From: Actinomadura macra NBRC 14102 | GTDB taxonomy: Bacteria; Actinomycetota; Actinomycetes; Streptosporangiales; Streptosporangiaceae | Assembly (NCBI RefSeq): GCF_001552215.1 | Contig: NZ_BCQT01000009.1 | Location: 434,001-498,000 of the forward strand | Reading direction: 5' to 3' | DNA length: 64,000 nucleotides | In this document: piece after piece, positions 1-64,000 of the stretch | How the letters are laid out: each line of letters opens with the position of its first letter | Position numbering within the stretch: position 1 is the stretch's first letter | Notes under the pieces: model-generated | The model's input: the letters and a program-made list of their open reading frames with translations, nothing else | Told to the model about the DNA's origin: nothing | Databases searched by the model: none | Position numbers and translations under genes: made by a program

Positions 1-1246
1 GGTGATCAAGCTCGCGGACCGGCTGCACAACCTGCGCACGCTGCGGTACCAGCCGCCCCACAAATGGGCCCGCTACGCCAAGGCGTCGCACGAGCTGCTC
101 GTCCCGTTCGCCGAGCGGCTCGGCATCCACGTCCTCAAACGGGAGATGGACGACCTGGCCTTCGCCGCGCGCTCTCCCGACGCGCACGCCGCCACCGGGT
201 CCGCCGTCCGGGCCGCGCTGCGCGACGCCCGCCGCGCGTTCGGCCCCGCCATGCTCCGGCTCCGCCGCTCCCTCGCCGAGCACGGCGTCCAGGCGACGAT
301 GCGGATCAGGCCGTCCCACCTGTACGCGGTGCACCAGTCGTTCGGCGGGAGGCTCGCCGGGCTGCGGCCGTGCGAGGCGGCGCGCCTCCTGCTGGTCGTC
401 GACGGCGCCGAACGCGACTGCTACATCGCGCTCGGCGCGGTGCACGCCGCGCTGCACCCCGTCGCCGGTCAGGTCCGCGACTTCATCGCCACCCCCAAGG
501 ACAACATGTACCGGTCGCTGCACACCCGGGTGATCAGCCCGGACGGCGACCCGTTCGAGGTCATCGTCCGCAGCCGCGCGATGCACCCGGTCGCCGAGTA
601 CGGCATCGTCGCCCACATCCGCGACGCCGGCGACGACGCCGCCACCGTCGACGCCGTGGCGGGCCGCCGCGACCTGGTCTGGCTGAGCCGGCTGCTCGCC
701 TGGCAGTCCGACGCGCCGTCCGCGGACTTCCTGGAGAGCCTGCGCGCCGATCTGGCCGCCGGGAACATCGCCGCGTTCACCCCGCGCGGCGAGGCGGTCG
801 CGTTGCCCGCCGGGGCGACCGCGCTCGACTTCGCGTACGCGCTCGAACCGTTCCTCGGCGACCGCTGCATCGGCGCCGTCGTCAACGGCCGCCTCGCACC
901 GATGTCGGTGCAGGTCCGCAGCGGCAACGTCGTGGAGATCCTCACCGACCCGGCGGGCCGCCCGTCCGAGGACTGGCTGGAGTTCGCGGTGACCGTGCCC
1001 GCGCGCGTCCGCATCCAGCAGTGCCTGTCCCTGCGGCGCGCCGAGGAGGCTGCCGAGGCCGGGCGGCGCCGCCTCGTCCAGGCCCTCGCCGGACGGCGCG
1101 TCGACCTGCTCGCCGTCGAGGCGTGCGGCGACTCCCTCGCCGTCGCCCGCGCCCTCGGCTACGGCGAGATCGACGAGATGTACGGTGCGCTCACCACCGG
1201 CTCGCTGGGTCTGGACGACCTTGTCGCCCGCTTCGTCCATCCCTGA
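1..1246 (+). CDS. Rel/SpoT-like (p)ppGpp metabolism protein, 5' end outside window
   Basis: The reading frame is open from the first bases, so the N-terminal part lies upstream. The first visible codons give KLADRLHNLRTL, the last conserved motif of the RelA/SpoT HD hydrolase domain. Residues about 100-210 of the visible part resemble the synthetase domain: DCYIALG near 139-145, PKDNMYRSLHT near 165-175, and EYGIVAH near 199-205. A TGS domain starts near residue 258 (AAFTPRGEAVALPAG). There is no clear C-terminal ACT domain and the protein ends about 95 residues after the TGS. The synthetase region looks degenerate: I cannot find the usual F-D-L-x-A-x-R block carrying a metal-binding Asp; the matching stretch reads RPCEAARLLLVV. 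The HD remnant is canonical, so hydrolysis of (p)ppGpp is the likelier activity, but most of the HD domain is not visible. A UspA gene follows 21 bases downstream. Confidence 0.85.
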   Translation, partial: VIKLADRLHNLRTLRYQPPHKWARYAKASHELLVPFAERLGIHVLKREMDDLAFAARSPDAHAATGSAVRAALRDARRAFGPAMLRLRRSLAEHGVQATMRIRPSHLYAVHQSFGGRLAGLRPCEAARLLLVVDGAERDCYIALGAVHAALHPVAGQVRDFIATPKDNMYRSLHTRVISPDGDPFEVIVRSRAMHPVAEYGIVAHIRDAGDDAATVDAVAGRRDLVWLSRLLAWQSDAPSADFLESLRADLAAGNIAAFTPRGEAVALPAGATALDFAYALEPFLGDRCIGAVVNGRLAPMSVQVRSGNVVEILTDPAGRPSEDWLEFAVTVPARVRIQQCLSLRRAEEAAEAGRRRLVQALAGRRVDLLAVEACGDSLAVARALGYGEIDEMYGALTTGSLGLDDLVARFVHP

Positions 1247-1267
1247 CGGCCTGGCTACGCTGACCCC

Positions 1268-1711
1268 ATGACGTTCGAGTACGGCGTCGACGGGCCGAAG
1301 GTGATCGTCGCCGGTGTGGACGGGTCGGAGACGTCCATGCGCGCCGGCGCCTACGCGTGGGGCCTCGCCCGGCGCGGCGGCGCGCGGCTGGTGCTCGTCC
1401 ACGTGTCACCGATCGCCGCGCTGTCGGCGCTCACCCCCGGCGGCGCCGCGGCCATGCGCGAGGCCGCCGACGAGGTCACCGGCGACCTGCGGCGCCTGCT
1501 GGAGGCGGCCGCCGCCGAGCGCGGCTCCGTCGAGTACGAGCTGGTGGCCGAGCCGGGCGACCCGTACACCGTCCTCGCCCGCGTCGCCGACGACACCCGC
1601 GCGGACGCCGTCGTCGTCGGCGCGTCCGCGCAGGCCGGGCACCGCCTGATCGGCTCGGTCGCGGTCCGGCTCGTCCGGTCCGGCCGCTGGCCGGTGACCG
1701 TGGTGCCCTGA
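1268..1711 (+). CDS. Universal stress protein, UspA family
   Basis: A 147-residue single-domain Usp protein. It opens with a strand followed by GVDGS (residues 16-20), the start of the UspA nucleotide-binding fold, and ends with VVVGASAQAGHRLIGSVA plus the PVTVVP strand, which fits the G-2x-G-9x-G-S/T ATP-binding signature of ATP-binding Usp proteins. ATP binding is therefore likely. It follows a Rel-like gene with only 21 bases between, and may be co-transcribed with it, which fits a stringent or general stress role. The ATG has little Shine-Dalgarno sequence. The partner or process regulated cannot be told from sequence. Confidence 0.88.
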   Translation: MTFEYGVDGPKVIVAGVDGSETSMRAGAYAWGLARRGGARLVLVHVSPIAALSALTPGGAAAMREAADEVTGDLRRLLEAAAAERGSVEYELVAEPGDPYTVLARVADDTRADAVVVGASAQAGHRLIGSVAVRLVRSGRWPVTVVP

Positions 1712-1783
1712 GCCCCGCCGGTTCGATCACCGCGTCCCGGGGAAATGATCCTTTGACGGCGGGGATGACGAGACGGGGATGCG

Positions 1784-2611
1784 ATGCCAGATCCCTATCT
1801 GACGGAGATGGGCTGGGCGGGGTCCGCCCTCTGGCTGGCGGGCCGGATCACCCGCGACGGCACCGTCCCCCAGATCGAGTTCCGCCTGCGCGAGCGCGAG
1901 AACGGCGGCCTGCTGCGCCTGCCCGCGGCGGTCACCGCCGGAGACGGAACGGTCGCGTTCGAGACGCTCGTGGATGTCGCGTCCCTCGAAGACGGGCATC
2001 CGCTGACCGGCGGGCTCTGGGACGTGTCCGTGGCGATTCTGCATCCGCTGGGCGCCACCGTCCTGCCGTTCGGCCGTGAGCGCGCACCGCACCTGGACAC
2101 CTCGCCGCAGCGCCGGTTCCTGCCGGGCTCCATCACCGTCGCCGCCTACTTCGGCGTCGAGGGCGGCCTGGAGATCGACGTCGGCGGCCGTCCCCACGCC
2201 GGCGGGTGCACCACCGCCGACCGGCTCGGCTGGGACGAGCGGGAGGAGGAGGTCGCCGTCAGAGGACACATCGACGCCCAGCAGATCACCATGCCGATCT
2301 CCGGGACGCTGAACCTCCTGGAACGGCACACCCGCGAGTCGTACCAGGTCATCGCCATGCTGGAGGAGCGGCCCAGCGGCCTGTGCTACACCGCCCGGGT
2401 GCCGGTGACGCGGGCGTTCATCGACGACCCGCTCCCCCGCGGCACCTGGGACGTCTCCCTCTGCCTGGGCTTCTCCGGGATGCACCGCGAGCTGCGCGTG
2501 CTGGCCCCGCACGACCCGGTGGACGTGCACGTGCGGCGGCGGCTCCGGCACGTCCGCGTGGTGTCCACGACCGCCCCGGACCCGCTGACGATCACGGTCG
2601 GCCGCGCCTGA
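1784..2611 (+). CDS. Uncharacterised 275-residue beta-rich protein
   Basis: I do not recognise a named family with confidence. The protein is soluble, without signal peptide or membrane segments, and rich in alternating hydrophobic residues typical of beta-sandwich folds. Two stretches look related to each other: GGLWDVSVAILHPLG near residue 75 and GTWDVSLCLGFSG near residue 220, which suggests two repeated beta domains. Similar modules occur beside glycosyltransferases in actinomycete cell-surface polysaccharide loci, but no glycosyltransferase lies here. The ATG at 1784 follows a GGGG stretch. Its last 20 bases overlap the end of the convergent membrane-protein gene. Confidence 0.7.
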   Translation: MPDPYLTEMGWAGSALWLAGRITRDGTVPQIEFRLRERENGGLLRLPAAVTAGDGTVAFETLVDVASLEDGHPLTGGLWDVSVAILHPLGATVLPFGRERAPHLDTSPQRRFLPGSITVAAYFGVEGGLEIDVGGRPHAGGCTTADRLGWDEREEEVAVRGHIDAQQITMPISGTLNLLERHTRESYQVIAMLEERPSGLCYTARVPVTRAFIDDPLPRGTWDVSLCLGFSGMHRELRVLAPHDPVDVHVRRRLRHVRVVSTTAPDPLTITVGRA

Positions 2612-3230
2612 CCCGTCCCTCCGGCCAGCCGCGCGGACCGCCGCCCGACGCGGCCACCACCGCGGCCAGCAGGGCGATCACACCCGCACCACCGGCCAGG
2701 TTGAGCGCCGCCGTGCCGAGCGCCGCGGCCGGCGGGCCGTGCAGGGTCAGGGGCAGCACCGCGACCAGCACCACCGCCGTCCCGCCGATCCAGCCGAACG
2801 CGCGGACCGGCCGCGCCGCGGTCGCCAGCAGCAGGTGCATCAGCGCCGTCGCCTGGATCGTGCCCGCCATCGCGCACAGCGCGTAACTCGTCGCCGCGGC
2901 CCCCGTGCCGGTGTGCCGTCCGGCGAACACGGGGATCTGCGCGCCGAGCAGGCCGCGTGTTCCCAGCACGACGGCGAACGCCAGGCCCGCCGCGACCAGC
3001 GCGCAGGCCATGCCCGTCCACCACAGCGGACGCAGCGCCGGATCCGATCTTCCGGAAATCTCCTCGTGCAGCGCGACGAAGTCCTGGTACCGCTTGGCCG
3101 GAGCCTCTACCGGGCGCCGCCGCGCCGTGGAGGGGCACCGGAACGAACGCTCAAAGGGCCGTGGCGCAGGGCGGCTGGCGTGCCTGCCGGGCAGGCCGCC
3201 GGAGTACCGCCCGAATGGCGTATCGGGCAT
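2592..3230 (-). CDS. Hypothetical membrane protein with about four transmembrane helices
   Basis: A 212-residue protein with a basic, proline-rich N-terminus of about 65 residues, then hydrophobic helices at roughly 72-95, 108-132, 143-160 and 170-192, and a basic tail. No catalytic motif is visible. The ATG at 3230 has a GGGGGAGGG ribosome site just upstream, which supports this start even though the first 40 residues are low complexity. It converges on the previous gene with a 20-base overlap. Function unknown. Confidence 0.6.
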   Translation of the reverse strand: MPDTPFGRYSGGLPGRHASRPAPRPFERSFRCPSTARRRPVEAPAKRYQDFVALHEEISGRSDPALRPLWWTGMACALVAAGLAFAVVLGTRGLLGAQIPVFAGRHTGTGAAATSYALCAMAGTIQATALMHLLLATAARPVRAFGWIGGTAVVLVAVLPLTLHGPPAAALGTAALNLAGGAGVIALLAAVVAASGGGPRGWPEGRVRRGRP

Positions 3231-3351
3231 GTTCCCTCCCCCGGTGCGAACGAGTAGGTGCTACCCGGCACCGATGGGCGGAACTCCCCCAACCTGAAAG
3301 ATTTGCTGAGCTTTGGCCACGTCCGTCGCAGTGCGCCCCCGCAGCCACGAA

Positions 3352-3383
3352 GGACCCCGGGGTCCCACAAACCCCCGGGGTCC
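3352..3383 (-). terminator. Strong hairpin terminator of glnII
   Basis: Arms GGACCCCGGGG (3352-3362) and CCCCGGGGTCC (3373-3383) form a perfect 11-bp stem with a 10-base loop, starting 12 bases past the glnII stop codon. There is no U-tract, which is common for actinobacterial terminators. Confidence 0.75.
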
Positions 3384-3394
3384 CGCGGCGCGAG

Positions 3395-4408
3395 TCAGAC
3401 CTGGCCGGCCTTCTCCAGCGCCTCGCAGCAGGTGTCCGTGATCAGGCGGGCCACCACGTACGGGTCGACGTTGGCGTTCGGACGGCGGTCCTCGATGTAG
3501 CCCTTCTTGTCCACCTCGACCTGCCAGGGGATCCGCACCGAGGCACCGCGGTCGGACACGCCGTAGCTGAACTCGCTCCACGGCGCCGTCTCGTGCATGC
3601 CGGTCAACCGGCGCTCGATGTCGGCGCCGTACCCCGCCACGTGCTCCTGCGCCTTCGAAGCGAGCGCCTCGCACGCGGTGATGATCGCGTCGTATCCCTC
3701 GCGCATCGCCTTGGTGGAGAAGTTGGTGTGCGCGCCCGCGCCGTTCCAGTCGCCCTCGACCGGCTTGGGGTCGAGGGTGGCGGAGACGTCGTAGTCCTCG
3801 GCGATGCGGTAGAGCAGCCAGCGCGCGACCCACATGTGGTCGCCGACCTCCAGGGGCCCGGCGGGGCCGATCTGGAACTCCCACTGTCCGGGCATGACCT
3901 CGGCGTTGATGCCGGAGATCTTCAGCCCGGCCTCGACGCAGGCGTCCAGGTGCGCTTCGACGATCTCGCGTCCGAAGACCTCATCGGCGCCCACGCCGCA
4001 GTAGTAGAAGCCCTGCGGGGCCGGGAAGCCGCGCTCCGGGAAGCCCAGCGGGCGGCCGTCCTTGAAGAAGGTGTACTCCTGCTCGATCCCGTACCAGGAG
4101 TCCTGCGCCTCGTACTTCTCGGCGATCGGACGGAGTTCGGCCCGCTTGTTGGTCTCGTGGGGCGTCCCGTCCACCAGGAACACCTCGCACAGCACCAGCT
4201 TGTGGTCACCGCCCCGGATCGGGTCGGGACACGAGAACACGGGCTTGAGCACGCAGTCCGAGTTGTCGCCCGGCGCCTGGTTGGTGCTGGAGCCGTCGAA
4301 ACCCCAGTCCGGCAGGTCGGCGCCGTCCGCCAGGATCCTCGTCTTCGACCGCAGCCGCGCGGTGGGCTCGGTGCCGTCGATCCAGATGTACTCGGCCTTG
4401 TAACTCAA
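3395..4408 (-). CDS. glnII: Glutamine synthetase type II (GlnII)
   Basis: ATP-dependent amidation of glutamate with ammonia. The 337-residue length and sequence match the eukaryote-type GSII family rather than the 470-residue GlnA. Visible motifs include the DGSSTNQAPGDNSD block (residues 38-51), WYGIEQEYTFF (105-115) with metal-binding glutamates, NAEVMPGQWEFQIGP (168-182), and GAGAHTNFST (223-232) near the ammonia and ATP sites. I chose the TTG at 4408 because GGAGGGATCGACG precedes it and residue 2 onward (SYKAEYIWIDG) matches the family N-terminus; a longer frame from 4567 lacks similarity. Upstream lies an 11-bp-phased array of GlnR-like half-sites. GlnII is typically induced under nitrogen limitation in Streptomyces through GlnR. 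Confidence 0.95.
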   Translation of the reverse strand: MSYKAEYIWIDGTEPTARLRSKTRILADGADLPDWGFDGSSTNQAPGDNSDCVLKPVFSCPDPIRGGDHKLVLCEVFLVDGTPHETNKRAELRPIAEKYEAQDSWYGIEQEYTFFKDGRPLGFPERGFPAPQGFYYCGVGADEVFGREIVEAHLDACVEAGLKISGINAEVMPGQWEFQIGPAGPLEVGDHMWVARWLLYRIAEDYDVSATLDPKPVEGDWNGAGAHTNFSTKAMREGYDAIITACEALASKAQEHVAGYGADIERRLTGMHETAPWSEFSYGVSDRGASVRIPWQVEVDKKGYIEDRRPNANVDPYVVARLITDTCCEALEKAGQV

Positions 4409-4461
4409 CGTCGATCCCTCCGGAGGGCCTTGTGGGTTCCCCCAGAAGCTGCCAACAGGCC

Positions 4462-4499
4462 GTTTCCGACCTGTTGCCCAAATGTGAACGGCATGTAAA
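4462..4499 (-). promoter_or_regulatory. Candidate GlnR operator upstream of glnII
   Basis: On the plus strand GTTTC, GTTGC, GTGAA and GTAAA begin at 4462, 4473, 4484 and 4495, each separated by exactly 6 bases. On the glnII strand this reads TTTAC-n6-TTCAC-n6-GCAAC-n6-GAAAC. The 11-bp phasing and the nnnAC half-sites resemble the Streptomyces GlnR box (gTnAC-n6-GaAAC repeats), although only the GAAAC half-site is a full match. The array lies 54-91 bases upstream of the TTG start. Confidence 0.5.
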
Positions 4500-4696
4500 A
4501 CGCCCGCTGACCTGCCCACATTTGGTGAGATGTTGGTCACAACGACCTCCACGCCCACGGTCAGCACGAAGCAAACGACCGGTGGACGGCCAGCCGGTCA
4601 CCGTCCAGTTCATCGGGCGTGAAGACGTGCGCCGGGTCACCACGTCCTCGGAAGGATGCCTGCTCGGTTGACGCCCCGGATCGGGTCCGACATTAT

Positions 4697-4722
4697 TGAA
4701 AGCAGCTTTCATCTAGTGAAAG
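4697..4722. promoter_or_regulatory. Candidate IclR-type operator of the SDR-FAH-amidohydrolase operon
   Basis: TGAAAGCAGCTTTCA (4697-4711) is a perfect inverted repeat with 7-bp arms around a central A. A further half-site TGAAAG occurs at 4717-4722, exactly 20 bp from the first. TGAAA/TTTCA half-sites resemble those of KdgR-type IclR regulators. The site lies 27-52 bases upstream of the likely GTG start at 4749. The IclR gene at 9410-10339 is the obvious candidate regulator. Confidence 0.6.
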
Positions 4723-4748
4723 TACTGCGAGGAGGCGAGGGCCGCATA

Positions 4749-5543
4749 GTGACGGAGCCGACGCGGGCGACCGCTGCGGGGCCCAACGGAAGCGCCACAT
4801 GGCTGGGCCTGGACGGTGCCCGGGTGCTCGTACTCGGAGCGGGCGGGATCGGCGCGGAGTGCGTCCGCGGCTACCTCGGCGCAGGCGCGGTCGTCACGGC
4901 CGTGGACCGGGACCCCGACCGGCTGGACGCGCTGCCCTCGGGCCTGGACGGCACGCCACCGCACACGATCACCGCCGACCTCACCGAGCCGGACACCGGC
5001 CCCGCGGTCGTCCGGAAGGCCGTCGAGACGATGGGCGGGCTCGACGTCCTGCTGCACTGCATCGGCGTCAACGACCGGCGCCCCGTGCTGGAGTTCACCG
5101 AGGCCGACTGGGAACGGGTCCTGCGCACCAACCTGTTCACCGCGTTCGGCGCGGCGCGGGAGGCCGGCCGTCACATGATCGGCGCCGGCCGCGGCCGTAT
5201 CGTCTTCCTGTCGTCGGTGTCGGGGCACCTGGCGCACCGGAAGCACGGCCCGTACGCCGCGTCCAAGGGCGGTATGAACCAGCTGATGCGGGTCATGGCC
5301 GCCGAGTGGGCCTGCCACGGCGTCACCGTGAACGCCGTCGCGCCCGGATACGTCGAGACGCCGCTCACCGCGGCCTACCTGGCGCAGCCCGGGGTCCACG
5401 ACGAGCTGGTGCGGCAGGTGCCCGCCGGACGGCTGGGCACGGCGGCGGAGGTCGTCGGCCCGATCCTGTTCCTGTCCTCGCCGCACGCGGCGTTCATGAC
5501 CGGCCACATCATGTACGTGGACGGCGGCCGCACGCTCGTCTGA
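4749..5543 (+). CDS. SDR-family oxidoreductase
   Basis: A 264-residue classical short-chain dehydrogenase/reductase. The nucleotide-binding motif GAGGIGAE is at residues 30-37. The catalytic Ser is near 155-156 (FLSSVSG) and the YAASK motif is at 169-173, followed by a typical NAVAPGYVETPL substrate loop and a C-terminal YVDGGRT. The GTG at 4749 is preferred: it has GGAGGCGAGG upstream and gives a normal family length, while the ATG at 4656 would place the candidate operator inside the gene. It is the first gene of an operon with a second SDR, two FAH-fold enzymes and an amidohydrolase. Substrate unknown; a hydroxy- or keto-acid is plausible given the FAH partners. Confidence 0.88.
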   Translation: MTEPTRATAAGPNGSATWLGLDGARVLVLGAGGIGAECVRGYLGAGAVVTAVDRDPDRLDALPSGLDGTPPHTITADLTEPDTGPAVVRKAVETMGGLDVLLHCIGVNDRRPVLEFTEADWERVLRTNLFTAFGAAREAGRHMIGAGRGRIVFLSSVSGHLAHRKHGPYAASKGGMNQLMRVMAAEWACHGVTVNAVAPGYVETPLTAAYLAQPGVHDELVRQVPAGRLGTAAEVVGPILFLSSPHAAFMTGHIMYVDGGRTLV

Positions 5544-5560
5544 ACGATCGGAGACAACCC

Positions 5561-6356
5561 ATGGGCCAGAACACCGAGCCGAGGATCTTTCCCCGGTTCG
5601 CGGGCAGGACGGTGCTGGTGACGGGGGCCGGCACCGGGTTCGGTGCCGAGATCGCCGTCCGCGCCGCGCAGGAGGGGGGCCCGGGTCGGCGTGCACTACA
5701 ACAGCTCCAAGCAGGGCGCCGAACGGACCGCCGAACGGGTCCGCGAGGCGGGCGGCGAGGCGTTCGTCGTCCAGGCCGACATCTCGTCCTGGGACGCGAT
5801 CCGCGGGCTGGCCGACGAGGCGTTCGAGCGCGCCGGTGCGCTGGACGTGCTGGTCAACAATGTCGGGGACGTGGCGAGCGACCAGATGTCGTGGCGGGAG
5901 CTGACCCAGGAGTCACTCGACCGCGTCATCGACGTGGACGTCAAGGGCACCCTGCTGATGACGCACGAGTTCGGCTCCCGGATGCTGGAGCAGGGGCACG
6001 GCTCGATCGTGAACATCGGCTCGACCGTGGTGGTGCGCGGCAGCGCGCGGGCGCCACAGTACGCCGCCGCCAAGTACGGGCTGCTCGGCATCACCAAGTC
6101 CTACGCCGCCGCGTTCGCGCCGACCGTCCGGGTCAATACGTTCGCGCCCGGTTTCATGGAGACCGGCGCGACGCTGGAGCGCGCGGACTGGAGGTCCGGG
6201 CGGCGCGAGAAGCTCATCGCGCAGACGCCGCTCGGCACCATCCCGCCGCCCGAGGCCGTCGCGGGCACCGCGCTGTTCCTCGCCACCGAGGACGCCTCGC
6301 ACATCACGGGCGCCTACATGCTCGCCGACGGCGGCTTCAACATGGTGGGGGCCTGA
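5561..6356 (+). pseudogene. SDR-family oxidoreductase gene with a +1 frameshift
   Basis: The ATG at 5561 follows a GGAGACAACCC ribosome site and encodes an SDR N-terminus with GAGTGFGAE (the glycine motif). After a run of six G at 5674-5679 the frame changes. The rest (GARVGVHYNSSKQGAE onward, with the NNVGD, S and YAAAK motifs and the C-terminal ADGGFNMVG) continues in the next frame to 6356. Removing one G restores an uninterrupted 264-residue SDR reading AAQEGARVGVHYN across the join. Either the gene is inactivated, or a homopolymer error was made in sequencing. Both halves keep normal codon use and all catalytic residues, so decay would be recent. The FAH gene starts 3 bases after its stop. 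Confidence 0.85.
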
Positions 6357-6359
6357 CCC

Positions 6360-7229
6360 GTGAAGCTGATCACCTTCGACGCGGGCCGCGTCGGCCGGCT
6401 CGACGGGGACGACGTCATCGAACTGGACGTCCCGTCCACGCGGGCCTTCTTCGAGCGCGGGGGCCGGGCCGGCGAGACCGGCGAGCGGCTGCGGCTGGCG
6501 GACGTCCGGCTGCGCGCGCCGATCCAGCCGAGGAAGTTCTTCCACACCGCCGGCAACTTCGCCGACCACCACGACGAACTCCAGGCCGTCAACTGGTCGC
6601 ACCCGGTGCACAAGGGCATCGTGTTCTTCCAGAACGTCGACGCGATCATCGGTCCGGACGACCCGATCGTCCACCCCGAGCACCTCACCCAGGAGTTGGA
6701 CTACGAACTGGAGCTCGCCGTCATCATCGGCAGGCCCGGCAAGTTCTTCGGCCCGGACGAGGCACGGGAGCACATCGCCGGCTTCACCGTCTTCAACGAC
6801 GTCACCGCGCGCGACATCCAGCGCCGCGAGATGGAGTCCGGCGTCTTCTCCTTCAGCAAGGCCATCGACACGTTCTGCCCGATCGGCCCGTGGATCGTCA
6901 CCGCCGACGAGATCGACGACATGCAGGACCTGGCGATGCGGCTGCGGGTGAACGGTGAGGTCCGGCAGACCGGGCACACGAGCCAGATGCGGGTGTCGAT
7001 CCCCCACCTGGTCGCCTACCACTCGCCGCAGACCTACAGCGCGGGCGACATCATCACCACCGGCACCGTCTCGGGTGTCGCGGCCGTCCAGCCGGACCCC
7101 TTCGACTTCTATCTGCGTCCCGGAGACGTCGTGGAGGCCGAGATCGAGGGCGTCGGCACACTGCGCAACCCCGTCGTGTCCTGGGCGGACGCGTACGGTG
7201 AACCCGCGCCGGAAAGGGTCGGCTGGTGA
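6360..7229 (+). CDS. Fumarylacetoacetate hydrolase (FAH) family enzyme
   Basis: A 289-residue FAH-fold protein. The family's metal site is visible as ELDYELELAV (glutamates near 116 and 118) and FNDVTARD (Asp near 147); KFFHTAGNFADHH near 59-71 fits the substrate loop, and ITTGTVSGVA is the usual C-terminal glycine loop. FAH enzymes cut C-C bonds of acylpyruvates or isomerise or decarboxylate 2-keto acids from aromatic or sugar-acid breakdown. It starts at a GTG 3 bases after the frameshifted SDR and overlaps the next FAH gene by 4 bases, so it is in a tight operon. The exact reaction is unknown. Confidence 0.88.
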   Translation: MKLITFDAGRVGRLDGDDVIELDVPSTRAFFERGGRAGETGERLRLADVRLRAPIQPRKFFHTAGNFADHHDELQAVNWSHPVHKGIVFFQNVDAIIGPDDPIVHPEHLTQELDYELELAVIIGRPGKFFGPDEAREHIAGFTVFNDVTARDIQRREMESGVFSFSKAIDTFCPIGPWIVTADEIDDMQDLAMRLRVNGEVRQTGHTSQMRVSIPHLVAYHSPQTYSAGDIITTGTVSGVAAVQPDPFDFYLRPGDVVEAEIEGVGTLRNPVVSWADAYGEPAPERVGW

Positions 7230-8074
7230 GGACCGCCAACCTGAGAGGACGGCTCGTCCTGGTCGACGGTGAGATGGCCGTCGACGTCGCCGAGGCGAGC
7301 GGCGGCCGGTTCCCGGCCGACCCGCAGGCCGTCTTCAGCGAATGGGACGCCTTCCGCGGCTGGGCGGCAACGCAGGACGCCACGACCGGCACGCCGTTCG
7401 CCGTCGAGGATCTCGGCCCGCCCGTCCCGCGTCCGGCCCAGGTGTTCGCGATCGGCATCAACTACACCGAGCACGCCCGCGAGGCGGGGTACCCGCCGGA
7501 CTCCGCGCCGGTGACGTTCACCAAGTTCCCGAGCTGCCTGGCCGGGCCGGTCAGCGACGTGGAACTGCCGTCCGACACCGTGGACTGGGAGGTCGAGGCG
7601 GTGGTCGCGGTCGCGCGGGAGACCCGCCGCGTCCGGCGCGAGAACGCCTGGGACCACGTCGCGGGCATCACCCTGGGGCAGGACCTGTCCGAACGGACAT
7701 CGCAGCTCGCCGGCTCCAAGCCGCAGTTCAGCCTGGCCAAGTCGTTCCCCGGTTTCGGCCCGACCGGGCCGTGGCTGGTGACTCCCGACGAATTCGACGA
7801 CCCTGCCGACCTGGCGATCTCGTGCAGCCTGTCCGGCGAGACGATGCAGAGCGCACGCACCAGCGCGATGATCTACGACGTTCCCGAGCTCCTCGTCCGA
7901 CTGTCGCGTGTCTGCCGCCTGTTCCCCGGTGACCTGATCTTCACCGGCACGCCCCCGGGGGTCGGCAACGCCCGCACACCCAAGCGGTTCGTCCGGCCGG
8001 GCGAGGTCCTGGTCAGCGAACTGGAGGGCGTCGGCCGCATCATCCAGCGGTTCGTCGCCGGGGACGCGCCATGA
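7226..8074 (+). CDS. Second FAH-family enzyme
   Basis: A 282-residue FAH-fold protein, divergent from its neighbour. FAIGINYTEHAREAG (74-88) is the family entry motif, DWEVEAVV (120-127) supplies the metal glutamates, GQDLSER (151-157) the metal Asp region, and FTGTPPGVG the C-terminal loop. The GTG start overlaps the previous stop (GTGA), implying translational coupling. Two unlike FAH enzymes in one operon suggest two successive steps on a dicarboxylic or keto-acid intermediate, or a two-subunit enzyme as in some hydroxyhepta-dienedioate isomerase/decarboxylase systems; the sequence cannot decide. Confidence 0.87.
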   Translation: MRTANLRGRLVLVDGEMAVDVAEASGGRFPADPQAVFSEWDAFRGWAATQDATTGTPFAVEDLGPPVPRPAQVFAIGINYTEHAREAGYPPDSAPVTFTKFPSCLAGPVSDVELPSDTVDWEVEAVVAVARETRRVRRENAWDHVAGITLGQDLSERTSQLAGSKPQFSLAKSFPGFGPTGPWLVTPDEFDDPADLAISCSLSGETMQSARTSAMIYDVPELLVRLSRVCRLFPGDLIFTGTPPGVGNARTPKRFVRPGEVLVSELEGVGRIIQRFVAGDAP

Positions 8075-8156
8075 CCGCGCAGGTCCGCGTCCGGTCGCGC
8101 GGTCGCTCCAGTTCGCGAACCGCGTCCGGCAGCAAAGTCAGCGAAGGAGCAGCGGC

Positions 8157-9407
8157 ATGGGCGAGATCGTCTTCACCGGCGGGTCGGTGTTCGACGGGAC
8201 GGGCGGACCCGCCTTCCCGGGCGAGGTGGTCGTGCGCGGCGACCGCATCGCCGCCGTCCGTCCCGGCCACTCCCTCGCGCCCGGGGACGAGGACGCCACG
8301 GTCATCGACTGCTCCGGGTCCACCGTCATGCCGGGGCTGGTCGAGGGGCATGCGCACCTGACGTTCCCCTCGGCCGTCGGGCACCTGGAGCCCGGCTTCA
8401 ACCCACCCGTGGACGTGTCGTTCTTCCAGCGTCCGCCCTCCGCGCACGAGCATCTCGCGCTCGCCGAGCGCAACGCCCGCATCCTCCTCGATGCCGGCTT
8501 CACCAGCGCCTACTCGGCCGGCTCGCTCACCCCGGGCAACGTCGAGGTCCAGCTCCGCGACGCGATCGCGTCCGGGAAGGTCCCCGGTCCTCGGCTGCGC
8601 GCCGCGAGCTTCGAGCGGGACAACAACCCCGTGCGGCACGGCGCCGAGAACATCACCCCGACCGGTCTGCGGCGCTTCATCGCCGAGCAGGCCGCGCTCG
8701 GATTCGACGCGGTCAAGCTGCTGTTGAGCAATGACGACGTGTTCGTCCCCGGCGGGTCGATGCAGACCCAGTACACCGCCGAGGAGGCCGCGGCGGCGGG
8801 CGCGGCGGCGCGGGAGGCCGGCGTCTGGCTCAACTGCCACGCCCAGAACCCCGAATCGATCAAGCTCGCCGTCCGCAACGGGTTCCGTTCGGTCTACCAC
8901 TGCTCCTACGCCGACGAGGAGGCGCTCGACCTCCTGGAGGAGCACCGGGACGAACTGTTCACCGCACCCGCGGTGGGAATCATGTGGGCCAACGTGCACG
9001 AGGCCCACGAGTTCGGCATCGACCACGCGACCGCCGAGCGCATGGGATCGGTCGCCCAGCTGGAGGCGCAGATCGCCCTCTACCCCGAGATGCGGCGGCG
9101 GGGCATCCGCGTCCTGCCCGGCGGCGACTACGGCTTCCCGCAGACCCCCATCGGTCGCAACGCCCGCGACCTGCAGCTCTTCGTGGACCTGTTCGGCTAC
9201 ACCCCGGCCGAGGCGCTCGTCGCCGCCACCAAACGGGGCGGTGAGGTCATGGACATGGCCGACGAACTAGGCGTCCTCGCCCCCGGGTTCCTCGCCGATG
9301 TGCTGGTCGTCCACGGCGATCCCACCCAGAACATCGCCCTCCTCCAGGACGCGGCGAACCTGACCGTGATCATGCAGGGTGGAAACCTGCACAAGAGAAC
9401 CCGCTGA
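8157..9407 (+). CDS. Metal-dependent amidohydrolase (imidazolonepropionase/dipeptidase-like)
   Basis: A 416-residue amidohydrolase-superfamily enzyme. It has the N-terminal small beta domain (IVFTGGSVFDGTGG), the HAH metal motif at residues 65-67 in PGLVEGHAHL, a likely carboxylated Lys in DAVKLLL, histidines in LNCHAQ and YHCSY, the catalytic Asp in GGDYGFP, and the C-terminal LAPGFLADVLVV strand. The family hydrolyses cyclic or linear C-N bonds. The ATG at 8157 follows AAGGAGCAGCGGC. It lies 82 bases after the second FAH gene and is probably the last gene of the operon. The IclR gene converges on it with 2 bases between. Substrate unknown. Confidence 0.87.
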   Translation: MGEIVFTGGSVFDGTGGPAFPGEVVVRGDRIAAVRPGHSLAPGDEDATVIDCSGSTVMPGLVEGHAHLTFPSAVGHLEPGFNPPVDVSFFQRPPSAHEHLALAERNARILLDAGFTSAYSAGSLTPGNVEVQLRDAIASGKVPGPRLRAASFERDNNPVRHGAENITPTGLRRFIAEQAALGFDAVKLLLSNDDVFVPGGSMQTQYTAEEAAAAGAAAREAGVWLNCHAQNPESIKLAVRNGFRSVYHCSYADEEALDLLEEHRDELFTAPAVGIMWANVHEAHEFGIDHATAERMGSVAQLEAQIALYPEMRRRGIRVLPGGDYGFPQTPIGRNARDLQLFVDLFGYTPAEALVAATKRGGEVMDMADELGVLAPGFLADVLVVHGDPTQNIALLQDAANLTVIMQGGNLHKRTR

Positions 9408-9409
9408 GC

Positions 9410-10339
9410 TCAACCCCGGCCGAGCAGCCGCGAGATCTCCCCGCACGTCTCCAGGACGAGCGGCCGTATCTCCCCCAGCAGCCGCGACATGGGCACCTGC
9501 GTCGCGGGAACGGCCACGTTCACCGCGGCCACCACCGCCCCCGACGCGTCCCGGACGGGCCCGGCCACCGACCGCAACCCGTAGGCCAGCTCCTCGTCCT
9601 GCACCGCCCAGCCCCGCCCGCGTGTCTCGGCCAGCGCGGGACGCAGCTCGTCCAATGACATGACCGCATTGGGCCCGGCCGAGCCGGCGAACGACTCGCC
9701 CGTCACGAGCCGTTCGAGCTCACCGCCGTCCAGGTGGGCGAGCAGCATCTTGCCCATCGAGGTACGGACGGCCGGAAGCCGCGATCCCACCTGGATGTTG
9801 GCCGTCACCAGGTCGTTGTTGCGCAGCCTGACCAGGTAGAGCACATGGTCGCCGGACAGCACGCCGAGGTTCACGGTCTGCCCGGTCGTCCCGACCAGCC
9901 TGCGCAACGGGCCGTCCGCGAGCTGCACCATGTCGAGGCCGCGCAACGCGGAGAAGCCCAGCGTCAGCACCTTCGGCGCCGGCCGGTAGGCACCGTCCGG
10001 CAACAGCTCCAGGAACCCCTCGGTCGCCAAGGTCGACGCCATCCGGAAGGCGGTCGGCAGCGGCAGCCCCGCCTCGGCGGCCATGTCGGTCAGCTTCATG
10101 GCGGGGCGCTGCTCGGAGAAGAGCCCGAGGATTCGCAGCCCCTTCGCCAGTGCCTCCACGTGGTAGCCGCCCCTGGGACCGGCCGGGCGGGGCGTCGCTT
10201 GGTTGCGCGGCGGCACAGTCGTCTCACTTCCCGCATTGGCACGCGAACACTGGGCTCCCATCCTACGGAAACCGGCCGAAGCGCGTACCGAGCGAACAAC
10301 GAGGCCACGGCGGGGAGCGACCGATCGCAACCGACACAT
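9410..10339 (-). CDS. IclR-family transcriptional regulator
   Basis: An N-terminal winged helix (EALAKGLRILGLFSE through LTDMAAEAGLPLPTAFRMASTLATEGFL) is followed by the IclR effector domain (QTVNLGVLSGDHVLYLVRL, SMGKMLLAHL, and the usual GLRSVAGPVRDASG near the C-terminus). These regulators bind small organic acids and usually repress adjacent catabolic operons. The ATG at 10339 has a GGAGGGAGG site with good spacing and gives 309 residues with an Arg-rich extension of about 65 residues before the HTH; the ATG at 10261 would give a more typical length but has a weak site. It faces the SDR-FAH-amidohydrolase operon, whose promoter holds a TGAAAGC/GCTTTCA palindrome. Confidence 0.88.
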   Translation of the reverse strand: MCRLRSVAPRRGLVVRSVRASAGFRRMGAQCSRANAGSETTVPPRNQATPRPAGPRGGYHVEALAKGLRILGLFSEQRPAMKLTDMAAEAGLPLPTAFRMASTLATEGFLELLPDGAYRPAPKVLTLGFSALRGLDMVQLADGPLRRLVGTTGQTVNLGVLSGDHVLYLVRLRNNDLVTANIQVGSRLPAVRTSMGKMLLAHLDGGELERLVTGESFAGSAGPNAVMSLDELRPALAETRGRGWAVQDEELAYGLRSVAGPVRDASGAVVAAVNVAVPATQVPMSRLLGEIRPLVLETCGEISRLLGRG

Positions 10340-10391
10340 CGATCGCCTCCCTCCAGTGACCACTCAGGCTCGCGAACGGAGGGCCCGAAAC

Positions 10392-11204
10392 TCAGTCCAC
10401 AAGCGCGCCGCCGGACAGATTGGCAACTGTCCCGGTCATGGCTCCGGCACGATCCGAAGCCAGGAAGGCGGCCGTCTCCGCTACCTCGGAGAGCGTCGGC
10501 AGCCTCTTGAGAAGTGTCCCCTGCGCCATTCCCCCTTCGTCGAGGAATTCCTGAACCGACTGTCCGGCCGCTGTCGCGAACTGTTGGAAGACGTCCTTGG
10601 TGTAGGAACCCTCTGCCGGCGCATCGACAACAGCGTGCGGACGGATGTCGACGACCCGGATGCCGTCGGGTGCCAGTTCCGCGGCCAGAAGGCGCGAGAA
10701 CGCCTCCTTGCCGGCCGCGCTCACGCCGTGCCCCAAGATGCCGCCGACAGCCAGTTTGGCGCCCGGCTCGGACAAGGTCAGGATGACGCCAGGACGACCG
10801 CGCCCCATGTGCCGTGCGACAGCCTTGCTCGTAATGAAAAGCGTCCGCAGAAAACCGTCGATCGGCCGCATGAACTCGTCCAGCGAGAGGTCCGCCAGCA
10901 CCGTCCCCTGGTCGTGTACGACGCTCACGGCGTTGAGAGCGATGTCGATGCTGCCGGCCGTCGCCGCGATCGCATCGGCGTGCTTTTCGACCGCCTGCTG
11001 ATCGAAGACGTCGACGAGCTCTGTTTCGACCGTTCCACTTGCGGCGGCGATATCACGCGCCACGGCGTCCAGCTTCGCCTGCGTCCGCCCGGCGATGAAG
11101 ACCCTCGCGCCTTCCCGCGCGAACACCCGCGCGATGGCGCCACCGATAGCGCCCCCGCCGCCATAGATGACGGCGTTCTTATTCTCCAGCAGCAAGCCAC
11201 TCAT
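10392..11204 (-). CDS. SDR-like protein lacking the catalytic Tyr and Lys
   Basis: A 270-residue Rossmann protein of the SDR family. The nucleotide motif is YGGGGAIGGA and a long SDR-like core and C-terminus (GAMTGTVANLSGGA) are present. The YxxxK motif is not: the aligned segment reads HGVSA (in GILGHGVSAAGKEAF), so Tyr is His and Lys is Ala, and the NAG motif is NAVS. The serine region (LTLSEPG) is kept. It may bind NAD(P) without the standard reaction, or use other residues. The ATG at 11204 follows GGAGAAAGCAA. It is the last gene of an operon with an MFS transporter (28-base gap) and an ArsR-SRPBCC fusion. Confidence 0.8.
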   Translation of the reverse strand: MSGLLLENKNAVIYGGGGAIGGAIARVFAREGARVFIAGRTQAKLDAVARDIAAASGTVETELVDVFDQQAVEKHADAIAATAGSIDIALNAVSVVHDQGTVLADLSLDEFMRPIDGFLRTLFITSKAVARHMGRGRPGVILTLSEPGAKLAVGGILGHGVSAAGKEAFSRLLAAELAPDGIRVVDIRPHAVVDAPAEGSYTKDVFQQFATAAGQSVQEFLDEGGMAQGTLLKRLPTLSEVAETAAFLASDRAGAMTGTVANLSGGALVD

Positions 11205-11232
11205 TTGCTTTCTCCATGTGATCGATTCATGA

Positions 11233-12477
11233 TTACGTACGTTCGGGGATCGCATCCGCCACCGCGGACTCCGCCGCCTCCCCGATGACCGGAGGCGTCA
11301 GGAGGCTGGCCGCCCAGGCGACCGGGATGGCGATCACCGCGATGACCAGACCGGTGATCACCGCGGACGAGGCGGTGAAGGCGCCGAGCGCCACACCACC
11401 GGAGTACGCGCCCAACGCGATGCCCACGTTGGCCGCGGAGGCGGGCAGCGAGGACGCCAGCTGCCCGCCCGGACCGGCCAGGCTCACCACGCGGTACTGC
11501 ATCGAGGGCACCATGCCCATGGCGAACAGGCCGAAAGCCAGCAGCGCCAGCGCCACGAGTACGGCGATCGTCCCGGCAAGGTAGAGCACCAGCAGGGAGA
11601 CCGCCACGCCGACGGCACCGACGATCAGGGTGCGCGCGGCATTCTGATCGGCGAACCGGCCACCGGCGAACGAGCCCACCGCGGTGGCCACACCGTAGGC
11701 CAGGAGGAACAAGCTGATCAGCGCGCCGGAGATGCCCGTGACGTCCTCCAGAAACGGCACGATGTACGTCAGCGCCGAGTAGACCGCCGCGAACGCCACG
11801 ACGTTCACGGCCAGTGCGGCGAGCACCCGCGGCGCGAACGCGTACCTGGCCTGGCTCCCCGCGCCGCCGCCGGTGCTGGGCATGGACGGGATCAGGGCCA
11901 GCGTGGCGATCAGTGCCACCACACCGAGCACGGCGACCGCGGTGAACGAGCCGCGCCAGCCCAGCACCTGCCCGACCAGCGTGCCCAGTGGCACACCGAA
12001 CGCGGTCGACACGAAGAGGCCGGAGACGACCACGGAGATCGCCCGCCCCATCCGCTCCGGCGGAACGATCGACATCGCCAGGACGAACCCGACGGCGACG
12101 AACAGCCCGTGCAGCGCCCCGATGCTGGTACGCACCACGACGAACAGGCCGAAGCTGCTGGTCAGCACCGGGACCAGCGTGAGGAGGATGACCAGGACGA
12201 CCGTGCCGACCAGGATCGTCCGCTTGTTCACCTTGATCGTCAGTGCGGTCAGGATCGGGCCGCCGATGGCCAGGCCCAACGCGTACGCGGTCACCAGCAC
12301 ACCGGCCGTGGGGATGGAGACCTCAAGGTCCGCGGCGATCAGGTTGAGCAGCCCGACCACGAGCAGTTCGCTGCTGCCCAGCACGAACATCCCCAAGAAC
12401 AGCGTGGCCAAAGCAAGATTCGTCTCGCCCCGACTCAGCGCTCCCCCGTGAGCACCCGTCCTGATGGCACGGCTCAT
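11233..12477 (-). CDS. MFS transporter, DHA1 drug/sugar efflux type
   Basis: A 414-residue integral membrane protein with about twelve hydrophobic helices and a short central loop. It resembles AraJ/Cml-type exporters: the N-terminus reads LFLGMFVLGSSELLVVGLL, and a motif-A-like loop lies after helix 2. Such proteins expel antibiotics, sugars or organic acids by proton antiport. The start overlaps the stop of the ArsR-SRPBCC gene by 4 bases, so the pair is translationally coupled and the transporter is almost certainly under that regulator. The exported compound is unknown. Confidence 0.88.
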   Translation of the reverse strand: MSRAIRTGAHGGALSRGETNLALATLFLGMFVLGSSELLVVGLLNLIAADLEVSIPTAGVLVTAYALGLAIGGPILTALTIKVNKRTILVGTVVLVILLTLVPVLTSSFGLFVVVRTSIGALHGLFVAVGFVLAMSIVPPERMGRAISVVVSGLFVSTAFGVPLGTLVGQVLGWRGSFTAVAVLGVVALIATLALIPSMPSTGGGAGSQARYAFAPRVLAALAVNVVAFAAVYSALTYIVPFLEDVTGISGALISLFLLAYGVATAVGSFAGGRFADQNAARTLIVGAVGVAVSLLVLYLAGTIAVLVALALLAFGLFAMGMVPSMQYRVVSLAGPGGQLASSLPASAANVGIALGAYSGGVALGAFTASSAVITGLVIAVIAIPVAWAASLLTPPVIGEAAESAVADAIPERT

Positions 12478-13289
12478 GACTGCTCCGGCGCCTCCCAGGG
12501 CGCCACCGGCAGGACCGCCCCGGTCTCCAGCAGCGTCTTGAGGTTGGCGAGCACCGCCGGCCAGCCGCTCGAGATGCCGTTCAGCATCTCCTCGTTGGGC
12601 AGGTTCTCGTGGGTCACGGTCAGCCGGACGATGTCACCGTACGGTTCGATCAGGAAGGTGACGACCGATGGCCCGTCGACCCGCTCCTCGCGCGGGGAGT
12701 CCTCGAAGGTGACGGTGAGCCGGGTCGGTGCCTGCACCTCAAGCACGGTGCCGACAACGTCGATGGCGCCGGAACCGTCGACACGGCGGTGCTCCCAGGA
12801 CGAGCCGACCTGCCAGTCGGACACGTTGGCGTGGTGCCAGTACTGCGAGGTCAGGTCCGCGTCGGTGAGCGCCTTCCACACCTGCTCGGCGGTCGCCTTG
12901 ATGTAGGTGACGTAGACGTACGTCGGAATGGTCGTGGTCGTCTCGCTCATTGCGTACTCCTCTGCTCGGTCTCGGATGGTGCTCAGGGCTGCCAGTCGCG
13001 GCGCGTCGTACGCCGCGATCCAGCGCTCCCCGATCTCGTGGATCGGGGCGGGATTGAGGTAGTGCAGGCGCTCCCGCCCTCGCCGTACAACGACGACGAG
13101 GTTGGCCTGCGCCAGCAGGTCGAGGTGCTGGGTCGCCGACTGGCGCGCCATCTCAAGGCTGCGGCAGAGCTCGGTGAGCGTCTGCCCGTTCCGCTGACGG
13201 AGCCGGTCGAGGAGCAGGCGCCGGGTCGGATCGGCCAACGCCTTGAACACCAGATCGAGGACGTCCTGCTGTGCGGTCACAGGGTCCAT
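12474..13289 (-). CDS. ArsR-type winged-helix regulator fused to an SRPBCC (AHSA1-like) domain
   Basis: A 271-residue fusion. Residues 1-100 are an ArsR helix-turn-helix (VFKALADPTRRLLLDRL, TLTELCRSLEMARQSATQHLDLL, VVRRGRERLHYLNP). A short linker leads to an SRPBCC ligand-binding domain from about residue 115 (YVYVTYIKATAEQVWKALTD, SDWQVGSSWEHRR, LTVTHENLP). No metal-binding Cys pairs are present, so a hydrophobic ligand held in the SRPBCC cavity is the likelier signal. The ATG at 13289 sits immediately beside a perfect 22-bp palindrome, so autorepression is likely. Upstream in-frame starts (to 13361) would put the palindrome inside the coding region. It heads an operon with an MFS exporter and an SDR-like protein. 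Confidence 0.85.
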   Translation of the reverse strand: MDPVTAQQDVLDLVFKALADPTRRLLLDRLRQRNGQTLTELCRSLEMARQSATQHLDLLAQANLVVVVRRGRERLHYLNPAPIHEIGERWIAAYDAPRLAALSTIRDRAEEYAMSETTTTIPTYVYVTYIKATAEQVWKALTDADLTSQYWHHANVSDWQVGSSWEHRRVDGSGAIDVVGTVLEVQAPTRLTVTFEDSPREERVDGPSVVTFLIEPYGDIVRLTVTHENLPNEEMLNGISSGWPAVLANLKTLLETGAVLPVAPWEAPEQS

Positions 13290-13311
13290 TATGCAGGTAT
13301 TTACCTGCATA
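13290..13311. promoter_or_regulatory. Perfect 22-bp palindrome, probable operator of the ArsR-SRPBCC gene
   Basis: TATGCAGGTA (13290-13299), a TT centre, then TACCTGCATA (13302-13311): both 10-bp arms match without error. It directly abuts the chosen start codon (13289-13287), so a bound regulator would cover the ribosome site or a leaderless transcription start. ArsR-family repressors commonly bind such 12-2-12-type palindromes over their own promoters. Confidence 0.75.
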
Positions 13312-13473
13312 TGCCAGAGTAATCCCTCACCAACCGTCAGCAACGTCGCCCAGCGCACCACGCCACAGGCTCAGCCGGACCTGGATCTCCTCATCAACAA
13401 CCCCGCCCCGCACGACGATGACGGGCGGCCGAAGGCATCGCGCTCACGAGCTCATGGCGCCCCAGACACACAG

Positions 13474-13506
13474 AGACCCCGCTCCCTACACCGGGGAACG
13501 GGGTCT
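13474..13506 (-). terminator. Hairpin downstream of tRNA-Val
   Basis: AGACCCCG (13474-13481) pairs with CGGGGTCT (13499-13506), extended inside by TCCC/GGGA after one mismatch. It begins 9 bases beyond the 3' end of the tRNA. A short T-run is present only on the plus-strand side (CTTTCG), so orientation is not certain. Confidence 0.55.
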
Positions 13507-13514
13507 TTCGCAGG

Positions 13515-13586
13515 TGGGCGCGGACGGTTTCGAACCGCCGACTTCTCGCTTGTAAGGCGAGTGCTCTACCCCTGAGCTACGCGCCC
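13515..13586 (-). tRNA. tRNA-Val (anticodon TAC)
   Basis: A 72-nt cloverleaf on the minus strand. The acceptor stem GGGCGCG pairs with CGCGCCC, with discriminator A. The D stem is GCTC/GAGC, the anticodon stem CTCGC/GCGAG holds loop CTTACAA giving anticodon TAC, and the T stem GGCGG/CCGTC encloses TTCGAAA. It reads GUA valine codons. CCA is not encoded and must be added after transcription. Confidence 0.95.
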
Positions 13587-13675
13587 GCGTGCTCGTGACC
13601 GGGAAAGCGTACCCGGTTCGCGGTGGGTAGTGCGAAACGGTGCGGAGGGCGCGAACCGGGTACGGGGGCGACCCG

Positions 13676-15130
13676 TCAGGAGGTGCCCAGGTGGACCCAG
13701 ACTCCCTTGACCTCGGTGTAGGCGTCGATGGCGTAGGGGCCCATCTCGCGGCCCCAGCCGCTGGACTTATAGCCGCCCCAGGGGGCGGCGGCGTCGGGGA
13801 TGGGGAGCATGTTGACGAAGACGGCGCCGGCGCGGATTTCGGCGGCCAGGTGGTGGGCGGTGGCGAGGTCGCTGGTCCAGAGGGAGGCGGCCAGGCCGAA
13901 GTCGGTGTCGTTGGCGCGGGCGGCGAGTTCCTCGGGGTCGTCGTAGGCCAGGACGGGCAGGACGGGGCCGAAGATCTCCTCGCGGGCGATGGTCATGTCG
14001 TCGGTGACGCCGCCGAAGACGGTGGGGCGGTAGAAGTAGCCGTCGGCGAGGGGGCCGTCGGCGCGTTCGCCTCCGGTGACCAGTTGGGCGCCCTGCTTCT
14101 CGCCGGTGCGGACGTAGGAGTCGACCTGGGAGAGGTGGTCCAGGGATACGAGGGGGCCGATCTGGGTCTCGGGGTCCAGGCCGGGGCCGAGGCGGAGGCC
14201 GGAGGCGGCCTCGGCGAGCTTCTCGGTGAACTCGTCGGCGCGGCGGCGGTCGACGTAGAGGCGGGTGTAGGCGGCGCAGACCTGGCCGCTGTTGAGGAGG
14301 GCGCCTTGCAGGTTGCCTGCGACGGCGAGGTCGATGTCGGCGTCGCGGGCGATGACGCTGGGGGCCTTGCCGCCGAGTTCGAGGGTGACGCGCTTGAGGT
14401 TGCCGGCGGACGCCTTGACGATCTCGCGTCCGACGGAGCTGGAGCCGGTGAAGGAGACCTTGTCGACGTGGGGGTGCGCGACCAGGGCCTTGCCCGCGGA
14501 CGGGCCGCCGGTGAGCAGGTTGACCACGCCGGGCGGGAAGCCCGCACGCTCGCAGAGTTCGACGAGCCTGACGGTGGTGAGGGGGGTCTGCTCGGCCGGC
14601 TTGATGATCACCGTGTTGCCGCAGGCGAGGGCGGGGGCCAGTTTCCAGGCGGCGATCATCAGCGGGAAGTTCCACGGGGTGATCAACGCGCAGACGCCGA
14701 CCGGCTCGCGGCGGGTGTAGTGCAGGGTGTCCGGGAAGGAGATCGGGGACACCGAGCCCTCGATCTTGGTGCACCAGCCGGCGAAGTAGCGGAAATGCTC
14801 GGCGGCGCCGGTGACGCTCACCGAGTGCGCGACGCCGAGGGGCTGGCCCTGGTCGCGGGTCTCCAACTCGGCCAGCTCGGCCTCGTGCTCCTCGATCAGG
14901 TCGGCGACTCGCCAGAGGAGGCGGGCGCGCGCGCTTGGCGGGATGGCAGCCCAGGAGGCGTCGTTCAAAGCTGCGCGGGCCGCATCGACCGCCTTGTCGA
15001 CGTCCTGTGGCCCGGCCTCGGCGCAGACTCCGAGCATCTTCCCGGTGGCGGGGTCGGACGTGGTGAACTCGGCGCCGTCGGCGGCCCCGGTCCACTCTCC
15101 GTTGATGAAGAGCTGGGCTTTCGTGCTCAT
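13676..15130 (-). CDS. NAD(P)-dependent aldehyde dehydrogenase
   Basis: A 484-residue ALDH. The motif TPWNFPLM marks the cofactor-binding domain, VSFTGSSSVGREI the Rossmann glycine segment, LELGGKAPS the catalytic Glu, and NSGQVCAAYTR the nucleophilic Cys; EEIFGPVLPV and the C-terminal PWGGYKSSGWGREMG are also typical. It oxidises an aldehyde to a carboxylic acid. TAAAGGGAGGCCACC precedes the ATG. An AraC regulator lies 89 bases upstream on the same strand and a GMC alcohol oxidoreductase is divergently encoded beyond that, so a two-step alcohol-aldehyde-acid oxidation is plausible; choline-like or aromatic alcohols cannot be separated by sequence alone. Confidence 0.92.
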   Translation of the reverse strand: MSTKAQLFINGEWTGAADGAEFTTSDPATGKMLGVCAEAGPQDVDKAVDAARAALNDASWAAIPPSARARLLWRVADLIEEHEAELAELETRDQGQPLGVAHSVSVTGAAEHFRYFAGWCTKIEGSVSPISFPDTLHYTRREPVGVCALITPWNFPLMIAAWKLAPALACGNTVIIKPAEQTPLTTVRLVELCERAGFPPGVVNLLTGGPSAGKALVAHPHVDKVSFTGSSSVGREIVKASAGNLKRVTLELGGKAPSVIARDADIDLAVAGNLQGALLNSGQVCAAYTRLYVDRRRADEFTEKLAEAASGLRLGPGLDPETQIGPLVSLDHLSQVDSYVRTGEKQGAQLVTGGERADGPLADGYFYRPTVFGGVTDDMTIAREEIFGPVLPVLAYDDPEELAARANDTDFGLAASLWTSDLATAHHLAAEIRAGAVFVNMLPIPDAAAPWGGYKSSGWGREMGPYAIDAYTEVKGVWVHLGTS

Positions 15131-15219
15131 GGTGGCCTCCCTTTAGCCTGCGGCACCAGCTTCGCGGGCCCGGCTTGGGGAGTCTTGTCTGTCTCTGTAC
15201 GGGTGTTGACTGAGCCTGA

Positions 15220-16176
15220 TCATTCCCCCGTGATCGTCACCCGGTACTCGCGGGGGCTGGCGCCGTAGGCGGCCTTGAACAGGCGGCTGAAGTGCGCGGC
15301 GTCGACGAAGCCCCAGCGGGCGCCTATCGCGCTGACCGGGCGGTTGAGCTGGAGGGGGTCGCGCAGGTCGCGGCGGCAGTGCTCCAGCCGGCGCTGCTTG
15401 ATCCACATCGAGACCGTGGTGCCCTCCTCGCGGAAGAGCTTGTACAGGTGCCGCGAGGAGACGAAATGCGCGGCGGCGATGCCGTCCGGGGACAGGTCCG
15501 GGTCGTCGAGATGGCGCTCGATGTAGGCGCGGACGCGGATCAGCAGGGCGCGGCGGCTCGCGTCGGGGGTGGGGGTCGAGACGTCCAGGCGCTCGGCGAG
15601 CAACGTCACGAGCAGGTCCACGATGTTGTCGCCGAGGCGCACGCCGCCCTGTTCGTCCAGCTCGTCGAGGGTCCGGGCGAGTTGGACGAGGAACGGCGAC
15701 AGCAGCGCCCCCACGCCCTGGCGGCCGGAGATCCGGGTGGCCGTGATCCCGGCGATGGCCTCCTCGGGAAGGTGCAGGAGACGGCGCGGGACCATCAGGA
15801 CGAGCTGGCGGTAGGAGTCGTCGAACGCCAGCGTGTAGGGGCGGGTCGTGTCGTAGATCGTGAAGTCGCCGGGGACGAGCGCGGCCTCGCGGCCGTCCTG
15901 GGTGAGCAGGCAGTAGCCGCTGAGCTGGACGCCGAGCTTGTAGTAGCCGGGATCGGACTGGGCGATCTGGGCGCCGGTCCGGCGCACCACGTGGGAGGTG
16001 GCCGCGACCTCGGCCACTTTCAGTGCCCCCAGTTCGCAGCCGCGCATGCGGCCGTCGAAGCGGTCCGGACGGGACGTGTCCGAGCGCAGTGGAACGAACA
16101 TTTCCGAGACCGAGCTGCGCCAGAACTCAAAGCGTTCACGGACGGGCAGATCGGTAGTGCGGATGAGCATGGACAT
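15220..16176 (-). CDS. AraC-family regulator with AraC_binding_2-type sensor domain
   Basis: A 318-residue protein. The N-terminal half (RERFEFWRSSVSEMFVPL, then AQSDPGYYKLGVQLSGYCLLTQDGREA) matches the ligand-binding domain of the ALDH-linked AraC group such as FeaR-like regulators. The C-terminal third has two helix-turn-helix units (SPDGIAAAHFVSSRHLYKLF and SAIGARWGFVDAAHFSRLFK) ending in YGASPREYR. It sits just upstream of the aldehyde dehydrogenase on the same strand and probably activates it. The ATG at 16176 begins MSMLIRTTDLPV, matching the domain start; a longer frame to 16224 is possible. Confidence 0.88.
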   Translation of the reverse strand: MSMLIRTTDLPVRERFEFWRSSVSEMFVPLRSDTSRPDRFDGRMRGCELGALKVAEVAATSHVVRRTGAQIAQSDPGYYKLGVQLSGYCLLTQDGREAALVPGDFTIYDTTRPYTLAFDDSYRQLVLMVPRRLLHLPEEAIAGITATRISGRQGVGALLSPFLVQLARTLDELDEQGGVRLGDNIVDLLVTLLAERLDVSTPTPDASRRALLIRVRAYIERHLDDPDLSPDGIAAAHFVSSRHLYKLFREEGTTVSMWIKQRRLEHCRRDLRDPLQLNRPVSAIGARWGFVDAAHFSRLFKAAYGASPREYRVTITGE

Positions 16177-16251
16177 GCGTGTTTTCCCAGGTGAGATCCC
16201 CGGCCTCCCGCACACATACTGCACTGCCGGAGGCCGGTCGCACCAGGGGTC

Positions 16252-16644
16252 TCAGTCCATCGCCGCACGGACAAGGTGCGTGTCGCAGAACTGCTCGAAC
16301 CCGATGACCTTGCCGTCCTGGACCCGCCACACGTGGACGAAGCGGACGCGCATGGACCGTCCGGTCTCACGGTAGGTGCCCGAGTAGTGGCCGATCCCGA
16401 CCACGGTGCCGCCCTCGCCGTCGACGATCTCCTCGGCGTCGGCGCGGAAGCCCTTCCAGTCCTGGCCCAGGCGGCCGAACACGCCGGCCTTGATCGCGTC
16501 GGTGCCGACGTAGGTGCCCGCATAGGGGAATCCGGCCATCTCGGTCCACTCGATGCCGTCGGCGAACGCCTCGACCATGCCGTCCAGGTCGCCCCGGTCG
16601 GAGGCCGCGTAGTGGGCCTTGATGATGTCGGACGCCTCGCTCAT
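16252..16644 (-). CDS. SnoaL-like (NTF2 fold) protein
   Basis: A 130-residue single-domain NTF2-like protein (IIKAHYAASDRGDLDGMVEAFADGIEWTEM at the start, VRFVHVWRVQDGKVIGFEQF at the end). Members act as small cyclases, isomerases or binding proteins for hydrophobic compounds. The start has GAGAGGG upstream. It lies 75 bases upstream of the AraC gene on the same strand and is divergent from the GMC oxidoreductase, so it probably belongs to the same catabolic group. No catalytic assignment can be made. Confidence 0.82.
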   Translation of the reverse strand: MSEASDIIKAHYAASDRGDLDGMVEAFADGIEWTEMAGFPYAGTYVGTDAIKAGVFGRLGQDWKGFRADAEEIVDGEGGTVVGIGHYSGTYRETGRSMRVRFVHVWRVQDGKVIGFEQFCDTHLVRAAMD

Positions 16645-16860
16645 GGTTGCCCTCTCGTCGGTTCGGATCGCTCCTGGGACACCTCGCCCCCGGGAGCCGG
16701 TCGCTTGCCAGTCGAGCACATCATCGGTTGGACATGCTCTCTTGGCTCTGTCTGAACAATGCTTGTCTGTGGCGGCACGACACGCGGCGGCCCGGCCGGA
16801 TCCCGGGCGTCCGTGCCTACGCTGACCGCCAATCAGCGGATCAGAGCGGGAGGCCCTTGG

Positions 16861-18339
16861 ATGAGCGACCAGCAGGCGGACGTGATCGTGGTCGGCGCGG
16901 GCTCGGCCGGCTCGGTCGTCGCGCGGCGGTTGGCGGACGCCGGTCACAAGGTGCTGGTCGTCGAGGCCGGGCCGTACCGCGACGTCCCGGCGGTGGACGA
17001 TCCGGCGCGCATGCACGAGCTCTGGGACTCGCCCCTGGACTGGGGGTACCGCACCGTTCCCCAGTCTCACGCGCAGGACCGGACGCTGCACCTGCCGCGC
17101 GGCCGCGTCGTCGGCGGGTCGCATGCCCTCAACGCCATGATCTGGGTCCGGGGCAATCCGGCCGACTACGATCACTGGGCGTCGCTCGGCAACCCCGGCT
17201 GGTCCTGGCGGGACGTGCGGCCGCTCTTCGAGAGGATCGACGGGCTCGGGACGGACGAACCCGGGACGCTCGACATCCTCGCGGGCTTCAAGGCGGACCC
17301 GGTCCAGTGCTCGATCGTGGAGGCGGCGCAGCAGGCGGGGCTGCCGTTCAACCCCGACTACAACGGCACCGTCCAGGACGGCGTGTCGTTCATGCAGTTC
17401 ACCATTCGTGACCACCAGCGGCTCACGACGGCCCGCGCGTACCTGGCGCCGGTGCTGGAGCGCGGGGTGACGCTCGTCCCGGACGTGCAGGTCAGGCGGC
17501 TGCTGTTGGAGGGGCGTCGGTGCGTGGGCGTCGAGTGGGACCGCGACGGGGTGGTGGAGAGCGCGCGCGCCGACCTGGTGGTGTTGTGCGCGGGCGCCAT
17601 CGGGTCGCCGGCGCTGCTGCTGCGCTCGGGGATCGGGGATGCCGACGCGCTCGGCGGCGACGCCATCCATCTGCCGGGGGTGGGCCGCAATCTCCAGGAC
17701 CACTGGCTGGTGCCGGTGATCGCCTCGACGAACCGTCCGCCCACCCTGTCGCGGGGCCTGCCCCACACCCAGAGCCACCTGTTCTGGCGGAGCCGGCCCG
17801 AGCTGCCGGTGCCCGACCTTCAGCCGCTGCACTTCGGCGTGCCGCTCTACGAACCGTGGATGGACGGTCCCCCGCACGGTTTCTCGCTCATGGCCGGGCT
17901 GGTACGGCCGGAGTCCACGGGCGAGATCCGGCTGTCCGGCCGCTCCCCGGAGAGCGAGCCGCTGATCGACCCGCGGGTGCTGTCCCATGAGGCCGATCTC
18001 GACGCGCTGTGCGCGGCCGTCCGGCTGTGCCAGGAGATCGTGGCGGGGACGGCACTGCAGAACGCGTGGGGCGCACGGGAGCTCTACCCCGGACCGCTGG
18101 CCGCGACGGACGAGGGTCTACGCGACTACGTCCGGCGGACCGTGCTCACGTACCACCATCAGGCCGGCACCTGCAAGATGGGCGTCGATGACGACGCGGT
18201 GGTCGACCCGGAGCTGCGCGTCCACGGTGTGGACGGGCTGCGGGTCGCGGACGCCTCGATCATGCCCACGGTGACGACCGGCAACACCAACGCGCCGGCG
18301 ATCATGATCGGGGAGAAGGCCGCGGAGCTCCTCGGCTGA
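16861..18339 (+). CDS. GMC-family FAD oxidoreductase (choline dehydrogenase-like)
   Basis: A 492-residue flavoprotein. The N-terminal FAD motif is VIVVGAGSAGSVVARRL, followed by LPRGRVVGGSHALNAMIWVRG (GMC signature 1), VVLCAGAIGSPALLLRSGIG (signature 2), and the C-terminal TYHHQAGTCKMG and RVADASIMPTVTTGNTNAPAIMIGEKAA, which carry the catalytic His and the FAD-contacting tail. It oxidises a primary alcohol to an aldehyde, passing electrons to a dye, quinone or oxygen. The ATG follows GGGAGGCCCTTGG. It is divergent from the SnoaL-AraC-ALDH group and likely supplies the aldehyde for that dehydrogenase. Confidence 0.92.
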   Translation: MSDQQADVIVVGAGSAGSVVARRLADAGHKVLVVEAGPYRDVPAVDDPARMHELWDSPLDWGYRTVPQSHAQDRTLHLPRGRVVGGSHALNAMIWVRGNPADYDHWASLGNPGWSWRDVRPLFERIDGLGTDEPGTLDILAGFKADPVQCSIVEAAQQAGLPFNPDYNGTVQDGVSFMQFTIRDHQRLTTARAYLAPVLERGVTLVPDVQVRRLLLEGRRCVGVEWDRDGVVESARADLVVLCAGAIGSPALLLRSGIGDADALGGDAIHLPGVGRNLQDHWLVPVIASTNRPPTLSRGLPHTQSHLFWRSRPELPVPDLQPLHFGVPLYEPWMDGPPHGFSLMAGLVRPESTGEIRLSGRSPESEPLIDPRVLSHEADLDALCAAVRLCQEIVAGTALQNAWGARELYPGPLAATDEGLRDYVRRTVLTYHHQAGTCKMGVDDDAVVDPELRVHGVDGLRVADASIMPTVTTGNTNAPAIMIGEKAAELLG

Positions 18340-18349
18340 GGCCCGCCGC

Positions 18350-19543
18350 CTAGGAGACGGGGGTGATCTTGGAGAGGGCGGCGGCCAGCCGGTCGGGGGC
18401 GCGGTGGCCCCCCGGGTCGGTGATGTTGCCCAGGATCTTGATCGCGACGCGCATCAGGGCGGGGTGGGACAGGCCGTGCCGGGTCGCCAGCCGCATGACG
18501 TGCGGATGCTCGACGGCCCGCGCGAAGGCGCGGCCGAGCGTGAAGTGGCCGCCGTTCGCGGTCTTGAGCGCGGCCGGGTAGCGCTGGAAGGCCCGCTCGC
18601 GCTGCCCGGCGGTCGGGCGCGCCAGAGCGGTCTCGATCGTCTCGGCGGCCAGCCGCGCCGCCTCCAGGGCGTAGGCGATGCCCTCGCCGCTGGACGGGTT
18701 GACCATGCCGCCGGAGTCGCCCACCAGCACCAGGCCGGGGACGTAGTGCGGCTGGCGGCTGAAGCCCATGGGCAGCGCCGCGCCCCGGACGGGCGTCGTC
18801 GCGTTCTCCTCGGTGAGACCCCACTCGGGCGGGAGCGTCGTCAGCCAGCGGCTGAGAAGCCGCCGGTAGTCGGCGTGGGGTGTCCGGAGGAGGGCGACAC
18901 CGACGTTGCACGTGCCGTCCCCCATCCCGAAGACCCAGCCGTAGCCGGCGGGGGCCGGGTCGAGCCACACCCCCAGGAGGTCGTCGTCGTGGCGGGGGCT
19001 GCGGTAGTAGCGGCGGGCCGCGACGCCGATCGGACGGTCGCGGCGCGGGTACAGGCCGAGCGCCACCGACAGCCGGGACGACGCGCCGTCCGCGGCGACG
19101 ACCAGCCGGGCGTGCTGCTCCCCTGCCGCGGTGGTGACGCCCACGACCTGGCCCGCCCGGTTCAGGAGGGGCCCGGTGACCTTGGTGCCCTCCTGGAGCG
19201 TGGCGCCGGCCTTCACCGCCCGCCGGACGAGCAGCTCGTCGAGGTCGCGGCGGGTCCTGGTCAGGCCGTAGGAGGGGAGCGAGCCGTCCGGCCAGGGGAT
19301 CTCCAGGCGGCGGCCAGCGCCGACCAGCCGGAGGCCGGACGTGCGGAACCAGCCCGGCTCCTCGACGTCCACGCCCAGCGTCACCAGTTCCTGGACGGCT
19401 CGCGGCGTGAGGCCGTCCCCGCAGACCTTCTCGCGGGGGAACGCCGTCTTCTCCAAGATCAGCACGTCCAGGCCGGAGCGCGCGAGATGACAAGCCACGG
19501 CGGAGCCCGCCGGCCCCGCGCCCACCACGATGACGTCCGTCAT
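18350..19543 (-). CDS. Geranylgeranyl reductase-family FAD-dependent oxidoreductase
   Basis: A 397-residue flavoprotein with DVIVVGAGPAGSAVACHLA at the N-terminus, KVCGDGLTPRAVQEL (the CGDG segment typical of geranylgeranyl reductases), VVAADGASSRLS, and VLVGDSGGMVNPSSGEGIAYALEAARLAAETI near residue 280. Such enzymes saturate isoprenoid side chains, for instance on menaquinone (MenJ type) or archaeal-like lipids. The ATG at 19543 matches the family N-terminus; its ribosome site is weak. It converges on the GMC gene with 10 bases between. Confidence 0.88.
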   Translation of the reverse strand: MTDVIVVGAGPAGSAVACHLARSGLDVLILEKTAFPREKVCGDGLTPRAVQELVTLGVDVEEPGWFRTSGLRLVGAGRRLEIPWPDGSLPSYGLTRTRRDLDELLVRRAVKAGATLQEGTKVTGPLLNRAGQVVGVTTAAGEQHARLVVAADGASSRLSVALGLYPRRDRPIGVAARRYYRSPRHDDDLLGVWLDPAPAGYGWVFGMGDGTCNVGVALLRTPHADYRRLLSRWLTTLPPEWGLTEENATTPVRGAALPMGFSRQPHYVPGLVLVGDSGGMVNPSSGEGIAYALEAARLAAETIETALARPTAGQRERAFQRYPAALKTANGGHFTLGRAFARAVEHPHVMRLATRHGLSHPALMRVAIKILGNITDPGGHRAPDRLAAALSKITPVS

Positions 19544-19580
19544 GGACCCATGGTGCCCAGGCGGACGGTTCCGAACCTCG

Positions 19581-20237
19581 TCAGCGCAGGGCCGCCTGCC
19601 GCAGGTGCCGGTTGAACCACTCGGCGGCCTGCATGGTGACCTCCTCCAGCGCGCCCGGCTCCTCGAACAGGTGGGTCGCACCGGAGATCACGTGGAGTTC
19701 GGCGCGGCCGTCCAGCCGTCGCCTGGCCTGCTCGTTCAGTTCCAGTACCTCGGTGTCGCGCCCGCCCACGATGAGCAGGACCGGCGCCCGCACCCGCGCC
19801 AGGGAAGGGCCCGCCAGATCCGGCCGCCCGCCTCGGGAGACGACGGCCGCGACGCCCGGACGCGCCGCCGCCGCTGCCAGCGCGGCGGCGGCACCGGTGC
19901 TCGCGCCGAACAGGCCCAGTGGGAGGCCCGCGGTGCGCGGCGCGGACTCCAGGCCCTCCGACAGCCGGTCGATCGTGCCGATGAGGCGCATGGTCAGCAG
20001 TTCGATGTCGAAGCGCAGCGTCGCGGTCAGCGAGTCGAGCTGATCCTCGTGCTCGGTGAGCAGGTCCAGCAGGAGAGTCCCGATGCCCGCCGCGTTCAGT
20101 CCCTCCGCCACGGCGCGGTTGCGGGGGCTGTGCCGGGAGCTCCCGCTCCCGTGGGCGAAGACCACGATGCCGGTGGGCTCATCCGGTATGGCCAGGTCAC
20201 CGGTGAGCACGGCGTCGGCCAGCGCGATCCTGATCAT
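19581..20237 (-). CDS. Dienelactone hydrolase-like alpha/beta hydrolase
   Basis: A 218-residue alpha/beta hydrolase. HGSGSSRHSPRN follows the first core strands (oxyanion region), the nucleophile elbow is GLFGASTGAAAAL, the acid is in VLLIVGGRDTEVLEL, and the His in SGATHLFEEPG. In many actinobacteria this domain is fused behind a phosphoribosyltransferase; here it stands alone. Its start overlaps the stop of the CBS gene by 4 bases (ATGA), so the two are coupled, a combination seen in dormancy or stress regulons. Substrate unknown. Confidence 0.85.
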   Translation of the reverse strand: MIRIALADAVLTGDLAIPDEPTGIVVFAHGSGSSRHSPRNRAVAEGLNAAGIGTLLLDLLTEHEDQLDSLTATLRFDIELLTMRLIGTIDRLSEGLESAPRTAGLPLGLFGASTGAAAALAAAAARPGVAAVVSRGGRPDLAGPSLARVRAPVLLIVGGRDTEVLELNEQARRRLDGRAELHVISGATHLFEEPGALEEVTMQAAEWFNRHLRQAALR

Positions 20238-20653
20238 ATGTTCGGCGGCTCGGCGCTGATGTCGGCGAGGGCCGAGCGCTCGTCGCGCTGGACGGCCAGA
20301 TCCCCGATGGACACCATCCCGATGGGCCGGTCGCCGTCCACGACGGGCACCCGCCGGACCGCGTGGCGGCGCATCAGCGTCACCGCGGCCTCGGCGTCCT
20401 CGTCCGGCGCGACGGTCACCACGTTGGTGCTGCAGATATCGGCGACCGCGGTGCCGGCCATGTCCCGCTCGACGGCCACGGCGCGTACCACGATGTCGCG
20501 ATCGGTGACCAGCCCCCGTAGCCGTCCCTCATGCACCACGAGCACGTCGCCGATGCCGTGCCGGCGCATGAGGTCCCCGACCCTGACCAGGTTCGTGTCC
20601 GGGGACACCGCCACGGGCACCGGCGTCATCACTTCGTTCACCTTCTGGGCCAT
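20234..20653 (-). CDS. CBS-domain-pair protein
   Basis: A 139-residue protein made of two CBS motifs (a Bateman module). Each has the usual RVGDLMRRHGIGDVLVVHE and ALMRRHAVRRVPVVDGD type segments followed by GLVTDRDIV or GMVSIGDLA. Such small proteins bind adenine nucleotides or S-adenosylmethionine and act as energy sensors (compare the hypoxic response protein group of Mycobacterium). GGGGAGG precedes the ATG. It is coupled to the downstream hydrolase. Confidence 0.9.
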   Translation of the reverse strand: MAQKVNEVMTPVPVAVSPDTNLVRVGDLMRRHGIGDVLVVHEGRLRGLVTDRDIVVRAVAVERDMAGTAVADICSTNVVTVAPDEDAEAAVTLMRRHAVRRVPVVDGDRPIGMVSIGDLAVQRDERSALADISAEPPNI

Positions 20654-20703
20654 GAGCGAGCCTCCCCTCAGGGGCTCGCGTACCCACCGGCCAGGCGGAT
20701 ATG

Positions 20704-21624
20704 TCAGCCGGGCTGCTCGGGACCGTCCTGCTCGGCGAGGAACCGCTCGAACTGCGCGCCGAGCTCCTCCGCGGTCGGCATGTCCTGCGATTCGGCGAGC
20801 AGGCTGTCGCGCTCGGCGGCGCCGGCGAACGCGTCGTACTGCTGTTCCAGCGCCCGGACGACCTTCTCGACCTCGTCGTTGCCGTCCACCTGCTCGGCGA
20901 TGTCTGCGTCGGTGCGGGCGGCGGCCTCGCGGAGCCGCTCGTCGGGCAGTTCCAGGCCGGTGGCGTCGACGATCGCCTCCAGCGCGGCCACGGCCGCGGC
21001 CGGGTAGGCGGACTGCGCGAGGTAGTGCGGGACGTGGACGGCGAGGCCCAGCGCGTCGTGCCCGGCCTCCCCGAGTCGCAGCTCCAGCAGCCCCGCCGCG
21101 CTGCCCGGCACCTGCACCTTGTCGAACCAGGAGTTGCGCGTGACCAGCTCCGGCCGCGTGGCGTGCGAGGTCATCCCCACCGGCCGCGTGTGCGGCACTC
21201 CCATCGGAATGCCGTGGAACCCGACGACCAATCCGACGCCGAGCCGCTCCACCAGGTGCAGGACGGACGCGGTGAACCCCTCCCAGAGCCGGTCGGGTTC
21301 CGGTCCCGACAGGAACAGGAACGGGCTGGCCGCCTCGTCCTCGACGAGCCGGACCACCAGCTCGGGCGCGTCGTAGGACGCCCAGTGATCGCGGTCGAAC
21401 GTCATGCTGGGGCGGCGCGCACGGTAGTCGATCAGCGAGTCGACGTCGAAGCGGGCGACGACACGATGCTCCAGCGCCTCAAGGAGATGCTCACGGACGA
21501 GCTGCCCCGTGGATCCCGCGTCGACGAAACCGTCGAGGCTGTGCAGCAGCACCGGCCCGGTCATCTCCGGCAGGTCGGTGTCCAGCTCGTACAGATCCTC
21601 AGGGTTAAGCAACGTCTCCCCCAC
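20704..21624 (-). CDS. PAC2-family protein (proteasome assembly chaperone-like)
   Basis: A 306-residue PAC2-family protein. Typical features are VLLHSLDGFVDAG near residue 25, YDAPELVVRLVEDE, FLFLSGPEPDRLWEGF, VVGFHGIPMGVPHTRPVGMTSHA and VQVPGSAAGLLELRLGEAGHDALGLAVHVPHYLA, then a helical acidic tail. The family is conserved in actinobacteria that own proteasomes, where the exact role is unsettled. The GTG at 21624 has a poor ribosome site, but the N-terminus MGETLLNPEDLYEL fits the family. No proteasome genes are in the window. Confidence 0.87.
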   Translation of the reverse strand: MGETLLNPEDLYELDTDLPEMTGPVLLHSLDGFVDAGSTGQLVREHLLEALEHRVVARFDVDSLIDYRARRPSMTFDRDHWASYDAPELVVRLVEDEAASPFLFLSGPEPDRLWEGFTASVLHLVERLGVGLVVGFHGIPMGVPHTRPVGMTSHATRPELVTRNSWFDKVQVPGSAAGLLELRLGEAGHDALGLAVHVPHYLAQSAYPAAAVAALEAIVDATGLELPDERLREAAARTDADIAEQVDGNDEVEKVVRALEQQYDAFAGAAERDSLLAESQDMPTAEELGAQFERFLAEQDGPEQPG

Positions 21625-21685
21625 ATTGATTCACGGCAGTGCCGTTGACTTTACCGGGGTGACGACCACCCGAACCCGCTGGAGC

Positions 21686-21868
21686 TCAGGTCTGGGCCAG
21701 GAGGGGGACGGAGAGGAGGATCAGGCTGACGGCGATCAGGAGGGGCGCGGTGGATCTGCCGGAGTCGACACCGGGGACGCCGGCCGGAGGATGCCGGACC
21801 AGCGTCCTGACAAACCACCCGAACAGCAGCAGCGCGGCGACGTCCATCACCACGGCGAGCCAGGTCAC
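21686..21868 (-). CDS. Small membrane protein, two transmembrane helices
   Basis: A 60-residue protein starting at the GTG at 21868, which has GGAGGATAGTGGC upstream. Hydrophobic helices lie at about 2-18 (TWLAVVMDVAALLLFGWF) and 41-58 (APLLIAVSLILLSVPLLA). No known family recognised; the strong ribosome site and coding-like composition support it as real. It lies upstream of the PAC2 gene on the same strand. Confidence 0.65.
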   Translation of the reverse strand: MTWLAVVMDVAALLLFGWFVRTLVRHPPAGVPGVDSGRSTAPLLIAVSLILLSVPLLAQT

Positions 21869-21990
21869 GCCACTATCCTCCCTCGGTCGTGACCACATTA
21901 GGCCAGCGACCGGCGCCTATCGGGGACCCGCGGTGAAGGCCGTGGCGCATACGCGACAGAATCAGGTTCGGCTACGCGAAAGGGGTTCTC

Positions 21991-23169
21991 ATGACCGCCG
22001 ACCGCCCGTACGACATCGTCTTGTTCGGCGCCACCGGCTTCGCCGGCGGGCTGACCGCCGAATACCTCGCCGGGCACGCCGACCCGGGGACGCGGTGGGC
22101 GCTGGCCGGGCGCAACCAGGCCACACTCACGGAGGTCCGTGATCGGGTCGCCGCCGTGAACCCCGCGTGCGCCGACCTGCCGCTGCTGCACGCCGACACC
22201 GCCGACACCGCCTCGATCGAGGAGATCGCGGGGGCGGCGCGGGTGGTCATCACCACGGTCGGGCCCTACGCGCAGCACGGTGAGCCCCTCGTGGCCGCGT
22301 GTGCGCGCGCCGGGACGGACTATGTCGACCTCGCCGGCGAGCCCACCTTTATCGACCGTATGTATCTGAAGTATCACGAGGAGGCCACCCGCAGCGGCGC
22401 CCGGATCGTCCACGCCTGCGGCTTCGACTCGATCCCGGCCGACCTCGGCGTCTATTTCACCGTCAAACAGTTGCCCGAGGACGTCCCCCTCCACGTGGAG
22501 GGCTTCCTGCGCGTGCACGGCGACGTGTCCGGCGGCACCCTGCACTCGGCCATCGGCATCTTCGCGGACGTGCCCGGCATGATGAGCGCCGAGCGGGAAC
22601 GCCGGAGGGTGGAGGGACGGCCCGCCGGACGGCGCGTGCGCATCTCGCGGCGGCCCGCCCCGAAGACGCGCGTCGGGGACGGCTGGACCCTCCCGCTGCC
22701 CGTGCTCGACCCGCAGATCGTCGCCCGCTCCGCCGCCGCGCTCGACCGGTACGGCCCGGACTTCTGCTACGGGCATTACCTCGCCGTCCGGCGGCTGGCC
22801 GGCGCGGTGGGACTGGCAGCGGGCGCGGGGGCGCTCTTCACCCTGGCCCAGTTGCCGCCCGCCCGTGCTCTCCTGCTGCGGTTCCGCGCACCCGGCGAGG
22901 GCCCCTCCGCCGAGCGGCGGGCCCGCAACTGGTTCAGCCTGACGTTCGCCGGGGAGGGCGGCGGCAGGCGGGTCGTCACCGAGGTCGCGGGCGGCGACCC
23001 CGGTTACACCGAGACGGCCAGGATGCTCGGCGAGTCCGCGCTGTGCCTCGCCCACGACGACCTGCCCGAGACGGCCGGGCAGGTGACCACGGCCGCCGCG
23101 ATGGGCGACGCGCTCATCGACCGGCTGGTCAAGGCGGGACTCACCTTCCGTGTCCTCGACGCGGGCTGA
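21991..23169 (+). CDS. Saccharopine dehydrogenase-like / trans-acting enoyl reductase family protein
   Basis: A 392-residue Rossmann protein. The N-terminus YDIVLFGATGFAGGLTAEYL binds the dinucleotide; VVITTVGPYAQHGEPLVAACARAGTDYVDLAGE and HACGFDSIPADLGVYF are characteristic of the saccharopine-dehydrogenase-like group that includes the mycobacterial trans-acting enoyl reductase used in phthiocerol/glycolipid synthesis. A hydrophobic stretch near 270-290 could be membrane-associated. GAAAGGGGTTCTC precedes the ATG. The true substrate is unknown; lysine metabolism is unlikely for this subgroup. Confidence 0.85.
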   Translation: MTADRPYDIVLFGATGFAGGLTAEYLAGHADPGTRWALAGRNQATLTEVRDRVAAVNPACADLPLLHADTADTASIEEIAGAARVVITTVGPYAQHGEPLVAACARAGTDYVDLAGEPTFIDRMYLKYHEEATRSGARIVHACGFDSIPADLGVYFTVKQLPEDVPLHVEGFLRVHGDVSGGTLHSAIGIFADVPGMMSAERERRRVEGRPAGRRVRISRRPAPKTRVGDGWTLPLPVLDPQIVARSAAALDRYGPDFCYGHYLAVRRLAGAVGLAAGAGALFTLAQLPPARALLLRFRAPGEGPSAERRARNWFSLTFAGEGGGRRVVTEVAGGDPGYTETARMLGESALCLAHDDLPETAGQVTTAAAMGDALIDRLVKAGLTFRVLDAG

Positions 23170-23172
23170 CCG

Positions 23173-23217
23173 TCTGGCCCGTCCGATCCCTCTGGTCCGT
23201 CTGGTCCGTCTGGCCCG
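23173..23217. repeat. Short 9-bp tandem-like repeats between convergent genes
   Basis: TCTGGTCCG occurs at 23191-23199 and 23200-23208, with variants TCTGGCCCG at 23209-23217 and 23173-23181. The array fills the gap between two converging genes and is probably slippage-derived. Confidence 0.6.
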
Positions 23218-23222
23218 CCGGG

Positions 23223-24665
23223 TCAGATGGCCTTGCCGGGGTTCAGCAGACCGGCCGGGTCGAGGGCGTGCTTGATCTGCCGGTGGACGGCCAGGGTGTC
23301 GGGCTCGAGCTCGCCGTCCAGCCAGGGCCGCTTCAGCACGCCGACTCCGTGCTCGCCGGTCAGCGTGCCGCCCAGCTCGATCGCGGCGGAGAACACCTCG
23401 TCCGCCGCGGCCTGGACGGGCGGGGGCGGCCCGGCCCGTCCCCGGTCGAACACGAACAGCGGATGCAGGTTGCCGTCGCCGGCGTGCGCGACCGTCAGGA
23501 TCCGCACGCCGTGCCGCTCCGCCGCCCGCTCGATCCGCCCGATCATCTCCGGGAGCCGGGAGCGGGGCACGCACACGTCCTCGACCAGGCAGTTCCCGAG
23601 CCGTTCGGCGGCGGGGTAGGCCAGCCGCCGGACGTCCAGCAGCGCGGCGGACTCGGCCTCGTCCGTGGACGCCGCCGCGAACTCCGCGCCCGCCTCCTCG
23701 CACCACCGCAGCAGCTCGCCTGCCGGGCACTCGGGCCCGTCGGTCTGCGCGAGGATCACGGCCGCCGTCGCGGTGTCCAGGTCGATGCCGCGCCACTCGT
23801 CGATCGCCCGCAGCGTCGCCCGGTCGATCAGCTCCAGCAGGCTGGGCCGCAGGCCCGCACCCATGATCAGGGACGCCGCCCGGCCGGCCGCGGCGAGCGT
23901 CCCGAACGTCGCGAGGACGGTCGAGGGCGGCTCGGCGGGCGCCGGCCGCAGCCGCACGGTCGCCGACGTGATCACCCCGAGCGTCCCCTCCGATCCGACG
24001 AACAGGCCGGTGAGGTCGTAGCCGGTGACGCCCTTGACCGTCCTGCCGCCGGTACGCACGATCCGCCCGTCGGCGAGGACGACCTCCAGCCCGAGCGCGG
24101 AGTCGCGGGTCACGCCGTACTTCACGCAGCGCAGCCCGCCCGCGTTCGTCGCCAGGTTGCCGCCGATCGTGGAGATCTCGTGGCTGGACGGGTCGGGCGC
24201 GTACATCAACCCGTGCACGCGGGCGGCCCGGTCGAGGTCGGCGGTGATGACGCCCGGCTCGACCACGGCGAGCTGGTCCTGCGGGGCGATCTCGCGGATC
24301 GCGGTCATCCTCGCCAGCGACAGGACGACGCATCCGTCCACGGCGGTGGCGCCGCCGGCCAGCCCCGTGCCGGCGCCGCGCGGGACGACCGGCACCCGGT
24401 GTTCGGACGCCCACGTCATCACGGTGACCACGTCGCCGGTGTCGCGGGCGAGCACCACGGCGATCGGGGTGCCGGGCGCGGCGTAGGTCTGGTCACGCGT
24501 GTAGGCGTCCATCGCGTCGGGGTCGGAGATGACGCGGCCCGGTGGGAGCCGCGCGCTCAGCCCGCCGACATCCGGCCCGCCCCTGCCCGACTCGGCCGTG
24601 CCCGGTTCGCCCGCAATCGACTCGACCGTGTTCGACTTGCCCGTGTTCGACTTGCCCGCGTTCAC
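23223..24665 (-). CDS. FAD-linked 2-hydroxy-acid oxidase/dehydrogenase, GlcD family
   Basis: A 480-residue PCMH-type flavoprotein. VPVVPRGAGTGLAGGATAVDG and EISTIGGNLATNAGGLRCVKYGVT bind FAD, followed by GYDLTGLFVGSEGTLGVIT; the C-terminal domain has TVAHAGDGNLHPLF and LTGEHGVGVLKRPWL. The family oxidises glycolate, D-lactate or similar 2-hydroxy acids. The GTG at 24665 overlaps the stop of the FAH gene (GTGA), so the two are coupled. The first 40 residues are low complexity and derive from 15-bp repeats. It is the third gene of the GH114-FAH-oxidase operon headed by an IclR-type site at 26568-26582, so it may oxidise a 2-hydroxy acid released by the FAH enzyme. Confidence 0.9.
   Translation of the reverse strand: MNAGKSNTGKSNTVESIAGEPGTAESGRGGPDVGGLSARLPPGRVISDPDAMDAYTRDQTYAAPGTPIAVVLARDTGDVVTVMTWASEHRVPVVPRGAGTGLAGGATAVDGCVVLSLARMTAIREIAPQDQLAVVEPGVITADLDRAARVHGLMYAPDPSSHEISTIGGNLATNAGGLRCVKYGVTRDSALGLEVVLADGRIVRTGGRTVKGVTGYDLTGLFVGSEGTLGVITSATVRLRPAPAEPPSTVLATFGTLAAAGRAASLIMGAGLRPSLLELIDRATLRAIDEWRGIDLDTATAAVILAQTDGPECPAGELLRWCEEAGAEFAAASTDEAESAALLDVRRLAYPAAERLGNCLVEDVCVPRSRLPEMIGRIERAAERHGVRILTVAHAGDGNLHPLFVFDRGRAGPPPPVQAAADEVFSAAIELGGTLTGEHGVGVLKRPWLDGELEPDTLAVHRQIKHALDPAGLLNPGKAI
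24628..24657. repeat. 15-bp direct repeat at the 5' end of the glcD-like gene
   Basis: GTGTTCGACTTGCCC is present twice in tandem (24628-24642 and 24643-24657), with degenerate copies further inside. On the coding strand it encodes the repeated GKSNT segments of the oxidase N-terminus. Confidence 0.8.
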
Positions 24666-25486
24666 CCGGCGCACCGGTTGCGCAGGACGCCGAGGCCCTC
24701 GATCTCCGTCTCCACGAGGTCCCCGGAACGCAGCCGGACCGGCGGCGTGCGGCTGTCGCCGATCCCCGAGGGCGTCCCGGTGAGGATCACATCGCCCGGG
24801 TCGAGCGTCACGATGCCGCTGATGTAGGAGACGATCTCCTCCGGCGGGAACAGCATGTCCGACGTCCGGCCGCGCTGCATGACCTCGCCGTCGACCGTGC
24901 AGGAGATCTCCAGGTCGGCGGCGTCGCCCACCTCGTCGCCGGTGACGAGTGCGGGGCCGAGCGGGGTCGTGGAGTCGAACGTCTTCCCCTGGAGCCACTG
25001 CGTGGTCCGGCGCTGGAAGTCGCGGGCGCTGACGTCGTTGGCGACGGTGAAGCCGGCGATCGCGGCACGGGCCTCGGCGCCGCCGGCGCGGGTGGCGGTC
25101 CGTCCGATGACGACGGCCAGCTCGGCCTCCCAGTCCATCGCGGTGGACCCGGCCGGCAGGGCGATCGGGTCGGCCGCGCCGATCAGCGAGCGGGCGAACT
25201 TCGCGAACAGGGTCGGGTGCTCGGGGGTGTCGTGGCCGGTCTCGGCGATGTGCTGCTTGTAGTTGAGACCCACGCAGATGATCTTGCTGGGGCGGGTGAC
25301 CACCGGCGCGAGGTCGAGGCCGGCGAGCGGAACGGCTCGTCCGGCGGAGGTGGCGGCCCGGTCGCGCCAGTCGGCGCCCGCGGCGAGCAGGGAGCCCACG
25401 TCCGGCGCGTCCAGCGGGGTGACGTTCGTGCCGTCGAGTCGCCCGGCGCGGGTGCCGTCCTCGGTGCGGTAGGTCAGGAGTTGCAT
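24662..25486 (-). CDS. FAH-family hydrolase (2,4-diketo-3-deoxy sugar acid hydrolase-like)
   Basis: A 274-residue FAH-fold enzyme. IICVGLNYKQHIAETG (69-84) is the family signature; MDWEAELAVVIG (117-128) gives metal glutamates 120 and 122, and ANDVSARDFQRR (149-160) the metal Asp; LQGKTFDSTTPLGP and LTGTPSGIG complete the pattern. The closest described types are ureidoglycolate-lyase-like proteins and the 2,4-diketo-3-deoxy-L-fuconate hydrolase of non-phosphorylating sugar oxidation, which release pyruvate plus a 2-hydroxy acid. Lying between a glycoside hydrolase (26-base gap) and a 2-hydroxy-acid oxidase (overlap), that role fits, but is inferred. Confidence 0.88.
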   Translation of the reverse strand: MQLLTYRTEDGTRAGRLDGTNVTPLDAPDVGSLLAAGADWRDRAATSAGRAVPLAGLDLAPVVTRPSKIICVGLNYKQHIAETGHDTPEHPTLFAKFARSLIGAADPIALPAGSTAMDWEAELAVVIGRTATRAGGAEARAAIAGFTVANDVSARDFQRRTTQWLQGKTFDSTTPLGPALVTGDEVGDAADLEISCTVDGEVMQRGRTSDMLFPPEEIVSYISGIVTLDPGDVILTGTPSGIGDSRTPPVRLRSGDLVETEIEGLGVLRNRCAG

Positions 25487-25512
25487 GCGTGCTCTCTCGA
25501 TCGTCCCCGCCG

Positions 25513-26556
25513 TCAGCGGCAGGGGGTGTACGGCTTGTCCTTCAGGGCGTAGTCCTCGCCCTTCTTGATGGTGCTGAACCTCATGGCCGCCGCCTCACGG
25601 CAGAAGCCCAGCGGGTCGCCCGCGCTGCGGGACGGGTTGTACTCGACGCCGAACACGGGCTTGCCCGCCCGGATGAACGGCTTCAGCAGGCCGCACTCGC
25701 GGTACTCCCAGCACTCCTCGTTGATCGCGAAGTCGAACGAGGACAGCAGTTCCGGGATCTGACGGAGGTTGTTCTTCAGCCCGGCGGCCATCCCGTGGCG
25801 GTGGGCCATGTCGGCGAGCGCCCGGTTGAAGACGAGCTGGGTGCTGGGCGTGACGCTCCAGCCGGTCGTCTGCGGCTTCTCCTCGTGCGCGTTCACCACG
25901 TCGAACTCGACACCGTCGAACCCCGCCTGGGCGCACTTGCGGACGCGGGCCTCCTGCATCCGCAGCACGAAGTCGCGCTGGCCCCGGTCGTTGTTGATGT
26001 TGGCGAAGTTCTCGTCCGGGAAGCCGGGGTAGGCCTTGCCGATCAGCGACCGTCCGTGGGAGTTGTGCCAGTCGACGTACTGCTGGTAGTCGGGGCGCCC
26101 CTTCTCGACCGAGCCCGCGTCCAGGTAGCAGATCGCCTTGCCGCCTCTGGCGTGGATCGCCTTGACTGCGGCGGTGTTGAGCGTGCTGTTGTTCCCGGCC
26201 ACGGACCCGTCGGCGTACAGGTCGATGTCGAACACCTGCGGGCGCGCGCACGCGCCGCCGGCGTGCGGCCGCACGCAGATGTCGACGTTCACCCCGCCCG
26301 TCGCCCGGAAGGCGGGGTTGCCGGAGAGCTGGTACTGCCACCGGCTGCCGACGGCGGGCTTCCACCTGGCCGGCTTGCCGGACGGTTTCGGCGACGGCCT
26401 GGCCGACCCGGCCGATGTGCCCAAGGCACTCGGCGCCGGTGTGCTCGGCGGACGTGCGCTCGGGGACCGCGTCCCGCCGCCCTCATCAGATCCGGTCGAA
26501 CATGCCGCCGCTCCCATGACGAGCAGCAGCCCAACCACAGCCGCAACTTTCGTCAC
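25513..26556 (-). CDS. GH114-family (endo-alpha-1,4-polygalactosaminidase-like) lipoprotein
   Basis: A 347-residue secreted protein. The GTG at 26556 gives a short signal (VAAVVGLLLVMGAAAC) with a Cys near residue 19 that could be lipidated, then an Asp/Ser/Pro-rich linker and a TIM-barrel domain from about residue 80. Typical GH114 features are WQYQLSGN, VFDIDLYAD, AICYLDAGSVE, GFDGVEFDVVNAHEE, GLKNN and INEECWEY, which carry the acidic residues of the active site. GH114 enzymes cut alpha-1,4-linked galactosamine polymers. An IclR-type palindrome lies 12 bases upstream of the start, and an FAH enzyme and an oxidase follow in the same operon. Confidence 0.87.
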   Translation of the reverse strand: MTKVAAVVGLLLVMGAAACSTGSDEGGGTRSPSARPPSTPAPSALGTSAGSARPSPKPSGKPARWKPAVGSRWQYQLSGNPAFRATGGVNVDICVRPHAGGACARPQVFDIDLYADGSVAGNNSTLNTAAVKAIHARGGKAICYLDAGSVEKGRPDYQQYVDWHNSHGRSLIGKAYPGFPDENFANINNDRGQRDFVLRMQEARVRKCAQAGFDGVEFDVVNAHEEKPQTTGWSVTPSTQLVFNRALADMAHRHGMAAGLKNNLRQIPELLSSFDFAINEECWEYRECGLLKPFIRAGKPVFGVEYNPSRSAGDPLGFCREAAAMRFSTIKKGEDYALKDKPYTPCR

Positions 26557-26567
26557 TAGCGCCCCAT

Positions 26568-26592
26568 TTCCGTAATACGGAACTAATTTCCG
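26568..26592. promoter_or_regulatory. IclR-type operator A (GH114-FAH-oxidase operon)
   Basis: TTCCGTAATACGGAA (26568-26582) is an inverted repeat with 6-bp arms TTCCGT/ACGGAA. A third half-site TTCCG occurs at 26588-26592, exactly 20 bp from the first. Nearly the same sequence appears at 27437-27451 and 36347-36361. The site ends 12 bases before the GH114 GTG start. Confidence 0.8.
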
Positions 26593-26639
26593 CAGAACAG
26601 ACAACCAGCCGTGTATCGACCATGTCAACCACTGAGACC

Positions 26640-27419
26640 CTAAGGGACGAGAGGGGCAGGCCGGTCGAGTTCGTCTGCCAGGATCGTACGGAGCCGCGCG
26701 GCTACTTCGGTCAGGCGCGCCTTGGGGAAGCGGTCCTTCGGGGCGGTGACGCTGACACCCGCGGACGGGGTCGCGCGCCCGAGGAAGACCGGCACCGCGG
26801 CGCAGCGCACGCCCTCCTCGTTCTCCTCCAGATCGAGGGAGTAGCCGCGCTCCCTGATCTCCGCCATCTCCTCGGCGAGCCGGGAGGGCGAGGTGATCGA
26901 GTGGCGGGTGACGGCGCGCAGTTCGTGCGCCGACGCCCAGAGCTTGATCGCCTCGTCGGTCGGGTACGTCCAGGCCAGCAGGGCCTTGCCCACGCCGGTG
27001 CAGTGGGCCGGGTTCCGGCCCCCGATCACCGAGGTCATGGTGATCGGATGGATGGCCTCGACCTTGTCGACGTAGACGATCTCGCCGCCCTCCAGGACGG
27101 CCATGTGCGTGGTCTCGTTCAGCTCCTCGCGCAACCGCAGCAGCACCGGGTGGACGAGGGAACGCAGGTCGATCCGGTCGTAGAAGCGGAACGCCGCCGC
27201 CAGCAGCTCGGTACCGAGGAAGTACGGCCCGTTCGGCTCCGGCTGGGCGGCGAACCCGCGGTGGCGCAGCGCCCCCAGCAACCGGTGCAGCGAACTGCGG
27301 GGGATGCCGGAGCGACCCGCGAGGTCCTCCAGCGTCACACCGCGACCGCTCTCGGAGAGCAGTTGGATGATGCGCAGCGCCCTGTCCACGCTGCCCACCG
27401 GCGACTCGTTCTTTGCCAT
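26640..27419 (-). CDS. IclR-family regulator of the glycan-utilisation locus
   Basis: A 259-residue IclR protein. The N-terminal winged helix is SVDRALRIIQLLSESG, VTLEDLAGRSGIPRSSLHRLLGALRHRGFA; the effector domain has EELNETTHMAVLEGGEIVYVDKVEA, CTGVGKALLAW and GVRCAAVPVFLGRATPSAGVSVTAP. GGAGAGATTGC precedes the ATG at 27419. Palindrome B lies 18 bases upstream of its start and between it and the divergent alcohol dehydrogenase gene, so it most likely represses itself and both neighbouring operons. The same palindrome in front of the GH114 and ABC transporter genes suggests one local regulon. Inducer unknown, probably a sugar acid. Confidence 0.92.
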   Translation of the reverse strand: MAKNESPVGSVDRALRIIQLLSESGRGVTLEDLAGRSGIPRSSLHRLLGALRHRGFAAQPEPNGPYFLGTELLAAAFRFYDRIDLRSLVHPVLLRLREELNETTHMAVLEGGEIVYVDKVEAIHPITMTSVIGGRNPAHCTGVGKALLAWTYPTDEAIKLWASAHELRAVTRHSITSPSRLAEEMAEIRERGYSLDLEENEEGVRCAAVPVFLGRATPSAGVSVTAPKDRFPKARLTEVAARLRTILADELDRPAPLVP

Positions 27420-27436
27420 GCAATCTCTCCCTGTGT

Positions 27437-27470
27437 TTCCGCTATACGGAATGCTAGCCCACGATACGGA
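27437..27470. promoter_or_regulatory. IclR-type operator B (regulator / alcohol dehydrogenase divergent promoter)
   Basis: TTCCGCTATACGGAA (27437-27451) differs from a perfect repeat at one position. A third half-site ACGGA lies at 27466-27470, 20 bp from the ACGGA of the palindrome. It sits between the divergent iclR and Zn-alcohol dehydrogenase genes. Confidence 0.8.
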
Positions 27471-27493
27471 TGCCCTGCTACATTCGCCGCGTG

Positions 27494-28429
27494 ATGAAGG
27501 CACTCGTTTTCACCGCACCGAGTGTGGTGGAACTGCATGACATCGACGAACCGTCCGTGAAACCCGATGAGATCCTCGTCGAGGTGGCCGCCGCCGGCAT
27601 CTGTGGCAGCGAGCTGCACGGCGTGCGCACCCCGGGCTTCCGCACCCCGCCACTGGTGATGGGTCACGAGTTCGCCGGGACGACCCCAGACGGCCGCCGC
27701 GTGGCCGTGAACCCCATAGTGTCGTGCGGCCGATGCGATCTGTGCGTCCGCGGACACCGCCAGCTCTGCCGCGGCCGCGCCCTGATCGGCGTGCATCGGC
27801 CCGGCGGATTCGCCGAGCGGGTGGCGGTGCCCGTCTCGGCCGTCCACGCGCTGCCGGACGGCATGCCCTGGACGGCCGCGGGGCTCATCGAGCCGATCGC
27901 GTACGCCGTTCACACCTGGAACGTTTCACAGATCCCCGAGGGAGCGCGGGTCGGCGTTGTCGGTTGCGGGACGATCGGGCTGCTCTGTGTGCAGTTCGCC
28001 CGCCGCCGCGGCGCCGTGTCCGTGGTCGCGGCCGATGTATCGGATCGGCGCGCGGCCATCGCGTCCCGGCTCGGCGCGGACAGCGCCGGCCCGTCCCTTC
28101 GCGGAGAGTTCGACGTGGTCTTCGACGCGGTCGGCCTGCCGGTCACCCGCGCCGACGCGCTGGCCCGGCTCGTGCCCGGCGGCACCGCCGTGGCGCTCGG
28201 CCTGGCCAGCGCGGACCCCGGCTTCGACGCCGCGGACCTCGTCCGGACCGAGAAGCGGCTGATCGGCTCGTTCGGCTACACGCCCGCCGAGTTCGCGACC
28301 GCCGTCGACCTCGCCGCCGAGTGGGACCTGAGCTGGGTGAACACCTTCCCCCTGGCCGACGGCGCCCGGGTGTTCACCGACCTGATGAACGGGGGAACGG
28401 AACCGGTCAAGGCCCTTCTCACCCCCTGA
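27494..28429 (+). CDS. Zinc-dependent alcohol/polyol dehydrogenase (MDR family)
   Basis: A 311-residue medium-chain dehydrogenase. GICGSELHG carries the catalytic zinc Cys, PPLVMGHEFAG the His and Glu, and CGRCDLCVRGHRQLC the structural zinc site; GVVGCGTIGLLCVQFARRRGA binds NAD(P). It is some 30 residues shorter than usual. The ATG at 27494 starts MKALVFTAPSVVELHD, the normal family N-terminus. It is the first gene of the plus-strand operon behind palindrome B. Sugar or sugar-alcohol oxidation is likely from context (GH4, ABC importer, lactonase-like protein), substrate not determined. Confidence 0.9.
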   Translation: MKALVFTAPSVVELHDIDEPSVKPDEILVEVAAAGICGSELHGVRTPGFRTPPLVMGHEFAGTTPDGRRVAVNPIVSCGRCDLCVRGHRQLCRGRALIGVHRPGGFAERVAVPVSAVHALPDGMPWTAAGLIEPIAYAVHTWNVSQIPEGARVGVVGCGTIGLLCVQFARRRGAVSVVAADVSDRRAAIASRLGADSAGPSLRGEFDVVFDAVGLPVTRADALARLVPGGTAVALGLASADPGFDAADLVRTEKRLIGSFGYTPAEFATAVDLAAEWDLSWVNTFPLADGARVFTDLMNGGTEPVKALLTP

Positions 28430-28473
28430 CGAGGTGGAGGGGTCGCCGGGCGTTCCCAGGAAAGGAGGCATAC

Positions 28474-29322
28474 ATGAACGTGAGCGCGGGCTTCCGTGAC
28501 CTGGTCGTGCCCCCGGGCATGGTCGGCATCTGCGCCTTGGGGCAGGCGGGATTCCTGCTCAAGGGGTCGGGCGGGACGGTCGTGGCCGTCGACCCCTACC
28601 TGTCGGACCGGCTGGCGGCCGACTCGGAGTTCGGCCCGCCCGGACGGTGGGCGCGCCGATTCCCGCCGCCGTTCGAGCCCGGTGCCCTCGACGCCGACGT
28701 CGTGGTCGTCACACACGAGCACGCCGACCATTTCGACCCGAGCACGCTCCGGCCGGCCCAGGCGCGCCACCCGTTCACGCTGGTGGCCCCGCCAGTTCTC
28801 CGGGACGAGGTGAAAGCGCTCGGCGCGCCCTTCGAGCCGGCCTACGCGGGCGAGCCCATCGACGTGGCGGGGATCCGCATCCACCCCGTCCCGGCCGCGC
28901 ATTCTCCCGAGTACACCGGCCCCACCTGCTACGACGTCATGGTGCAGGACGGCGCGCACCGGTTCCTCGGCTATGTCGTCGAGGTCGGGGAGGGGGTGAG
29001 CGTCTATCACGCGGGCGACACCGTCCTGCACCCCGAGATCGACCGGGCCCTGGACGGGCTCCGGCCGAGGGTCGCGCTGCTGCCGGTGAACGGACGGGAC
29101 CGGATCCGCGAGGAGATGGGCATCGTCGGCAACCTGACCGTCCGGGAGGCGGCGCACCTGGCCGCCAAGGCGGACGCGCGCTGGCTGCTGCCGAGCCACC
29201 ATGACCTGTTCGCCGTCAACGCCGAATCGGTGACCACGTTCGTCGACACGCTCGACCGCCAGTTCCCCGACCAGGAGTACTTCGTGCCGAAGGTCGGCCG
29301 GCCGGTCGTCCTGGGAGTATGA
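28474..29322 (+). CDS. UlaG-like metallo-beta-lactamase-fold hydrolase
   Basis: A 282-residue MBL-fold protein. VVVTHEHADHFD places the metal ligands His81, His83, Asp85 and His86; AHSPEYTG, VYHAGDT and LPSHHD supply the later ligands. The closest described group is the UlaG family, L-ascorbate-6-phosphate lactonase, so lactone hydrolysis of a sugar lactone made by the adjacent dehydrogenase is a reasonable guess. GAAAGGAGGCATAC gives a strong ribosome site for the ATG at 28474. It lies 44 bases after the dehydrogenase. Confidence 0.85.
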   Translation: MNVSAGFRDLVVPPGMVGICALGQAGFLLKGSGGTVVAVDPYLSDRLAADSEFGPPGRWARRFPPPFEPGALDADVVVVTHEHADHFDPSTLRPAQARHPFTLVAPPVLRDEVKALGAPFEPAYAGEPIDVAGIRIHPVPAAHSPEYTGPTCYDVMVQDGAHRFLGYVVEVGEGVSVYHAGDTVLHPEIDRALDGLRPRVALLPVNGRDRIREEMGIVGNLTVREAAHLAAKADARWLLPSHHDLFAVNAESVTTFVDTLDRQFPDQEYFVPKVGRPVVLGV

Positions 29323-29334
29323 GAGGGCTTGCGC

Positions 29335-29727
29335 ATGGCATCCAGGCAGACCGTGACCACGGCGGACGGCCCGCCGCCCGCCGGGTCCTACTCCCCCGCG
29401 GTCCGGGCGGGGGACTTCGTGTACATCTCAGGGCAGGGGCCGCTCGACCCCGGGACCGGCGAGATCGTCGCCGGTACCGTCGCCGAGCAGACCGAGCTGA
29501 CCCTGGCGAACCTCGGCGCGCTCGCGCGGGCGGCGGGCGGTTCCCTCGCCGACGCGGTCAAGATCAACGTCTACCTGGCCGACATCGCGGACTTCGCCGC
29601 GTTCGACGCCGTCTACGCGCGGGTCGTGCCGGCGCCGCGGCCGGCCCGCACCACCGTGGCCGCCGGCCTCAACGGGATCCTGGTGGAGATCGACGCGGTC
29701 CTCCACCTGCCCCGAGGGGGATCGTGA
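29335..29727 (+). CDS. RidA-family (YjgF/YER057c/UK114) protein
   Basis: A 130-residue RidA-family protein: PAGSYSPAVRAGDFVYISGQGPLDP at the N-terminus, KINVYLADIADFAAFDAVYARV, and the conserved arginine in PARTTVAAGL near residue 103, with the final Glu in ILVEIDAV. Family members deaminate reactive enamine/imine intermediates produced by PLP enzymes. The immediate overlap (GTGA) with the mini-DSD1 gene, a remnant of a PLP enzyme, fits that link. The ATG at 29335 follows GAGAGGG; a TTG 6 bases earlier is possible. Confidence 0.9.
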   Translation: MASRQTVTTADGPPPAGSYSPAVRAGDFVYISGQGPLDPGTGEIVAGTVAEQTELTLANLGALARAAGGSLADAVKINVYLADIADFAAFDAVYARVVPAPRPARTTVAAGLNGILVEIDAVLHLPRGGS

Positions 29728-29999
29728 CCGGCTACGAGGAGATCGACACTCCCGCGCTGATCGTCGACCTGGACACGGCCGAGGCCAACATCGCCGAGAT
29801 GGCGGGCGTCGCCGCCCGGCACGGCGTGCGGCTGCGCCCGCACATCAAGACGCACACAATGCCGGAGATCGGCGAGCGGCTGGAGCTCGTCCCGAACCAT
29901 GTCTGCCCCGTCTCCAACCTCTTCGACACGGCGTACGGGGTGCGCGGCGGCCGGCTCGAACGGGAGCTGACCGTCACCGCCCGGGGGAAGGTGCGGTGA
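29724..29999 (+). pseudogene. Internally deleted D-threonine aldolase/D-serine dehydratase (DSD1)-like gene, still open
   Basis: A 91-residue frame joined to both neighbours (4-base overlap with RidA, 1-base overlap with the SDR). Residues 1-48 are the N-terminus of a DSD1-family PLP enzyme: EIDTPALIVDLDTAEANIAEM and RPHIKTHTMPEI, which includes the PLP-lysine motif (Lys42). Residues 49-91 match the extreme C-terminus: GERLELVPNHVCPVSNL with the zinc-binding His59-x-Cys61 and the closing VTARGK. About 270-290 residues of the usual 360-380 are missing, without frameshift or stop codon. The barrel that holds PLP is gone, so normal activity is very unlikely. It could be a fresh deletion or a short retained peptide. 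Confidence 0.75.
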
Positions 30000-30757
30000 T
30001 GCACGGGCTGACCGGTAAGAACGTCCTGATCACGGGCGGCAGCAGCGGGATCGGTGAGGCCGCCGCGCGGCGGTTCCTGGAGGAGGGCGCGCGGGTCTTC
30101 GTCTGCGGCCTGGACGGGGTGGACGAGGCCGTTTCCGGTCTGGCGTCGCTCGGCGAGATCTCCGGGACGGTCTGCGACGTCAGCCGGGAGGACGACGTCG
30201 CGCGGCTCGTGGCGGAGGCCGGGGCCGCGCTGGGCGGGATCGACGTGCTGATCAACAATGCCGGCACATCGTGGCGGGAGCCGTTCCTGGAGATCACCCC
30301 GGCGCACTGGGACACGATCATCGCGGTCAACCTGCGCGGGATGTTCCTGGTCGGGCAGGCGGTGAGCCGGCTGATGGTCGAGCGCGGCACGCGCGGCTCG
30401 ATCGTCAACATGGGGTCGACGAACGGCCTCGGCGGTGAGGAGGACTACGCGCACTACAACGCGTCCAAGGGCGGGGTGCTGTTGCTGACCAAGACCATGG
30501 CGGTGGAGCTCGGGCGGCACGGCATCCGCGTGAACGCGGTCTGCCCCGGCTACATCCGCACCCCGCTCAACGCCGGGATCGAGGCGACCCTCGACCCGGA
30601 CTTCGTCGCCGCCTACCAGCGCGACCACATCCCCCTCGGGCGGGCCGGGCAGGCCGCGGAGGTAGCCTCCGCCTACGCCTTCCTGGCCTCCGACGACGCC
30701 TCCTTCGTTCACGGAGCCGAACTGGTCGTCGACGGCGGCCAGCTCGCGATCATGTAA
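29999..30757 (+). CDS. SDR-family dehydrogenase
   Basis: A 252-residue classical SDR with ITGGSSGIGEAAA at the N-terminus, INNAGTS, VNMGSTNG (catalytic Ser), YNASKGG (Tyr and Lys) and NAVCPGYIRTPL, ending in VVDGGQLAIM. The ATG at 29999 overlaps the mini-DSD1 stop by one base. In this locus an NAD(P)-linked oxidation of a sugar acid, like 2-keto-3-deoxy-fuconate dehydrogenase, is plausible; this is context inference only. Confidence 0.9.
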   Translation: MHGLTGKNVLITGGSSGIGEAAARRFLEEGARVFVCGLDGVDEAVSGLASLGEISGTVCDVSREDDVARLVAEAGAALGGIDVLINNAGTSWREPFLEITPAHWDTIIAVNLRGMFLVGQAVSRLMVERGTRGSIVNMGSTNGLGGEEDYAHYNASKGGVLLLTKTMAVELGRHGIRVNAVCPGYIRTPLNAGIEATLDPDFVAAYQRDHIPLGRAGQAAEVASAYAFLASDDASFVHGAELVVDGGQLAIM

Positions 30758-30777
30758 GGGACACCGGTAAGGGAACC

Positions 30778-32070
30778 ATGGCACGCATCGTCTTCGTCGG
30801 CGCTGGCAGCGTCGAGTTCACCAAGAACGTCCTGTCCGACATCCTCACCCTCCCCGGGCTCGGCGCCTCCACCCTCGTCCTGCACGACATCGACGCGGAG
30901 CGGCTCGCGACGGCCGAGTCCATGGCGCACTGGATGGTCGACCACCTGGGGTTGCCCGCCAAGGTCGAGGCGCACACCGACCGGCGCGCGGCGGTCGACG
31001 GCGCCGACTACGTGATCAACGAGATCGCGGTCGGCGGGTTCGAGGCGACCCGCATCGACTTCGAGGTCCCCGCCCGGCACGGGCTGCGCCAGACGATCGC
31101 CGACACGCTCGGAATCGGCGGGATCTTCCGCGCGCTGCGGACGATCCCCGTGATGGTCGCGCTCGGGAACGATCTCGCCGAGCTGGCCCCGCACGCGCTG
31201 CTGCTCAACTACACCAACCCGATGACGATGGTCCCGAGGGCTGTGTGGGACGGGACGCCGTTCCAGAACGTGGTGGGCATCTGCCATTCCGTCCGCGACA
31301 CGCAGGCGCGGCTCGCGGGCCTCGTCGGCGTCCCGGTGCAGGACGTCGGTTTCGTCACCGCCGGGGTCAACCACCAGGCGTTCGTCCTGAAGTTCGAGCA
31401 TGCGGGAGAGGACCTGTACCCCCGGCTGGCCGAGGTGATCGACGCCGATCCGGCGCTGCGCCGGACCGTCCGGGCCGAGGTGTTCACGCGGTTCGGGCAC
31501 TTCCCCACCGAGTCGTCCGTGCACGGCTCGGAGTACCTGCCGTGGTTCCTGCGCCATGACGACCAGGTGGAGCACTTCGGCATCCAGGTCGGCGCGTACC
31601 TGGAGTGGTCGCGGGAGAACCTCGGCACCTACGAGGAGACGCGCCGCCGGCTGGCCGCGGGCGAGGGCGTGGAGATCGAGCCGATGTCGGAGCTGGCCTC
31701 GGAGATCATCCACTCGATCGAGATGGGCGAGCGGCGGATCGTGCACGGCAACGTCCGCAACGACGGGCTGATCGCGAACCTTCCCGCGGACGCGTGCGTC
31801 GAAGTGCCGTGCGTAGTGGACCGGGCCGGCGTGCGGCCCACCCGCGTCGGCGCGATGCCGCCGCAGCTCGCCGCGCTCAACCGGACGTTCCTGAACGTGG
31901 GCGACCTGACCGTCCGGGCGGCGCTGGAGGGGCGCCGCGACCACGTTTACCACGCGGCGATGCTCGACCCGAATGCCGCCGCGACGCTCACCCTCCCCCA
32001 GATCCACGCCCTGGTCGACGACATGATCGCCGCCCACGGCGACGCCCTCCCCGAGGGCGTCCGCCCCTGA
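30778..32070 (+). CDS. GH4 glycosidase, alpha-galactosidase (MelA) type
   Basis: A 430-residue GH4 enzyme. GH4 hydrolases need NAD+ and a divalent metal and work by an oxidation-elimination route. The NAD motif is FVGAGSVEFT (6-15); NYTNPM has Asn147; GICHSV contains the Cys169-His170-Ser171 triad, whose CHS form is typical of alpha-galactosidases rather than alpha-glucosidases (CHE/CHD); GVNHQAF gives Asn198-His199. It is cytoplasmic, so its oligosaccharide substrate must be imported, consistent with the convergent ABC transporter. The start lies 20 bases after the SDR stop with GTAAGGGAACC upstream. Confidence 0.92.
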   Translation: MARIVFVGAGSVEFTKNVLSDILTLPGLGASTLVLHDIDAERLATAESMAHWMVDHLGLPAKVEAHTDRRAAVDGADYVINEIAVGGFEATRIDFEVPARHGLRQTIADTLGIGGIFRALRTIPVMVALGNDLAELAPHALLLNYTNPMTMVPRAVWDGTPFQNVVGICHSVRDTQARLAGLVGVPVQDVGFVTAGVNHQAFVLKFEHAGEDLYPRLAEVIDADPALRRTVRAEVFTRFGHFPTESSVHGSEYLPWFLRHDDQVEHFGIQVGAYLEWSRENLGTYEETRRRLAAGEGVEIEPMSELASEIIHSIEMGERRIVHGNVRNDGLIANLPADACVEVPCVVDRAGVRPTRVGAMPPQLAALNRTFLNVGDLTVRAALEGRRDHVYHAAMLDPNAAATLTLPQIHALVDDMIAAHGDALPEGVRP

Positions 32071-32147
32071 CCGAGTACACCTGCGGCGGGCGCTCGTCCG
32101 GGCGGCGCTCGCAACGAGGGCCCGCCGCATCTCCACGGGAGCCAGAC

Positions 32148-33173
32148 ATGAAACTGAGCGAGTACCGACCCCGGCCGCGGTTGCGCGTGCCGGGGTCGCG
32201 CGTCGAACGGGCGGCGGTGCCGGCCATCGACGCCCACAACCATCTTGGACGGTGGCTGACGTGCGACTGGGCCGTCCCGGACGTGGGCGCCCTGCTCGAA
32301 CTGATGGACGCGTGCAACATCCGGGCGATCGTCAACCTCGACGGGCGCTGGGACGACGAGCTGGAGGACAACCTCGACCGCTACGACCGGAAGCATCCCG
32401 GCCGGTTTCTGACGTTCTGCCACGTCGACTGGAACCAGATCGGCCGTGACGGGGCGCTGGCGGCCAGCCTGCGGCGGTCCGTGGGGGCGGGGGCGCGCGG
32501 GCTGAAGGTGTGGAAGGACCTCGGCCTGCACGTGCGGGACGACGCGGGCAAGCTCGTCCTGCCCGACGATCCCCGGCTGGCGGAGCTGTGGGAGACGGCG
32601 GCCGAGCTCGGGATCCCCGTGGCGATCCACACCGCCGACCCGATCGCGTTCTTCGACCCCGTCGACGAGCGCAACGAGCGGTACGAGCAGCTCCTCGCGC
32701 ACCCCGACTGGTCGTTCGCCGATCGCGACCGCTTCCCCAGCTTCGACCGGCTCATGGACGCGCTGGAGGCGCTCGTCGCCACGCATCCCCGCACGACGTT
32801 CATCGCCGTCCACGCCGGCTGCCAGGCCGAGGACCTCGGGCGGGTCGGGCAGATGCTCGCCACCTACCCGAACCTGAACGTCGACATCGCCGCCCGCATC
32901 GCCGAGCTCGGCCGGCAGCCGCGGGCGACCCGTGACCTCGTCATGCGCTTCCCGGGCCGGGTGCTGTTCGGCACCGACGAGTTCCCGCCGTCCGCGGAGA
33001 CCTACGCGACCCATTTCCGGTTCCTGGAGACGCTCGACGAGCACTTTCCCCACTCGGCCGACGACCCGCCGCTGATGGGCCGGTGGCACATCAGCGGTCT
33101 GGGTCTGCCGGAGTACGTCCTCGGGCAGGTCTACGCGTCCAACGTCGGGCGCCTCCTCGGCGTCCCCGCCTGA
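32148..33173 (+). CDS. Amidohydrolase_2-family TIM-barrel hydrolase (lactonase or decarboxylase type)
   Basis: A 341-residue cytoplasmic protein of the COG2159-like amidohydrolase group. VPAIDAHNHLGRW gives the first HxH-like metal motif; later histidines are in PVAIHTADP and FIAVHAGC, and LFGTDEFPPS holds the catalytic Asp. Members include L-fuconolactonase, 4-sulfomuconolactone hydrolase and decarboxylases. With dehydrogenases and a GH4 in the same operon, sugar-lactone hydrolysis is possible. It lies 77 bases after GH4 and is the last gene, converging on the ABC transporter operon with 34 bases between. Confidence 0.87.
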   Translation: MKLSEYRPRPRLRVPGSRVERAAVPAIDAHNHLGRWLTCDWAVPDVGALLELMDACNIRAIVNLDGRWDDELEDNLDRYDRKHPGRFLTFCHVDWNQIGRDGALAASLRRSVGAGARGLKVWKDLGLHVRDDAGKLVLPDDPRLAELWETAAELGIPVAIHTADPIAFFDPVDERNERYEQLLAHPDWSFADRDRFPSFDRLMDALEALVATHPRTTFIAVHAGCQAEDLGRVGQMLATYPNLNVDIAARIAELGRQPRATRDLVMRFPGRVLFGTDEFPPSAETYATHFRFLETLDEHFPHSADDPPLMGRWHISGLGLPEYVLGQVYASNVGRLLGVPA

Positions 33174-33207
33174 GCGCGCGTCGCCCACCCCGCCATCTCC
33201 CGACCGC

Positions 33208-34083
33208 TCATCCCTTGACGGCGCCGGCCAGCGCCTGCACGAACCGGCGCTGGCCCACGAGGAAGACGATGAGGACCGGGACGGTCGTCAGCACCGTCCC
33301 GGCCATGATCTGTGGCCAGTCCGCGCGGTGCTGCCCTTGGAACGTGGTCAGGCCCGCCTGCACCGTGTAGTTCTCCGAGGAGGAGATCGCGACCAGCGGC
33401 CAGAACAGGTCGTTCCAGGCATAGATGAACGTGATGACGGCCAGCGCCGCCAGCGCCGGCCGGGCGACCGGCAGGACGACGCGGAAGAACACCCCCCAGC
33501 GGGAGCAGCCGTCGATCCGGGCGGCCTCCTCCAGCTCGCGCGGGAAGTTCTGGAAGAACGACGTCATCAGGTAGACGCCGAGCGCCGACGCGAGCTGCGG
33601 CGCGATCAGCGCGCCCAGGGTGTTGATCAGATGCAGCTTGTGGAAGATCAGGAACGTCGGGATGACCGTGAGCTGGAACGGGATCAGCGCCGTGGCGATG
33701 ACCAGGACCAGCGCGACCTTCCGGCCGACGAACCGCAGCCGGGCGAACGCGTAGCCCGCCATGCTGCACAGGATCAGCTGCGAGGCGACGATGGCGCCGG
33801 AGACGAGCAGGCTGTTGAGGAACCAGCGCGGGAACTCCGAGTCCGACAGCAGCTCCCGGTAGCCGGTGAGGTGCACCGCCGACGGGAAGAGCGGCGGCGG
33901 GAACCGGTTGAGCTGCGCCCGGGTCATCACCGACGCGCCCAGCATGTACACGAACGGCACCACCATCAGCACCGACAGCGGCAGCAGGACGAGATGCCGC
34001 GGGCTCGGCCGCCGGCGCCGTCGCCGCGCGGGCGGCGCCGGCGCGGCGACGGGCGAGGTGGAGGCGGCGGATGCGGTGGTCAC
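33208..34083 (-). CDS. Carbohydrate ABC transporter permease (MalG type)
   Basis: A 291-residue inner-membrane permease with six hydrophobic segments and the EAA loop EEAARIDGCSRWGVFFRVVLP. The segment FAWNDLF-like (IYAWNDLFWPLV) is typical of MalG-type CUT1 permeases. An Arg-rich cytoplasmic N-terminus precedes helix 1. The GTG at 34083 overlaps the stop of the MalF-type gene (GTGA). No ATPase gene is present; actinomycete CUT1 systems usually share one (MsiK). Confidence 0.92.
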   Translation of the reverse strand: MTTASAASTSPVAAPAPPARRRRRRPSPRHLVLLPLSVLMVVPFVYMLGASVMTRAQLNRFPPPLFPSAVHLTGYRELLSDSEFPRWFLNSLLVSGAIVASQLILCSMAGYAFARLRFVGRKVALVLVIATALIPFQLTVIPTFLIFHKLHLINTLGALIAPQLASALGVYLMTSFFQNFPRELEEAARIDGCSRWGVFFRVVLPVARPALAALAVITFIYAWNDLFWPLVAISSSENYTVQAGLTTFQGQHRADWPQIMAGTVLTTVPVLIVFLVGQRRFVQALAGAVKG

Positions 34084-35039
34084 AGCAGGAACCCCTTCCG
34101 GCGACCGAAGACGAGGCCGACGATGATGGCGACCAGGCTTCCGGCGAACAGCGCGTAGGCGACCGCGGCGCCGTACCCGGCGGTGAAGTACTCGAAGGCG
34201 AGCTGCCAGACGTAGTAGACGATCGTGATCGTGGAGTTGACCGGCCCGCCCTTGGTCGAGGTCATCAGCAGGTCGAAGAACTGGAGGCAGTCGATCAGGC
34301 CCCACACGGCGAGGAACAACGAGATCGGGCGGACCGACGGCACGATAATGTGCCGGAACGTCCGCCAGGGCCCGGCGCCGTCGATCGCCGCGGCCTCCAG
34401 GACCTCCGCCGGGATCTCCTGTAGCGCCGCCAGATAGATCACGACGTTGAACCCGAACTGTGTCCAGATGAAGATCCCGGTGATCACGATCATCGCCTGG
34501 GACGGGTCGTCCAGGAAGCCCTGGGCGGGCAGCCCCGCGCGGGTGATCAGCCCGTTCACCACGCCGAAGTCCTTGTCGAACACGAAGGCCATCAGCAGTC
34601 CCTCGGCGGCGGCCGAGGCGACGAAGGGGACGAGGAAGCACGCGCGGTAGAAGCCGATGCCGCGGATGGGCTTGTTCAGAAGCAGCGCGACCCCGAGCCC
34701 GAGCAGCAGCGAGATGGGGATGTAGAGGCCGGTCAGCTCCAGGGTGTTGCGGATCGACTTCCAGAACACCGGATCGTCGGCCAGCGCCCGGTAGTTGTCG
34801 AGCCCGACGCTCTGCCCTTCCGTCACGAGGTCGGAGTCGGTGAGCGACAGCCGCAGCGCCCACCCCATCGGCAGCAGCGAGAACCCGAGCACCAGCAGCG
34901 TGGAGGGTCCCGCGAACGACCATCCGGCGGCCTGGTCGGCCAGGCGCCTGCGCCTGCCCGGTCCGCGCCGTCCCGGGCCCCGTCCGGGACGGGCGGGCGC
35001 CCTCCGGTCGCTCTTCTTCGTGGCGAGCGCAGCGTTCAT
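34080..35039 (-). CDS. Carbohydrate ABC transporter permease (MalF type)
   Basis: A 319-residue permease with a basic N-terminus (residues 8-36) and six hydrophobic helices. The EAA loop reads EVLEAAAIDGAGPWRTFRHIIVP and it has the usual LFYRACFLVPFV-like segment (GFYRACFLVPFVAS). It overlaps both the binding-protein gene (ATGA) and the MalG-type gene (GTGA). Together they form a CUT1 importer for oligosaccharides. Confidence 0.92.
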   Translation of the reverse strand: MNAALATKKSDRRAPARPGRGPGRRGPGRRRRLADQAAGWSFAGPSTLLVLGFSLLPMGWALRLSLTDSDLVTEGQSVGLDNYRALADDPVFWKSIRNTLELTGLYIPISLLLGLGVALLLNKPIRGIGFYRACFLVPFVASAAAEGLLMAFVFDKDFGVVNGLITRAGLPAQGFLDDPSQAMIVITGIFIWTQFGFNVVIYLAALQEIPAEVLEAAAIDGAGPWRTFRHIIVPSVRPISLFLAVWGLIDCLQFFDLLMTSTKGGPVNSTITIVYYVWQLAFEYFTAGYGAAVAYALFAGSLVAIIVGLVFGRRKGFLL

Positions 35040-36319
35040 TGGCCGGGGACCGCCAGCAACGCGTCGGACTTGCGTGCGGCGTCGTTCAGCGCGCTCTGCG
35101 CGTCGGACCTGCCGAGCAGCGCCGAGGCGATGGCGTCGGCGACGAACGCGGAGATGCGCGGGTACTTCGAGGTGGCGGGCCGGATCTTCTTGGCGTTGAC
35201 GATGTTGTCGGCGACGACGCCGATGCCCGGGTACTTCTTCAGGTAGTCCTGGTAGCCGGGGAGCTTGGCGATCGACGCGCGGGTCGGCAGCGAACCGGTG
35301 TCCATCATCCAGACGAGCTGCTGCTCCGGCCTGGTCAGCCAGGTGAGGAACTCGACGGCGGCCTTGACGCGGCGGTTGCCGTGGTCGAAGACGGCCCAGT
35401 TGTCCATGCCGGACACCGTCTGGTGGTCGCCGTTCGTCCCGGGCAGCGGCGCGAACCCGTAGTCGATCTTCGCGGCCTTGACGTCGGGCAGCACCCACGG
35501 GCCGGCGAGGAACATGCCGAGGCGGCCGGACTCGAACAGCTTCTGCCCCTTCTCGGCCGGGCTGGTGTCCAGATAGACCGACTTGTCCTGGACGGCCATC
35601 TGCTGCACCAGCGAGAGCGCCTTCGCGCCCTGCGGGGAGTTGAAGACCGCCTTCTTGCCGTCCGCCGACAGGATGTCCCCGCCGTGCTGCCAGACCAGCG
35701 GCCACAGCGTCCAGGTGGTCTCCTCACCGCCGGCGATCGCCCAGGTCGTCCCGTACGTCTTGGCCTCGGCGTCGGTGAGCTTGCGCGCCATCTCGCGGAA
35801 GTCGTCCCACGTCCAGGTCGGGGGCGGCGGCTTCAGGCCGGCCTTGGCCAGCATCTTCTTGTTGTAGAGGACGGTCAGGTTGTCGGAGACGGCCGGGAAG
35901 CCGATCACCTTGCCGTTGACCGCCGCGGCCTCCCGCGTGTTGGGCCAGAAATCGTTCCAACCGACCGCGGGGTCACCGATGTACTTCTTCAGGTTGGGGA
36001 CCTTCGGGCTGCGCGCGAGCGCCGCGGCCCACGAGCCGTACATGTAGGCGATGTCGGGATAGGTATCGGCGGCGAAGGCCGCCGTGACCTTCGGCAGCAT
36101 CGTGTCGGCCGTGGCGCCGCCCGAGTCGGTCTTGACCTTGATGCCCGGATGCGACTTGTTGAACGAGGCCACCAGTTTCTCCATGGACTCGGACGCCATG
36201 TCGTCCTGGCCGTGCCAGATCACGAGCTCGACGGGCCCGCCGGAGTCCCCGTCGCCGGACGAGGAGCAGGCGGCGGTGCCAAGGAGCACCGCGGCGAGGA
36301 TCGGGATGAGCTTCTTCAA
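35036..36319 (-). CDS. Extracellular sugar-binding lipoprotein of an ABC transporter
   Basis: A 427-residue substrate-binding protein. The TTG at 36319 has GGAGGGACCCCG upstream and starts a lipoprotein signal (KKLIPILAAVLLGTAAC) with a lipidation Cys near residue 18. The mature part has the cluster-B pattern: VELVIWHGQDDMASESMEKLVASFN, a mobile hinge (GSWAAALARSP), DNLTVLYNKKMLAKAGL, WTWDDFREMA and GRLGMFLAGPWV. It probably binds oligosaccharides. Palindrome C lies 28 bases upstream, so the importer should answer to the IclR regulator encoded 9 kb away. Confidence 0.92.
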   Translation of the reverse strand: MKKLIPILAAVLLGTAACSSSGDGDSGGPVELVIWHGQDDMASESMEKLVASFNKSHPGIKVKTDSGGATADTMLPKVTAAFAADTYPDIAYMYGSWAAALARSPKVPNLKKYIGDPAVGWNDFWPNTREAAAVNGKVIGFPAVSDNLTVLYNKKMLAKAGLKPPPPTWTWDDFREMARKLTDAEAKTYGTTWAIAGGEETTWTLWPLVWQHGGDILSADGKKAVFNSPQGAKALSLVQQMAVQDKSVYLDTSPAEKGQKLFESGRLGMFLAGPWVLPDVKAAKIDYGFAPLPGTNGDHQTVSGMDNWAVFDHGNRRVKAAVEFLTWLTRPEQQLVWMMDTGSLPTRASIAKLPGYQDYLKKYPGIGVVADNIVNAKKIRPATSKYPRISAFVADAIASALLGRSDAQSALNDAARKSDALLAVPGQ

Positions 36320-36346
36320 CGGGGTCCCTCCGTCGGCACTCCTGAT

Positions 36347-36370
36347 TTCCGTCATACGGAATGCTATTCC
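36347..36370. promoter_or_regulatory. IclR-type operator C (sugar ABC transporter)
   Basis: TTCCGTCATACGGAA (36347-36361) has perfect 6-bp arms. A partial third half-site TTCC follows at 36367-36370, 20 bp from the first. The 3' flank ATACGGAATGCTA is identical to that of site B over 13 bases. It lies 28 bases upstream of the binding-protein TTG start. Confidence 0.8.
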
Positions 36371-36445
36371 AGGATGCGGCAAAGCTAGCAGCCCCTTTGC
36401 GACCTGGTCAAGAAGGTCCGTCGCGGTGGCCGCGGCCCCGGTCGG

Positions 36446-36595
36446 TCACAGCCGGCGGCGGCCCGGAATCGAGATCATGGCCTCCGCCTGCCCGACCACG
36501 CGCACCTGCCCCGCGAACCCGGCCGGCATCGCCCGCAACCCGGCGAGGACCCTCTCGCGGCCGTCCACCGGGACGACACGTACGGGAACTCCCAT
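36446..36595 (-). CDS. Possible 49-residue protein
   Basis: ATG at 36595 to TGA at 36448-36446. The frame has actinobacterial codon bias (VRVVPVDGRERVLAGLRAMP, then VRVVGQAEAMISIPGRRRL). The ribosome site is weak (GCCGGA next to the ATG). I recognise no family. It lies just upstream of, and on the same strand as, the sugar-binding protein, behind its promoter. Confidence 0.35.
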   Translation of the reverse strand: MGVPVRVVPVDGRERVLAGLRAMPAGFAGQVRVVGQAEAMISIPGRRRL

Positions 36596-36921
36596 TCCGG
36601 CACGATAACGACCGAGAGCTACCCATCAGTGGCTCGTTGTTCGCCATATTTCACCCCTGGTCTCCCCTGATGGGGGAAGAACCATGGCGCGTCTTGCCCT
36701 ACTGTGCGAAAACCGAACTCCGCGGGACGAAGGATGGCAGGGCGGCAAGGCAACACTGACGAGATGGCCTGCGCAGTGTCATGGGACGGAAAGGATGATC
36801 GTCGCCGTACAGGGAGCCCCGCGGACGCGCGGGGAGGCCCCGGGGTCTTGCGGACCTGTGCCCTGGGCCGCGCGTCGCGGCGGCCAGGAGGGCGCTCCAG
36901 CGCGGGGCGTCCTCCTGGCCC
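36596..36921. other. Intergenic region without recognised gene
   Basis: This 326-base gap holds a small hairpin-forming segment CCCCTGATGGGG near 36666 and the strong hairpin at 36882-36920. Frames through it have no ribosome site or family similarity. I see nothing else. Confidence 0.6.
36882..36920 (-). terminator. Terminator hairpin of the ion-channel gene
   Basis: GGCCAGGAGGGCGC (36882-36895) pairs with GCGTCCTCCTGGCC (36907-36920): 14 bp with one G-U pair and an 11-base loop, immediately after the stop codon of the minus-strand channel gene. No U-tract. Confidence 0.7.
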
Positions 36922-37980
36922 TCAGATCTCGTGCCAGGGGATCGCCGGACGGGACTCGGAGACGACGGCCAGGGACTGGCCGCCTCGGATGGTCTCGTCA
37001 GGTCTCGCCGCGAGGCGGAAACGCGCGTTGGGGCGGTGCGACTCGCCCACGGCCAGCAGGGTACTGCCGTTCTGCAGGAGATGGATCGCCAGGTCGAGGC
37101 GGGACCACTCGCCGGCGTCGGCGGGGATGTCCACGCGGAACAGGGTGGAGTCGGCGTCCAGGGTGCTGGCGAGGTTGTGGTAGATCGAGGCGACGCCCGG
37201 ATTGCGGATGGCGACGGCGACGATCGCGGGATCGTCGATGTCGACCGGTTCGATGTCCGAGCCGATCAGGCCGAGCGCCTCGGTGATCTCGGCGCGGCGC
37301 CCGCCGTCGTGGACACCCGCCAGGAGGTGGACGGGCGGCTCGCCGTGACGGCGCAGGTAGGCGACCACATGAAGCATCACCCGGACGGTCTCGTCATCGG
37401 TGTGGCCGACGACGACCACCGTGCGGGCGTCCTGGAGGCAGGCGCGCTCGAACGCGGTGTCGTCGAAGGCGACCACGTCGTACAGGTCCGGATCGGGGTT
37501 CTCACCGGTCAGCTCGTCCGACCAGAAAATCGTGACGATCTTCGTTCTGGCGTACTCCGGGTCGGCGCGGAGCTGGCCGATGATGGCGCGCAGGCCGTCC
37601 CTGTTGTAGCCGACGGTCACGACGTGCCGACGGTGATGCAGCTGAGCCTGGCCGTTGGCCTTCATTGTCCTGCCCTTCGCCATCCACAGCGTCAGCTCGG
37701 CGAACAGCACGAGCCCCGCGGTGAGCCCCGCCATGATCACGATCGCGCCGCCGAGCCGGCCCCCGGGCGAGGTGGGGAAAAGGTCGCCGTACCCCGTGGT
37801 GGTGCCGCTGACGAAGAAGTACCAGAGGTACTCGTGCGGCTTCTTGATCTTCGCGCCGGGCGCCTCGAACACGGCGATCAGCGCCCAGCCCGCCACGAAC
37901 GCCGCCACCAGCACCAGCGCGGGCGCACGCCAGGACCGCGCGGCGATGCGGTGGACGAGGCGCATGAGCACGATCGGCAT
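36922..37980 (-). CDS. Two-helix potassium channel with RCK/TrkA-N-like cytoplasmic domain
   Basis: A 352-residue membrane protein. Helix 1 lies near 20-38, the pore loop carries the selectivity filter TTTGYGD (60-66), and helix 2 follows at about 75-95. The cytoplasmic part begins HVVTVGYNRDGLRAIIGQL, a Rossmann segment, and continues with ARTVVVVGHTDDETVRVML. The layout matches MthK-like ligand-gated K+ channels. The C-terminal 80 residues contain a TrkA-C-like part (RLAARPDETIRGGQSLAVVSE). The gating ligand (nucleotide or Ca2+) is unknown. Confidence 0.9.
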   Translation of the reverse strand: MPIVLMRLVHRIAARSWRAPALVLVAAFVAGWALIAVFEAPGAKIKKPHEYLWYFFVSGTTTGYGDLFPTSPGGRLGGAIVIMAGLTAGLVLFAELTLWMAKGRTMKANGQAQLHHRRHVVTVGYNRDGLRAIIGQLRADPEYARTKIVTIFWSDELTGENPDPDLYDVVAFDDTAFERACLQDARTVVVVGHTDDETVRVMLHVVAYLRRHGEPPVHLLAGVHDGGRRAEITEALGLIGSDIEPVDIDDPAIVAVAIRNPGVASIYHNLASTLDADSTLFRVDIPADAGEWSRLDLAIHLLQNGSTLLAVGESHRPNARFRLAARPDETIRGGQSLAVVSESRPAIPWHEI

Positions 37981-38053
37981 CCGCGCAGCGTGTCAGGACA
38001 GGAAATCCCACGTCAAGGATCGTTCGGCCCTTGGTGGCCGAAGCCGGACACCC

Positions 38054-38383
38054 TCAGGGGCCGCGCCGCAGGACGCGACTCAGGGCCGCGGCCACCTCCT
38101 CCGACAGCCCGTCGGCCTGCGCGGCTCCGGAACGCACCAACGGCGGGTCGTCCCGGACGGCGTCGCGGGTGTGCCCGCAGTCGCGGCACTCCACCTCGCC
38201 GAGCCGGCATACCAGGGCCGCCGAGCCGCAGGACGCGCACCGGTCCAGGTCGGCCGCCCAGTCGCGGGCGGCCTGGCAGTCAGGGCAGACCAGGACCTGG
38301 TGGTCGGCCCGGACGCCGCGCTTCCACGGGCTCGCGCCGCGCACCGGGTCGGTCTGCCGCGCCCCGCAGCGGAAGCAGGGCAT
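38054..38383 (-). CDS. Small zinc-ribbon protein with four CxxC knuckles
   Basis: A 109-residue protein with cysteine pairs in PCFRCGA, LVCPDCQA, DRCASCGS and VECRDCGH, enough to bind two zinc ions, followed by a short helical acidic tail. GGAGGTGTG precedes the ATG at 38383. The family is not identified; a nucleic-acid or protein-binding role is likely for such ribbons. It is upstream of the K+ channel gene on the same strand. Confidence 0.75.
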   Translation of the reverse strand: MPCFRCGARQTDPVRGASPWKRGVRADHQVLVCPDCQAARDWAADLDRCASCGSAALVCRLGEVECRDCGHTRDAVRDDPPLVRSGAAQADGLSEEVAAALSRVLRRGP

Positions 38384-38439
38384 CACACCTCCAGAGGTGC
38401 GGGGACCGGTGCCGTTCGCCCGGCATCGGTCCGGTTCGC

Positions 38440-38898
38440 TCAGAGTTCGGCGAGCGCCTTGCGGTACTCGCCGAAGTCGCGTGCGTCCGGGATGGCGTTC
38501 TCGACCTTCCAGCGGACGACGCCCTGCGTGTCGATGATGAAGGTGCCCCGCGTGGCGAGGCCCCGTTCCGCGTCGAACACGCCGTAGCGCTGCGCCGTCC
38601 CGCCGTGCGGCCAGAAGTCCGACAGCAGCGGGAACTCGTACCTCTCCTGCTCGGCCCAGGCGCGCAGGGCGAACATCGAGTCGACGGAGACGGCCAGGAC
38701 CTGGACGTCCTCGCCACCCAGCGTGGGGAGCTCGTCACGGATCTGGCACAGCTCGCCCGTGCACACGCCGCTGAACGCCAGCGGGTAGAACACCAGGACG
38801 ACGTTCTTGTCGCCACGGAAGCCCGACAGCCTCACCGGGGTCCCGTGCTGGTCCTTCAGCTCGAAGTCCGGTGCGATATCGCCTACCTCGACCGCCAA
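38440..38898 (-). CDS. AhpE/BCP-type peroxiredoxin
   Basis: A 152-residue thiol peroxidase. PLAFSGVCTGELCQIRD holds the peroxidatic Cys46 and a second Cys51, the +5 spacing of the resolving cysteine in BCP-type enzymes; the usual Thr of the P-x-x-x-T-x-x-C motif is Ser. The length equals that of mycobacterial AhpE. Start: TTG at 38898, with GGGAGAGG upstream and the family N-terminus MAVEVGDIAPDFEL. It lies between the zinc-ribbon and DUF3052 genes on the same strand. Confidence 0.9.
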   Translation of the reverse strand: MAVEVGDIAPDFELKDQHGTPVRLSGFRGDKNVVLVFYPLAFSGVCTGELCQIRDELPTLGGEDVQVLAVSVDSMFALRAWAEQERYEFPLLSDFWPHGGTAQRYGVFDAERGLATRGTFIIDTQGVVRWKVENAIPDARDFGEYRKALAEL

Positions 38899-39040
38899 TG
38901 CCTCTCCCGCGGTTGTCCCCGCCCGCGGCGGGGGACGGTGGCCCCCACGGGCGTGGGGACGCGCCCCAGTCTGCCATCCGGACACGCCGGACCGCGGCCG
39001 GGGTGGGGGCGTTCCCCATCCGGCCGAAGGAGCCCGCGGG

Positions 39041-39469
39041 CTACTTGCGGACCTTGGGCGCGACGAGGCGCGTGCCGGACCACTCCTTGGCGGCACTGAT
39101 GCTGCTCGTCTGCGACAGCCCGGCCGTCTGGGCGGCCTCGCCGATGTCGCTCGGCTCCACATGCCCGTCCCGGCCCGCCTTGGGCGTCAGCAACCAGATG
39201 GTGCCGCCCGCGGTGAGCGGGAACATGGCGTCGGTCAGGCCCTCGAACAGGTCGCCGTCCTCTTCGCGCCACCACAGCAGCACGATGTCGACCACGTCCT
39301 CGTAGTCCTCGTCGACCAGCTCGCTCCCCGTGACGGTCTCGACGGAGCCGCGAAGCTCCTCGTCGACATCGTCGTCGTAGCCGATCTCCTGCACCACCTG
39401 GCCCGCCTTAAGGCCGAGCCGTTCGGCCAGGCTGCGCTCAGACTGCGCCTGACCCGCGGTCGCGCTCAC
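39041..39469 (-). CDS. DUF3052-family protein
   Basis: A 142-residue acidic protein: LGLKAGQVVQEIGYDDDVDEELR, a hydrophobic centre VVDIVLLWWREEDGDL, LTAGGTIWLLTPKAGRDGHVEPSDIGEAAQTAGL and a KEWSGTRLVAPK tail. It is conserved across actinomycetes near aceE, and no function is established that I know of. GGAGGACTTTC precedes the GTG at 39469. Confidence 0.85.
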   Translation of the reverse strand: MSATAGQAQSERSLAERLGLKAGQVVQEIGYDDDVDEELRGSVETVTGSELVDEDYEDVVDIVLLWWREEDGDLFEGLTDAMFPLTAGGTIWLLTPKAGRDGHVEPSDIGEAAQTAGLSQTSSISAAKEWSGTRLVAPKVRK

Positions 39470-39683
39470 GAAAGTCCTCCCATGGTCGTCAATCCGCACG
39501 GTGCCCGATGCACGGTGCGTTTCCGGGCCCCCGGGACGGGGTGGCCCGCCCACACCAGTGCGGTGTTTGCGGGACAGTCCACACAAGTGGGGGCCCCTCG
39601 CGCAAGTGTCTTCCCGGCTTTTGGTGGCCTCATTGGCCCGATTACGGATGCAGCCGTCATCGGACGCCCACAGAGGGTGACAT

Positions 39684-39723
39684 TCCACGCTCATCCCTTA
39701 AACAATCCACGCCTATCCCTTAA
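39684..39723. repeat. 18-bp imperfect direct repeat across the yjbQ-like stop codon
   Basis: TCCACGCTCATCCCTTAA (39684-39701) and TCCACGCCTATCCCTTAA (39706-39723) match at 16 of 18 positions with a 22-bp period. The second copy contains the stop of the minus-strand YjbQ-like gene, so the 3' end appears duplicated. Confidence 0.7.
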
Positions 39724-40120
39724 GCAGCGACAACCTGACCTGCCGGTCGGGATTGTCGACGTTGAGATCGACCAGGGCCACCGACTGCCACGTCCCGAGG
39801 GCGAGCCGGCCGCCCAGGACGGGAACGGTCGCGAAAGGCGCGATGAGCGCGGGCATCACGTGCGAGCGGCCGTGCCCGCGGGAGCCGTGCGCGTGCCGCC
39901 AACGGTCGTCGGCCGGCAGCAGGTCACCGAGGGCAGCGAGCAGGTCCTCGTCGCTCCCGGCCCCGAGCTCGATGATCGCCACACCGGCGGTCGCGTGCGG
40001 AACGAACACATGCAAGAGCCCGTCCCCACCCGCGGACGTGGCGAAACGCTCGCACTCGGCCGTGATGTCATGCACGACCTCCTGCGAACCGGTGGCCACC
40101 CGGACCACGGTGCTCTCCAT
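39713..40120 (-). CDS. YjbQ family (UPF0047) protein
   Basis: A 135-residue protein of the YjbQ/UPF0047 family: DGLLHVFVPHATAGVAIIELG near 33-53, RHAHGSRGHGRSHVMPALIAP with the conserved histidines, and LALGTWQSVALVDLN near the end. The family has been linked to thiamin phosphate synthase-like activity, but a physiological role is not settled. The ATG at 40120 is preferred; a TTG at 40168 is possible and neither has a strong ribosome site. Confidence 0.88.
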   Translation of the reverse strand: MESTVVRVATGSQEVVHDITAECERFATSAGGDGLLHVFVPHATAGVAIIELGAGSDEDLLAALGDLLPADDRWRHAHGSRGHGRSHVMPALIAPFATVPVLGGRLALGTWQSVALVDLNVDNPDRQVRLSLLKG

Positions 40121-40249
40121 GATCGCTGGTGTACCCGATCCGCGCCGGCGGACGCGTGCTTGTTGCAATCCCCGGCGTACTCGTGCCGTCCCGGGCCGAG
40201 CGGGCGCGCCCTGCGGCTCGCCCGCCTGGCCGTGATCGTGCGACAGGCC

Positions 40250-40447
40250 CTAGCCTGCGACGCCTTCGGCAGGCTCGATGACGGCATCCGGGCCCGGGTA
40301 CACGAGGGTCTCGTGCCCGTCGTCGAAGCGGACGAGGTACGGCGGTCCGCCGTCGGGGCCCCGCACCTCGATGATCTCGCCCTGCCGGTCGACCTGGCCC
40401 ACCACGTTGCCGTGGACGTGCAGTCGGTCTCCGATGTTCGCGTTCAT
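40250..40447 (-). CDS. DUF1918-family small protein
   Basis: A 65-residue protein resembling DUF1918: IGDRLHVHGNVVGQVDRQGEIIEV, then GGPPYLVRFDDGHETLVYPGPDAVIEP, a small SH3-like barrel. GGGGGAGTC precedes the ATG at 40447. Function unknown. It is divergent from aceE. Confidence 0.85.
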   Translation of the reverse strand: MNANIGDRLHVHGNVVGQVDRQGEIIEVRGPDGGPPYLVRFDDGHETLVYPGPDAVIEPAEGVAG

Positions 40448-40761
40448 GACTCCCCCAAGCTCGCTTCGGCCCGTCATAGGACGGGACCTATCGGGCATGG
40501 TGCTGTTGTTCCCACCTTCATACGTCCGGGGCGTGCCGTCGAGAGCAATCCCGTCCGCGGCCCGAAAAATCCGTCCTCGGGGGTCCGGTACCCCGGCTGA
40601 CCGGGGAGAATGGTTACCGGTTGGTAGAGATGCGTTAGCCGTCATAAACGGCGACGATGGATCACGAATGAGGCGACGAACAGTCATGCCGGAGACCGGC
40701 GGTGCCCCACCGGGGCGCCACGGGTCTCACCAGCAAAGACGGCAAGCACAGAGGGGAACCC
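40448..40761. other. Intergenic region upstream of aceE
   Basis: This 314-base divergent gap must contain the promoters of the DUF1918 gene and aceE. I find no convincing operator, riboswitch or small gene in it; short start codons near 40686 and 40702 lead in frame into aceE but lack ribosome sites. Confidence 0.6.
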
Positions 40762-43551
40762 GTGGCTTCCGGACGTCAACGCTTTTCGATCATCAGCGAC
40801 GGCCTGCCGAGCCAGCTTCCGGACATCAACCCGGACGAGACTCGGGAGTGGCTGGAATCGCTGGACACGGTCATCAAGACCGAGGGCCGCGGCAGGGCAC
40901 GCTATGTGATGCTCAGGCTCCTGGAGCGGGCGCGCGAGCAACAGGTCGGGGTGCCCGGCCTGCGCAGCACCGACTTCATCAACACGATCCCGCCGGAGTC
41001 CGAGCCCTGGTTCCCCGGTGACGAGCACGTGGAGCGGCGCATCCGCGCCTACATCCGCTGGAACGCTGCGATCATGGTGTCGCGAGCGAACCGCCCGGAA
41101 CTGGGCGTCGGCGGGCACATCGCCACCTATGCCTCCGCCGCGTCGCTGTACGAGGTCGGCTTCAACCACTTCTTCCGCGGCAAGGACCACGGCGAGTCGG
41201 GCGACCAGGTCTTCATCCAGGGCCACGCCGCGCCCGGCATCTACGCCCGCGCCTACCTCGAAGGGCGCCTCCCCGGCGACAAGCTCGACGGGTTCCGGCA
41301 GGAGCACTCGCACCCCGGCGGCGGCCTGTCGTCCTACCCGCACCCGCGGCTGATGCCGGACTTCTGGGAATTCCCCACGGTGTCCATGGGCCTGACCGCG
41401 ATCGACTCGGTCTACCAGGCCCGGTTCAACCGCTACCTCTACAACCGCAAGATCAAGGACACGTCCCGCTCGCACGTGTGGGCGTTCCTGGGCGACGGCG
41501 AGATGGGCGAGCCGGAATCGCTCGGCGCGATCGGCCTCGCCGCCCGCGAGGAGCTCGACAACCTCACCTTCGTCGTCAACTGCAACCTCCAGCAGCTGGA
41601 CGGGCCGGTCCGCGGCAACGGCAAGATCATTCAAGAGCTGGAGTCCTTCTTCCGCGGCGCCGGCTGGAACGTCATCAAGGTCATCTGGGGCCGCGACTGG
41701 GACCCGCTGCTCGCCCAGGACGTCGACGGCGTGCTGGTCAACCAGATGAACACCACGCCCGACGGCCAGTTCCAGACCTTCACCGTCGAGTCCGGCGAGT
41801 ACATCCGGGAGAAGTTCTTCGGCGCCGATCCCCGGCTGCGCAAGATCGTCCAGCATCTGGACGACGACGACCTGCGCAAGCTGTCGCGCGGCGGGCACGA
41901 CTACCGCAAGGTGTACGCGGCGTTCAAGTCCGCCCGCGAGCACGTCGGGCAGCCGACCGTGATCCTCGCGCACACCATCAAGGGCTGGACGCTCGGCTCC
42001 GACTTCGAGGCCCGCAACGCCACCCACCAGATGAAGAAGCTCACCAAGGCCGAGCTGAAGGAGTTCCGGGACCGGCTCTACCTGGACATTCCCGACTCGG
42101 CCCTGGAGGCGCCCCTCCCGCCCTACTACCACCCGGGCGAGGACTCCGACGAGATCCAGTACATGCGCGAGCGCCGCGCGGCCCTCGGCGGCTTCCTGCC
42201 GAAGCGGGTCGTCAGGGCCAAACCGCTCACCCTTCCCGGCGACTCGGTCTACGCCGAGCTGAAGAAGGGGTCCGGCAAGCAGAACATCGCCACCACCATG
42301 GCGTTCGTCCGGCTGCTGAAAGACCTGATCAAGGACGGGAACCTCGGCGCCCGCTTTGTCCCGATCGCCCCGGACGAGTACCGGACGTTCGGTATGGACT
42401 CGCTGTTCCCCACGTCAAAGATCTACTCGCCGCACGGGCAGACCTACGACGCGGTCGACCGCAAGCTCCTGCTGTCCTACAAGGAGTCCGAGCAGGGCCA
42501 GATGCTGCACGAGGGCATCAGCGAGGCCGGCTCGATGGCCTCCACGATCGCGGCGGCCACCTCGTACGCCACGCACGGCGAGCACATGATCCCGGTCTAC
42601 ATCTTCTACTCGATGTTCGGGTTCCAGCGGACCGGCGACCAGATGTGGGCGCTCGGCGACCAGATGGGCCGCGGATTCCTCCTCGGCGCCACCGCCGGCC
42701 GCACCACCCTCACCGGGGAAGGCCTCCAGCACGCCGACGGCCACTCCCCGCTCCTCGCGGCGAGCAACCCGGCCTGCGTCCACTACGACCCGACGTGGGC
42801 GTTCGAACTCGCCCACATCGTCCAGGACGCCCTGCGCCGCATGTACGGCTCATCGGAGGAGCACCCGACCGGCGAGGACATCTTCTACTACCTCACGGTC
42901 TACAACGAGCCCTACCAGCAGCCCGCCGAGCCCGACGGGGTGGACGTCGACGGCCTCCTCAAGGGCCTGTACCGCTACAAGGGCGCCCCCGAGGTCGCCT
43001 CCGGCAACGGGCAGGCGCCCCAGGCGCAGATCCTCGCCTCCGGCGTCGGCGGCCGGTGGGCCCTGGAGGCCCAGCGCCTCCTCGCCGAGGACTGGGGCGT
43101 CGCCGCCGACGTGTGGTCGGCGACCTCCTGGAACGAACTGGCCCGCGAGGCCCGCGACTGCGACGAGTGGAACCTGCTGAACCCCGACTCCGAACAGCGC
43201 GTCCCCTACGTCACCCGGGCACTGGACAGCGTGCCCGGCCCGATCGTCGCGGTATCGGACTACATGCGCGCGGTACCCGACCAGATCGCCCCCTGGGTCC
43301 ACGGGGACTTCTCCTCGCTCGGCACCGACGGCTACGGCTTCTCCGACACCCGCGCCGCCGCCCGCCGCTTCTTCCACGTGGACGCGGCGTCGATCGTCCT
43401 CGCCGTCCTGACCCGCCTCGCCCGCAACGGCGAGGTCAAGCCGGAGACGCTCCAGCAGGCGATCGAGCGCTACCGGCTCGACGCCCCGGTCAGCGACGTC
43501 TTCGCCGGCGGGGTGGGCAGCGCCGAAAGCAACACGGGCGGTGACGCGTGA
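40762..43551 (+). CDS. aceE: Pyruvate dehydrogenase E1 component, homodimeric
   Basis: A 929-residue thiamin-diphosphate enzyme that decarboxylates pyruvate and passes acetyl groups to the E2 lipoyl domain. The ThDP motif runs from [19 protein letters not shown] (about residue 242) to [16 protein letters not shown]. Other family marks are [49 protein letters not shown] and [21 protein letters not shown]. The GTG at 40762 has GAGGGGAACCC upstream and begins [20 protein letters not shown]. No E2 or E3 gene follows, as usual for actinobacteria. Confidence 0.96.
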
Positions 43552-43554
43552 TCT

Positions 43555-43696
43555 ATTGCAGTGCCCTCGGCGGTCGGGCCCTGGCGGCCCTCTCTTCAGC
43601 GGGCGCTGCGGCGATCGCTGTGTTGATTGCAGATCCCTCGGCGGTCGGGCCTTGGCGGCCCTCTCTTCAGCGGGCACTGCGGCGATCGCTGCATCG
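43555..43696. repeat. 71-bp tandem duplication downstream of aceE
   Basis: Two copies, 43555-43625 and 43626-43696, each beginning ATTGCAG and containing CCCTCGGCGGTCGGGCC and TGGCGGCCCTCTCTTCAGCG, differ at only a handful of positions. Copy 1 has the inverted repeat CAGCG-GG-CGCTG and both copies end in the palindrome GCGATCGC. The array begins 4 bases after the aceE stop codon. Copy differences suggest an older duplication. Confidence 0.9.
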
Positions 43697-43871
43697 CTTT
43701 CGACTCGCCTGGGGGCTCGCTTCGCGATCAGTTCCTCGCAGGCTCGGAACTGCCTTCGGACGCGATCGCAACGCTCAGGTGGTCGACCGCTGAGGTAACG
43801 ACCGCAGGGGTGCTCACGGAAGTGATCGCGGAGGTGTAGGCCGCGATCCCCACCGGACACCTCGAACCGCG

Positions 43872-43898
43872 AAGGGCCCCGAGGATCTCGGGGCCCTT
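43872..43898. terminator. Bidirectional terminator between aceE and the SRPBCC operon
   Basis: AAGGGCCCCGAG (43872-43883), loop GAT, CTCGGGGCCCTT (43887-43898): a perfect 12-bp stem followed by a short T-run on the plus strand. It ends transcription of both convergent units. Confidence 0.85.
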
Positions 43899-43919
43899 TC
43901 GGTCGCGTCGGCTCAGGCC

Positions 43920-44183
43920 TTACTGGCCTTCGGCCTCGTCCACCGTCAGCTTCGCCGCGATCGCGTAGTCGATCTGGACGTCGCGGTAGGTGACGTGCTC
44001 CGCCACCTCGTCGGGGAGGTTCTTTCTGGCGCTCCCCGACGCCGATTCGTCACCGGCGTCCCCCGTGAACTCCACCGAGGTGTCCGGGACTGCGTCGAAT
44101 CGCAGTTCGTCGGCCTTCACGTGGGCCTCGATGAGGATGTCCGCCGACTTGCGTGTGTCCCGCCCTGGATACTCGCGGCTCAT
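43920..44183 (-). CDS. Small acidic protein of unknown function
   Basis: An 87-residue acidic protein (YPGRDTRKSADILIEAHVKADELRFDAVPD, then DEVAEHVTYRDVQIDYAIAAKL) with alternating hydrophobic residues suggesting a small beta domain. GAGGTGGACGATC precedes the ATG at 44183. I recognise no family. It is the third gene of an operon with an SRPBCC protein and an 11-residue-repeat protein, 12 bases behind the latter. Confidence 0.75.
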   Translation of the reverse strand: MSREYPGRDTRKSADILIEAHVKADELRFDAVPDTSVEFTGDAGDESASGSARKNLPDEVAEHVTYRDVQIDYAIAAKLTVDEAEGQ

Positions 44184-44195
44184 GATCGTCCACCT

Positions 44196-45095
44196 CTACT
44201 TGGTGACCTTCTGGAACAAGGCCCGTCCCAGCCCACGGACTGACTCCTCGGTCTCGCGCAGGGCGCTCCGAACCGCTCCCACGTCGTCCGGGTCCGCCTC
44301 GTCCGTTCCCCCGCCACCGGACGTCTCGCTGTCGCCGCTGTCGCCATCCGCTCCCCCAGCGGTCCCTCCGGCGCCTTCCCCCTCTCCCTGAGTGGCCTTA
44401 CCGGCGCCTTCTGCTGCTCCTCCGACGGCCTGACCTGTGCCAGTGCCCACACCTTCGACGGCCGCGCCCGCGTCCCCGACCGCACCGCCCGCGCCCTCGC
44501 CGACGCCCTCGACAGCGTGGCCAGTGCCCTTGCCGACCTCCTGGACCGCGCCCCCAGCACCGCGACCGACGCCCTCGACCGCGCCACCGGCTCCCCTGCC
44601 GACGTCCTGAACCGCGCCGCCGGCCCCCCGGCCGACGTCCTGAACCGCGCCACCCGCGCCCCGGCCAACCTCCTGAACCGCGCCACCGGTACCCCGGCCG
44701 ACCTCACGCACCGCCTCACCGGCCCCGGTTCCAATGCCACGCGCCGCCGCCTCCACCCCGCGTCCGACATGCTGGAGGATCTCCGGATTGCGATCGAGCG
44801 TGGTCAGGACCCGATCGACGATCTCGGCGACGTTGTTCAACCGGACATCCAGCAGCGCCTGCGCCTCGACACCCCTGATGTCCAGTTTGACCCTGCCGAG
44901 GAACACGTCAGCGCCGACGTTCAGCCTGAGCAGGTCGAGCACCTGGGCGACCAGGGACACATGCGCCTCAAGGTCCGCCACCTCAAGGGAGATCTCGTCC
45001 ACCTTGAGCAGCGGAACGTCGAGGTGAACGTCCGGCCCTTCGGCGGACGGCGTCCGCTTCTCCCCCGCCGCCGGAGCCTGAGATCTGTCCGGCAC
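44196..45095 (-). CDS. Protein with conserved N-terminal domain and 11-residue glycine-rich repeats
   Basis: A 299-residue protein. Residues 22-105 form a conserved domain: DVHLDVPLLKVDEISLEVADL, LDLLRLNVGADVFLGRVKLD, VEAQALLDVRLNNVAEIVDRVL. From about 110 to 210 an 11-residue unit of the form VGRGAGGAVQD recurs about nine times, giving a long amphipathic helical pattern as in synuclein- or LEA-type proteins. Then comes a Gly/Asp/Ser-rich acidic linker and a short helix (AVRSALRETEESVRGLGRAL). The GTG at 45095 follows the SRPBCC stop by 4 bases. Comparable proteins sit beside gas-vesicle genes in Streptomyces, by my recollection; no GvpA is here. Membrane or vesicle-surface binding is a guess. 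Confidence 0.75.
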   Translation of the reverse strand: MPDRSQAPAAGEKRTPSAEGPDVHLDVPLLKVDEISLEVADLEAHVSLVAQVLDLLRLNVGADVFLGRVKLDIRGVEAQALLDVRLNNVAEIVDRVLTTLDRNPEILQHVGRGVEAAARGIGTGAGEAVREVGRGTGGAVQEVGRGAGGAVQDVGRGAGGAVQDVGRGAGGAVEGVGRGAGGAVQEVGKGTGHAVEGVGEGAGGAVGDAGAAVEGVGTGTGQAVGGAAEGAGKATQGEGEGAGGTAGGADGDSGDSETSGGGGTDEADPDDVGAVRSALRETEESVRGLGRALFQKVTK

Positions 45096-45099
45096 CTGG

Positions 45100-46092
45100 T
45101 CAGGTGTCTTCTCGGTTATCGCTCTCCTTCTCCGGCTCAGGGCCGTTCTCGTCCTCGGGTGCTTCTGCCGTCGTCTCTTTCTCCTTGTCTTCGCCCTTGT
45201 CCTGCTCCTCCTTGAGCACCTCTTCGTGCGTCTTGACGACCTCGCCGTCGCGAATCTCGCCGCGCCACCCTTCGACCTCGTCCTGCTCCAGGATCGTTTG
45301 GGTCATCATGTGGCGCTTGATGTTCTTGTACTCCAGGCGGAGGCGGCGTCCCTGGGCCCGCCACAGGTTCGCGGTCTTCTCAAAGAACCCACTCGGGTAG
45401 TACTCGGCGACGAGCAGGACCCGCGTCATCGTGGGAGCCAGCTCATGGAACGTCACAGCACCGTCGACGTACCCCTTGGCGCCCTTGGACATCCACACGA
45501 TCCTCTTGTCTGGGACCTGCTCGATGATCGTGGACTCCCAGTCGCGGTGGGACAGGAAGATCTTCGCCCGCCAGTTGATCTTCTCGTCCGACTCCTGTTC
45601 GACGCTCTCCACCTTCTTGGTGAAACTCGGATAGTCGGCGAACTGGGTCCACTGGTCGTAGACGACTCGGAGCGGCAACCCGACATCGAATTCCTCGATG
45701 ATGTTGATGCCCTTGGCTTCGCCGCCCTTGGCGCCCTTGCTGCCCTTCGCGCCCTCTCCCTTGGACCCGACGGCCCCCTTGATCGTCTCCTTGGCGCCGG
45801 TCGTGCCCGCCTTGAGTCCGGCCTTGAGCGGGGACTCGCCCTCGGCGAGCTTCTCGGCACCCGCGGCGGCGGCCTTCACCCCCGCGCTATCGCTCTTCTC
45901 CGCGACATCGGTCAGCCGCTGGGTCATGCCCTGCATCTTGCCGCTGGCCGAACCGAGTACCTTCACCACCAACGCCTGCAAGAGTTCTTGCCCGGCCTTT
46001 TTGAGCTCGCCGACAGGAAGCCCCTCTGGCGCGTCCTGACCGGAACCGTTCTTGCGGCCCGTGTCCGTGTCCGGGGTGTCTGTCTGAACCAT
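45100..46092 (-). CDS. SRPBCC-fold protein with gas-vesicle-cluster type architecture
   Basis: A 330-residue protein. Residues 25-130 are helical and Lys/Gly/Ala rich (GELKKAGQELLQALVVKVLG, KGSKGAKGGEAKG). The SRPBCC (polyketide cyclase-like) domain runs from about 133 to 275: INIIEEFDVGLPLRVVYDQW, FADYPSFTKKVESVEQ, WRAKIFLSHRDWESTIIEQV, VTFHELAPTMTRVLLVAEYY. A Glu-rich disordered tail follows. Similar proteins are encoded in actinobacterial gvp clusters. GAGGCGAAGTGATAACC precedes the ATG at 46092. Ligand or partner unknown. Confidence 0.8.
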   Translation of the reverse strand: MVQTDTPDTDTGRKNGSGQDAPEGLPVGELKKAGQELLQALVVKVLGSASGKMQGMTQRLTDVAEKSDSAGVKAAAAGAEKLAEGESPLKAGLKAGTTGAKETIKGAVGSKGEGAKGSKGAKGGEAKGINIIEEFDVGLPLRVVYDQWTQFADYPSFTKKVESVEQESDEKINWRAKIFLSHRDWESTIIEQVPDKRIVWMSKGAKGYVDGAVTFHELAPTMTRVLLVAEYYPSGFFEKTANLWRAQGRRLRLEYKNIKRHMMTQTILEQDEVEGWRGEIRDGEVVKTHEEVLKEEQDKGEDKEKETTAEAPEDENGPEPEKESDNREDT

Positions 46093-46294
46093 GGTTATCA
46101 CTTCGCCTCGTGGCGCTGATCCGGCACGTCCGGTGCCGGTGTCGAGCCTCGTGCGTCCGCTCATCCGGCGGGCGCAAGGCCCGCATGTCTGTGGTGACAT
46201 AGCGCAAAGCACCGGCACGAAACCTGGAAAATGGCCTCTGACCAGCGGAAATAACGATCTACCAGACCTTCTGTGTTCAATGCCCGCGCATGAC

Positions 46295-46322
46295 GAAGGG
46301 CCCCGACAGATCGGGGCCCTTC
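46295..46322. terminator. Terminator of the glyoxalase-fold gene
   Basis: GAAGGGCCCCGA (46295-46306), loop CAGA, TCGGGGCCCTTC (46311-46322): a perfect 12-bp stem, 12 bases past the stop of the minus-strand VOC gene and between it and the SRPBCC promoter. It closely resembles the hairpin at 43872. Confidence 0.82.
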
Positions 46323-46334
46323 ACTCGCGTCGGG

Positions 46335-46706
46335 TCAGGGAGCGGGCTTGAAGACGCCGAAGCGGTTGCCGGACGGATCCTCCACATAGGCGAACCGGAG
46401 GCCGTTGACGGTGGTCACGGCGGGGACGGCGACCTTGCCGCCCGACTGCTCGGTACGAGCGCAGGTCGCGTCCACGTCCTCGACCATCACCAGGAACATC
46501 GCATGGTTCTCGGACGGATCAGTGTGGTGGGAGACGCCGCCCTTCGGAACGTCATCGCCCGGGTAGCTGATCAGGTCGTAGCCGTCCTCGTCCGGGTCGA
46601 CGGCGAACTGCCACCCGAAAAGGTCGCCGTAGAAGCGCCGGGCCTCCGCCGGGGCGTCGGTGCCCACCTGGAACCAGGTCACGGTGTTGAAAGCGGGAAC
46701 GGTCAT
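46335..46706 (-). CDS. VOC (glyoxalase/bleomycin resistance) family protein
   Basis: A 123-residue vicinal-oxygen-chelate protein with two beta-alpha-beta modules: NTVTWFQVGTDAPAEARRFYGDLFGWQF and ENHAMFLVMVEDVDATCARTEQSGGKVAVPA, closing with FAYVEDPSGNRFGVFKP. AAGGAGAATCG is a strong ribosome site for the ATG at 46706, which overlaps the stop of the ATPase gene by 4 bases. Substrate unknown. Confidence 0.88.
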   Translation of the reverse strand: MTVPAFNTVTWFQVGTDAPAEARRFYGDLFGWQFAVDPDEDGYDLISYPGDDVPKGGVSHHTDPSENHAMFLVMVEDVDATCARTEQSGGKVAVPAVTTVNGLRFAYVEDPSGNRFGVFKPAP

Positions 46707-47110
46707 CGATTCTCCTTCTTGCGCGCTGTCGGCACCAGCTTCGGAGGCTTCGGCGACAACCCTCTGTCGGAGTTTCCAGACGAGTTCCCGAAGCGGCACT
46801 CCCGAACGACGGTGCGGTAGCCGTCCGCCCGGAATCCCCACCGCCTCGACAGGGCCTCGACGATCCGCATCCCGCGCCCGCCCTCGGCGCCATCCTCCGC
46901 CTTGACGTACGGTCGCCTGCCGCCCGCCCCGTCGTCCGCGGCCGCCAGGCGATAGAGGCCCCCGCCCGTCAGCAGGGTGACCGTCACCCGGCCGCCGTCT
47001 CCAGAGGCCGTGTGGGCGCTGGCGTTGCCGACAACCTCACTGCCGGCGGTCACCCGGTCGTCCAGGCCCGGATGGCCGGCGGGCCGCATGTCCCGCAGGA
47101 TGAAGAGCAT
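46703..47110 (-). CDS. HATPase_c (RsbW-like anti-sigma/ATP-binding) protein
   Basis: A 135-residue GHKL ATPase-domain protein of the type widespread in Streptomyces. The N box is VTAGSEVVGNASAHT, the G1-like region AADDGAGGRRPYV, and the G2 region EGGRGMRIVEALSRRWGFR. The N-terminus seems 10-20 residues shorter than usual, starting MLFILRDMRPAG. Such proteins bind sigma factors or anti-anti-sigma factors and may phosphorylate them. It is coupled to the VOC gene. Confidence 0.82.
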   Translation of the reverse strand: MLFILRDMRPAGHPGLDDRVTAGSEVVGNASAHTASGDGGRVTVTLLTGGGLYRLAAADDGAGGRRPYVKAEDGAEGGRGMRIVEALSRRWGFRADGYRTVVRECRFGNSSGNSDRGLSPKPPKLVPTARKKENR

Positions 47111-47219
47111 TCGTATGCGTTGGTACGGGCTGAAACGCGGTGATCACCCACTGGTTATCGACGTCGGTCCTGGCCCGGTGATTGGCTGATTGCTAGTCGA
47201 TCTTGGCCGGGAGGGCACC

Positions 47220-48812
47220 ATGGGGCTGGCGGGCGTGTCGCGGCGCAGGTTTCTTGGGTTCGGCGGGGTGACGGCCACTGCGATGGTGCTCGGCACTGGC
47301 GCGTGGGGTGCGCCTGGCACCCGCGCGTTCGCCGAGAGCGAGGAGCTGTTCACACTGGGGATCGCCTCGGGCGATCCGTCGCCGGACGGCTTCGTCCTGT
47401 GGACGCGGCTGGCGCCCGACCCGTTCGCGCCCGATGGCAAGGCGGGCATGCCGGACCGGCCGGTCAAGGTGGAGTACGAGGTGACGCGGGACGAGAGATT
47501 CCGGCATGTCGTCCGGCGCGGGGCCGCGGTGGCGACGCCGAAGCTCGGGCATTCCGTACACCCGGAGATCCACGGGCTTCAGCCCGGTCGCGAGTACTTC
47601 TACCGGTTTCGCGTGGGCGGTCAGATCTCCCCGACGGGTCGCACGAAAACAATGCACCCGGCGGCGGCCGACCCCCGCAGTCTCCGGTTCGCCTTCGCCT
47701 CCTGCCAGGCTTGGGGGGACGGGTACTACACGGCGTACGACCACATCGCGGACGAGGACATCGAACTGGTCGTCCACCTAGGCGACTACATCTACGAGAC
47801 CGAGATCACGAACTCGAATCTGCGCGGCGTCCAGGTGCCGCCGCAGTTCGGCACCGAGGCCATGGACCTGGCCCGCTACCGGCTCCAGTACTCGCTCTAC
47901 AAGGCCGAGGCGCCGCTACGGAAGGCGCATGCCCGCTGCCCGTGGATCGTGACGCTGGACGACCACGAGGTCGTCAACGACTGGGCCGGAGACACGGTCA
48001 TCGTGGGCCGCGACCCCAACCCGCCGCCGGAGCGGTTCGCCGCGCGCAAGGCCGCCGCGTTCCAGGCCTTCTACGAGAACCTGCCGCTGCGCCGGGCCCA
48101 GCTGCCGAACGGGCCGGACATGCGGCTGCACCGGCGCGTGCCGTACGGGCGGCTGGCGACCTTCACCATGATCGACACCAGGGGGCATCGGGACATCCAG
48201 GCGTGCGGCGGGCGCGGGCCGGTCGCGGACTGCGACGAGCGGCTCGACCCGGACCGGACGATCCTCGGTGGCCGACAGCGCGAGTGGCTGCTGGAGGGCT
48301 TCCGCTCGTCCGGCTCCCGCTGGCACGTCCTCGGCAACCAGGCGCCGATGACCGAGACAGACTGGGACCCGGGGGCCGGGAAGAGTCTGGCGATGGACCC
48401 GTGGGACGGGTATGCCGCCGACCGGGCCGCCGTGCTCGGCGCGGCGCAGGACCGTGGGGTGCACAACCTGGTCGTCATCACCGGTGACCGCCACCAGAAC
48501 TACGCATGCGACCTCAAGCGGGACTTCAACGAGACCGATTCGCCGACGGTCGCCAGCGAGTTCGTCGGTACCTCCGTGACCAGGGGCGGGGACGGGTCCG
48601 ACATGACCAACGAAGGCCGGGCGTTCCTGGCGGCCAACCCGCACATGAAGTTCTTCAACTCGCAGCGAGGCTACGTGCGGGTGGACATCGACCGTGAACG
48701 GTGGCGCAGCGACTTCCGCGTCCTGCCGTACGTCCAGCGGCCCGGCGCACCCGTGACCACGCGTGCCTCCTTCGTCGTGGAAGACCGCCGCCCAGGCGTC
48801 CAGCCCGCCTGA
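47220..48812 (+). CDS. phoD: PhoD-type alkaline phosphatase, Tat-exported
   Basis: A 530-residue secreted phosphatase. The N-terminus has the twin-arginine motif SRRRFLGFGG (7-16) and a hydrophobic core ending in AWGAPGTRAFA. The mature part shows LGIASGDPSPDGFVLWTRLAPD (PhoD N-terminal domain), FAFASCQAWGDGYYTAYDHIADEDIELVVHLGDYIYE, TLDDHEVVNDW (the Ca/Fe ligand region) and LVVITGDRHQNYA. PhoD releases phosphate from mono- and diesters and is usually PhoP-controlled under phosphate limitation; I did not find clear PHO boxes in the 109-base upstream gap. GGGAGGGCACC precedes the ATG. Confidence 0.92.
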   Translation: MGLAGVSRRRFLGFGGVTATAMVLGTGAWGAPGTRAFAESEELFTLGIASGDPSPDGFVLWTRLAPDPFAPDGKAGMPDRPVKVEYEVTRDERFRHVVRRGAAVATPKLGHSVHPEIHGLQPGREYFYRFRVGGQISPTGRTKTMHPAAADPRSLRFAFASCQAWGDGYYTAYDHIADEDIELVVHLGDYIYETEITNSNLRGVQVPPQFGTEAMDLARYRLQYSLYKAEAPLRKAHARCPWIVTLDDHEVVNDWAGDTVIVGRDPNPPPERFAARKAAAFQAFYENLPLRRAQLPNGPDMRLHRRVPYGRLATFTMIDTRGHRDIQACGGRGPVADCDERLDPDRTILGGRQREWLLEGFRSSGSRWHVLGNQAPMTETDWDPGAGKSLAMDPWDGYAADRAAVLGAAQDRGVHNLVVITGDRHQNYACDLKRDFNETDSPTVASEFVGTSVTRGGDGSDMTNEGRAFLAANPHMKFFNSQRGYVRVDIDRERWRSDFRVLPYVQRPGAPVTTRASFVVEDRRPGVQPA

Positions 48813-48883
48813 CCTCGGCCCGGGCCACGCAGGCCGACGCCCCGGAGGGCAGGTGAGGGCCACCGGGCAGAACGCCTTGCGCG

Positions 48884-49588
48884 TCAGACGAACTCCAGGG
48901 GCTGGACGATGTGGTCGGGCGGGCCTGGTGGGAGGTCTTCGAAGCGGCGTTCGGGGGCGGGCTCCTCCAGCAGCGCGGCGCGGCGGACGCGGTCGATGCG
49001 GAACACGCGGGCCTCGCCGCGCAGCCGGCACCAGCCGATGAAGTACCAGCGCAGGGACACCGCCGTGAACGCGACGGGCTCGACGTCCCGCTCGGTCTCC
49101 AGGCCGGCCGCATCGACGTAGCCGAGCCGGACGACGCGCCGAGCCGCCACGGCCTCCTCCAGGACGGCGGGCACCGAGGCGGGCTCGCCCGCGTCCGGAG
49201 GGGTGATGAAGCGGATGCGTTCGGCCAGTTCGCGGGCGGAGGCGCCGTCGCCCGCCGACATCGCTGCGACGATCTTGTGGAGGGCGGTGCGGGCGGAGCG
49301 GGAGAACGGGGAGCCGCCCGCGCGGGCGAGGGTGATCGCGACGGCGACCGCTTCGGCGGGGGTGAAGTTGAGCGGCGGCAGCGTGCGGCTCTTGTCGAGG
49401 GTGTAGCCGCCGCCACGGCCCACGTCCGCGTAGATCGGCACACCGGCCTGCTGGAGGGCACCGATGTCGCGCTCGATGGTGCGGACGCTCACCTCGTACA
49501 GCGCGGCCAACTCCCGGGCGCTGACACGGCGCGGCGCGCACGCCCGCAGTTCCTCCACCAGGGCGTACAAGCGGTCGGTGCGATTCAC
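48884..49588 (-). CDS. HTH_11/WYL-domain transcriptional regulator
   Basis: A 234-residue regulator. The N-terminal HTH is RLYALVEELRA, VSARELAALYEVSVRTIERDIGALQQAGVPIYADVGRGGGY; the WYL domain includes VVRLGYVDAAGLETERDVEPVAF, SLRWYFIGWCRLRGEARVFRIDRVRRA. It is shorter than usual (about 310-330), lacking the C-terminal WCX part. WYL domains sense nucleic acids or nucleotides. Divergent or convergent neighbours give no clear target. Confidence 0.88.
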   Translation of the reverse strand: MNRTDRLYALVEELRACAPRRVSARELAALYEVSVRTIERDIGALQQAGVPIYADVGRGGGYTLDKSRTLPPLNFTPAEAVAVAITLARAGGSPFSRSARTALHKIVAAMSAGDGASARELAERIRFITPPDAGEPASVPAVLEEAVAARRVVRLGYVDAAGLETERDVEPVAFTAVSLRWYFIGWCRLRGEARVFRIDRVRRAALLEEPAPERRFEDLPPGPPDHIVQPLEFV

Positions 49589-49634
49589 CCGGCGACCGTA
49601 CGCCCCGCCTGCGACATTCAGCGGGCGCGGACGT

Positions 49635-50591
49635 TCAGAGGGCGCGGAGGAAGCCGATCATCGCGTCGTTGACCTCGGCCGGGCGCTCCTGCTGGGTCCA
49701 GTGTCCGCATCCGGACAGCCAGAGGGTCTCGCGGAGGTTGGGGACGCGTTCGGGCATGCGCGCGATGGTCTCGTGAGCGCCGGGCGCGTTGGCGCTGGCG
49801 TCGCGGTCGCCGGCGATGTACAGGGCGGGCGGGCCGACCCGGGCACGGTGCCAGGCGGCGGTGAGGTCCCAGTTACGGTCGAGGTTGCGGTACCAGTTGA
49901 GCGGTCCGGTAAAGCCGCTGCCCGCGTACTCGGCGGCGTAGGCGGCGACGTCGTCCGCGCTGAACCAGTCAGGGAGCTTGTCCGGCTCGGGGCAGAGGTC
50001 CAGGAAGCCGCCGCCTTCCGGGATGATCGGCATCAGGCCGGGCGCGTCGCCGGACCCGGCGTACAACAGGCGGCGGAAGGTCGCGGCGTGGTCGCGGTCG
50101 AACTCCGCTTCCGGGACGTCCGGCTGTTGGAAGTAGACCATGTAGAAGTCGTCGCTGATCTGCCGGCGCATGGTCTCGATGGGCGGGGCGTCGCCGCGGG
50201 GGCGGTGCGGGATGGACAGCGCGATCACGCCGCGGACCTTGTCGGGGCGCATCTGCGCGGTGGCCCAGGCGACGGGGGCACCCCAGTCGTGCCCGGCGAC
50301 GACGGCGCGCTCCTCGCCGAGGGCGTCGATCAGCCCGACGACATCCCCCACCAGGTGCAGGATGGTGTACTGCCCGGCGTCGGCGGGGCCGCCGGTCCGG
50401 GCGTAGCCGCGCTGGTCGGGCGCGACGGCGTGGAAGCCGGCGTCGGCGAGCGCGGTGAGCTGGTGGCGCCAGGAGTACCAGCATTCGGGGAACCCGTGCA
50501 GCAGCAGGACGAGGGGGCCTTCGCCGGCTTCGGCGACGTGCGTGCGCAACCCGCTCGCCGACTGGACGAAGCGATGCGTGATCTCGGTCAT
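49635..50591 (-). CDS. Alpha/beta hydrolase, soluble epoxide hydrolase type
   Basis: A 318-residue hydrolase. LLHGFPECWYSWRHQL gives the HGFP oxyanion motif, VVAGHDWGAPVAW the nucleophile Asp, a cap domain near 130-220 has FYMVYFQQPDVPEAEF with the tyrosine region, and SGCGHWTQQERPAEV the catalytic His. This fits epoxide hydrolases that open epoxides to diols. GAGGTGGTTCCG precedes the ATG at 50591. Confidence 0.9.
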   Translation of the reverse strand: MTEITHRFVQSASGLRTHVAEAGEGPLVLLLHGFPECWYSWRHQLTALADAGFHAVAPDQRGYARTGGPADAGQYTILHLVGDVVGLIDALGEERAVVAGHDWGAPVAWATAQMRPDKVRGVIALSIPHRPRGDAPPIETMRRQISDDFYMVYFQQPDVPEAEFDRDHAATFRRLLYAGSGDAPGLMPIIPEGGGFLDLCPEPDKLPDWFSADDVAAYAAEYAGSGFTGPLNWYRNLDRNWDLTAAWHRARVGPPALYIAGDRDASANAPGAHETIARMPERVPNLRETLWLSGCGHWTQQERPAEVNDAMIGFLRAL

Positions 50592-50671
50592 CGGAACCAC
50601 CTCAGCCGGTCGAGGGAAGCCGTGCGCCCCAACGCTAGCCCTGCGGAGGCGGTGCGTGGTGGATTACCGGC

Positions 50672-51694
50672 TCAGCCGCGGGACCATGCGAGGAGATCGT
50701 CGGGCGGGAGGGTGTTGACGATCTGGGCGGCGGGGACCCCGCAGCGGGCGGCGCGTTCACAGCCGTGCGGTTGCCAGTCGAGCTGGCCGGGGGCGTGGGC
50801 GTCGGAGTCGATGGCGAAGTGGCAGCCCGTCTCGACGGCGAGGCGGAGCAGCCGCTTCGGCGGGTCGAGCCGTTCGGGACGGGAGTTGATCTCCACCGCG
50901 ACGTTGTAGGCGGCGCAGGCGTCGAAGACGAGGGCGGCGTCGAACTCCGACTCGGGACGCAGGCCACCGCGCTTGCCGCCCGCCTTGACGATGCGTCCGG
51001 TGCAGTGGCCGAGGACGTTCACGCGCGGGTTCGCGATGGCGGTGACCATGCGCTTGGTCATGGCCACGCGGTCCATGCGGAGCTGGGAGTGGACGCTGGC
51101 GACGACGATGTCGAGCCGATCGAGGAGGTCGGGGTCCTGGTCGAGGGCGCCGTCCTCCAGGATGTCGACCTCGATGCCGGTGAGGACGCGGAAGGGCGCG
51201 AGGTCCGCGTTCAGTTCGGCGACCACGTCGAGCTGGCGGCGGAGCCGGTCGGCGGACAGCCCGTTGGCGACCTTCAGCCGCGGCGAGTGGTCGGTGAGCG
51301 CGATGTAGTCGTGGCCGAGCGAGCGGGCGGTCTCGGCCATCTCCCGGATCGGGGAGCCGCCGTCCGACCAGTCGCTGTGGGTGTGCAGATCGCCGCGCAG
51401 GGCCGTGCGGAGGGCGGTGGTGGCCTCGTCCAGAGGCTCGCCCTCCGTGGCCTCAAGGCGGCGCAGGTAGACGGGGGTCTCGCCGCGCAGCGCCTCCTCG
51501 ATCACCACGGCGGTGACCTTCCCGATTCCGGGGAGCGCGGTCAGCGTGCCCTCGCGGGCGCGGGCGGCGAGATCATCCGGGGGCGTGCGTTCGGCGAGGT
51601 CGGCGGCGCTGCGGAAGGCGCGCACGCGGTAGGTCGGCTCGTGCGCGCGCTCCAGGAGGAAGGCGATCCGGCGCAGGGCTTCGACGGGCTCCAC
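50672..51694 (-). CDS. PHP-domain protein with N-terminal helix-hairpin-helix (PolX-like without polymerase)
   Basis: A 340-residue protein. Residues 5-75 resemble the DNA polymerase beta 8-kDa/HhH region (ALRRIAFLLERAHEPTYRVRAFRSAADLAE, LTALPGIGKVTAVVIEEAL). The PHP phosphoesterase domain starts near 100 with GDLHTHSDWSDGGSPI, then DYIALTDHSPRL, RVLTGIEVDIL, DIVVASVHSQLRM, NVLGHCTGR and FAIDSDAHAPGQLDW, carrying the metal-binding His and Asp residues. The palm domain of PolX is absent. A DNA end-processing or phosphatase role is possible. The GTG at 51694 lacks a ribosome site; an ATG at 51742 is an alternative. Confidence 0.82.
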   Translation of the reverse strand: MEPVEALRRIAFLLERAHEPTYRVRAFRSAADLAERTPPDDLAARAREGTLTALPGIGKVTAVVIEEALRGETPVYLRRLEATEGEPLDEATTALRTALRGDLHTHSDWSDGGSPIREMAETARSLGHDYIALTDHSPRLKVANGLSADRLRRQLDVVAELNADLAPFRVLTGIEVDILEDGALDQDPDLLDRLDIVVASVHSQLRMDRVAMTKRMVTAIANPRVNVLGHCTGRIVKAGGKRGGLRPESEFDAALVFDACAAYNVAVEINSRPERLDPPKRLLRLAVETGCHFAIDSDAHAPGQLDWQPHGCERAARCGVPAAQIVNTLPPDDLLAWSRG

Positions 51695-51775
51695 GCCACG
51701 ACCGTACCCAGGTATGACGGACGCGTCGCACCACAGGGTCATCCGGGCGGGCCGGGGCTTCTCTAGCCTGGTCAC

Positions 51776-53056
51776 ATGGCCAGCGAGAACACCGGGGAGC
51801 CGAAGCTGCTGCGGACCCTGCTGCGGGACGTGATCCTGGCCGCCGCCGTGACCGGACGTGCCGACCCGGCGCCGCTGCGGCGGCCCTGGCCCTTCTTCCT
51901 GCGCTGGACGCGGTACATCGGGGTCGGACGGCTGCCGTACGGCGTGGTGGTGAACCTGTTCGGGCTCGCGCTGACGGTCGGGTTGATCGCCGGGACGGTG
52001 TCGCTGCTGAACACCGAGACCGCGCGGCGGGGCATCGAGGTGTCCGAGAGCACCGAGCTGCTGATCGCCGTCGCGGTGGTCGCACCGCTGGCGCTGCGCG
52101 ACCGGCATCCGCTCGGCGCGTGGCGGATGGCGTTCGCGGCGACGCTGCTGTTCGACGTGGGCGACTGGCTGACCGTCCCGTACGTGCCCGCGGGGGCGTT
52201 CGCCGCGATCGTGTGCCTGTACACGGTGGCGGTGCGCTGCTCCCGGGACGTCACGCTCGGCGTCGGGATCCTGTCCTTCGCCGGGGTCTGGATCAAGGAC
52301 GCCGAGAGCGCGCCGGGCGCGTCGGTGCTGCTGCTGCTTCCCCTGGTGGTGGGCTACGCCGTCCGGGTGCGGCAGACGTCGCGGCGCGAGCTGGCCGAGC
52401 AGGAGCGGCGGCACCTGGACGCCGAGGCGGTGCTGACCGAGCGGCAGCGGATCGCGCGGGAGCTGCACGACGTCGTCGCGCACCATATGTCGATGATCGC
52501 GATCCAGGCGGAGGCGGCGCCCTACAAGGTCGAGTCGGTGCCGGAGGTGACGCGCCGGGACCTCGCCGAGATCCGCGCGACGGCGCTGGACGCGCTGACC
52601 GAGATGCGGCGGATCCTCGGTGTGCTGCGTTCGGAGGACGGCGCGGAAACCGCCCCGCAGCCGAGCCTGGACCGGCTGGAGGAGCTGGTCGGCAACGCGC
52701 GCGGCGCCGGGTTGCGCGTCTCGACGCGGCTGAAGGGAGATCTCGCCGGGCTCCCGCAGGGCGTCGGCCTCAGTGCGTTCCGGATCCTGCAGGAGGCGCT
52801 GAGCAACGCGATGCGGCACGCGCCCGGATCGCGCGTGGACATCGAGGTGGCTCGCGAGGACGCACTAGTGTGGCTCGGCGTCGTCAACGGCCCTTCCGGG
52901 GAGGGCCAGGTCCCGACGCCGTCCCCGCCGGGCGGCGGGCACGGGCTGGTCGGGATGCGGGAGCGGGCCGCGGCACTGGGCGGGGAGCTCACCGCGGGGC
53001 CCACGTCAGAGGGGGGATTCGCCGTGACCGCCACCCTGCCGGTGAGCGCGACATGA
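51776..53056 (+). CDS. NarL-type sensor histidine kinase
   Basis: A 426-residue membrane kinase. About four to five hydrophobic segments lie at 55-75, 90-105, 115-150 and 165-190, with very short extracellular loops. The HisKA_3 dimerisation domain has RQRIARELHDVVAHHMSMIAIQ with phosphorylatable His231, and the ATPase domain ILQEALSNAMRHAPGS and HGLVGMRERAAALGGEL. There is no obvious extracellular sensor domain, so it may sense membrane or intramembrane cues. Its stop overlaps the response regulator start by 4 bases. Confidence 0.92.
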   Translation: MASENTGEPKLLRTLLRDVILAAAVTGRADPAPLRRPWPFFLRWTRYIGVGRLPYGVVVNLFGLALTVGLIAGTVSLLNTETARRGIEVSESTELLIAVAVVAPLALRDRHPLGAWRMAFAATLLFDVGDWLTVPYVPAGAFAAIVCLYTVAVRCSRDVTLGVGILSFAGVWIKDAESAPGASVLLLLPLVVGYAVRVRQTSRRELAEQERRHLDAEAVLTERQRIARELHDVVAHHMSMIAIQAEAAPYKVESVPEVTRRDLAEIRATALDALTEMRRILGVLRSEDGAETAPQPSLDRLEELVGNARGAGLRVSTRLKGDLAGLPQGVGLSAFRILQEALSNAMRHAPGSRVDIEVAREDALVWLGVVNGPSGEGQVPTPSPPGGGHGLVGMRERAAALGGELTAGPTSEGGFAVTATLPVSAT

Positions 53057-53718
53057 CGGTCCGGGTCGTGATCGTCGACGATCAGGGCATGGTGCGGACC
53101 GGGTTCGGCGTGCTGCTGAACGCCCAGCCCGACATCGAGGTGGTCGGCGAGGCCGTCAACGGCGAGGAGGGGTTGCGCCGCGTCGCCGAACTGCGTCCGG
53201 ACGTGGTGCTGATGGACGTGCGGATGCCGGTGATGGACGGCCTGGAGGCCGCCCGCCGGCTCCTCGCGGACGCGGCGGACGGCGCGCCGAAGATCCTGAT
53301 GCTGACCACGTTCGACCTGGACGACTACGTCTACGAGGCGCTGCGGGCGGGGGCCAGCGGGTTCCTGCTGAAGGACGCCTCCGCCACCGAGCTCGCCGAC
53401 GCGGTCCGCGTCGTGGCCTCGGGCGACGCGCTGCTGTCCCCGTCGATCACCCGGCGGCTGATCGCCGAGTTCTCCCGGCTGGGGGCGCCGCGGGCGCCGC
53501 ACCGCAAGCGGCTGGACGAGCTGACCGAGCGGGAGACCGAGGTGCTCACGCTCGTGGCGCGCGGGCTGTCCAACGGCGAGATCGCGGCGCGGCTCGTGGT
53601 CGCCGAGCAGACCGTCAAGACACATTTCGGGCGGGTCTTGATGAAGCTCGGGCTGCGGGACCGGCCGCAGGCGATCGTCTACGCCTACGAGGTGGGGCTG
53701 GTCCGGCCGGGCGACTGA
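53053..53718 (+). CDS. NarL/LuxR-type response regulator
   Basis: A 221-residue regulator. The receiver domain has VIVDDQGMVRTGF, VLMDVRMPVMDG with phospho-acceptor Asp55, MLTTFDLDDYVYEALRAGASGFLLKD, and the LuxR-type HTH at about 155-215 (LTEREVLTLVARGLSN-like, GEIAARLVVAEQTVKTHFGRVLMKLGLRDRPQAI). It is the partner of the coupled kinase. Targets unknown; the adjacent downstream genes are candidates. Confidence 0.94.
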   Translation: MTVRVVIVDDQGMVRTGFGVLLNAQPDIEVVGEAVNGEEGLRRVAELRPDVVLMDVRMPVMDGLEAARRLLADAADGAPKILMLTTFDLDDYVYEALRAGASGFLLKDASATELADAVRVVASGDALLSPSITRRLIAEFSRLGAPRAPHRKRLDELTERETEVLTLVARGLSNGEIAARLVVAEQTVKTHFGRVLMKLGLRDRPQAIVYAYEVGLVRPGD

Positions 53719-53847
53719 TACCGGAGGACAGCGTGTAGTACCGCGGGCGTACGGGAGAAGACCGCACCGTCGGTTGATCTGCGGTACAGCGTCCGATTTC
53801 TACCTTCCTAGTCAGTGCTTGATGCCACTGACCAGGAAGGACGTCCG

Positions 53848-54861
53848 ATGCGCAGCCGTCTCCGCATGGCCCTCGCCGGTTCCGCCGTGCTGATGGCGGC
53901 CGGTTCGACGAGCGCGGCCACGGTGCACACCGAGCGGTACTCCGCGCCGGCCCCGGCGCCGGAGCTGTCGGCCGCCACCCTCGGCGCCCGCTATCAGGCG
54001 GCGAGCCGGGAGATCGTCCGCGCACGCGCCACGGCGGAACGGCTGCACGATGGTGACCGCACCCGGATCCTGTCTGCGTTCCTCTCCCCCGGACGCCGGT
54101 TCCTGTCGTTCGATGCGCGCGGCCACGGCCGGGCCGTCGAGGTGTTCGGCGACCTGGTGCGCGCCGACCGGGTCGCGGTCGTCGTGCCCGGCGCGGACAA
54201 CACCCTCTCCACCTACGACTCCGCCAAGTTCGTGGGCGGTGGCAGCCGCGCGCTGTACCAGCAGGCACTGGACGATCAGGCACTGGACGATCAGGCACTG
54301 GACGATCGAGCACCGAACCGACGGGGCCGCGCAAAGGCACCGGGCACCCGGCTCGCCGTGATCGCCTGGCTCGGCTACGACGCGCCGTCCATCACGAGCG
54401 CGGGCGTCCTCACCGGGAGCCGTGCCACGTCCGGCGCGCGGGGCCTCGACCAGCTGCTCACCGGCGTACACAGGGTCAACGGGCACGCCCGGTTCGCGCT
54501 GCTCTGCCACAGCTACGGATCGGTGGTGTGCGGCAAGGCCGCCCGCCGGCTCGCCCCCTTGCCGGTGGACGAGATCGCCCTGTTCGGCAGCCCCGGCACC
54601 ACCAAACGCGACGCGTCCGATCTCGGGACCACGGCGCATGTCTGGGCGGGACGGGCCCGCGGCGACTGGACGCGGTTCGTTCCGAACGTCCGCCTTCTGG
54701 GGCTCGGTTTCGGCGCGGACCCGGTGTCCCGGACGTTCGGTGCCCTGCGCTTCGATGCCGGGTCGGGTCCGCATAGCGGCTACCTGAAGCCCGGGTCCGT
54801 CGCGCTCCGCAACCTCGCCCTGATCGCCCTCGGCCGCGACCGGGAGGTCACCCGTGCGTGA
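53848..54861 (+). CDS. Secreted DUF1023-family alpha/beta hydrolase (paralogue 1)
   Basis: A 337-residue protein with a signal peptide (RMALAGSAVLMAAGSTSAA). The DUF1023 (Abhydrolase_8) domain follows: GRRFLSFDARGHGRAVEVFGDL, RVAVVVPGADNTLSTYD, LAVIAWLGYDAP, the nucleophile elbow LLCHSYGSVVCG, and FGSPGT, with a His in GPHSGYL. A 15-bp repeat encodes QALDD three times near residue 140 in a loop between strands. AGGAAGGACGTCCG precedes the ATG at 53848. It overlaps the acyltransferase gene by 8 bases. A lipase/esterase or acyl-carbohydrate esterase role is possible. Confidence 0.85.
   Translation: MRSRLRMALAGSAVLMAAGSTSAATVHTERYSAPAPAPELSAATLGARYQAASREIVRARATAERLHDGDRTRILSAFLSPGRRFLSFDARGHGRAVEVFGDLVRADRVAVVVPGADNTLSTYDSAKFVGGGSRALYQQALDDQALDDQALDDRAPNRRGRAKAPGTRLAVIAWLGYDAPSITSAGVLTGSRATSGARGLDQLLTGVHRVNGHARFALLCHSYGSVVCGKAARRLAPLPVDEIALFGSPGTTKRDASDLGTTAHVWAGRARGDWTRFVPNVRLLGLGFGADPVSRTFGALRFDAGSGPHSGYLKPGSVALRNLALIALGRDREVTRA
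54262..54306. repeat. 15-bp triple tandem repeat inside the DUF1023 gene
   Basis: CAGGCACTGGACGAT occurs three times (54262-54276, 54277-54291, 54292-54306). The unit is a multiple of three, so copy-number changes keep the frame and only alter a loop. Confidence 0.9.
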
Positions 54862-56059
54862 CACCGTGTGGGGCGAGGGCGGCCGGGCGGCCGGCGCGCC
54901 GCGCGAGCGGGACCGCGCGGTGGACGTGCTCCGGGCCTGCGCGATCCTCGGGGTCGTCCTCGGCCACTGGCTGGTCACGGCACTCGTCCTGCCCGGCGGC
55001 GCGGACGACCTGCGTGTCACCAGCCCGCTCGCCGCGATGCCCGGACTGGCCCCGATCTCGTGGGTGCTCCAGACCTTGTCGGTGTTCTTCCTGGTCGGCG
55101 GGTACTCGGCCGCGAGGGGCCTGCGCCCGGACGAACCACAGGGCGCCCGGCTTCGACGGCGCCTCGCCCGGCTGGCGCGGCCCCTGCCCGTCCTGCTGCT
55201 GGCCTGGATCCCGGCCACCGCCCTCCTCAGCCTGGCCGGCTTCACACCGGCTGGCCTGTACTCGCTGATGACGCTGGTGCTGAGCCCACTGTGGTTCCTT
55301 TGCGTGTACGTCGTCCTGACGGCCCTCGCCCCCGCACTCGCGGCCGTCTGGAACCGGCTCGGCTTTTGGGGTGCCGTCCTCCTGGTCGGGGCGACCGCCG
55401 CGATCGACGTGGGACGGTTCGCGCTCGGCGCGCCGGGCTGGATCGGCTGGGCGACCGTCCTGACCGGCTGGCTTGTGCCGTTCTATCTCGGCATCGGCTG
55501 GGCGGACGGGGGTTTGAGAGGCCGCCGCACCGGACTCGCGCTGCTCGCGGGCGGCGGCACCGCGACGGCGCTGCTGATCGTCTTCGCCGGGTATCCCGCG
55601 AGCATGGTCGGCGTGCCGGGCGCGGCCGTCTCCAACCTCAGCCCGCCCACGCTCGCGGCTGTCGCGTTCGGACTCGCCCAGACGGGCCTGGCGCTGCTGC
55701 TGCACGGCCCCCTGACCCGGTGGACCCGGCACGCCCGGGCGTGGCGTGCCGTCTCGGCGGCCAACCGCTCGGCCATGACGATCTTCCTGTGGCATCAGAC
55801 CGCGCTGCTCACAGTCACGGTCGCAACGTTCCTCGCCGTGGGCAGCCTGCCAGGGCTGCACACGCCACCCGACCAGCCGGAATGGGTCGTGCGGCGGCTG
55901 CCCTGGCTGGTCGTCTTCGGTGCGGTACTGGCCGGGATCGGGGCCGTCACCCACAGGTTCGAACGCACCGGAAGAACGGCGAGGAAGAGGACGGCGGCAT
56001 CGGCGCAGGCTCGGCCGAACTCCGTCACCACCCGGGACATCTCACAAGCGACCCCCTGA
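54854..56059 (+). CDS. Acyltransferase 3-like multi-pass membrane protein
   Basis: A 401-residue membrane protein with about ten hydrophobic helices. The N-terminus RERDRAVDVLRACAILGVVLGHWLVT carries the Arg-x-x-x-x-D-x-x-R and GH features of the acyltransferase 3 family, followed by FFLVGGYSA. The basic C-terminal tail is cytoplasmic. Such enzymes O-acylate exported glycans or lipids. The GTG at 54854 overlaps the first DUF1023 gene, and a second DUF1023 hydrolase follows, so an acylation/deacylation pair acting on a surface glycan is an attractive but unproven idea. Confidence 0.82.
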   Translation: MRDTVWGEGGRAAGAPRERDRAVDVLRACAILGVVLGHWLVTALVLPGGADDLRVTSPLAAMPGLAPISWVLQTLSVFFLVGGYSAARGLRPDEPQGARLRRRLARLARPLPVLLLAWIPATALLSLAGFTPAGLYSLMTLVLSPLWFLCVYVVLTALAPALAAVWNRLGFWGAVLLVGATAAIDVGRFALGAPGWIGWATVLTGWLVPFYLGIGWADGGLRGRRTGLALLAGGGTATALLIVFAGYPASMVGVPGAAVSNLSPPTLAAVAFGLAQTGLALLLHGPLTRWTRHARAWRAVSAANRSAMTIFLWHQTALLTVTVATFLAVGSLPGLHTPPDQPEWVVRRLPWLVVFGAVLAGIGAVTHRFERTGRTARKRTAASAQARPNSVTTRDISQATP

Positions 56060-56115
56060 TTCCGGAAGGTCACCCGGCACCCGCCGGACGATCTCGGATG
56101 GTAGAAAGACGGACG

Positions 56116-57129
56116 ATGCCGCCACGCAAGACGACCTCGCCGCGCTCCCGACGACTCAGGCGGGCCCTGGCCTGCGCCGTGACCATCTCCGGAATCATGC
56201 TGACCACCGCCGGGACCGGGCACGCGGACCCGTACGCCGCGCCCGTCCCCGTCCCGTCGATGGCGCCGTCCACACTGGACGCCCGCTACACCGCCGAGCG
56301 CCGCTCCATCGAGCAGGCGCTCAAGACGGCGCAGGCGATCGGCGACGACGACCGGCAGCGCGCACTCGGCGCGTTCCTGAAACCCGGCAGGCGGTTCCTC
56401 TACTTCGACCCACGTGGACGCGGACAGGCCGTCGAGGTCATCGGCGATCTCACACGCGCGCGCCGCGTGGCGGTGCTCGTCCCGGGGGCCGACACGACAC
56501 TGACGGCGTTCGACGACCGGTCCAGCAAGCCGTGGTCAACGCCAGGCGGGGGCGCGCGAGCCGTCTACGCGCAAGCCGGCTCCCTGACGCCACGTCCGGG
56601 GCTGGCCGTGGTGGCCTGGCTCGGTTATGCCTCGCCCAAGACGTTCAGCAGCGACGTCCTCACCGACGAGAGAGCCGCCCAAGGCGCGGTGCGGCTACGG
56701 CAATTCCTGGCCGGACTGCACCAGGCGAACCCAGGCGCGCAGGTGGGCCTGCTCTGTCACAGCTACGGTTCCGTCGTCTGCGGACGAGCTGCTTTGGCGC
56801 GCACCAGCAACGACGGAGGAGCCTGGCAGAAGGTCACCGACATCGCGCTCTTCGGCAGCCCGGGAACCACCGCCTGGTCGGCCTCCAAGCTGGGCGGCAC
56901 GGCACGCGTCTGGGCCGGACGGGGCGCCTCCGACTGGATGGAGGACGTCCCCCACGTCCGCATCTTCGGCCTCGGCCTCGGGCCCGACCCGGTATCGCGT
57001 GATTTCGGCGCCCGGGTCTTCGACGCGGGCACCGGCGGCCACAGCGACTACCTGCTGCCCGGCTCGCCCTCGCTCGGCAACCTCACCCGCATAGCGCTGG
57101 GCGACCCCGACGAGGTCACACCCGGCTGA
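56116..57129 (+). CDS. Secreted DUF1023-family alpha/beta hydrolase (paralogue 2)
   Basis: A 337-residue protein, the same length as paralogue 1. A basic N-terminus and hydrophobic core (RRALACAVTISGIMLTTAGTGHA) form a signal peptide. The domain repeats the paralogue's motifs: GRRFLYFDPRGRGQAVEVIGDL, RVAVLVPGADTTLTAFDD, LAVVAWLGYASP, LLCHSYGSVVCG, FGSPGTT, GGHSDYL. The ATG at 56116 is used because it gives matching length; one at 56098 is possible. It has no triple repeat. Substrate unknown. Confidence 0.84.
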   Translation: MPPRKTTSPRSRRLRRALACAVTISGIMLTTAGTGHADPYAAPVPVPSMAPSTLDARYTAERRSIEQALKTAQAIGDDDRQRALGAFLKPGRRFLYFDPRGRGQAVEVIGDLTRARRVAVLVPGADTTLTAFDDRSSKPWSTPGGGARAVYAQAGSLTPRPGLAVVAWLGYASPKTFSSDVLTDERAAQGAVRLRQFLAGLHQANPGAQVGLLCHSYGSVVCGRAALARTSNDGGAWQKVTDIALFGSPGTTAWSASKLGGTARVWAGRGASDWMEDVPHVRIFGLGLGPDPVSRDFGARVFDAGTGGHSDYLLPGSPSLGNLTRIALGDPDEVTPG

Positions 57130-57254
57130 CCGTCCGGTAGAGGCCAGGTCCGGCGCCGGATCCCAGGCGGGCACGCCTTTCCCCGCTCCCGCACAAACCC
57201 TTGATCGGCGCACTCTGGGACGGGTCATCGCCCAGGTAATGGCACTCTGGGGAG

Positions 57255-58436
57255 GTGGATACCGCGAACGAGGCCGAAATCCGAGAGCAGACCACCCAGC
57301 GTCTGGAGAAGGCGATGGGCACGTTCGGCACCGCGGCGCTCAGCAGCATGGAGGAGCAGCTGCCCTGGTTCCGGCGCATGCCCGCCGACCAGCGCTCCTG
57401 GATCGGCCTGGTCGCCCAGGCCGGTATCGCCGCGTTCGTGGAATGGTTCAAGAGCAGCGAGCAGACCCGCCCCGCCATCGCCGGCGAGGTGTTCGGCACC
57501 GCGCCCCGGGAGCTGCTGCGCTCCATCAAACTCCAGCACACCATCGACATGATCCGCGTGATCATCGACGTGGTAGAGACCCGGCTCGACGAGCTCGCCG
57601 CGCCCGGCGGTGAGGCGCAGCTACGCGAGGCCATCCTGCGCTACACGCGGGACGTCGCGTTCGGCGCCGCCCAGGTCTACGCCCGCGCCGCCGAGACGCG
57701 CGCCGCCTGGGACGCCCGCCTGGAGGCCCTCGTGGTGAACGCGGTGCTGCGCGGCGAGGTCGACGACGGCATGCACTCCTGGGCGGCCGCCCTCGGCTGG
57801 ACGTCCAAGCCCGTCACCGTCATCGCCGGGTTCACGCCCGAGGACGAGGAGCCCGAGGTCACCATCGACCAGATGCAGTTGGCCGCCCGCCGCGCGCGCG
57901 CCGACGTGCTGGCAGGCGTCCAGGGACGCCGCGTCATCGTCATCGTCGGCGGCGACACCGACCCCCTGGAGGCGGCCCGCCCGATCGCCGCCAAGTGCGG
58001 CCCCGGGCCCGTCGTCGTCGGCCCGCAGGTCGGCGACCTCTACGACTCGACCCGGTCCGCGCAGGCCGCCGTCGCCGGGCTCCGCGCCGCCGTCGGCTGG
58101 CCCGACGCGCCGCGCCCCGTCCTGGCCACGGAACTGCTGCCCGAACGAGCCCTGGACGGCGACGACGACGCCCGCCGGCATTTGGTGGAGGGTGTCTACA
58201 ACCCCATGCTCGCCGCCGGTGCCCCCCTGCTCGACACCCTCACCACCTATCTCGAACAGGGATCCTCACTGGAGGCGACGGCCCGGTTGCTGTTCGTCCA
58301 TCCCAACACCGTCCGCTACCGGCTCCGACGCGTGACCGAGCTCACCGGCCTCGCCCCCACGGACGGCCGCAACGCGTTCACCCTGCGGATCGCCCTGGTC
58401 CTCGGCCGGTTCGGCACCCGGACGGGTCGCGGGTAA
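57255..58436 (+). CDS. fasR: FasR-type regulator of fatty acid biosynthesis (PucR-like HTH)
   Basis: A 393-residue regulator upstream of fabD. The N-terminal domain has MEEQLPWFRRMPADQRSWIGLVAQAGIAAFVEWF, typical of Streptomyces FasR, then FGTAPRELLRSIKLQHTIDMIRV. The C-terminal PucR-type HTH is TLTTYLEQGSSLEATARLLFVHPNTVRYRLRRVTELTG. In Streptomyces coelicolor FasR activates the fabD-fabH-acpP-fabF operon. The GTG at 57255 has GGGGAG directly before it, closer than usual; an ATG at 57315 is an alternative but would cut the conserved N-terminus. Confidence 0.92.
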   Translation: MDTANEAEIREQTTQRLEKAMGTFGTAALSSMEEQLPWFRRMPADQRSWIGLVAQAGIAAFVEWFKSSEQTRPAIAGEVFGTAPRELLRSIKLQHTIDMIRVIIDVVETRLDELAAPGGEAQLREAILRYTRDVAFGAAQVYARAAETRAAWDARLEALVVNAVLRGEVDDGMHSWAAALGWTSKPVTVIAGFTPEDEEPEVTIDQMQLAARRARADVLAGVQGRRVIVIVGGDTDPLEAARPIAAKCGPGPVVVGPQVGDLYDSTRSAQAAVAGLRAAVGWPDAPRPVLATELLPERALDGDDDARRHLVEGVYNPMLAAGAPLLDTLTTYLEQGSSLEATARLLFVHPNTVRYRLRRVTELTGLAPTDGRNAFTLRIALVLGRFGTRTGRG

Positions 58437-58443
58437 GGGCCGC

Positions 58444-58460
58444 TTGTAGGTCTCGTACAA
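58444..58460. promoter_or_regulatory. Inverted repeat upstream of fabD
   Basis: TTGTA (58444-58448) and TACAA (58456-58460) are inverted around a 7-base spacer, 68 bases before the fabD start and 7 bases after the fasR stop. It is a possible activator site for the fab operon. Short and unproven. Confidence 0.35.
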
Positions 58461-58528
58461 ACCCTCGTGACCAAAGTTCGTGCTGTTCCGCATCGGCACG
58501 GGGGGCCCCAACCGGCAAGCTGGACGCT

Positions 58529-59446
58529 GTGATCCTCCTCGCATCGCCCGGCCAGGGCGCCCAGACCCCCGGCTTCTTGCAGCCATGGCTAGAGATACCC
58601 GGAGTCGCCGACCGCCTGGCCTGGTGGTCGGCCGTCACGGGACTCGACCTGGTCCGGTATGGGACGACCGCGGACGCCGAGGAGATCCGCGACACCGCGA
58701 TCGCGCAGCCGCTGCTGGTCGCCGCCGCACTCGCCGCATACGAGGCGCTCTACCCCGGTGACGCCCTCCCGGATGTGGTCGCCGGGCACAGCGTCGGAGA
58801 GCTGTCGGCCGCCGCGATCGCCGGGGTGCTGTCCCCCGAGTCCGCGCTGGTGCTCGTCCGGGAGCGGGGGCGGGCGATGGCCGAGGCCGCCGCCGTCACC
58901 CAGACCGGGATGACCGCCGTGCTCGGCGGCGACCCCGACGAGGTCCTCGCCGCCATCGACAAGCACGGGCTCACCCCCGCCAACGTCAACGGCGCGGGCC
59001 AGATCGTGGCCGCCGGTACGACCGAACAGCTGGCCGCCTTCGCCGAAGAGCCGCCCGCCGGTGCGCGGCTGCGGTCCCTGGCGGTCGCCGGCGCGTTCCA
59101 CACTGAGCACATGACCCCCGCGGTCGACACGCTGCGCCGGCTCACGCCGGGAGTCCGCGTCGCCGACCCCCGGACCAGGCTCCTGCAGAACCGCGACGGC
59201 GCCGCCGTCGGCTCCGGTTCCGACTTCGTCGCCCGGATCGTCGAGCAGGTCAGCGCGCCCGTCCGCTGGGACGCGTGCATGCAGACGATGCGGGAGGACG
59301 GCGTCACCGCGATCATCGAGCTCCCGCCCGCCGGGACGCTGACGGGACTCGCCCGCCGCGAGCTCAAGGACATCGAGCGGGTCGCCCTCAAGACCCCGGC
59401 CGACCTCGACAAGGCACGCGAGCTGATCGGGGCGCACACGTCATGA
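58529..59446 (+). CDS. fabD: Malonyl-CoA:ACP transacylase
   Basis: A 305-residue enzyme loading malonate onto ACP. ASPGQGAQTPGFL is the N-terminal signature, VVAGHSVGELSA has the catalytic Ser88, VAGAFHTEHM the His191, and ELPPAGTLTGLARRE the C-terminal motif. The GTG at 58529 starts ILLASPGQGAQ; its ribosome site is modest. The stop overlaps fabH by 4 bases. Confidence 0.95.
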   Translation: MILLASPGQGAQTPGFLQPWLEIPGVADRLAWWSAVTGLDLVRYGTTADAEEIRDTAIAQPLLVAAALAAYEALYPGDALPDVVAGHSVGELSAAAIAGVLSPESALVLVRERGRAMAEAAAVTQTGMTAVLGGDPDEVLAAIDKHGLTPANVNGAGQIVAAGTTEQLAAFAEEPPAGARLRSLAVAGAFHTEHMTPAVDTLRRLTPGVRVADPRTRLLQNRDGAAVGSGSDFVARIVEQVSAPVRWDACMQTMREDGVTAIIELPPAGTLTGLARRELKDIERVALKTPADLDKARELIGAHTS

Positions 59447-60411
59447 CCGCCGCACTGCGCATCCCCGCCGCGACCGCCGGGGCCCGCATCCTCGCGTTCG
59501 GCGACTACCAGCCCGCCCGGATCCTCACCAACGACGAACTGTCGGAGACCGTCGACACCAACGACGAGTGGATCCGCAGCCGGGTCGGCATCGCCGAGCG
59601 CCGTATCGCCGGCGACGACGAGGGGATCGTGGAGCTCGGCGTGCACGCCGGCGGCAAGGCCCTCGCCGGCAGCGGGCTCGCCCCGTCCGACATCGACCTG
59701 GTCATCCTCGCCACCTGCTCGGCGGAGTCGCCGATGCCGGGCCATGCGCCCGCCGTCGCGCACCGCCTCGGCATCGACGCGCCCGGCGCGTTCGACATCA
59801 ACGCCGCCTGCGCCGGCTTCTGTTACGCCCTCGCCACCGCCGACGCCGCCGTCCGGGCTGGGAGCGCCCGCAACGTGCTGGTGATCGGCTCGGAGAAGAT
59901 GTCGCAGTGGATCGACTGGACGGACCGCTCCACATGCATCATCTTCGCCGACGGCGCGGGCGCGGCGGTGGTCACCGGCAGCGACGCGCCGGGCATCGGC
60001 CCGGTGGTGTGGGGCAGCGCCGGCGACGGCTTCGACAAGATCATCATCGATGACCGGCACTCGTTCATCCGGCAGGAGGGGCAGGCGGTCTTCCGCTGGG
60101 CGACCACCGCCATCGCACCCATCGCGCGGGAGGCGTGCGAGCGCGCGGGCATCGCCCCCGAGGACCTCGCCGCGATCGTCCCGCACCAGGCCAATCTGCG
60201 GATCATCGAGGCCATCGCCCGCCGGGTGAAGGCCACCAACGCCGTGATCGCCGACGACATCGTCCACTCGGGCAACACCTCGGGAGCATCCATCCCGCTG
60301 GCCCTGTCCCACATGATCGAGCGCGGCGACGTGCCGTCCGGAGCCCCGGCCCTGCTGGTCGGGTTCGGCGCCGGGCTGTCCTACGCCGCCCAAGTCATCC
60401 AGATCCCGTAG
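59443..60411 (+). CDS. fabH: 3-oxoacyl-ACP synthase III
   Basis: A 322-residue initiation condensing enzyme joining acyl-CoA with malonyl-ACP. The triad is Cys123 in DINAACAGFCYAL, His248 in IVPHQANLRI and Asn278 in HSGNTSGASIP. WIRSRVGIAERRIA and GADGSGA-like FADGAGAAVV are typical. In branched-chain-fatty-acid actinobacteria it chooses isobutyryl- or anteiso-primers. The ATG overlaps the fabD stop (ATGA). Confidence 0.96.
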   Translation: MTAALRIPAATAGARILAFGDYQPARILTNDELSETVDTNDEWIRSRVGIAERRIAGDDEGIVELGVHAGGKALAGSGLAPSDIDLVILATCSAESPMPGHAPAVAHRLGIDAPGAFDINAACAGFCYALATADAAVRAGSARNVLVIGSEKMSQWIDWTDRSTCIIFADGAGAAVVTGSDAPGIGPVVWGSAGDGFDKIIIDDRHSFIRQEGQAVFRWATTAIAPIAREACERAGIAPEDLAAIVPHQANLRIIEAIARRVKATNAVIADDIVHSGNTSGASIPLALSHMIERGDVPSGAPALLVGFGAGLSYAAQVIQIP

Positions 60412-60467
60412 GCCGGCGCGCCTGCATCCAGAGCTCTGGACCAACCCACTGAAGGAGAACCCGCACC

Positions 60468-60719
60468 ATGGCAGTCGCCACCGAACAGCAGATCCTGGAC
60501 GGCCTCGCCGAGATCATCGACGAGATCGTCGGTATCGACAAGGCGGAGGTCACCCCGGAGAAGAACTTCATCGACGACCTCGACATCGACTCGCTGTCGA
60601 TGGTGGAGATCGCGGTGTCCGCGCAGGACCAGTTCGGCGTCGAGATCCCCGACGACGAGCTGCGCAACCTCAAGACGGTCCAGGACGTCATCAACTTCGT
60701 CCAGAAGCTTCAGGGCTGA
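60468..60719 (+). CDS. acpP: Acyl carrier protein
   Basis: An 83-residue acidic four-helix protein. LDIDSLSMVEIAV carries the phosphopantetheine attachment Ser42. AAGGAGAACCCGCACC precedes the ATG. It lies between fabH (56-base gap) and fabF, as in the Streptomyces fatty acid synthase operon. Confidence 0.97.
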   Translation: MAVATEQQILDGLAEIIDEIVGIDKAEVTPEKNFIDDLDIDSLSMVEIAVSAQDQFGVEIPDDELRNLKTVQDVINFVQKLQG

Positions 60720-60840
60720 TCAGCGGGGACGGCGCGCCGCCCCGGCCGGCACGGGCCTGCCGGTCCGGGGGCCCGCCGGACCGTTCCGGCGGCGCGGCGC
60801 GCCATGCCCACTCCCTCCCCGTTCGCAAGGAGCAGCACGT

Positions 60841-62148
60841 ATGAGCACGAGCAAGACCAAAGTCGTCGTGACCGGTTTCGGGGCCACGACCCCGCTCGGC
60901 GGAGACCTGCCGTCGACATGGTCGGCCCTGCTCGCCGGCAAGTCCGGTATCCGCACGCTGACGTGGGAGGGCGTCGAGAACCTGCCGGTGCGGTTCGCCG
61001 CCACGCTGGCGGTCGACCCGTCCGAGGTGATGCCGAAGCAGCAGTTGCGCAAGCTCGACCGCAACCAGGCCATCGCGCTGATCGCGGCGCGGGAGGCATG
61101 GACGAGCGCCGGGTTCGCCCCGCCCGCCACCCGCAGACCCAAGAAGGGCGAGGAGGCGGCCGGCGTCGACGGCGGATTCGCCGTGGACGGTGAGCGCCTC
61201 GGCGTCGTGCTGTCCAGCGGCATCGGCGGCCTGCACACCGCGCTCAACAGCTATGACGTCTACCGGGAGAAGGGCTGGTCACGGGTCTCGCCCTTCACCG
61301 TGCCGATGCTGATGCCGAACGGCGCCTCCGGGCACGTCGGCATCGAGTTCGGCGCGATGGCCGGTTCGCACGCCCTGGTCAGCGCCTGCGCCTCCAGCGG
61401 CGAGGCGGTCGGCTACGCCATCGACATGATCCGCGCGGGCCGCGCCGACGTCATCATCTGCGGGGGCACCGAATCGTGCATACACCCGCTGCAGATGGCC
61501 TCGTTCGGCGCCATGCGCGCGATGTCGACCCGTAACGAGGAGCCCGAGCGTGCGTCCCGTCCCTACGACAAGAACCGCGACGGCTTCGTGCTCGGTGAGG
61601 GCGCGGCCGTCATGATCCTGGAGTCGGAGGAGCACGCGCGGGCGCGCGGGGCACAGATCCACGGCATCGCCGCCGGCTGCGGCTACTCCGGCGACGCCTA
61701 CGACATCGTGCTGCCCGACCCGAGCGGCGCCGGCCAGGCCAAGGCCATGCGGCGGGCCCTCGCCGACGCCGAGCTGGACCCCTCCGACATCGTGCACATT
61801 AACGCCCACGCCACCTCCACCCCGGCCGGCGACGTGGCCGAACTCGCCTCGATCAAGGCCGGGCTCGGCGAGGACGCCGCCAGCAAGGTGATCATCACCG
61901 CGACCAAGTCGATGACCGGGCACCTGCTCGGCGGCGCCGGGGCCCTGGAGTCGATCTTCACCATCCTCACGCTGCGGGACGGGCTCGTCCCCCCGGTCGC
62001 CAACCTGGAGGACCTCGACGACGAGGTCGACCTGGACATCGCCCGGGGCGAGCCGCGCAGGCTCAAGGACGGCCCCGCCGCGGCGCTCAACAACTCGTTC
62101 GGCTTCGGCGGCCACAACGTGTCGGTCGCCTTCCAGCGAGCCGTCTGA
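60841..62148 (+). CDS. fabF: 3-oxoacyl-ACP synthase II
   Basis: A 435-residue elongation condensing enzyme. VSACASSGEAV contains the nucleophile Cys183; the two histidines lie near 323 (HINAHATSTPAGD) and 361 (TKSMTGHLLGGAGALE); NNSFGFGGHN closes the fold. A 10-15-residue insertion near 97-115 (ATRRPKKGEEAAG) sits on the surface. AAGGAGCAGCACGT precedes the ATG. Last gene of the fab operon. Confidence 0.96.
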   Translation: MSTSKTKVVVTGFGATTPLGGDLPSTWSALLAGKSGIRTLTWEGVENLPVRFAATLAVDPSEVMPKQQLRKLDRNQAIALIAAREAWTSAGFAPPATRRPKKGEEAAGVDGGFAVDGERLGVVLSSGIGGLHTALNSYDVYREKGWSRVSPFTVPMLMPNGASGHVGIEFGAMAGSHALVSACASSGEAVGYAIDMIRAGRADVIICGGTESCIHPLQMASFGAMRAMSTRNEEPERASRPYDKNRDGFVLGEGAAVMILESEEHARARGAQIHGIAAGCGYSGDAYDIVLPDPSGAGQAKAMRRALADAELDPSDIVHINAHATSTPAGDVAELASIKAGLGEDAASKVIITATKSMTGHLLGGAGALESIFTILTLRDGLVPPVANLEDLDDEVDLDIARGEPRRLKDGPAAALNNSFGFGGHNVSVAFQRAV

Positions 62149-62455
62149 GCTTCCTCGGATCGCGCCCCCTAGGGCGCTCCCGACGTGACCGTTCTCGGCG
62201 GCCGGGGCCGGGTCCGGCACCCGCGCCGGTCAGGAGCCGTCACGCCATCGGCAGGCTGGCGGGCGCGCCGTAGGGGTGACCGCCACCCGCTGCGGCTTGG
62301 CTGCCGCCATCCACACCGCATCCCTCTCTGGAGTCACAGAAGCGCACCCCGGGTCAGGCGAGCCCCACTGGGAAGATCGCGAAGCGATGACGCGGTCGCC
62401 CAAGCACGGTCAAGGGGGCGAGCCGCCAGGCGAGCCCCCTTGGGCCGGGATTGCA
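62149..62455. other. Convergent intergenic region after fabF
   Basis: This 307-base gap contains the hairpin at 62411-62442, and related GGCGAGCCCC words near 62357 and 62430. I see no gene here. Confidence 0.6.
62411..62442. terminator. Bidirectional terminator between fabF and the DUF3145 gene
   Basis: CAAGGGGGC (62411-62419) pairs perfectly with GCCCCCTTG (62434-62442) around a 14-base loop. It lies just beyond the stop of the convergent DUF3145 gene. Confidence 0.75.
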
Positions 62456-62950
62456 TCAAACAGCAGCGTGGAGCCAGCGGACGGGGGCGCCGTCGCCGGC
62501 CCTGCGGAAGGGCTCCAGTTCGTTGTCCCACGGGGTGCCGAGGAGCCGGTCGAGCTCGTGTTCCAGCGTCGTCTTGCCGACGGCGGCGTTCGCCATCACC
62601 GCACGGAGCCGGTCTTCGGGGACCATGATGTCGCCGCTGGCCCCGATGACGCCCGTGAACACCCCGAGGGACGGGGTGAAGCTGTAGCGGACGCCGTCGC
62701 AGCCCGGCGTGGGGTCCTCGGTGGCCTCGAAACGCAGCAGTTTCCAATTCCGCAGCGCGGACGTGATGCCCGCCGCGGTGCCCGGCTTGCCCTCCCAATG
62801 AAGCTCGGCGCGCAGCGTTCCCGGGGCCGCCGCCTGATCGGCCCACTCAAGGGAAACGGGCACACCGAGAACACCTGCGGCGGCCCACTCGACATGCGGG
62901 CTCAGCGCAGGTGGCGCGGAGTGGACGTAGAAAACGCCACGTGCGGTCAC
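62456..62950 (-). CDS. DUF3145-family protein
   Basis: A 164-residue protein: GVFYVHSAPPALSPHVEWAAAGVLG at the N-terminus, RAELHWEGKPGTAAGITSALRNW, VRYSFTPSLGVFTGVIGASGDIMVPEDRLRAVM and TPWDNELEPFRRAGDG. The family is actinobacteria-specific and often lies next to the fab operon; function unknown. It starts at a GTG at 62950. Confidence 0.88.
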   Translation of the reverse strand: MTARGVFYVHSAPPALSPHVEWAAAGVLGVPVSLEWADQAAAPGTLRAELHWEGKPGTAAGITSALRNWKLLRFEATEDPTPGCDGVRYSFTPSLGVFTGVIGASGDIMVPEDRLRAVMANAAVGKTTLEHELDRLLGTPWDNELEPFRRAGDGAPVRWLHAAV

Positions 62951-63208
62951 CGGACCTCCTGGATCTGTACCGAGGCTCGTCTTCCCCTACGGCCTCGTAC
63001 GTCCCAAGACGGCGTCCGCGTCCCTCATTGTGCATCATCGGCACCGGTCGCACCACCGTGAGTTGGCTGTTTGTCGAACGCTTGACCACGGGATGCACAC
63101 CGTTCATCGTGCCCGGACGTCCAGAGTAGGCGTTTCGGGGTGCACGGTACAGCGGAAGGTGCACGATGGGCGCGGGAAGCGGTCGGCGCTGGTGAGAGGC
63201 GAGGACCG

Positions 63209-64000
63209 ATGATCGATCAGCAGGCACGGTTGGAGCGGCTGTTGGCGCGGCACCCCGACGCGGCGATGGTGGAGCCGGTACCGGGACGGCCCGCGCTGGT
63301 CCGCCGTGACCAGATTCTCGTCGCCGGGCACGACGCCGGCGCGGCCGAGGACGCGGTGCGCCACTGGTACGACTCGCGGCACGACGAGGAGGGGGTCACC
63401 CGGCTGCGGCTGCGGGCTCCGGCGAAGGTGGACGTGTGCGAGCTCGCCGTCCAACTGGCCGGAGACGGTCGGCACCGCAGGCTGGCCGTGTCGCCCAACC
63501 ATCTCGTCCTGGGGCAGCCAATGTGGTGGAGCGGGCCCGCGGGCCTGCCGCGCCCGTCCCGTCCTGTACCGGCCCCTGAGGGCGGGCGCGCGCGCAGGGA
63601 CGTGACGGTCGCGATCCTGGACACGGGTCTGTCGCCCCACCCGTGGTACGCGGACACGGACTGGTTCCGCGAGCAGCGCGACGAGGTGGCCGAGGACCTC
63701 GACGCGGACCTGGACTGCGAGCTGGACGCGCAGGCCGGGCACGGCACGTTCATCGCGGGCGTCGTGCTGCGGCACGCGCCGTCCGCACGGCTGCGGGCGG
63801 TGCGCGTCATCGGCGGGGACGGCGTCGGCGACGAGGCCGGGGTGATCCGCGCGCTGGCGGGACTTGCGGCCGGGGCCGGGGCGGACGTCGTCAACCTCTC
63901 GCTCGGATGCCATACGTTCGACGACCGTCCGTCCCCGGTGCTGGCGCGGACCGTCGCCGCGCTGGCCCGCCGGACGGTGGTGGTGGCGTGCGCGGGCAAC
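63209..64000 (+). CDS. Subtilisin-like (S8) serine protease, 3' end outside window
   Basis: The frame from the ATG at 63209 runs open to the window end (264 codons). A GAGGCGAGGACCG stretch precedes it. Residues 1-120 are an N-terminal part without signal peptide; the S8 domain starts near 130: TVAILDTGLSPHPW with Asp138, AGHGTFIAGVVLRHAP with His178, VVNLSLGC, and VVVACAGN at the very end, which holds the oxyanion Asn264. The catalytic Ser is expected beyond the window. Lack of a signal peptide suggests a cytoplasmic protease, or one associated with another system. The 258-base upstream gap, divergent from the DUF3145 gene, shows no other gene. Confidence 0.85.
   Translation, partial: MIDQQARLERLLARHPDAAMVEPVPGRPALVRRDQILVAGHDAGAAEDAVRHWYDSRHDEEGVTRLRLRAPAKVDVCELAVQLAGDGRHRRLAVSPNHLVLGQPMWWSGPAGLPRPSRPVPAPEGGRARRDVTVAILDTGLSPHPWYADTDWFREQRDEVAEDLDADLDCELDAQAGHGTFIAGVVLRHAPSARLRAVRVIGGDGVGDEAGVIRALAGLAAGAGADVVNLSLGCHTFDDRPSPVLARTVAALARRTVVVACAGN

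What the first reader, a model, noticed from the sequence alone, without database searches (positions are those of the whole stretch)
43920..46092. Three-gene operon: SRPBCC protein, 11-residue-repeat protein, small acidic protein
The middle protein has about nine 11-residue repeats predicted to form a continuous amphipathic helix, as in lipid-binding synuclein or LEA proteins, after a conserved globular domain. The SRPBCC protein has a long Lys/Gly/Ala helix at its N-terminus. They look like gas-vesicle-cluster accessory proteins but no structural gvp gene is nearby, so the trio may serve another membrane or particle.
Basis: partly seen in the sequence, partly recalled or inferred. Interest (0 to 1): 0.65.

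Follow-up and report, generated by a model that had tools for sequence, protein, structure and literature searches.

The report
Gas-vesicle-independent amphipathic coat-protein operon
Three neighbouring genes in an Actinomadura-type bacterium form a stand-alone unit whose middle protein looks built to lie on an oily surface; relatives occur in bacteria without gas-vesicle genes, so it probably serves another particle or membrane.

Summary
Three close-packed minus-strand genes (43920-46092) encode an SRPBCC protein, a protein with a conserved domain plus nine in-register 11-residue repeats, and an 87-aa acidic protein. The trio is intact in 16 of 16 Actinomadura loci of one scan (L027-L042); no flanking gene family is shared by more than 6 of 20 loci. 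The repeat is real (lag-11 identity 0.68; shuffles at most 0.40) and amphipathic on an 11/3 helix. The SRPBCC protein is a relative of a gas-vesicle-operon protein: 4 of 4 plasmid loci I opened have gvp genes within 2 kb. The middle and small genes were in 0 of 13 gvp loci. The genome does carry a gvp cluster on another contig, but the middle gene does not track GvpA (38 of 57 GvpA-positive, 4 of 8 GvpA-negative genus genomes); a complete trio sits in a GvpA-negative genome, and family f16 has the middle gene in 20 of 39 genomes and GvpA in 0 of 39. Neither PHA nor TAG synthase tracks it. Best reading, inferred: a gvp-independent coat for a hydrophobic surface, perilipin-like in physics. The surface is unknown. 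The middle domain and small protein had no significant Pfam, NCBIfam, PHROG or PDB-fold match.

The parts
45100..46092 (-). SRPBCC-fold protein (330 aa) with a Lys/Gly/Ala-rich N-terminal extension (about residues 25-128) and an acidic C-terminal tail; relative of the SRPBCC protein of actinobacterial gvp operons
   Evidence: Pfam PF03364 E 6e-16 over residues 137-252; relatives inside or near gvp operons; 18 trio copies form one clade, support 99/96, bootstrap not settled
44196..45095 (-). Middle protein (299 aa): unannotated beta-rich domain, Gly-rich 11-residue repeats, low-confidence linker, C-terminal predicted helix 270-298
   Evidence: Homologues; window protein without Pfam/NCBIfam/PHROG match at E 0.01; AlphaFold2
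44757..45032 (-). Conserved N-terminal domain (residues 22-113) of the middle protein; 13 of 92 columns invariant over 26 copies, one of them from Deinococcus
   Evidence: alignment A3; predicted strands 30-52, 56-78, 81-85 then helix 86-102
44472..44768 (-). Nine in-register 11-residue repeats, residues 110-208, typical unit V-G-R-G-A-G-G-A-V-Q-D
   Evidence: autocorrelation and hydrophobic moment; silent divergence between repeats
43920..44183 (-). Small acidic protein (87 aa), predicted three-stranded beta protein (strands 16-28, 48-54, 65-77)
   Evidence: downstream gene in 16 of 16 Actinomadura loci L027-L042; AlphaFold2 mean pLDDT 83; no PDB fold match at E 0.001
43872..43898 (.). Perfect 12-bp inverted repeat (3-nt loop) between the operon end and the convergent aceE-type gene; likely bidirectional terminator
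   Evidence: terminator function is inference (one search did not flag it)
46295..46322 (.). Perfect 12-bp inverted repeat (4-nt loop) upstream of the operon, just after the end of the next gene
   Evidence: terminator function is inference

Best explanation
The trio is a self-contained, gas-vesicle-independent module that covers or stabilises a hydrophobic surface in the cell. Shown by comparison: a middle + small gene pair found in several actinobacterial groups, joined in Actinomadura by an SRPBCC protein whose relatives lie in gas-vesicle operons. Inferred: the middle protein's 11-mer repeats fold, on contact with an oily or membrane surface, into a long 11/3 amphipathic helix with a narrow Val/Ala face bordered by Gly, as perilipin 4 and synuclein do; its beta-rich domain and the small beta-rich protein let copies assemble or dock; the SRPBCC protein, of a fold that often binds hydrophobic ligands (recalled), loads or chaperones that surface. 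The repeats' net charge swings from about 0 to -3 per repeat between homologues while the hydrophobic face stays, so binding should depend on hydrophobic contact and lateral packing rather than attraction to acidic lipid headgroups. Which surface (lipid inclusion, membrane or an undescribed particle) is not known.
For: 11-mer periodicity and moment peak at the 11/3 angle; among 43 homologous copies listed, all 34 with a scored repeat block peak at 96-99 degrees (angles 80-120 scanned). Trio intact in 16 of 16 loci L027-L042; apart from the trio no family was shared by more than 6 of 20 loci, some with cut flanks. A small-gene hit accompanies the middle gene in 32 of 42 stretches held (some places are held twice or in two parts), also in Nonomuraea, Streptomyces, a Solirubrobacterales MAG and 5 of 6 f16 genomes, there one gene away. 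One f16 long copy (L053) passes the Pfam Apolipoprotein cut-off (99.5 bits against 90); 12 of 20 A1 copies match it weakly, the window's own not. In f16 the genes sit near E3_binding-domain proteins, PspA/IM30 (4 of 6 genomes) and a ParA-type ATPase (2 of 6). PspA is reported on lipid inclusions of Rhodococcus and mycobacteria (PMC10699116, passages); Plin4's long, weakly hydrophobic repeat helix coats droplets (PMC8064757, passages).
Against: No lipid or particle binding has been shown; helix confidence fades after residue 130 and is under 50 from 165, and 36% Gly disfavours a stable helix. Plin4 needs a precise charge pattern, whereas charge here drifts. The small gene was not detected near 10 of 42 middle-gene stretches (L045 and L077, one place; L046, L048, L049, L075, L080, L082, L099, L100), so the two-gene core is not universal. 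No neutral-lipid synthase tracks the gene: WS/DGAT in 10 of 10 carrier and 10 of 10 non-carrier Actinomadura and 0 of 7 f16; PhaC in 0 of 10 carrier Actinomadura and, as strong match, in 15 of 20 f16 carriers and 14 of 19 non-carriers. The Deinococcus copies have what looks by eye like a signal peptide and no 11-mer array, so the domain can work outside the cytoplasm.
Confidence: 0.42

Rival explanations
1. LEA-like protectant: the middle protein is a largely disordered, Gly-rich stress protein that gains helix on drying or osmotic stress and shields membranes or proteins; the partners are stress co-factors.
For: 11-mer repeats and high Gly resemble LEA proteins (recalled); AlphaFold2 gives low confidence for most of the repeat tract; relatives in Deinococcus deserti (desert origin recalled) and D. 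taeanensis (coastal dune soil); small CsbD-like genes near some f16 copies (labelled by eye, similarity) and an annotated CsbD gene next to one gvp-linked SRPBCC gene.
Against: No Pfam LEA match for the window protein or its 19 A1 homologues at E 0.01. LEA proteins rarely come with a conserved folded domain, an SRPBCC partner and a dedicated small protein (recalled). Present in only 42 of 65 genus genomes.
Confidence: 0.22
2. Gas-vesicle accessory module: the trio acts in trans on the gas vesicles encoded elsewhere in the genome.
For: The own gvp cluster has no SRPBCC gene of this kind, and the trio could supply one; SRPBCC relatives sit in or within 2 kb of gvp operons in Rhodococcus, Kitasatospora, G171 and G218; GvpA is in 38 of 42 middle-gene-positive genus genomes.
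Against: No association in the genus (Fisher p 0.44). Full trio in GvpA-negative G279 and in draft G229 (800 contigs). f16: middle gene 20 of 39, GvpA 0 of 39. Middle and small gene in 0 of 13 gvp loci. GvpA profile unrelated (hhalign probability 0.3%). The own genome has two further SRPBCC paralogues (C4) that could fill the role.
Confidence: 0.13
3. Storage-granule phasin: a surface protein of PHA granules (f16) or triacylglycerol inclusions (Actinomadura), one system on two cores.
For: WS/DGAT in all 20 Actinomadura tested; PhaC_N matches in 38 of 39 f16 genomes, 29 of them strong; amphipathic repeats; neighbouring E3_binding-domain helical proteins and PspA.
Against: Neither synthase separates carriers from non-carriers within either group. 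G171 has the middle gene but no WS/DGAT over cut-off and no PhaC. The only phasin match is Phasin_2 at E 0.067 in one f16 protein.
Confidence: 0.15

Closest known systems
SRPBCC proteins of actinobacterial gvp operons (e.g. Rhodococcus opacus plasmid WP_120661223, directly upstream of gvpJ; the gvpZ position)
   Same: Same fold family (PF03364), 54.9% identity over 79% of the query, Lys/Gly-rich N-terminal extension
   Different: 18 trio copies form their own clade among 22 rows (99/96; bootstrap not settled), sit with the middle and small genes and away from gvp genes. Calling it GvpZ-like rests on gene order: a table lists gvpY, gvpZ between gvpG and gvpJ; SCO6504 itself was not compared
Perilipin 4 / alpha-synuclein type 11-mer amphipathic helices
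   Same: 11-residue periodicity, 11/3 helix angle, small weakly hydrophobic residues (PMC8064757 passages)
   Different: No sequence relationship shown (alpha-synuclein at E 0.36 against PDB sequences, behind designed helical proteins at E 0.0085 and up); about four Gly per repeat; variable acidic charge; extra beta-rich domain
Apolipoprotein A1/A4/E domain (PF01442)
   Same: f16 long copy L053 scores over the curated cut-off; 12 of 20 A1 members match at E 0.01 or better
   Different: The window protein itself does not match; repetitive Ala-rich helices often match this model (recalled), so homology is not claimed
GvpA gas-vesicle protein
   Same: Present in 38 of 42 carrier genomes of the genus
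   Different: No profile similarity of the middle domain to GvpA; not in gvp loci; GvpC was not compared
LEA proteins with 11-mer repeats
   Same: 11-mer repeats, Gly-rich, low predicted order
   Different: No LEA Pfam match; conserved domain and operon partners

Membership tests
Gas-vesicle system | Structural GvpA present in the genomes that carry the genes | tested here: not met
   GvpA 0 of 39 f16 genomes, 20 of which carry the middle gene (many are incomplete drafts, 22 are at least 90% complete and at most 5% contaminated); 4 of 42 carriers in the genus lack GvpA. The same query finds GvpA in 57 of 65 genus genomes
Gas-vesicle system | Genes lie in gvp clusters | tested here: not met
   Middle and small gene in 0 of 13 gvp loci of 11 genomes; SRPBCC relatives in 2 of 13 and within 2 kb of gvp genes in 4 of 4 plasmid loci opened. 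The SRPBCC partner's relatives do meet this
GvpA family (PF00741) | Homology of the middle domain to GvpA | tested here: not met
   hhalign probability 0.3%, 5-12 aligned columns
SRPBCC / Polyketide_cyc (PF03364) | Score over the curated cut-off | tested here: met
   59.2 bits against 23.4
11-mer amphipathic lipid-surface proteins (works like) | 11-residue period with an amphipathic 11/3 helix | tested here: met
11-mer amphipathic lipid-surface proteins (works like) | Binding to a lipid surface with gain of helix | not testable with these tools
   needs circular dichroism with liposomes or oil
Perilipin or synuclein family | Sequence homology | tested here: not met
   alpha-synuclein only at E 0.36 against PDB sequences; no Pfam perilipin or synuclein match
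Apolipoprotein PF01442 | Score over the curated cut-off | tested here: not met
   no match for the window protein at E 0.01; over cut-off for f16 copy L053
LEA (Pfam) | Pfam LEA match | tested here: not met
   none in 20 A1 members at E 0.01
PHA granule phasin | PHA synthase in carrier genomes | tested here: not met
   PhaC in 0 of 10 carrier Actinomadura, though in 7 of 7 f16 carriers of the same call
TAG-inclusion protein | WS/DGAT in carrier genomes | tested here: inconclusive
   10 of 10 carrier and 10 of 10 non-carrier Actinomadura, 0 of 7 f16 carriers

The most novel reading that the evidence does not exclude
The middle and small proteins are the core of an undescribed bacterial particle or organelle coat, spread over Actinomycetota and reaching Deinococcota as an exported form. 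In family f16 it is elaborated into a roughly 10-kb cluster with two middle-protein copies, helical proteins carrying E3-binding (peripheral-subunit-binding) domains as docking modules, PspA-type membrane remodelling and, in some genomes, a ParA-type ATPase that would position the particle. In Actinomadura the reduced core recruited a gas-vesicle-type SRPBCC protein.
Probability: 0.15. Interest if true: 0.82.

Novelty: new variant of a known kind. Interest (0 to 1): 0.5.

Why it matters
If the reading holds, bacteria have a perilipin-like surface coat with a conserved domain that the curated libraries searched here do not cover, and gas-vesicle operons and this module share a partner protein. 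That would help tell what the SRPBCC protein of actinobacterial gvp operons does, because it would act on something common to gas-vesicle shells and this other surface. It also gives a small gene set with which to look for the particle.

Tried and rejected
GvpA relationship: by eye the middle domain's G-V-E stretch resembled GvpA; profile comparison rejected it. Internal duplication of the middle domain: 19 columns align, hhalign probability 0.1%, dropped. Relationship of middle domain and small protein: none (0.5%). Link to the neighbouring aceE-type gene (named from its sequence, not searched), tempting because f16 relatives carry E3-binding domains: no aceE match in the other loci searched (most flanks are about 6 kb or less, some cut), dropped. 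PHA and TAG reading: no discrimination. Fold search of both models against PDB: no match at E 0.001. Phages: no hit for the middle domain in 50,697 phage records, nor by pattern scan in viral contigs. My first gene picker mis-called the own gvp cluster on the wrong strand; redone. The first residue-frequency table for the repeats was biased by its own pattern; the one is free of that but register errors blur its columns. Rows dropped before counts: in the SRPBCC tree L035, L042 and one of the C4 pair were lost to my search pattern and L078 was left out as a duplicate of L039; L080 and one short f16 copy (L049) were lost to the pattern or a length limit. My notes' label 'RHH' for the gene after ParA has no Pfam support and is withdrawn; 'phasin-like' and 'CsbD' in scripts were labels by eye. 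A note gives PhaC as 0 of 11 carrier Actinomadura; the right count is 0 of 10. Literature: eight searches listed no paper whose title or abstract start describes the middle or small family; only passages of three papers were seen.
Full report
What is there. On the minus strand, 46092-43920, three genes follow each other with gaps of 4 and 12 nt. The first encodes 330 aa with a Polyketide_cyc/SRPBCC domain (residues 137-252, E 6e-16) behind a Lys/Gly/Ala-rich extension; a GTG at 46218 could start it earlier. The second encodes 299 aa (GTG start) and the third 87 aa with 20 acidic and 10 basic residues. The operon lies between two perfect 12-bp inverted repeats, 43872-43898 and 46295-46322, probably terminators; the pattern scan did not flag them and found no sigma-70-type promoter.

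The repeats. Residues 110-208 of the middle protein are nine 11-mers in one register. Identity at lag 11 is 0.68, against at most 0.40 at any lag from 3 to 33 in 2000 shuffles; the hydrophobic moment peaks at 98 degrees, the 11/3-helix angle, at 0.496 against 0.319 for the 99.9th percentile of shuffles. Neighbouring repeats differ by 23 silent and 28 changing codons out of 88, so the pattern is old and kept at protein level. Of 43 homologous copies listed, 34 had a scored repeat block, and in all 34 the moment peaks at 96-99 degrees (80-120 scanned), while net charge runs from +0.14 to -3.0 per repeat. Nine had no scored array: five short f16 copies, L076, L083 and both Deinococcus proteins. 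AlphaFold2 on 20 aligned copies gives long strands 30-52 and 56-78, a short strand 81-85, helices 86-102, 104-170 and 270-298, with mean pLDDT 55, 47-72 over the beta-rich domain, 77-85 for residues 91-120, under 50 from residue 165 and 31-38 between 171 and about 260. So the amphipathic design is well supported; a continuous helix in solution is not.

The small protein. Sixteen copies give a model with pLDDT 83, strands 16-28, 48-54, 65-77. Neither model has a PDB neighbour at E 0.001. The window's middle and small proteins have no Pfam, NCBIfam or PHROG match at E 0.01; among 16 small proteins one gave DUF3006 at E 0.051.

Where it occurs. A pattern scan of one genome per species for 84,980 species returned 19 loci: 17 Actinomadura, Nonomuraea candida and a Solirubrobacterales MAG. 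In L027-L042, 16 of 16, all three genes stand in the same order. Apart from the trio and frames overlapping it, no family was shared by more than 6 of 20 loci (some flanks are cut), and none of eight neighbours of the trio in the window recurs beside it elsewhere, bar a WYL-type match in L038. The middle domain is in 9 of 198 genomes drawn over the phylum and in 42 of 65 genomes of the window's genus. Some carry a second type without the SRPBCC gene (L076, L079, L081, L083). It also occurs in a Streptomyces plasmid, in Nonomuraea gerenzanensis and in two Deinococcus plasmids, there behind what looks by eye like a signal peptide. A small-gene hit accompanies it in 32 of 42 stretches held; in 10 none was found (some places are held twice or in two parts). 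The genus is taken as Actinomadura because the 16 closest named loci are Actinomadura and the GvpA coordinates of G203, the genome of the A. madurae locus L032, recur as G242 in the genus list.

Gas vesicles. The own genome has three GvpA-type genes in a cluster on contig C19, with F/L, G, O and K genes, and two more SRPBCC paralogues on C4. GvpA is in 57 of 65 genus genomes; the two-by-two table is 38 both, 19 GvpA only, 4 middle gene only, 4 neither, Fisher p 0.44 (recounted). Carriers without GvpA are G229, G248, G250 and G279: the complete trio is in G279 and G229 (an 800-contig draft); G250 has SRPBCC and middle gene at one place and middle and small gene at another; G248 has the middle gene alone. 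Among 27 carrier genomes reached through loci and handles, 18 have GvpA (these overlap the other sets). In family f16, another class of the phylum by the tool's kinship label, the middle gene is in 20 of 39 and GvpA in 0 of 39. The tool warns that a search with no hit anywhere proves little, but the same query rings in the genus. Of 13 gvp loci from 11 genomes the SRPBCC relative is in two, the middle and small genes in none. Four plasmid loci opened around the best SRPBCC hits had gvp genes within 2 kb, in three the next gene being gvpJ (4 of the 33 records). For S. coelicolor a table lists gvpY and gvpZ between gvpG and gvpJ (PMC5839063, passages); the SRPBCC gene's place before a gvpJ-type gene fits gvpZ, an inference from position.

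Other particles. The 28 genomes were chosen by me from those already listed. PHA synthase: 0 of 10 carrier Actinomadura, 2 of 10 non-carriers, 0 of 1 G171, 7 of 7 f16 carriers. Over f16, 38 of 39 have a match, 29 of them strong and the rest short ones that may be other hydrolases; strong matches are in 15 of 20 carriers and 14 of 19 non-carriers. WS/DGAT: 10 of 10 carrier and 10 of 10 non-carrier Actinomadura, 0 of 7 f16, below cut-off in G171. Neither core tracks the module.

The f16 clusters. Seven stretches of six genomes (L047-L053) were read. In L053 the order is a long middle-type protein (867 aa), a helical protein with three E3_binding domains (E 2e-28), the small protein, a second helical protein with one such domain, two small genes, and a short middle-type protein ending in an E3_binding domain. 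The others share most of these genes by similarity, long copies being 590-880 aa; L049 lacks the first helical and the small gene. PspA/IM30 and a DnaJ-domain gene (Pfam in L051; similarity elsewhere) lie upstream in four genomes; a ParA-type ATPase with a partner gene is beside a middle gene in two. The long copy of L053 passes the Apolipoprotein cut-off. PspA is reported on lipid inclusions of Rhodococcus and mycobacteria (PMC10699116, passages).

Mechanism. The best-supported account is a surface coat: repeats fold on a hydrophobic surface, the beta-rich domain and the small protein organise the layer, and in Actinomadura an SRPBCC protein of gas-vesicle stock assists. Every step after the gene comparison is inference. 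Plin4 is the closest physical analogue: a long, weakly hydrophobic repeat helix that coats oil (PMC8064757, passages). It differs in needing a fixed charge pattern. LEA-type protection is the main rival. Membership in perilipin, synuclein, apolipoprotein, LEA, phasin or GvpA families was tested as listed and not met for the window protein.

Verdict. Observation confirmed; interpretation partly supported. The module combines two families outside the curated libraries searched here with a known one, and works, if the inference is right, like a known kind of surface protein. Interest 0.5: solid comparison, unknown cargo.

Noticed in passing
L047-L053 (unnamed family f16), e.g. L053:5678-14043 and L051:1704-13022: A roughly 10-kb cluster combining two middle-type proteins, helical proteins with E3_binding domains (one to three in L053), the small protein, PspA, DnaJ-domain and integrase-like genes; E3_binding domains outside dehydrogenase complexes seem unusual (recalled).
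   Followed up: partly
L052:7308-8736 and L049:3231-4657: A ParA-type ATPase with a small unannotated partner directly beside a middle-type gene; also an annotated plasmid ParAB pair beside the middle gene in L101. Could be positioning of a particle.
   Followed up: partly
L099:8386-9717, L100:8707-9708 (Deinococcus plasmids): Middle-domain proteins with what looks like a signal peptide and no 11-mer array, followed by a convergent gene that also looks exported; the D. deserti start looks annotated too late. Their C-terminal tail resembles, by eye, tails in the f16 cluster.
   Followed up: partly
L088, L089, L093 against L090, L094: In some genus genomes the gas-vesicle genes are split: GvpA-type/F/G/O at one place (L090, L094), two further GvpA-like proteins with GvpK and mostly an F/L protein at another.
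   Followed up: no
L010:5671-7677 (own genome, contig C4): Two tandem SRPBCC paralogues with long basic N-termini, away from both gvp genes and the trio.
   Followed up: partly
window 43560-43700: An imperfect direct repeat of about 60-75 bases, seen by eye, just after the aceE-type gene.
   Followed up: no
L103:6362-6958, L106:5374-5958, L105:4828-5676: A gene (annotated hypothetical or histone protein) directly precedes the gvp-linked SRPBCC gene, at the gvpY position; no counterpart is in the trio. Their mutual similarity was not tested.
   Followed up: no
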